Made by a program: the position numbers and the translations under genes. 21,099 bases of DNA from a virus: positions 1 to 21,099 of the IMG/VR virus record IMGVR_UViG_3300009156_000271; one strand, given 5' to 3'. Below the pieces are notes generated by a model. It did no database searches and had not been told where the DNA came from. It saw only the letters and a program-made list of their open reading frames with translations. Shown here piece by piece: positions 1 to 21,099 of the stretch; position 1 is the first letter of the stretch; each line of letters begins with the position of its first letter.

Positions 1-1242
1 GCCAATGACCTAATTGCACACGCGACCAATGAGAATCTTGATGACTCATGGACGATTACTCACAATCCTCTTTCAGACTATCTTCACTTCGATCCAATCG
101 GTCTACTCCTTACATCAGTTCAGGACATCACTAATGATCTGATTTCATTAGTATTGCAGACGGTAGAACATGGGATTCCTCAGACATTTGCTGATCCTAA
201 AGTATTGAACTTTAATGCGTATCGCAATGCTGAAGTCATCCCAGGTGGTATCTATCCAGCCACTCCTAAGAGTGGAAAGTCACTCGCAGAAGGATTCTAC
301 GAAGTCAAGACAGCTACACTAAGTCAGGAAGTTCTTCCATTCGCTGCGAAGGTTCAGGAACTAGGTCAGTTAGTATCTGGTTCCTTGCCTTCACTATTTG
401 GCGGTCAGATGGCAGGTAGTAGAACTGCTAGTGAATACAGCATGAGTCGTGCTCAGGCCCTTCAGAGGCTTCAGAGTACATGGAAAATGCTGTTATACTG
501 GTGGAAGAATGTGTTCGGTAAAGTCATCCCGATGTACATCAAAGAGATGAAGGATGACGAAAAACAAGTCAAGAAGAACGAATTTGGAAACTTTGTCAAT
601 GTTTTCATTCGTTTGTCTGAACTTCAAGGTAAGATTGGCGATATTGAAATTGAAGCTAATGAAAATCTGCCAATCACTTGGAATCAGCAAAAAGATGCAA
701 TTATGGCATTGTTCGAGTTGAACAATGATGAAATTACTTCTACTCTCACTACACCTGAAAACATTCCATATCTCAAGCGAGCTATTGGTCTGAATGAATA
801 CATCATTCCAGGTGAAGATGATAGACAGAAGGAATACGAAGAAATTCAACTACTCATCAACTCTGAACCATTTGAAATGCCAGCTGATCCAATGATGGCT
901 ATGCAGGCTCAGCAGATGGGTATGCCACCTCCACCACCAATGCGTGTGCCATCAATTGAGCCAGACTATGATGTAGATAATCACTTGTTGGCAGCAGATA
1001 TGGACCGTAGATGGCTTGTATCTGATGCAGGTAGACTGTGCAAAACTGAGAATCCAGCTGGATATGAGAATGTACTTCTGCATATGAAGATGCATCAGGA
1101 CATGGATATGCAGAAGCAAATGGAGATGGCACAAAAGCAGATGATGGCTCAGCCTATGGGTCAGGCTCCTCCACCAAGCGGACCCCAGGGTAGTACAGGT
1201 GAACAACTAAATGAGGGACAAAATGAACCTACGGTTCAATAA
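1..1242 (+). CDS. Portal protein, 3' part (5' end outside window)
   Basis: The reading frame is open from base 1, so this is the C-terminal 413 residues of a longer gene. A TTG at 154 is only an internal codon. Portals form the dodecameric ring at the head vertex through which DNA is packaged and ejected. The stretch with SLPSLFGGQMAGSRTASEYS, followed by a long helical region rich in Trp, Met and Lys, matches the stem and wing region of podovirus-type portals as I know them. Near the C-terminus, the segment VPSIEPDYDVDNHLLAADMD and a later NPAGYENVLLHMKMHQ resemble the conserved D-x-H...H end motif of these portals. A Met/Gln/Pro-rich tail follows. Position directly before a scaffold-like gene and the capsid gene supports the call. 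The end overlaps the next gene by about 20 bases. Confidence 0.85.
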   Translation, partial: ANDLIAHATNENLDDSWTITHNPLSDYLHFDPIGLLLTSVQDITNDLISLVLQTVEHGIPQTFADPKVLNFNAYRNAEVIPGGIYPATPKSGKSLAEGFYEVKTATLSQEVLPFAAKVQELGQLVSGSLPSLFGGQMAGSRTASEYSMSRAQALQRLQSTWKMLLYWWKNVFGKVIPMYIKEMKDDEKQVKKNEFGNFVNVFIRLSELQGKIGDIEIEANENLPITWNQQKDAIMALFELNNDEITSTLTTPENIPYLKRAIGLNEYIIPGEDDRQKEYEEIQLLINSEPFEMPADPMMAMQAQQMGMPPPPPMRVPSIEPDYDVDNHLLAADMDRRWLVSDAGRLCKTENPAGYENVLLHMKMHQDMDMQKQMEMAQKQMMAQPMGQAPPPSGPQGSTGEQLNEGQNEPTVQ

Positions 1243-2473
1243 ATTCTATTCTCCTGATGGTGGTGCTGGTTCTAGCACACCTGACGCAACTGGTGACTCT
1301 ACCGACCTCGATACACTTGAACTTCTGAATGTCGAGGATGAAGTTGAAGAAAAGGTTGAACCCCTTCCTCTAGATGAACTTGGTGACAAGGAAGAAGAGG
1401 ATAAGGAAGAAGTCGAAGAAGTAGATGAACTCAAGGAGCTTGAGGAAGAACTTAAACCGCCGACAGAGGAGGATCTTGAACTCACTACTCCAGTACGGAG
1501 GAAGGAGATTCTCGCCAAGTATCCTCAGTTGTTTAAGGATTTTCCTTATCTGGAAAAGGCGTATTACAGGGAACAGCAATTTACGGAAATTTATCCGACT
1601 ATTCAGGACGCTAAAATATCGGCTGAAAAAGCTCAGATTTTAGATAGAGCAGAAAAAGAGGTAATGAGTGGCGACATTACCATGTTCCTCCAAGCAGCTA
1701 AGGAGGAAAATCAGGAAGCCTTTAATAAGATTGCTGATAACTATCTTCCCACACTAAGGAAGGTAGACCAACAGGCTTACTACCATGTGCTTGGTAATGT
1801 CATCAAAGACACTATCATCACTATGGTTCGGGAGGGTCGAAACCTAGGTGAACAGGGTGCGCCATTACAGGCAGCAGCGAACATTCTGAACCAGTTTGTA
1901 TTTGGTTCACAGAACTTCGAGCCACCTGCTAATCTAGCTAGACAAGTTGACCCTCAAGTTGCACGCGCACAACAGGAAATTCAGCAGCATAAACAGCAGC
2001 AAATCATGCACACCTTCACTAATGTGAGGGATGATTTGCAAGTGAAGGCTGATAATGTGCTGAAGTCCACGATTGATGGACATATTGATCCCAATGGGTC
2101 TATGTCCGAATATGTGAAAACTCATGCAACTAATGAGGCATTTGGAAAATTAGAAACCCTGATTTCCCAAGATACACGCTTTCGGAGTCTACTCGATAAG
2201 TTGTGGGAGAAGGCATTCCAGTCAGGGTTTGACAAGGAATCCACTGATCGTATTAAGTCTGCATACCTCTCCAAAGCGAAGACGCTCTTGCCAAGCGTAA
2301 TCAAATCGGCACGAAATACTGCTTTGAAGGGTGTGGCGAAAGTTAGTGAAGAACCGGCCAAGAAAGGCCCAATTGCTCGTGGCAGATCCGCAGCCCCATC
2401 TAGCGGAAAATTTCGTAAAGCCTCGGACATTCCAGCAGGGATGTCTACACTTGACGTGTTAATGAAGGACTGA
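1223..2473 (+). CDS. Capsid scaffolding protein (probable)
   Basis: This 416-residue protein has the usual make-up of a phage scaffold: a very acidic N-terminal third (dense Glu/Asp, about residues 25-80), then predicted helical segments, a Gln-rich coiled coil near residues 225-250, and a basic C-terminus that could bind the capsid shell. Scaffolds template procapsid assembly and leave before DNA packaging. The call rests on composition and on position between portal and capsid genes; no enzymatic motif is visible, and I see no maturation protease signature. I chose ATG 1223 because GAGG at 1213-1216 sits six bases upstream. ATG 1211, preceded by AGGTGA at 1197-1202, is a fair alternative that adds four residues. 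Both starts lie inside the portal gene, so translation is probably coupled. The stop codon TGA (2471-2473) is the first part of a hairpin before the capsid gene. Confidence 0.75.
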   Translation: MNLRFNKFYSPDGGAGSSTPDATGDSTDLDTLELLNVEDEVEEKVEPLPLDELGDKEEEDKEEVEEVDELKELEEELKPPTEEDLELTTPVRRKEILAKYPQLFKDFPYLEKAYYREQQFTEIYPTIQDAKISAEKAQILDRAEKEVMSGDITMFLQAAKEENQEAFNKIADNYLPTLRKVDQQAYYHVLGNVIKDTIITMVREGRNLGEQGAPLQAAANILNQFVFGSQNFEPPANLARQVDPQVARAQQEIQQHKQQQIMHTFTNVRDDLQVKADNVLKSTIDGHIDPNGSMSEYVKTHATNEAFGKLETLISQDTRFRSLLDKLWEKAFQSGFDKESTDRIKSAYLSKAKTLLPSVIKSARNTALKGVAKVSEEPAKKGPIARGRSAAPSSGKFRKASDIPAGMSTLDVLMKD

Positions 2474-2488
2474 TACTTACGAGTATCA
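2471..2488 (+). promoter_or_regulatory. Perfect hairpin ahead of the capsid ribosome binding site
   Basis: TGATACT (2471-2477) and AGTATCA (2482-2488) are exact reverse complements around a four-base TACG loop. The left arm contains the scaffold stop codon. The last base of the right arm is the first base of the capsid ribosome binding site AAGGAG (2488-2493), which is otherwise left exposed. As RNA the loop is UACG, a UNCG-type tetraloop, although closed by U-A rather than the extra-stable C-G. There is no T tract, so it is not a terminator. A role in stabilising the 5' end of a processed capsid mRNA, or in keeping the binding site open, is inference. Confidence 0.55.
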
Positions 2489-2499
2489 AGGAGTAAGAA

Positions 2500-3750
2500 A
2501 TGGCTGTTGTTGAATCTCAGGTAGCAGCACTTGAATTGGAACACGTAGTTCCGAAGGTGCGCGTCCTGTTCGAGCGGGATGACAAGTTCTACGCGAACAT
2601 CAAGAAGCGTGATGTGGAGAAGATTTCACATCGCCAGATGCGCGTGCCGCTTGAACTGCGTCCGGGTGGTTCATTCCAGTACTTCAATCCAGATGGTGGT
2701 GATCTGGGTCGAGGTGGTGGTCCCACATTCGACAAGGCTGTACTTAATTGTGTGTTCTGCTCAGAGAACATTGAGTACACCAAGTTGACGCAGTGGGCCA
2801 CTGATGATGCGCGTAAGGCCATTGTGAATTCTGTACGTCGTCTGACTGCTACTGCTCTCGACGAGATGCGTAGGCAGCTTGATTCTCAGATGATGCAGAC
2901 GGGTGATGGTGTCATTGGTGTTGTTACCACTGATACTCCTGCTGGTGGATCTAATGTCATCACTCTGACCACTGATGGCTTCGGTGCGCGTCTTGTGCGG
3001 TTTGGTCAGACCGTGCAGATCTTTGATACTACTCTTACCACCAAGCGTGGTGAAGGTACTATCACTCTGTGGGATGTTGAAAACAAGGTAATCAACATCA
3101 CTCCACAGATTGCTGGTGTGGCACCTACGGACAAGATTGTGACTGCTGGTATTGCAACTCCAGCTGCACTTCCTGCTCTGTATGGTGTTCCATACCATCA
3201 CTCTAATGCATCAGCTGGAACGTGGCTTGGATTCAGCCGTTCCACAACTCCGGAGATTCGAGCTAATCGAGTCAATGGTGGAGGCGTCGCGCTTACCCTT
3301 CCACTTCCACGGTTGGCAATCAACAAGATTGGTAATCGTGTAGGTATCGAAAACAACTTCAATCCTACTGCGTGGTTGCATCCTTGCCAGATGCAGGCGT
3401 ATGAGGAAATCGGTCAGCTTGTTTCCATTATCCAGAAAACAGCCAAAGAAGAAGGGCTGAATATGTATTTTGGGAACAACATGCAGCTTGCGGGTGCCTC
3501 AATGAAGGCATCTTATAGCTGGGATAAGACACGCATCGACTTCATTGTCGATGAAGTGTGGGGGCGTGGTGAAATCCTCCCCATCGGCTTCTACACTACC
3601 GATGGGCGGAAGATTTTCGAAATTCGTGGCGCATCTGGTGGTGTGGCTGCGGCGGAAATCTTCTACATGGTTGTGGGTATGCAGACATTCGTTTCGAATC
3701 CTGCGGCTTGCAGCTACATCGACGCCCTCGCAGTTCCTGTTGGTTACTAG
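2500..3750 (+). CDS. Major capsid protein
   Basis: This 416-residue protein builds the icosahedral shell. The N-terminal region contains PLELRPGGSFQYFNPDGGDL and a Gly-rich turn (residues 65-75). A long amphipathic helix at about 99-133 looks like the spine helix of an HK97-type coat protein. Beta-rich segments (140-230) and a C-terminal domain with a repeated hydrophobic pattern follow. Length and position after a scaffold-like gene fit a major coat protein; the HK97 fold is assumed from family knowledge, not proven. The ATG is preceded by AAGGAG at 2488-2493, six bases away, one of the best ribosome binding sites in the window. Codon use stands out: 23 of 24 arginines use CGN codons, whereas later genes lean on AGA/AGG. 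This fits selection for heavy expression. Two in-frame stops (TAG 3748, TAA 3760) close the gene. Confidence 0.85.
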   Translation: MAVVESQVAALELEHVVPKVRVLFERDDKFYANIKKRDVEKISHRQMRVPLELRPGGSFQYFNPDGGDLGRGGGPTFDKAVLNCVFCSENIEYTKLTQWATDDARKAIVNSVRRLTATALDEMRRQLDSQMMQTGDGVIGVVTTDTPAGGSNVITLTTDGFGARLVRFGQTVQIFDTTLTTKRGEGTITLWDVENKVINITPQIAGVAPTDKIVTAGIATPAALPALYGVPYHHSNASAGTWLGFSRSTTPEIRANRVNGGGVALTLPLPRLAINKIGNRVGIENNFNPTAWLHPCQMQAYEEIGQLVSIIQKTAKEEGLNMYFGNNMQLAGASMKASYSWDKTRIDFIVDEVWGRGEILPIGFYTTDGRKIFEIRGASGGVAAAEIFYMVVGMQTFVSNPAACSYIDALAVPVGY

Positions 3751-3792
3751 TTAATCTCTTAATGGGTGGCGTGGTGGGAGAAAGAGGCTGAC

Positions 3793-4086
3793 ATGATTCC
3801 AGGAACAACTACCAAACTCAGTGAATCCTCAGTAGTAGCAGCTGATAAGGTTGCAGCTAAGAGTGACATTCTGATTGTCACTACTGCTGGAACCATCAAC
3901 ACTATCCTGCCCAACTTCGGTGGTGGTCAGTTTAGTGGATTGGTGATTCTGCTTCCTACTATTGCTGGTGTGATTCTTGGCACCGCTGGTAACGTTGCTG
4001 TTGGTGCCACCTTGACTGTTAATCGTCCCATCTTGCTTGTGTTCGTAAAGTCACTTGGCAAGTGGTACATTCATACTGTCGTCTAG
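3793..4086 (+). CDS. Putative head decoration protein, copy 1
   Basis: This 97-residue protein directly follows the capsid gene. It begins MIPGTTTKLSE and contains DILIVTTAGTINTILPNFGG, then alternating hydrophobic residues ending in GKWYIHTVV. The pattern suggests a small all-beta fold. A diverged copy of the same protein lies at 4171-4479, sharing the start MIPGTTTKL(S/T)E, a D-I pair, a P-x-F-G-G-G motif, a G-N pair and a W-x-I near the end. Small beta proteins next to the capsid gene are often decoration or cement proteins; that role is inferred from position and fold pattern only. I chose ATG 3793 because AGAGG at 3783-3787 lies five bases upstream and because it aligns with the start of the second copy. 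A GTG at 3766 would add nine residues (AWWEKEAD) with no counterpart. Confidence 0.6.
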   Translation: MIPGTTTKLSESSVVAADKVAAKSDILIVTTAGTINTILPNFGGGQFSGLVILLPTIAGVILGTAGNVAVGATLTVNRPILLVFVKSLGKWYIHTVV

Positions 4087-4089
4087 TAT

Positions 4090-4160
4090 GTAGGTGGGTG
4101 TTAGTTTGTGGGTGCCTTTACTCTCCCCTGAGTAATGGACTAGCACTCACCTACTTTTTT
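4090..4160 (+). terminator. Terminator-like long hairpin with T6 tract
   Basis: GTAGGTGGGTGTTAG (4090-4104) pairs with CTAGCACTCACCTAC (4140-4154) over 15 positions, 13 Watson-Crick and two G-U. Six T's follow at once (4155-4160). Within the enclosed loop, TTACTC (4118-4123) and GAGTAA (4130-4135) form a second hairpin with the loop TCCCCT. The shape fits a Rho-independent terminator, but the 35-base loop is large for one, so it may be leaky. The ribosome binding site of the next gene (GGAGG, 4161-4165) begins directly after the last T. It lies in the only sizeable gap of the window, just downstream of the capsid and first decoration genes. Confidence 0.7.
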
Positions 4161-4170
4161 GGAGGCAGTG

Positions 4171-4479
4171 ATGATACCAGGAACCACAACCAAGCTGACT
4201 GAAGCGCGTATTAAACTAGTAGGTACTGAGATACATGTCAGGACTGACATTGTGTATGTAGAAGGTGGTCCTTTGATTGAATGGATTCATCCGCACTTCG
4301 GTGGGGGTCATCCGGGTCTACTCGTCCTAGTTGCTCTCACTGAATCAATTGACTTACGTGGGCAGCCTAACGGCAACATCTATGGAGTCAGTACCATCAT
4401 TCTTCATAGGTTTACTACTCTCGTTTACTCCAAGATGTTTCAGGGTTGGTTCATCGGTTCAGGTGGGACTATCAGCTAA
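4171..4479 (+). CDS. Putative head decoration protein, copy 2
   Basis: This 102-residue protein is a diverged tandem paralogue of the gene at 3793-4086. It shares MIPGTTTKLTE at the start, then T-D-I, a P-H-F-G-G-G motif, L-V-L-V, a G-N pair and a C-terminal GWFIGSG. Most other positions have changed, so the duplication is old. A small all-beta virion protein is likely, and a head decoration or vertex role is inferred. The start at 4171 is set by GGAGG (4161-4165) with a five-base spacer; a TTG at 4159 is rejected. A terminator-like hairpin separates it from copy 1, so it may be made at a lower level. Its stop codon overlaps the next start as TAATG (4477-4481). Confidence 0.6.
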   Translation: MIPGTTTKLTEARIKLVGTEIHVRTDIVYVEGGPLIEWIHPHFGGGHPGLLVLVALTESIDLRGQPNGNIYGVSTIILHRFTTLVYSKMFQGWFIGSGGTIS

Positions 4480-5009
4480 TGGAACCTATCACTACTCTCA
4501 ATCAGCGTCTCATTGATTATTTTGGAACAGATGTAATATCTGGTAAAGCTATATTCCGTGTCGTATGGGCGGATGATATGGTTGAGAAGCGTAAGATGGA
4601 TACTCTCGACTCAGGGGTGGGACTACTCACCCCTGAAGTTCGAGAGGTGAAGAAATACAGCTATTTGCACGATGTCCATGTGCTTGAACGCCTAGTCATT
4701 GTGCCAGACGAACAACAGGTGGAACTAGCTGGCATGAAAATATCCTATGAGCCTCTTTGGGTATTTGTGGACAGTACAGGTAATCCACTTCCACCCAAAT
4801 GGGAACCAATTAAGCTCATAGTTGATACATTACATGCGGCTCTCGGTCGTGGTGGATTAAAAAAGTATGTCGATCCGGACACCAGTGAAGGTGCTCAGGA
4901 GGAACGGATCACTAAACTACATGATGAACTATTTGGAAATGAAACAGAAGTAGGCGATGCACTTCGCTATAAAGAGGCTGTCGTAGTTCCTAACAAGGAG
5001 TTTAAGTAA
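4479..5009 (+). CDS. Hypothetical structural-module protein, 176 aa
   Basis: I do not recognise this protein. It starts MEPITTLNQRLIDYFGTDVI and is rich in mixed alpha/beta segments, with a basic and acidic middle (PEVREVKKYSYLHDVHVLER) and a conserved-looking WVFVD followed by GNPLPPKWEPIKLIVD. No signal peptide, membrane segment or catalytic motif is visible. The ATG at 4479 overlaps the previous stop as TAATG. An upstream in-frame start at 4446 would lie inside the preceding gene and is less likely. The end overlaps the next gene in the same TAATG manner. Location between decoration and adaptor genes suggests a head-completion or connector-associated role, which is inference. A strong hairpin is embedded in the coding sequence at 4603-4646. 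Confidence 0.7.
   Translation: MEPITTLNQRLIDYFGTDVISGKAIFRVVWADDMVEKRKMDTLDSGVGLLTPEVREVKKYSYLHDVHVLERLVIVPDEQQVELAGMKISYEPLWVFVDSTGNPLPPKWEPIKLIVDTLHAALGRGGLKKYVDPDTSEGAQEERITKLHDELFGNETEVGDALRYKEAVVVPNKEFK
4603..4646 (+). repeat. Strong intragenic inverted repeat
   Basis: Two nested perfect stems lie inside the 176-aa gene. CTCTCGA (4603-4609) pairs with TCGAGAG (4640-4646), and TCAGGGGTG (4611-4619) pairs with CACCCCTGA (4628-4636). The hairpin loop is eight bases, and the stems are separated by a one-base by three-base internal loop. That gives 16 paired positions with no mismatch inside either stem. No T tract follows, so it is not a normal intrinsic terminator. An mRNA processing or pausing site is possible, but the function is unknown. 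Confidence 0.6.
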
Positions 5010-5704
5010 TGCAAGTAGGTGAATTTCCCGGACTTCAGCACGCAAATAATCGGCGAACTATACGCGCGCCTATCAATCCAATGGATAAGTCGACTGTTGT
5101 GTCGATTCTACCCAAGGAGATTCATGAGCGAAAGCCCACGATTCAGCCAGGATTCTTTGATTTGGGACCTGGTAGCTTTGATTCTCCTAGCATTCTTGTT
5201 GTTGGTCCTAGTTCTTGGTGGAGAGAGATAGATGAGAATCAGCCTCTACTGGAGATTCCAGTCTCTAGTATTCAGATTGCTGATTCAATCGTCAAGGACT
5301 ACTTGAATGGATTGCTGGCAGCCAACATGAGTGACCAGATGCCGGGTCTATTCTATGTCCCCGGTGAATACACCATCGAGAAGTTGAAGAAGGAACATAT
5401 GCCTTTGCTTGTAGCTGCTCAGGCTAGACAGAGGAAGTGGTTCCTTGAGTTGATTCGCATTGCTGATATTCTGTGGAGTCGAAGTAATGGAAATCCTCTC
5501 GCCATTAGTTCGGATGCGCGTCTCGGATGTAAGGAATTGAATATCTCTAATAAACCGTGGTTGGGTGACTTGCAGACTGCGGAACTGGTACGTTGTGTTG
5601 CTTGTGGTTCTCTCAGAAATCAGCTGTATCCTATCTGTCAGACGTGTAAGGCTATTGCAGATCCAGCAAGAGCCAAGGAACTCAACATTCAGTTCGCTCA
5701 GTAG
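5009..5704 (+). CDS. Zinc-knuckle protein of the connector module, 231 aa
   Basis: The C-terminal part holds four cysteines, C196-x2-C199-x10-C210-x2-C213, in RCVACGSLRNQLYPICQTCK. This is the spacing of a small zinc ribbon or knuckle. The N-terminal half is Pro- and Ser-rich with a GPGSFDSPSILVVGPSSWW stretch, and a Lys/Arg-rich helical middle (about 120-155) precedes the zinc site. The protein has no visible nuclease or protease motif. Zinc ribbons usually serve nucleic-acid or protein contacts; which applies here is unknown. The ATG overlaps the previous stop as TAATG and has AAGGAG at 4995-5000, eight bases upstream. Context is between capsid and adaptor genes, so a virion or assembly role is more likely than regulation, but neither is proven. 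Confidence 0.7.
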   Translation: MQVGEFPGLQHANNRRTIRAPINPMDKSTVVSILPKEIHERKPTIQPGFFDLGPGSFDSPSILVVGPSSWWREIDENQPLLEIPVSSIQIADSIVKDYLNGLLAANMSDQMPGLFYVPGEYTIEKLKKEHMPLLVAAQARQRKWFLELIRIADILWSRSNGNPLAISSDARLGCKELNISNKPWLGDLQTAELVRCVACGSLRNQLYPICQTCKAIADPARAKELNIQFAQ

Positions 5705-5725
5705 TTACAGGAAGGAAAAAAAGAC

Positions 5726-5992
5726 ATGGCCGGACATCAGATCACTGTTACGGGTAAGACGGGACCGAATCGAGCCAATGCTGCATTGGTTATTGATCGA
5801 GTAGAGAATGTTCTATTTGATCTGGAACATGCGCGATTGCAGGTTGAACAGGCTCCACCTGCATTGCCTGTACCTCCTGTACCTCCTGGTACATTGCCGA
5901 TGGGTAGTAACATCAAGGAGTATGATCTCGTTGGTGTGACCACTGTCACCTGCACCGTCACTGCTGGTGTGTACGCCTTCGTTGTATCTTAG
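5726..5992 (+). CDS. Small hypothetical structural-module protein, 88 aa
   Basis: I do not recognise this protein. Three parts can be seen: an N-terminal section (MAGHQITVTGKTGPNRANAA, then a helix to about residue 42), a Pro-rich hinge with repeated P-P-x-x-P units (about 44-58), and a short C-terminal beta segment rich in Thr and Val (YDLVGVTTVTCTVTAGVYAF). The helix-hinge-beta design resembles small virion proteins that carry a C-terminal beta trimer, but this is inference. AGGAAGGA at 5709-5716 lies nine bases before the ATG. It is followed 13 bases later by the next gene, within a run of small genes between the zinc-knuckle and adaptor genes. Confidence 0.65.
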   Translation: MAGHQITVTGKTGPNRANAALVIDRVENVLFDLEHARLQVEQAPPALPVPPVPPGTLPMGSNIKEYDLVGVTTVTCTVTAGVYAFVVS

Positions 5993-6005
5993 TATAGGAG
6001 GAACA

Positions 6006-6209
6006 ATGTCAGACGAAAAGAAGATTGATCTTCCACCAGTTGTAGTGAAGAAGTCGGAACCTCCTGTTAAGGGTAAGGCAGCAGATGGTGAAAAGGATGA
6101 GTTGCTTGCAAAGATTGGTGCAACTCTGTTGGAATACGATAACAAGGAATCCAATATTCCCTTGAATCATGAATATTGGGATCAGTTGAATCGTTACCGT
6201 TCTCTCTAG
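6006..6209 (+). CDS. Small hypothetical structural-module protein, 67 aa
   Basis: I do not recognise this protein. It starts MSDEKKIDLPPVVVKKSEPP, a charged Lys/Asp/Pro-rich and probably disordered N-terminus. A short helix (about 30-45) and a well-formed C-terminal motif, NIPLNHEYWDQLNRYRSL, follow. The aromatic and charged C-terminus looks like a docking peptide or helix. The start at 6006 is set by a strong AGGAGG at 5996-6001, four bases upstream; an in-frame GTG at 5967 would lie inside the previous gene and is rejected. The position just before the adaptor gene suggests a connector or assembly role, but nothing in the sequence fixes it. Confidence 0.65.
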   Translation: MSDEKKIDLPPVVVKKSEPPVKGKAADGEKDELLAKIGATLLEYDNKESNIPLNHEYWDQLNRYRSL

Positions 6210-6217
6210 TACTGGAT

Positions 6218-6237
6218 GGGGGGCTGTTTAGCTCCCC
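6218..6237 (+). terminator. Short GC-rich hairpin before the adaptor gene
   Basis: GGGGGGCT (6218-6225) pairs with AGCTCCCC (6230-6237) around a GTTT loop, with eight pairs including one G-U. A short TTTT run (6242-6245) follows after four other bases. The T run is too short and too far for a confident intrinsic terminator. It could be a weak attenuator or an mRNA-stabilising stem. The adaptor ribosome binding site (AGGAG, 6249-6253) follows. Confidence 0.4.
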
Positions 6238-6258
6238 TACCTTTTAACAGGAGTCATC

Positions 6259-6960
6259 ATGTCTTCCGCTTATATCACTGCTAGAGAGGTGATGGATCGC
6301 AGTGCTGTGCTCCTGAATGATCCAGATAAGACAGATTATAATCATGTTGTACTGATGCCATTCTTGAGAATGGCTCTTGATGAATTATCTGAATCTTTGC
6401 TGGAAAGTCAGAGTCCTCCTACTGTTTGGGGTTCTCCCACAGTTTATGTTCCTGTAGGAGTGAATGCAATCTATCCTCCTGAAAGCGTGCAGGTAGTAAC
6501 CTATCCTGAAAATCTAGTAGAAATTCAGGAACTCAAGGCAAGACCTGTAGGACAGAGTGAATTTTCACCCATGAAGCGGCGTGAGTACATGGTAGGTACT
6601 GGTACTCCTTGTGGAATATTCACTGAATGGTCATGGGAAGTACAGACCATCATTCTCCATCGAGCTGCATCAACCATCCCTCAAGAAATTCAAATACTCG
6701 GTATCTATGACCTGAATGTAGCTCCAACATCAGTAGATTCAATCGTTGGAGGTACTAAATCTAGGTCATTCCTTGCCTATAAAACTGCTGCATACGCGGC
6801 TATGTTTATTGGTGAGAATCAGACTCGTGCCGAAGCACTAGATAATAAAGCTAGTGAAGCAATGGAACGAATTGACGGAATCAACAATAAGGGCAGACAG
6901 CAGATCATGACTCGTCATCGCCCATTTAGAGCGGCATTTAAGGCACGGGGTGGTTTCTAA
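6259..6960 (+). CDS. Head-tail adaptor protein (T7 gp11-like, probable)
   Basis: This 233-residue protein probably forms the ring that joins portal to nozzle in short-tailed phages. The N-terminus reads VLLNDPDKTDYNHVVLMPFL then RMALDELSESLLESQSP, the helical pattern (L-N-D...L-x-x-x-L-x-x-A-x-x-E-L) typical of podovirus adaptor or tail-tubular A proteins as I know them. A beta section (about 55-150) follows with YVPVGVNAIYPPES and WSWEVQ. It ends in a long helix (about 165-205) and a basic tail rich in Arg. Length is near that of T7 gp11 (about 196 aa). The ATG is preceded by AGGAG (6249-6253), five bases away. Its stop overlaps the nozzle start as TAATG (6958-6962). The similarity is recalled, not searched. 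Confidence 0.7.
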   Translation: MSSAYITAREVMDRSAVLLNDPDKTDYNHVVLMPFLRMALDELSESLLESQSPPTVWGSPTVYVPVGVNAIYPPESVQVVTYPENLVEIQELKARPVGQSEFSPMKRREYMVGTGTPCGIFTEWSWEVQTIILHRAASTIPQEIQILGIYDLNVAPTSVDSIVGGTKSRSFLAYKTAAYAAMFIGENQTRAEALDNKASEAMERIDGINNKGRQQIMTRHRPFRAAFKARGGF

Positions 6961-8942
6961 TGGGAATGGTACGAGAACATCATCCAGTAGTAATTGAGGA
7001 GATAAATGGACTTTGGGATAGGGGTGATGCTGAATCATGTCCACTAGATCATCTACTCATTGCAGATAATATTCAATTCTTTCACTCAGGAGTTGAAACT
7101 CGTCAGGCTGTCAAGCCATATCTACGAACAATTGCAACTCCATCACCTGCCAATTTAGCTAATACTAGACGTATCTATAACTACAATACTCAAACTGGTC
7201 AGACTCTCCTTGTCTTGGTAGAAGGTGGACTACTCTATCATGTAATTAGTCCTACTGAAGCCTATAATATCTTGAATATCGCCGGAATGGAAGATTTTGC
7301 ATTCATTTCAATTGCAGGTAGAGCCTATATCAGTCCATTCAAAACTTACACTAATCCAGCAGATCCACCCCGAAAGTATTCACTCGCACTCCCAAATGAA
7401 TTCGTCTACGTATATAATCGTCCAATTGATACACCAGTTGGAACTGTTGTAACTGCACGATTGGCAGCCGGTCTACCTCCAGTTAATGGTGGTAAGAAAC
7501 CAATCATTGCCTACAACAATGACATTGCTGGTAAAGTCACTGAAGGATATCATGTCCTTGCAGTGGCATTTAATGATGGCATTGTTGAGATGTCTCTCAG
7601 AGTTGCAGTAAATGCTCCGGGTGGCAAGACTATTAAAGTAACTAACATTCCTATTGGTCCAGTAGGTACGACTAGTAGGACAATTGTGATGACTAAGGCA
7701 GGTATTCCATATGCACCTGGAGTAGTCAATGAAGTATTTAAGGTTGCAACTGTTCCAGATAATACTACTACAAGTTTTGTAGTTGATGTTGCTGATAGTG
7801 AGATGACTACAGTATATGTACCTGGAGCAACTCCGGGTCCAGTACTAGATGCAATGTTTGTCTTCAATCCAATAGATCCTGGATTTTGTGATACTGGATT
7901 CCATCTATTTGCTGTAGTCTATGAAACTGATACAGGCTATCTATCAGCACCAGGACCCGAATTCTACACAGGACAGACACTAGTAGATTCAAGTAAAACA
8001 GTTAGAATTATTAACATTCCTGTCGCTCCTGCGGGTTCACATGTAGTTAAGCGACACATCGTTGCTACTAAGACAATTCCTGAATATCATGGAGATCAGA
8101 AAGGATACCAGTTCTTCTTCGTTCCCAAGGGTACATTAGAAAACAATACTGCTACGACAATTGATGTTAATTTCTATGATTCAGATTTGATAGCTGATGC
8201 TTCTCATCTGATTGATAACTTCTCTAAGATTCCAGCTGGAGTCAATTTCTGTGAATATCATGCGCGCTTGGTGATAGTTGGAGACGCATCTTATCCGAAA
8301 GACACTAATGGAGTAGAGGATAAGAAGAAGCCAGATAATAGGTCAGTCGCATGGTTATCTGCACCAGGTGAGCCTGAAGCTATCAATCAAATTGATGGAC
8401 TAATCATTACTCCACTTGATGGAAATCCACTCACTAATTGTCAGGATTTCCGTGACAACCTGTATCTATTCAAATCAGCACGTACATATGCAGTTACGGA
8501 CAATCAGGATGAACCCTCTACTTGGGGACCAATTGAAGTACTGGACCAGGGTATCGGCGCATCAGTACATGGAATTGCTGAAGTACTCGATTCTGGTGGT
8601 GTGAACGTAGACTATCTGATCATTACTGATTGGTCAGGTCTGATGCTATTTAATGGCACCTACGCGCGTCCCGAATTGAGTTGGAAGATTGAAGATATTT
8701 GGATGGATTGGGATAGAAATGAATTCCATCATCTTCAAATTGTCAACAATTCAGTCCATAAGAAGATTTGGATTGTTGATCCCCAGTCTCCAACCAAAAT
8801 TCTATGGTTGGCAGATTATGGTAACGGCTTAAATCCCAAGGATATTCGATGGGCTAGGTGGTACTTCAAGTCAAGGATCAGTTCAATTGCTCTTCTTAAT
8901 ATCGATCATTTGATGTTGGGTACTACACAGGTTGAGCCATAA
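6960..8942 (+). CDS. Tail nozzle protein (tail tubular B-like, probable)
   Basis: This 660-residue protein probably forms the nozzle below the adaptor ring. The N-terminus contains INGLWDRGD...LDHLLIADNIQF...GVETR, a pattern I associate with nozzle proteins of environmental podoviruses, where beta-propeller blades carry inserted domains. Two similar blocks lie at about 196-290 and 313-415. Each has G-(Y/F)-H-(V/L)-x-A-V, then K-T-(I/V)-(K/R)-x-x-x-N-I-P-(I/V)-x-P, then T-K-x-x-I-P, then an N-T-x-T-T...D-V...D-S end. They look like tandem FN3-like domains. The C-terminal third (about 430-650) is rich in W, G and D (DWSGLMLFNGT, EDIWMDWDRNEFHHLQIV), as expected for propeller blades. It starts on a TAATG overlap with only weak ribosome binding sequence, so coupled translation is likely. 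It lacks a terminal barrel domain, which may be the 103-aa gene at 10645. Confidence 0.7.
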   Translation: MGMVREHHPVVIEEINGLWDRGDAESCPLDHLLIADNIQFFHSGVETRQAVKPYLRTIATPSPANLANTRRIYNYNTQTGQTLLVLVEGGLLYHVISPTEAYNILNIAGMEDFAFISIAGRAYISPFKTYTNPADPPRKYSLALPNEFVYVYNRPIDTPVGTVVTARLAAGLPPVNGGKKPIIAYNNDIAGKVTEGYHVLAVAFNDGIVEMSLRVAVNAPGGKTIKVTNIPIGPVGTTSRTIVMTKAGIPYAPGVVNEVFKVATVPDNTTTSFVVDVADSEMTTVYVPGATPGPVLDAMFVFNPIDPGFCDTGFHLFAVVYETDTGYLSAPGPEFYTGQTLVDSSKTVRIINIPVAPAGSHVVKRHIVATKTIPEYHGDQKGYQFFFVPKGTLENNTATTIDVNFYDSDLIADASHLIDNFSKIPAGVNFCEYHARLVIVGDASYPKDTNGVEDKKKPDNRSVAWLSAPGEPEAINQIDGLIITPLDGNPLTNCQDFRDNLYLFKSARTYAVTDNQDEPSTWGPIEVLDQGIGASVHGIAEVLDSGGVNVDYLIITDWSGLMLFNGTYARPELSWKIEDIWMDWDRNEFHHLQIVNNSVHKKIWIVDPQSPTKILWLADYGNGLNPKDIRWARWYFKSRISSIALLNIDHLMLGTTQVEP

Positions 8943-8944
8943 TC

Positions 8945-10642
8945 ATGCCAATTGGATCTGAGCCACCAAACACTACTCAAGCGACGGCAATTGAAATTAA
9001 GCCCGCTTCTGTTAGTTCGGCAAATTGGAAGTACAATCAGCCAACTTCATGGTATCCCTATGGAGATGTGTATCCTCCTCCAGCAGGTGGTGGACCTCCC
9101 CCTATATACACTGAATTATGGTACAAGTTTAAGCCCGGAGTTTCTTTCATTCCTAGAACTAGTCCGACTGTATTCTCAGTAGTTGTTAAGAATATTGGAA
9201 GTTTTGTCTTCCATCCTCCCTATAGTCATGCCTCTGTTGCAACAGTATATAACGCTAGTAATAGTGTAATAGTGTCAGGTAAGGTCGTTCAGTTCAATAC
9301 AGGTATTAATGGAAATGATTGGTATTACATTAAAGTTGTTACACCTCCTCATGTAGATATTGCACAGTGTTTCATAACTATTGAATTTGTAGAAATGCCA
9401 GTCTATCCAATTAAAGTTGGAGCTATCCTAGTTCAGGATAATGTTATGGATGCTCCTATTGTAGCATTGCCTACTGATGGTGCAGCTAATAATCAACTAT
9501 ATACACCTAAGACTATGCTCATAGCTGAGCCTAATCATTCATTGGGTGGTACCGCTGCTGGAGATATTCTCATCACTGGAGAGACTTGTATTGCAGATGT
9601 TAGAGCTAATGGAATTAGTGTACGTGATAAGAATTATGTTCTCGTCGGTAGTCCTGCTATTGGTAATCAAATCTATTACATTAAAGCTAATGCAAATAGA
9701 CGTAATTTCTGGGTATCCTATGTAAATGCTCCAAATAATATATGTAGAGCAGTTGAGGCAGATGGTTCACTGGGAATTCCATATTTCTTTGCTGATCCAG
9801 TAATACACATGTGTGCATTTGACTATCGTTGGTTATTCTATCATACTGTTGGTAGTAATGCAATTAAGATGCATGATCTGGTGAATAATGTAGTTATGCC
9901 AGATTTAGTACCTACTCCAAGTCCCTACATTGGAGAGATTCTAGATATTCTAGCATCACCTAGAGGTACTGTAATTGTCAATTATTCTAGACCTGTTGGG
10001 TCACAAAGTTTCCAGCATACGATAAGGGAATATCATATTCCTGGTGGTTTCAAGGTTTCAGAATGGAATTTTGCTTCTAATTTTTATGGTGGTCGTATCA
10101 ACTATGGAGAAGATTTTAGCCATATCTATGCTTGGACAATTGAATCTTCAATTGCATTTCCACCAGTTACTAATACTCAAAATACTTCATTCTTCCGTAA
10201 AATTCGACTTGCAGATGGAGTTATAGTTTATACCAGAGGATTCCATAGTTTTAGAAATAGTGCGTTGATTGATGATCAGATACTATACGCTAACAATAGT
10301 ATGGATGTTACAATTCCACAGAGATTCGGTGCAGCTGGTGGGTCTTCTGATTTGAACTTCTGGGTTAGTCCAATTCAGGTTGATGGTGGTACTGGTATTG
10401 CGCCACCTCCCTGGGGTTTGATTCCTCCAGAAAGTGAATATCCACCGGGAACACCACAGCCACCATTTGTATTTCCACCAACAGGTCCACCACCTGTAGG
10501 TCCACCACAACCAATCGGGGGTGGAATCATGGTACTAGATCCAGATAATATCACTAGGCATGATGTTTATTATGGTGTAAATGAGCAAGAAATAGTTGAT
10601 GGAATTCCAGTAACCATTCGTACTGCCTTCATAGGTGACTAA
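8945..10642 (+). CDS. Beta-rich virion protein of tail tip, 565 aa
   Basis: I do not recognise a named family. The protein is almost all beta by pattern. A Pro-rich start (PPPAGGGPPP, about 43-53) leads to TELWYKFKPG and then hydrophobic strands up to WYYIKVVTPPHVD near residue 140. This section recalls the pre-peptidase C-terminal (PPC) type beta-sandwich, but that is a weak inference. A long middle part (about 150-475) has repeated aromatic and Gly turns like propeller blades. A second Pro-rich linker (about 485-525, with PPP and GPPP runs) leads to a short C-terminal block ending VTIRTAFIGD. The start lies two bases after the nozzle stop (TAATCATG), an arrangement repeated at its own end before the 103-aa gene. 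The three genes 6960-10956 are probably parts of one tail-tip complex; receptor binding is possible. Confidence 0.6.
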   Translation: MPIGSEPPNTTQATAIEIKPASVSSANWKYNQPTSWYPYGDVYPPPAGGGPPPIYTELWYKFKPGVSFIPRTSPTVFSVVVKNIGSFVFHPPYSHASVATVYNASNSVIVSGKVVQFNTGINGNDWYYIKVVTPPHVDIAQCFITIEFVEMPVYPIKVGAILVQDNVMDAPIVALPTDGAANNQLYTPKTMLIAEPNHSLGGTAAGDILITGETCIADVRANGISVRDKNYVLVGSPAIGNQIYYIKANANRRNFWVSYVNAPNNICRAVEADGSLGIPYFFADPVIHMCAFDYRWLFYHTVGSNAIKMHDLVNNVVMPDLVPTPSPYIGEILDILASPRGTVIVNYSRPVGSQSFQHTIREYHIPGGFKVSEWNFASNFYGGRINYGEDFSHIYAWTIESSIAFPPVTNTQNTSFFRKIRLADGVIVYTRGFHSFRNSALIDDQILYANNSMDVTIPQRFGAAGGSSDLNFWVSPIQVDGGTGIAPPPWGLIPPESEYPPGTPQPPFVFPPTGPPPVGPPQPIGGGIMVLDPDNITRHDVYYGVNEQEIVDGIPVTIRTAFIGD

Positions 10643-10644
10643 TC

Positions 10645-10956
10645 ATGGCCAGAGGAGCAACCACAAGTGAAGGTTCAGGTGGTGAAGGTATTCATCACTT
10701 CTCTACTGTTAGATTACGCGCGACTGGTCAGGGTAGTCTAAAGATGGTAGTTCATTCACTAGATTTCATGAGATTCAAGACATTGACACCTCTACCCTTG
10801 GTTGATAGGACTCGAATTCAACCAAATCGACTAGTGAATTTCGTCGAGCAGCGTGCGTGTTTTGAGTTTCAAGTAACTGAACTAGATGAATATTTTAGAA
10901 TTAATCGAATTGTAGTTTACATGAAGGAAATTTACACGTCTCATCCGGGTGCATAA
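10645..10956 (+). CDS. Stand-alone nozzle C-terminal-like protein, 103 aa
   Basis: The sequence includes [35 protein letters not shown], a phrase [12 protein letters not shown], and [20 protein letters not shown]. From memory this resembles the end of nozzle or tail-tubular B proteins in other environmental podoviruses, where such a segment follows the propeller in the same polypeptide. Here it is separate, with its own start at 10645 and AGGTGA at 10633-10638 six bases upstream. It has a two-base gap after the 565-aa gene (TAATCATG) and overlaps the fibre gene as TAATG. No frameshift signal is visible. It may therefore be a naturally detached domain that assembles with the 660-aa nozzle. Without a search this is a family inference; the alternative is a separate small tail protein. 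Confidence 0.6.
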
Positions 10957-13184
10957 TGGCCTTCCAGAAACCCAAAGTACAGCCTAAATTTGCTGACTTG
11001 AAGGGAATTCTGTCTCAAACTCAGCTAGATAACACTAGTTATCAGTTGATGCAGACCTTGATTGAACGCCTAGTTCAATATCAGGATGTAATGACTGATG
11101 AACTGGCTAAGAAGGGTGAAGGTGGTGAAGCATTAAAGGGTGAAAAAGGAGATAAAGGTGAACCTGGAACACCCGGTGGACCTCCGGGACCACAAGGACC
11201 AGTAGGACCTACAGGTGCAACAGGACCAGCAGGACCAACAGGTCCAAAAGGTGATACTGGTAATACTGGTGCAACTGGTCCACAAGGTCCTATAGGAAAT
11301 ACAGGTCCAGCTGGTCCCACAGGTCCAGTAGGACCACAAGGTGAAATTGGACCTATCGGACCACAAGGTCCTACAGGTGCAGATTCTACAGTTCCCGGAC
11401 CTGTTGGGCCACAAGGTCCACAAGGTATACAGGGACCAGTAGGTGCAACTGGTGCAGATTCAACTGTACCGGGGCCTGCTGGACCTCAGGGTATTCAAGG
11501 TCCAGAAGGTCCTATCGGTCCTGAAGGACCAGAAGGTCCAGCATCTACTGTACCCGGTCCAGCAGGACCACAAGGCCCAATAGGTCCAGAAGGTCCACAA
11601 GGTCCAGAAGGTGTAGCAGGATTACATCAGGCTACTCATCAGCCTGGTGGAACTGACTTCCTTGTTAATAATGCATGGCTGAATGTAGAGAATCAGTTCT
11701 CTGCTAATCAGATGATTAACAAGGCCCTCCCAACTCTATTCCTTTGGGATCAAGCACAACAGGCTAATCTAAGAAATTTCGGTATTCAAAATACTGGTCA
11801 GGCTATTAAATTTATTCCATTCAGTGATGTTGGTGCATTCAATGGAGGTATGTTAACTATTGATCGTGATGGTTCTCTCGGTACTGGTGGTAATATTAGT
11901 GGTAGTAACTTATTCATGGGTAGTAATGCTCAAATTACAGGAGATTTGACCGCTAGAAGTCTAGCTACTACTAATGGTAATCTTTTCGTTAATGGTGCAG
12001 TTGCAGGAATTTGGTTGCAAGATACTGATGGACTTGTTAATGAGAAGAAAACTCTAATTTTCAATAATGATAAAACATTTGGTGTCAACTTCTATAATGA
12101 TGATGGAGTTACTGCTACTAATTTCATTAATGTAGGTCGTTCTGGTAATGCAGTTACTAATGTTGATGCTCATGGAGCATGGACATTCTCTGGTAATATG
12201 CTTGTTGGTGGTACAATAAAGTCTAACTCATCTATCCACTCTAAAAGTGGTCAGTATCTTGCTAGTGAAGGAAATCAGGGAATTGTAATTGGTCAGGGTA
12301 ACTGGACATCGTATTTTAATAACTATGAATTTCGTAATGCAGCTAGTACATTAGCTGTTGCTCAATTAGATGGTACTAAACTTACACTACCAAATGCAGG
12401 TCAGGCACTATATGTTGGAGGTGGTCCTGGTGTTGGAATGGGACTATATAAGTCAGGTGCAGAAGCATATTTTGGTTGCGCTCAGGACTCTACTACTCGT
12501 TGGTATAATGCAGCTGGTACTGTTAAACTGATGGATTTGTATCATCCTGGAACTCTATTTCCTCAGGGTGGAATCATTGTTCCAGTTGGATCTGCTGCTA
12601 ATCCTAGTGTTGTAGTAAGTGGAACTACTGCAGGTCACTATTATAATACAGCTAATGGTTCATTTGAACATGGTGTTAATCACAATAATGATAATCGAGC
12701 TATTGTAAGAGCTTTCAATACTGCAAGTGGTAAAGTAGATATTCTATGTGGAACTCTTGTACTCCTTAGTTGTGGTCCAGGATATCAAGTACTTGTAGGG
12801 GGACATTTTAGTGGTACTTCAGATACTGGATTGTACTGTGGTACTGCTGCACTTAGGTGGAATACAGTCTATTCACTGTATGGTGTTCAAACTAGTTCAG
12901 ATGTACGAGCCAAGAACATCCTCGGAGAGATACCCGATGCACTAGACATCGTGGATTCAATTGGAACTATGATCGCTGGATTCAGTGATGATGAACAGCA
13001 TCGAGTATTTCCAATGTTCTCCGCACAAGACATTTTAGAGAAACTAGATCAGCGTCTTGGAACTAGTGTCGTATCGACAGAGAGACCAGATGCACTTAGT
13101 TATCTACCAGATAAGATAGTTCCAGTTCTTTGGAAAGCACTTCAACTGTTACATGCGCGTGTCAAGACATTAGAAGGAGCATAA
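10956..13184 (+). CDS. Collagen-like tail fibre with C-terminal S74 chaperone
   Basis: This 742-residue protein has four parts. Residues 1-52 are a helical N-terminus ([12 protein letters not shown]...[12 protein letters not shown]), probably the trimeric attachment to the tail. Residues about 54-222 are collagen-like Gly-x-y triplets, interrupted three times by the same short phrase, (D)STVPGP. The motif [11 protein letters not shown] (224-234) is a form of the H-x-x-T-H-x-P-G-G-x-D element often seen in phage fibres. A beta-rich shaft and tip (240-640) follows. The C-terminal 98 residues contain SSDVRAK (647-653) and end with a helix ([20 protein letters not shown]). This is the Peptidase_S74 intramolecular chaperone. 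In that family the chain self-cleaves at a Ser-Asp pair after folding, here S648-D649. The fibre is the most likely host-recognition protein. It begins on a TAATG overlap. Confidence 0.85.
11115..11621 (+). repeat. Collagen-like Gly-x-y coding repeat
   Basis: This part of the fibre gene encodes roughly 55 Gly-x-y triplets (fibre residues about 54-222) dominated by Gly-Pro-x and x-Gln-Gly. At the DNA level it is a degenerate nine-base pattern such as GGTCCACAA and GGACCACAA with varied third positions. Three non-collagen interruptions, (D)STVPGP, are seen at residues 143-148, 169-174 and 197-202. The repeat is a likely site of length change by recombination or slippage. Confidence 0.85.
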
Positions 13185-13185
13185 C

Positions 13186-13530
13186 ATGGCCGTAGAAGTT
13201 TCAGTTCAACAGATGGCGCTCATTCGCAACGTGGAGTTCATGGAGCGCGTTCAGGCCATGCTTGCGCGCGTATCTGGTGTAGTACTAAGTGAACCAGGTG
13301 GTACACCTTATCACTCCTATCGAGCACAGTATGCTCAGAGAGTGGTACAAAGTCCTCAAATGGCAGCTAATCAGGCTGGTCCACAAGTAGTAATGGGAGT
13401 CAATGTAATCAATGCGACTACATATGATGAACCTACTAAGGTAGCTACTTGTACTATTGCAGATATTGATTTGGAAGCCCAAGTTACTACTCTGTGGAAT
13501 CCATTGGCTGGTATTGACACACCGAGTTAG
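13186..13530 (+). CDS. Hypothetical virion-module protein, 114 aa
   Basis: I do not recognise a named family. The N-terminal half is helical (VSVQQMALIRNVEFMERVQA, then MLARVSGVVLSE), followed by GTPYHSYRAQYAQRVV and a helix rich in Ala/Gln. The C-terminus has a small beta pattern (VVMGVNVINAT) and ends LWNPLAGIDTPS. No signal peptide or membrane span is visible. The start is well set by AAGGAG at 13174-13179, six bases upstream and inside the end of the fibre gene. The separation from the fibre stop is one base. Location between fibre and ejection genes suggests a tail-associated or ejection-associated structural protein; the actual role is unknown. Confidence 0.7.
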   Translation: MAVEVSVQQMALIRNVEFMERVQAMLARVSGVVLSEPGGTPYHSYRAQYAQRVVQSPQMAANQAGPQVVMGVNVINATTYDEPTKVATCTIADIDLEAQVTTLWNPLAGIDTPS

Positions 13531-13532
13531 TA

Positions 13533-13907
13533 ATGATTATTCGTTCCTTTGAACCTTCAGACTACGAGAAGCTGAAGGAACTACATGAGAAACATTTCAA
13601 ATATGAGTTCCTTCTACCTGATTTTATGCAGTTCATTTGCGCGTTTGTAATAGAAGATGATAAAGGAGTCCTAACCATAGGTGGAGTACGTGATATTGCT
13701 GAGTGTATCGCAATCACAGATATGGACAGGGCTCCGACAGATAGAATCAGGGCATTGTATCAGCTTCTGGACGCATCAACTTTCGTTTGTAAACAATCGG
13801 ATTATGACCAGATGTTCGTCTGGAGTCAGAACGATAAGTACAGTAAACGATTGATGCGTAATGGATTCAGATTGCCACGAGGAAAGTCACTCATTCTAGA
13901 CCTGTGA
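13533..13907 (+). CDS. GNAT-like protein with degenerate acetyl-CoA loop, 124 aa
   Basis: The N-terminus MIIRSFEPSDYEKLKELHEK has the beta-strand and first helix pattern of GNAT acetyltransferases. The C-terminal part (SKRLMRNGFRLPRGKSLILD) fits the late strands of the fold, where a Gly-Phe pair is common. The usual acetyl-CoA loop, Q/R-x-x-G-x-G/A, is not present; the matching place reads DRAPTDRIRAL (65-75) with no glycine. The protein is short for a GNAT (typically 140-180 aa). It may therefore be a structural or binding relative rather than an active enzyme. It follows the 114-aa gene by two bases with no clear ribosome binding site, so reinitiation is likely. It precedes the ejection genes. 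GNAT-like genes beside tail fibres are seen in other podoviruses, but I have no proof of function here. Confidence 0.55.
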   Translation: MIIRSFEPSDYEKLKELHEKHFKYEFLLPDFMQFICAFVIEDDKGVLTIGGVRDIAECIAITDMDRAPTDRIRALYQLLDASTFVCKQSDYDQMFVWSQNDKYSKRLMRNGFRLPRGKSLILDL

Positions 13908-13914
13908 GGCACAC

Positions 13915-14997
13915 ATGGGCGGTAATAAAAACAAGGAGAAGTCTGGTAATGACCCTCGTGGAAAGGTTCAAGACGAGGTAGCACGTCAAAATGACCGATA
14001 TGAGCAACAGCAGGGGCCAATGGCTCAGGCTATGGCTTATAACTATGGTCGTGGTTCCGAAGCCAACTTTGGTGACTACACTGATATCATGAACAGATAT
14101 CGGGGTATTGCATCTGGTGGTGGAGAATCAGGTGGTGGAGGAGGTGGTGGCGGAGGAGGTTACACTGCTGCTACATGGGCACCTGAACAGATTAGTTACA
14201 AAGACCCATTCAATTCCTATGCTGGAATGACTGAGTTTAGTAACACAGGTGGATACTCAGCGAATGATGTTAGTAATCTACGCGCGCGTGGGACTAGTCC
14301 AATTAGGGCTGCTTACGCAAATGCTGAGAGAGAAATCGGTAGACAGCGTTCACTACAGGGTGGATATTCACCTAATGCATTCGCCCTACAGGGTCGTATG
14401 GCTAGAGAACAGGGCCAGCTAGGTGCCGATGCCATGCAGAATGTTGAAGCTGGTATCATCGACACTAGAAATCAGGGTAGGTTGAAGGGTCTAGAAGGAA
14501 TGACTGACATTGAGAAGCAGCGTCTTGCTGCTGATCTTGATGTCGCCAAATACAATGCTAATGCCAAGATGTCAGCTGCTCAGTCTAATGCAGGTGCAGC
14601 TAATTCAGCGGCAGCTAGTAATGCATCTAATGCAGCCTATTCAGCCGCGGCTAGTAGAGCGGACCAACTTAGAGCATTAAGTGGAATGACATCACTGTAT
14701 GGTACTAATCCCGGTATGTCTGAAACATTCGGTAATCAGTTGCTTTCAGCCGTAGGTCAGGGTGGTACTCAGGGTGTCAACATGACTAATGCACTTGGTA
14801 AGTCTCAGGAACTACCAGGTCAGTATGACCAGACTATGGGTCGTATCAAGGATATTGGTGATATGGCTGGTAGGATTGGTAACGTAGCAGTGGAATGGAA
14901 TGATGCGCGGAAACGCAATCAGCCGGCTCCTGTTGCTGCTCCTTCTTATGATCCACGTGATCAGGGTCGTGGTCCTGGCCCGAATGGTGAATGGTAA
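13915..14997 (+). CDS. Internal virion / ejection protein 1 (probable), 360 aa
   Basis: The first and smallest of three consecutive genes that resemble podovirus internal virion proteins (T7 gp14, gp15, gp16 in that order). A charged N-terminus leads to a ten-glycine run (73-82). A helical segment (about 124-200) includes RGTSPIRAAYANAEREIGRQ then SLQGGYSPNAFALQGRMARE, a pattern I associate with ejected pore proteins. An Ala/Asn/Ser-rich stretch with AAxSNA-type repeats (about 213-247) may be a flexible or membrane-active part. The C-terminus is Pro/Arg-rich. GAGG at 13906-13909 precedes the start by five bases. The stop overlaps the next start as TAATG (14995-14999), so the first two ejection genes are probably translated together. 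Function is inferred from position, order and composition. Confidence 0.6.
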   Translation: MGGNKNKEKSGNDPRGKVQDEVARQNDRYEQQQGPMAQAMAYNYGRGSEANFGDYTDIMNRYRGIASGGGESGGGGGGGGGGYTAATWAPEQISYKDPFNSYAGMTEFSNTGGYSANDVSNLRARGTSPIRAAYANAEREIGRQRSLQGGYSPNAFALQGRMAREQGQLGADAMQNVEAGIIDTRNQGRLKGLEGMTDIEKQRLAADLDVAKYNANAKMSAAQSNAGAANSAAASNASNAAYSAAASRADQLRALSGMTSLYGTNPGMSETFGNQLLSAVGQGGTQGVNMTNALGKSQELPGQYDQTMGRIKDIGDMAGRIGNVAVEWNDARKRNQPAPVAAPSYDPRDQGRGPGPNGEW

Positions 14998-16970
14998 TGG
15001 CATACGGTATCCAGAACCTTCGCAGACCTACTGTATACGGTGGTTACGGTAGTTATAGTGATGAACCATCTGCTAGTGTAGGTAGAAATACGCAGACCTA
15101 CAATGATGACCCATTCTTTGATGCTCCAGAACAACCAACTAGTTCTGGACTTCAGCAGATTGGTTCTCAGCAGAGTAGCGGATATGGACTAGGGTCTGAA
15201 CCTGAAAGTCAGCCAGAACTAGCTAATATCAAGGCACCTACTATTGAGGCCCCGCGTGTGGATCCCACTAATAGGGAAAGTAGTGCAGAAGATATCATGA
15301 ATATAGTCAATAGGGTGTATACCCCTGCGACTAAATCCAGAGATAGATATGACACACTACTTGATACAGCACCAGAGCGTAATAAACCCGGTATTGGACG
15401 CGCACTGGTGGCTGCTGGTCTATCACTCAAGGCACAAGATCCACTAGCCACCACTGAAAAGGTGATGTATGCACCTTACTATCGTCAGCAGGCTGATTGG
15501 AAAGAAAAGGCTGAACCATTCTACAAGGCTGCCCAGTTGGAAAATACAGCCAATGTCAATGAGAGGAATCTCGCTGGTAATGTAGTGACTGCCACTACTC
15601 AGGCTAATAAACTAGCCGAAGCCGCACGTCAGGCTGATCAGAGGGCTGAAATTGCACGTACAACTAATCGTATTCGTGAGGCTCAGGCTGCTGGTCTAGA
15701 TGTTAAATTGGATGGTGATAGATGGGTTGGATTTGATAATCAGGGTAGAATGCATGAACTAGGTACATCTAGAGGTATGACACGGGAACAGATTATTGAT
15801 GCTCAGGGTAGATGGAATGTGAAGGCATCAGGTGCTCGTGCTGATACAGCAGCTGCTAATGCTCAGGAAACACCAATCGAATATACTGACCCAAATACAG
15901 GTAAGAAACAGTGGGGTTATGCAAGAGGTGGAAGAATCTATCCATTGGAAGTAGCTCAGCCAGGTGAACGTCCGAGTGCGCGTCCTTCTGCTGGACCAGG
16001 AGTAGGAACTAGTGTACCCATTACTCCTCCGGGTACTGCTTCTTCAACTACTCCACGCGCTCCGGGTAAGCCTGTAACAGGTGCATTGAATAGAATTGGT
16101 ACTGAGGATGCTGCTAAGACACTCACTCCATTGGAACAGCGAATGGAGACTAACAATAAAATTGCAGGAATTCTGAGTCGTCATCCTGATTGGAATAACT
16201 TCATTAACTATAACTCAGATACTGAGTTGTACGAAGGTATGGGTGCTCCACCTCAGCCTCCTAAGAGGGGTTTGTTTGGACTTGGTGGCGGTAGTGATGA
16301 GGATTGGCAGCGATATAAGGATGATATGGACGGATATAATTATCTCCGTTCACTCCTTCATCCGGGTATGGCACCATATCCAACAGTAGGTGGATCTAAT
16401 GCAGAACAGAAAGCTGCTAGAGAGAAAGCCAAGACTACTACTGTCCCATCAGCTACTACCACTACTCCACCTCCAACTGGATTAGGTCCATCTGGATATC
16501 CTGCTACTAGTTCTGCTCCTACTACTTCAACTATTGGACCTTCTACTGCTCCAAATTCAGCCAAGTCACTTCCGGGTGGTGGTTCAACTACTAAATCTAA
16601 TTCAGATGGTACATGGATGCCACCTAGTCAGGATAATAAATTTGCATTCCTTCCTGACTCTTGGAATAAGTATCTCAATAGAGCCTATAAGGAACCTGGT
16701 ACTACACCTACACCTAAACCAGCTACTCCTAAGAATGTTGTACCTCAGGGTCCAGTTCCGTCTAAATCAACTGCGCCTCAAGCAACTGATAATGGTCCTG
16801 ACCCAATTCCTGAACGAGCCGCAGCAGCTATTCCAAGAGGCTCAAAAGTTGATGTCAATGGTAATACCTTCAGATATACAGATCCGCAAGGTAATGTCAG
16901 ATACTACAATAGGGAAACTAATGGATGGGTTGATTATGATCCTCTGTCCGGTCCAAGAAGGAGACGATAA
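14997..16970 (+). CDS. Internal virion / ejection protein 2 (probable), 657 aa
   Basis: The second gene of the ejection set. A Tyr/Gly/Ser-rich N-terminus (1-95) is probably disordered. A helical core follows (about 97-230): NIVNRVYTPATKSRDRYDTL, then GIGRALVAAGLSLK, then MYAPYYRQQADWKEKAEPFY and an Ala/Gln/Arg-rich coil. The rest (about 310-620) is very rich in Pro, Thr, Ser and Gly, interrupted by a charged segment near 415-460. It ends with a small beta section (about 615-650) containing GSKVDVNGNTFRYTDPQGNV. No enzyme motif is seen. I chose ATG 14997, the overlap TAATG with the previous stop; ATG 14991 would add two residues. The stop again overlaps the next start (16968-16972). Disordered, elongated proteins are usual among ejected internal proteins, but the family is not confirmed. 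Confidence 0.6.
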   Translation: MAYGIQNLRRPTVYGGYGSYSDEPSASVGRNTQTYNDDPFFDAPEQPTSSGLQQIGSQQSSGYGLGSEPESQPELANIKAPTIEAPRVDPTNRESSAEDIMNIVNRVYTPATKSRDRYDTLLDTAPERNKPGIGRALVAAGLSLKAQDPLATTEKVMYAPYYRQQADWKEKAEPFYKAAQLENTANVNERNLAGNVVTATTQANKLAEAARQADQRAEIARTTNRIREAQAAGLDVKLDGDRWVGFDNQGRMHELGTSRGMTREQIIDAQGRWNVKASGARADTAAANAQETPIEYTDPNTGKKQWGYARGGRIYPLEVAQPGERPSARPSAGPGVGTSVPITPPGTASSTTPRAPGKPVTGALNRIGTEDAAKTLTPLEQRMETNNKIAGILSRHPDWNNFINYNSDTELYEGMGAPPQPPKRGLFGLGGGSDEDWQRYKDDMDGYNYLRSLLHPGMAPYPTVGGSNAEQKAAREKAKTTTVPSATTTTPPPTGLGPSGYPATSSAPTTSTIGPSTAPNSAKSLPGGGSTTKSNSDGTWMPPSQDNKFAFLPDSWNKYLNRAYKEPGTTPTPKPATPKNVVPQGPVPSKSTAPQATDNGPDPIPERAAAAIPRGSKVDVNGNTFRYTDPQGNVRYYNRETNGWVDYDPLSGPRRRR

Positions 16971-19900
16971 TGCCTCAGTGGACTACAATCTCTAATTCTT
17001 GGGGTGCTACCGAGGATAATTGGAAACCTGTCTCTAATAGTTGGGGGAATGATAAACCTGATATTGGCTTCAGTCCAACGTATGAAAATGAACCTCCTCA
17101 GGTTAGGAAGTATGATACTGGATTTCATCCAACATACGAGACTGAACCTGAACCAAGTGCAATAAGTAAGGGAATCGACTGGTTAGATAGTCTTTGGATT
17201 AATCAACCTATTTCTAAATCATTAGGTATTGATCTACCTGGAATGGGTAGAAAGGTATCTAATTACATTACTGACCCTAATAGTGATTTCTTCGATCCAC
17301 TTCTGAAGTATACTCCTGCAGGTATATTGGGAGCTAGACCAGAAGTACAGAGGGGATTTCTTGGAGGTTCAATAGAAGGTGCTAGTCAAGTTGCTGAAGG
17401 ATTTACTACTCCTCTTAATATAGCTACTATTGGATTTGGTGCAAGGGCGCAGGGACTGCTTAAAGCAGCTAAAGCACTAGATGAAGCAGGAGATACAGTA
17501 GGTGCATTAAGAAATTTCAATGCAGCTCAAAAACTTATCACAGCTGATAAGGCTTTCGGTGTTGCTCAAGTACCTACTGGTGCGGCACATGCGTATAAAG
17601 GTTATGAACAGGGAGATCCTACTCAAATAGGGTTTGGAATCGCTGAAATGGCTGGAGGTGCGGGTGCAGCTGGGCAGCATCGTCCATCCTATACTCCAGA
17701 ACCAGGACTAGCAAAGATTGCAGAAGCTCCTAGTATCTATAAGGATCTTCCACTCACTCAGGATTTGGAATTTAATCCTCATGCGTATCAGCAACAGGTG
17801 GATCAGTTCGATTCACCTGGTAGGAATATGCTTACAGATACAGCTAATGATATCGAAACTAAAGACAGAATTCTTCAGGGTCATGTTGCCAGTACTGACA
17901 TGCCCACATTCGATGTAGATCCATTTGCCCCTATCACTGATAGACTTCAGGGCATGGATATCGCTACTCGTATCACTGATGCTCCACCAATTCCCCCACC
18001 AATATATGGTGATATCAATAGGTCATTTGACCAGCCTGATTTGGGCATGGGAGGGGATACATTAAGAGATCCATCTATTCCATCCAGAGGATTTGGAATG
18101 GAACAAGGTGGAGATATGGCATCTGGTGGTGATTGGTCACAAAGGCCACCCAGACAGCCACTTCGTGGTGATGAAGCTATTCCTGAGATGGCTTTCCAGC
18201 CTGATGAGGGTAAAGCTACTAATGCGGAGGGTATGGAATCCTTCCTACCGGGAGAGAATGTAAGTAATCCCACCTCTAGAGCTGCTATTAATGAGGAAAC
18301 TAGAGTAGCACCTGAAGGTGGTATCAATGCAATCCTAATCAGTCATCCAGAACTACGTGATGAGGCTCTAGCTATCTATCACGAATCTAATCCTGAGATG
18401 ATTTCTCAGAACTTTGCTAATTATGTGAAACAAAGAGAAGCAACTTGGGGTGCATATTTTGAGGCACAAAACAATAGATTGAGGCACGGTATTCCCGAAC
18501 CTCCTGAGGTTGTAGCTGCATTCAAGAGAGCAGCGGCACTCAGTGATTTAGCTCAAGCCAAGTATGAGCGCGCATCATCGCGTATCTTGAGAGGTAGAGC
18601 TGAAACAACAGGTAGACCTAGAGGTGGACTGTTTGATGCACCTGATGAGTTCCATCCTACTCAGTCGGATGTAGATACAGGTATGGGTGGAGATCCACTC
18701 AGAGAACAGCCTACTTCACCCACATTTGGACATGAACAGGGTGGGGATATGGCTACTGGTGGGGGGATTCCACCAGAAGATTTGAGAACTAGACTGCGTA
18801 GAATCTTGGGTAGAGATCCTACTCAGGAAGAATTGAATGCTGCTGCTGGAAGTACAGATGAGAGTATTATCAATCAGATAGAAGATGCGCGCTTGCGTGA
18901 GCAGATTGGGGCGGGCGAATCTAACATTCCCCTAAACCCCACTGAAATAGCTATAAACAATGTACTCCATGCATATGCTCGAAATCCAGCTCTGGCATTG
19001 ACAGAGATGAATAAGTACTTGGCACATCTGCCGCCTGCTGAAATTCGCAAAGCACAGCAACTGATTATTCAAATTACTTCTAAACTTCATGCTGACAATA
19101 AGGGTAAACTCAGGATACCTGACCCTCTGGAATCTGAGCCACACGACCCTGCATGGGAAGAAACTCCTGCGGAAGCCTTAGAGGAAGATATTCCAACTGT
19201 TAATATCGGTGGAATTATTGATGCGAAGAAACAAGCACTACGTGACATGAGTTATGACCCATCTGGCATGTCTGGATGGGAAGCTGATATGACTCTACAG
19301 AGAGTCAATAGAGCAAGAGAAGTTCCACCTGGTGAACAGATGATGTTGGGTCTGGAAGATCAGAGACCAGCTAATGTAATACCCGAAAGTGATCAGGTAA
19401 GACAGAAGGATGTGCTTAAAGTCGCTACTTTGATGGAAGGTGGTCTAGCTGGAGAAGCACAGAAGATTCGTGCCCTTCATGACATGTATGGTAGACCCAT
19501 CACTCCATCTGAAGAAGTGGCTGCACTTGCAGAACACTATACAAGGATGGGAGATACAGCTAAGGCTGCAAAATACAATGAACTAGCTGATAGATATAGT
19601 GCAGTTGAACAGGGTCAGCAGGACATGTTCAAGCCTAATCGGATGGAAGGAGGTTCTGAAGATCCAAACAGGATGAGTCAGGAATGGATTGATGAACAGA
19701 ATGGAAGAATTCCACCTAAAGGACCACTTGGAATTCGACCTACTGGTGGTGCGCGTGGTATGGTTCCTCAAGAACCAGCGAATCCTAGACAGTCCGCAGC
19801 TGTAAAGAGACAGCAGGCTGTAGATGAAGTAATTCGACTTGAGAATCAGGCACGTGAATTTGAGAAACAGGCTAAAGCAGCGATGGATACGGGTAATCCT

Positions 19901-21099
19901 GAACTAGCAATGCAGCACGCGGCTGCTAGTCAGAAACATCGTGACATGGCTGCAACTGCAAATATGAAGTTTGCTAAAGAAATGAAAGGTAAGATGAAGG
20001 AGGCTGAACGCTTCGAGTCAATGGCACGCGCGCGTGAAGCTGCTGGTGACAAAGAAGGTGCATCTAGACTTAAGGCACAAGCTGAAACTGAATATCTGAG
20101 AGAGGCAGGTCAACTAGAACTGCGCTTCCGTAAGAATCTTTTGGCACAGAAGATGCGGGAAATGGGGTTTGAACTATCTGACAAGACAATACACGCTATT
20201 GATGACATGGATCCTGCTGATCTATCACACCATCTTCAGAAGGATTTCGCCGAACTACTGCTTTCTAGTGTAGATGAGGGTAAACCGGGATTAGGTGTGG
20301 AAGATGTTCCTTCAGGTCGTCCACATCTAGCGGAAACTCACATCACTATTCGAGACAAGAATGGTAAGCCAATTGCTCATGCTGAAATGCAGACTAATCG
20401 ACTTACTGGAGAAGGTGATCTCATTAATTGGGCGGTAAGTCAAGAAGCTGGAATGGGTCAGAAGGCTATACTTCCACTTGCTATGGAATTGGAAAAGCGA
20501 GGTGGACTAGTACCCAAGGGACCATATAGTGCAGACACCAAGAACTTCCTTCAGAGACTAGCTACTGCTGTGAAAGAGAGTAGGTTGTTTAAGGAAGAAA
20601 CTGGAGCCTTGAATCTGGGTAATTGGACTGGTGGTAAATGGTGGGAAAGACTGAAGGATAGAGCTGGATGGGGTCAGGGATACAAGACTAATAAGCGTCA
20701 GAGAGCACTTGCAAAACAGCAAGTTCAGTGGATTGATGAAGCACTGGCTATGCCTGCTAATATGACAACTACTGGAGACTTGTCTGCACCGGGTAGACAG
20801 GGACTCATGTTGTTTCATACCCCTGAATTCTGGCACGCTGCATATACCATGTTCAAGGGTCTTAGTCCAACAGCATTTAATCGAATTGATGCTGAACTGA
20901 AGAATATGCGTATCATGCAGTCTCAGGGTGTTGACCCCAAAACTGGTAAGCCACTTCCATCTATGGCTGAACAGTGGGGAATGAAGATGTTTGCACCAGC
21001 TAGTCAACCTGGTCCACATGCTAAAGGTGCAGCAAGTAACTGGTTGGAGACAGGTAGATTCTTCAATCAGGATATTCCTTACATCACTAAGGGATGGGC
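16970..21099 (+). CDS. Giant ejected/polyvalent protein with GNAT domain (3' end outside window)
   Basis: Open to the last base: 1376 codons and no stop. It begins on a TAATG overlap with AAGGAG at 16958-16963, six bases upstream. Parts in order: N-terminal short repeats (SNSWG twice; GFxPTYExEP twice, residues 8-60); a Gly/Ala-rich hydrophobic section (about 110-235), possibly membrane-interacting; a long disordered region (240-610) with a duplicated D-x-G-M-G-G-D...F-G-x-E-Q-G-G-D-M-A motif at about 357-387 and 569-598; TPR-like helical hairpins near 848-880 and 945-1063; a GNAT-like domain (about 1120-1200) whose Q1158-E-A-G1161-M-G1163 fits the acetyl-CoA loop Q-x-x-G-x-G; and TTTGDLSAPGRQG (1266-1278) followed by HTPEFWHAAY, which resembles the conserved block of large phage polyvalent proteins. 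I see no transglycosylase motif. It is probably packed in the head and delivered into the host. Confidence 0.7.
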   Translation, partial: MPQWTTISNSWGATEDNWKPVSNSWGNDKPDIGFSPTYENEPPQVRKYDTGFHPTYETEPEPSAISKGIDWLDSLWINQPISKSLGIDLPGMGRKVSNYITDPNSDFFDPLLKYTPAGILGARPEVQRGFLGGSIEGASQVAEGFTTPLNIATIGFGARAQGLLKAAKALDEAGDTVGALRNFNAAQKLITADKAFGVAQVPTGAAHAYKGYEQGDPTQIGFGIAEMAGGAGAAGQHRPSYTPEPGLAKIAEAPSIYKDLPLTQDLEFNPHAYQQQVDQFDSPGRNMLTDTANDIETKDRILQGHVASTDMPTFDVDPFAPITDRLQGMDIATRITDAPPIPPPIYGDINRSFDQPDLGMGGDTLRDPSIPSRGFGMEQGGDMASGGDWSQRPPRQPLRGDEAIPEMAFQPDEGKATNAEGMESFLPGENVSNPTSRAAINEETRVAPEGGINAILISHPELRDEALAIYHESNPEMISQNFANYVKQREATWGAYFEAQNNRLRHGIPEPPEVVAAFKRAAALSDLAQAKYERASSRILRGRAETTGRPRGGLFDAPDEFHPTQSDVDTGMGGDPLREQPTSPTFGHEQGGDMATGGGIPPEDLRTRLRRILGRDPTQEELNAAAGSTDESIINQIEDARLREQIGAGESNIPLNPTEIAINNVLHAYARNPALALTEMNKYLAHLPPAEIRKAQQLIIQITSKLHADNKGKLRIPDPLESEPHDPAWEETPAEALEEDIPTVNIGGIIDAKKQALRDMSYDPSGMSGWEADMTLQRVNRAREVPPGEQMMLGLEDQRPANVIPESDQVRQKDVLKVATLMEGGLAGEAQKIRALHDMYGRPITPSEEVAALAEHYTRMGDTAKAAKYNELADRYSAVEQGQQDMFKPNRMEGGSEDPNRMSQEWIDEQNGRIPPKGPLGIRPTGGARGMVPQEPANPRQSAAVKRQQAVDEVIRLENQAREFEKQAKAAMDTGNPELAMQHAAASQKHRDMAATANMKFAKEMKGKMKEAERFESMARAREAAGDKEGASRLKAQAETEYLREAGQLELRFRKNLLAQKMREMGFELSDKTIHAIDDMDPADLSHHLQKDFAELLLSSVDEGKPGLGVEDVPSGRPHLAETHITIRDKNGKPIAHAEMQTNRLTGEGDLINWAVSQEAGMGQKAILPLAMELEKRGGLVPKGPYSADTKNFLQRLATAVKESRLFKEETGALNLGNWTGGKWWERLKDRAGWGQGYKTNKRQRALAKQQVQWIDEALAMPANMTTTGDLSAPGRQGLMLFHTPEFWHAAYTMFKGLSPTAFNRIDAELKNMRIMQSQGVDPKTGKPLPSMAEQWGMKMFAPASQPGPHAKGAASNWLETGRFFNQDIPYITKGW
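18038..18766 (+). repeat. Duplicated peptide motif inside the giant protein gene
   Basis: Two copies of one motif lie in the disordered part of the giant protein: DLGMGGDTLRD...FGMEQGGDMASGG (coding 18038-18130) and DTGMGGDPLRE...FGHEQGGDMATGG (coding 18674-18766). Spacing between the two half-motifs is nearly the same in both. At DNA level the copies differ at many third positions, so conservation is at protein level. They could be binding sites or processing sites; nothing decides between them. Confidence 0.6.

Follow-up and report, generated by a model that had tools for sequence, protein, structure and literature searches.

What do the two small, related genes directly behind the capsid gene of an uncultivated soil virus encode, and what does the strong hairpin between them do? 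The window analyzed here is the whole 21,099-base stretch of the IMG/VR soil-virus record IMGVR_UViG_3300009156_000271, with the head genes at its start. The features concerned are as follows.

Upstream of the MCP gene: partial head gene, presumably portal (our own label; no family match)
Also upstream of the MCP gene: scaffold-like gene (our own label; no family match)
2500 to 3750, + strand: major capsid protein (MCP) P0003, 416 aa, matching PHROG 14242 "major head protein" (E 4e-5)
3751 to 3792, + strand: P0001 leader, without a hairpin element (sequence comparison by eye)
3793 to 4086, + strand: P0001, type-A protein of 97 aa, ATG at 3793 and TAG at 4086; predicted beta-sandwich plus a conserved N-terminal arm, MIPGTTTKLSE
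4088 to 4156, + strand: structured RNA element, first base 1 nt past the P0001 stop
4155 to 4160, + strand: T6 run after the stem, resembling an intrinsic terminator in this genome only and not conserved
4171 to 4479, + strand: P0002, divergent type-A paralogue (A'), 102 aa, ATG at 4171 and TAA at 4479; predicted fold as in P0001

The P0002 TAA and the following gene's ATG overlap (4479), and a profile search found no third family copy in the whole window. The original prediction for this locus had placed the two genes after the capsid gene, and the PHROG 14242 match of 2500 to 3750 agrees with this. Four divergent MCP relatives match the same PHROG (E 4.6e-9 to 3.5e-4), and MCP identity to the relatives compared is 62 to 97%. 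Farther into the window, a 231-aa protein encoded among head and neck genes (5009 to 5704) has a C-terminal CxxC...CxxC zinc-ribbon-like stretch with a weak Pfam match (E 0.066). A collagen-like gene at 10956 to 13184 (Pfam Collagen, 4e-16, and tail fiber PHROGs) is the likely real tail fiber gene, and a very long open frame of 1376 codons at 16970 to 21097, which runs off the record and has no Pfam match, perhaps encodes a virion protein that is internal or ejected.

The homology between P0001 and P0002 extends over their whole length, with 34% identity and 56% positives over 96 aligned positions (BLASTP, E 8e-15), so the similarity goes beyond their common start. Residues 1 to 9 are identical, and the pair has a PNFGGG/PHFGGG core. 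The coordinates, the lengths, the MIPGTTTKL start and the P-x-F-G-G-G core had all been given correctly in the original prediction, and its description of the genes as tandem diverged paralogues holds.

Searches of IMG/VR with the family gave 103 distinct records, the window included. All 103 contain an MCP gene with one to three copies of the family, in nearly every case directly behind that gene; since these records were chosen through the family, only the MCP linkage is informative in this set. A second set was for this reason anchored on the MCP alone, and its 79 loci, after removal of 13 short and 9 duplicate ones, left 57 distinct IMG/VR records. Every one of the 57 has at least one family copy after the MCP gene (one to three each), and thus the position expected of decoration or capsid spike proteins in a head cluster, beside the MCP gene, was found in 57/57. 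With copies labeled A or B by their N-terminal pattern, the arrangements were BA (33), B (8), A (6), AB (6), AA (2), BBA (1) and BB (1), so that two or more copies occur in 43/57 and at least one A together with one B in 40/57. Single-copy relatives, a search for which had been put forward as a check of the original prediction, do exist (B alone in 8/57, A alone in 6/57). Two copies are therefore not obligatory, and a scheme with two sites is not essential. Additional copies of the family, strongly diverged, were seen in L141 (6277 to 6877), L063 (5679 to 5948), L098 (8701 to 8994) and L126 (8741 to 9034), those in L141, L098 and L126 lying about 1 to 3.4 kb past the first copy. A tblastn search of 50,697 phage records with two MCPs and three family proteins found no cultured relative, 84,980 species genomes of bacteria and archaea yielded no MCP relative that could give a clue to the host, and no paper on this family was found among open-licence papers.

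The 14 single-copy records would suit the view that P0001 and P0002 are redundant and that P0002 is a relic kept by chance. We regard this as very improbable, and it is already disfavored by the codon counts: between the window and its relative L007, P0002 differs by 39 synonymous and 6 nonsynonymous codons, which indicates a real gene under purifying selection. The frame is open in three records, and P0002 is better conserved than P0001.

In a tree of 168 copies, A and B emerge as two old groups, the 68 A rows sitting together on one side of a branch with strong support (SH-aLRT 100); the one row labeled B inside the A branch, taken to be L098_2, starts with MIPG and is a mislabel by the pattern. 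P0002 lies inside A (SH-aLRT 98), nearest to L043_2 and far from P0001, in an alignment whose 107 columns leave the inner forks weak. The window thus has two type-A copies (A and A') and no B, an arrangement seen only in the window and in L007/L005, and the 47.7-kb L007 record contains no third family copy. On the MCP-gene tree, three A-only records are among the nearest kin of the window and L007, in one and the same starred clade of seven rows, which suggests loss of B in part of that clade. P0002 probably fills the place of B in relatives. The old duplication of the original prediction accordingly stands as far as the age of the paralogues goes; it does not stand as a plain A-A tandem, the usual pair of the lineage being A plus B.

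AlphaFold2 single-chain predictions (pLDDT 92 for P0001 and 86.8 for P0002) give the same all-beta sandwich with matching strand order for both proteins, where unrelated folds would have spoken against the original prediction. The best solved relative of both is a tailspike tip, 24qj (Z 8.1 over 89 residues at 3.0 Å for P0001, and 7.7 for P0002, a structural Z below 8 being one that may mean merely a common arrangement). Other solved relatives common to the two are StcE, CBA120 TSP4 and a T4 baseplate chain. The C-terminal domain of the capsid spike of Pseudomonas phage Pa223 (9ny6) aligns through residues 190 to 292 with all of P0001 (Z 6.1, 92 residues, 3.6 Å) and also with all of P0002 (Z 5.6), values that again fall in the range where only an arrangement may be common; the spike, named by its PDB title, differs in its 294-residue chain, its other domains and its 4 to 8% identity. 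PF25692 (Phage_depo_C), the Solidus gp83 tailspike 24qj, CBA120 TSP4 and T4 5iv5_AC have the same predicted fold over the whole domain, and P0001 and P0002 are both predicted to contain the complete beta-sandwich of this trimeric spike-tip type. PF25692-type tips are domains within longer tail proteins; in the present family the fold is the whole protein and is encoded in the head gene cluster.

No convincing match to PF25692 was obtained, since only 2 of 126 family members hit it (best E 0.0032) and neither is P0001 or P0002, and none of the 126 matched a named PHROG or Pfam decoration family at E 0.01. One of the 126 matched a PHROG named "tail fiber protein" (5.3e-6) and one a minor tail protein (0.005). 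A sequence search of solved structures returned nothing meaningful, and neither the lambda gpD beta-tulip nor Ig-like decoration proteins appear among the fold matches listed. Matches to viral models (BFVD) are mostly parts of collagen-like, fiber and uncharacterized proteins. In short, the predicted fold says "spike or fiber tip", and the gene position says "head".

One can ask whether P0001 and P0002 are short tail fibers, receptor-binding tips or parts of a head-tail fiber whose genes lie beside the MCP gene by chance. In collagen-like fibers and tailspikes, this beta-sandwich makes up the C-terminal tip (the BFVD best matches and 24qj), single family members match tail fiber PHROGs, and rapid divergence would also fit receptor binding. 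However, the place right after the MCP gene is invariable (57/57), proteins of 97 to 102 aa have no fiber shaft, the window has its separate collagen-like fiber gene (10956 to 13184), and one solved relative, 9ny6, is the tip of a capsid spike, in a fold that occurs in tail proteins too. We judge a tail fiber role unlikely.

Surface exposure is also suited by the pace of change, for the family proteins vary far more than the MCP. Between the window and L007, the MCP gene has 137 synonymous and 13 nonsynonymous codon differences, and P0001 has 19 and 41. Among pairs with at least 85% MCP identity and enough synonymous change, which overlap one another, the MCP is more conserved than A in 386/387 and than B in 342/343; in a greedy choice of 26 pairs without a common record, the MCP is the better conserved in 20/20 pairs that have A and in 22/23 for B, with one tie. 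Within type A, the arm is better conserved than the domain (mean top-residue frequency 0.79 versus 0.58), and its first 11 residues are the best conserved stretch. Such a pattern would fit an arm binding to the conserved MCP.

Recombination appears to have reshuffled these genes. Up to near the end of the MCP gene, L005 is 98.5% identical to L043, which has the pair B-A, and beyond that point it is 92 to 100% identical to L007, which has A-A'. Its apparent junction, with L043-like sequence upstream and L007-like sequence downstream, lies at about 5700 to 5800, near the 3' end of the MCP gene. L005 looks like a natural recombinant, judging from these identities; if it is not an assembly chimera, nearly the same MCP (96.6% at the DNA level) works with either pair. 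Gene swaps look likely elsewhere, for example between L022 and L031, where A has 68% identity with 0.57 synonymous and B has 94% with 0.20. A recent swap of P0001 between the window and L007 was also considered and is not needed, because the synonymous shares among identical residues are alike in the MCP (137/403), P0001 (19/55) and P0002 (39/96).

The hairpin announced between the two genes was confirmed as a strong one at about 4088 to 4156. The segment 4080 to 4175 folds at -38.3 kcal/mol (z -4.4), and none of 200 shuffles was as stable. The element has an outer stem of 16 to 18 bp, a 5' bulge with GGG, an inner stem of 6 to 8 bp and CCC in the loop. Because the inner hairpin and the bulge occupy its loop, a simple terminator scan (loops of 3 to 8 only) did not list it. 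Relatives have the same architecture, with almost no 3' bulge, between the stop of a head gene and a type-A gene. A descriptor written after sight of the relatives' copies matched 15 times on the + strand and once on the - strand in 925 kb, with 0 matches in shuffled sequence, and each of the 15 + copies has an A gene just downstream. In the 345 kb of the MCP-anchored set it matched 15 + (15 of 57 records), 0 - and 0 shuffled; the two sets have contigs in common, the elements of L169, L175 and L193 being new in the second. Two further likely elements, in L129 and L142, were seen by eye and fail the descriptor. The 13 distinct elements start 1 to 7 nt past the preceding stop and end 14 to 45 nt before the A start. 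The element covaries: at each of inner-stem positions 1 to 8 there are two to four Watson-Crick pair types, in most cases three or four, and the outer stems are similarly varied; these counts rest on each element's own fold, as MAFFT misaligned the inner stems, and only the variety of pair types is informative, pairing itself being guaranteed. An Rfam search of window positions 3700 to 4600 returned only RF04177, at 19.6 bits against the 105 needed, and 0 matches in the loci of 7 relatives. A broad inverted-repeat scan gave 2646 matches, mostly in coding sequence, and was uninformative.

Is the element an ordinary intrinsic terminator whose sole effect is more P0001 than P0002 mRNA? The window itself has a very stable stem directly followed by T6, and no sigma-70-like promoter was detected between the element and P0002. 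A comparable effect on mRNA is that of the T7 capsid-gene terminator. Moderately T-rich tails also follow the elements of L005/L007, L017, L048 and L136. Five or more T in a row, however, follow only 1 of the 13 distinct elements, that of the window, and the elements of L003, L024, L036, L042, L043, L050, L132 and L138 have no T-run. Since the T-run is not kept with the hairpin in relatives, the element is not simply a terminator, and a terminator would need neither the conserved GGG bulge and CCC loop nor the fixed place before type-A genes. We consider an ordinary terminator doubtful, if a serious candidate. The term terminator-like in the original prediction thus describes the stem and T6 of the window well, and does not extend to the element as a class.

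Mapping the presence of the element onto the MCP-gene tree takes 7 changes, which all fall within one half, so the element has been gained and lost, or has moved. It precedes P0002 in the window but the counterpart of P0001 in L007, where a short plain hairpin precedes the counterpart of P0002. By eye, the P0001 leader of the window resembles the spacer 3' of the element in L007, L017 and L048 (CTCTT...AAAGAGG), and in several relatives the ribosome site can be covered by a fold of the spacer 3' of the element. Hairpin-driven read-through of the P0001 TAG was rejected because the frame meets a stop within six codons (by eye). Two other motifs were noticed. The first, about 10 to 15 nt past the B stop, consists of GGGG(G)C, a GCGC-type stem, CATC, an A-rich loop and the stem partner, and its sites in locus coordinates are L067 4843, L092 1957, L098 5322, L109 4230, L112 5342, L118 5331, L128 5261 and L141 5320; a strict scan found it 13 times on the + strand, 2 on the - strand and 3 in shuffled sequence. 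The second is a possible hairpin with a loop around ATACAGGGGGCGAA, in the 1-2 gap of L028 and after the A gene of L050.

Our favored reading, which as a whole we hold to be somewhat probable, is that the family comprises lineage-specific, one-domain proteins of the head surface, either decoration proteins or short spikes, with differing sites or roles, and that the RNA element tunes the downstream copy. Each of P0001 and P0002 is probably trimeric, as their fold relatives are; the N-terminal arm would dock on the capsid, with the beta-sandwich exposed to the host or the environment, and the two copies probably differ in site or role, hexamers and a rarer position such as vertices, the example in the original prediction, being candidate sites. 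The hairpin would most likely lower or tune expression of the downstream copy through RNA structure at the gene boundary and control of the ribosome site, and in the window the T-run may add termination of some transcripts. A bolder version, in which a new phage regulatory RNA with a pseudoknot between the GGG bulge and the CCC apical loop, together with a second hairpin across the ribosome site, controls the ratio between two paralogous capsid spikes at different sites, and the pair is a cassette exchanged whole against the same MCP, seems to us rather unlikely. The GGG/CCC pairing is only a proposal, as neither varies among the descriptor matches, which require both.

Known phages offer partial parallels. 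Pectobacterium phage PhiM1 has alpha-claw (gp44) and alpha-paw (gp43), which come from separate, consecutively numbered genes, have a common capsid-binding motif and attach, at a ratio of 5:2, to different (quasi-)2-fold sites that are determined by how near a pentamer lies (PMC11440229). These are two decoration proteins from separate genes, but they are helical-bundle dimers, with no fold in common with this beta-sandwich family. Schitovirus B2 gp45, a 99-aa homotrimeric decoration protein at the quasi-sixfold axes (PMC11654681), resembles P0001 and P0002 in size and stated role; no sequence or fold link to them was found. Shigella phage Sf14 carries, on PMC11821841, gp33 and gp20 at different sites of one capsid, although these differ in having mutually unrelated folds, a beta-tulip trimer and a Hoc-like Ig protein. 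The original prediction of two related decoration proteins is therefore backed by the predicted fold, the MCP-gene linkage, variability of the exposed type and the PhiM1 parallel, and lacks a match to a named decoration family.

If the favored reading is right, an uncultivated lineage coats a slow-changing capsid with one to three fast-changing paralogues, and its natural chimeras would reveal which decoration sets the capsid accepts. The lineage would then be a natural test bed for site sharing by paralogous decoration proteins of a phage capsid, and through the RNA element one could study how phages adjust the ratio between two structural proteins that are related.
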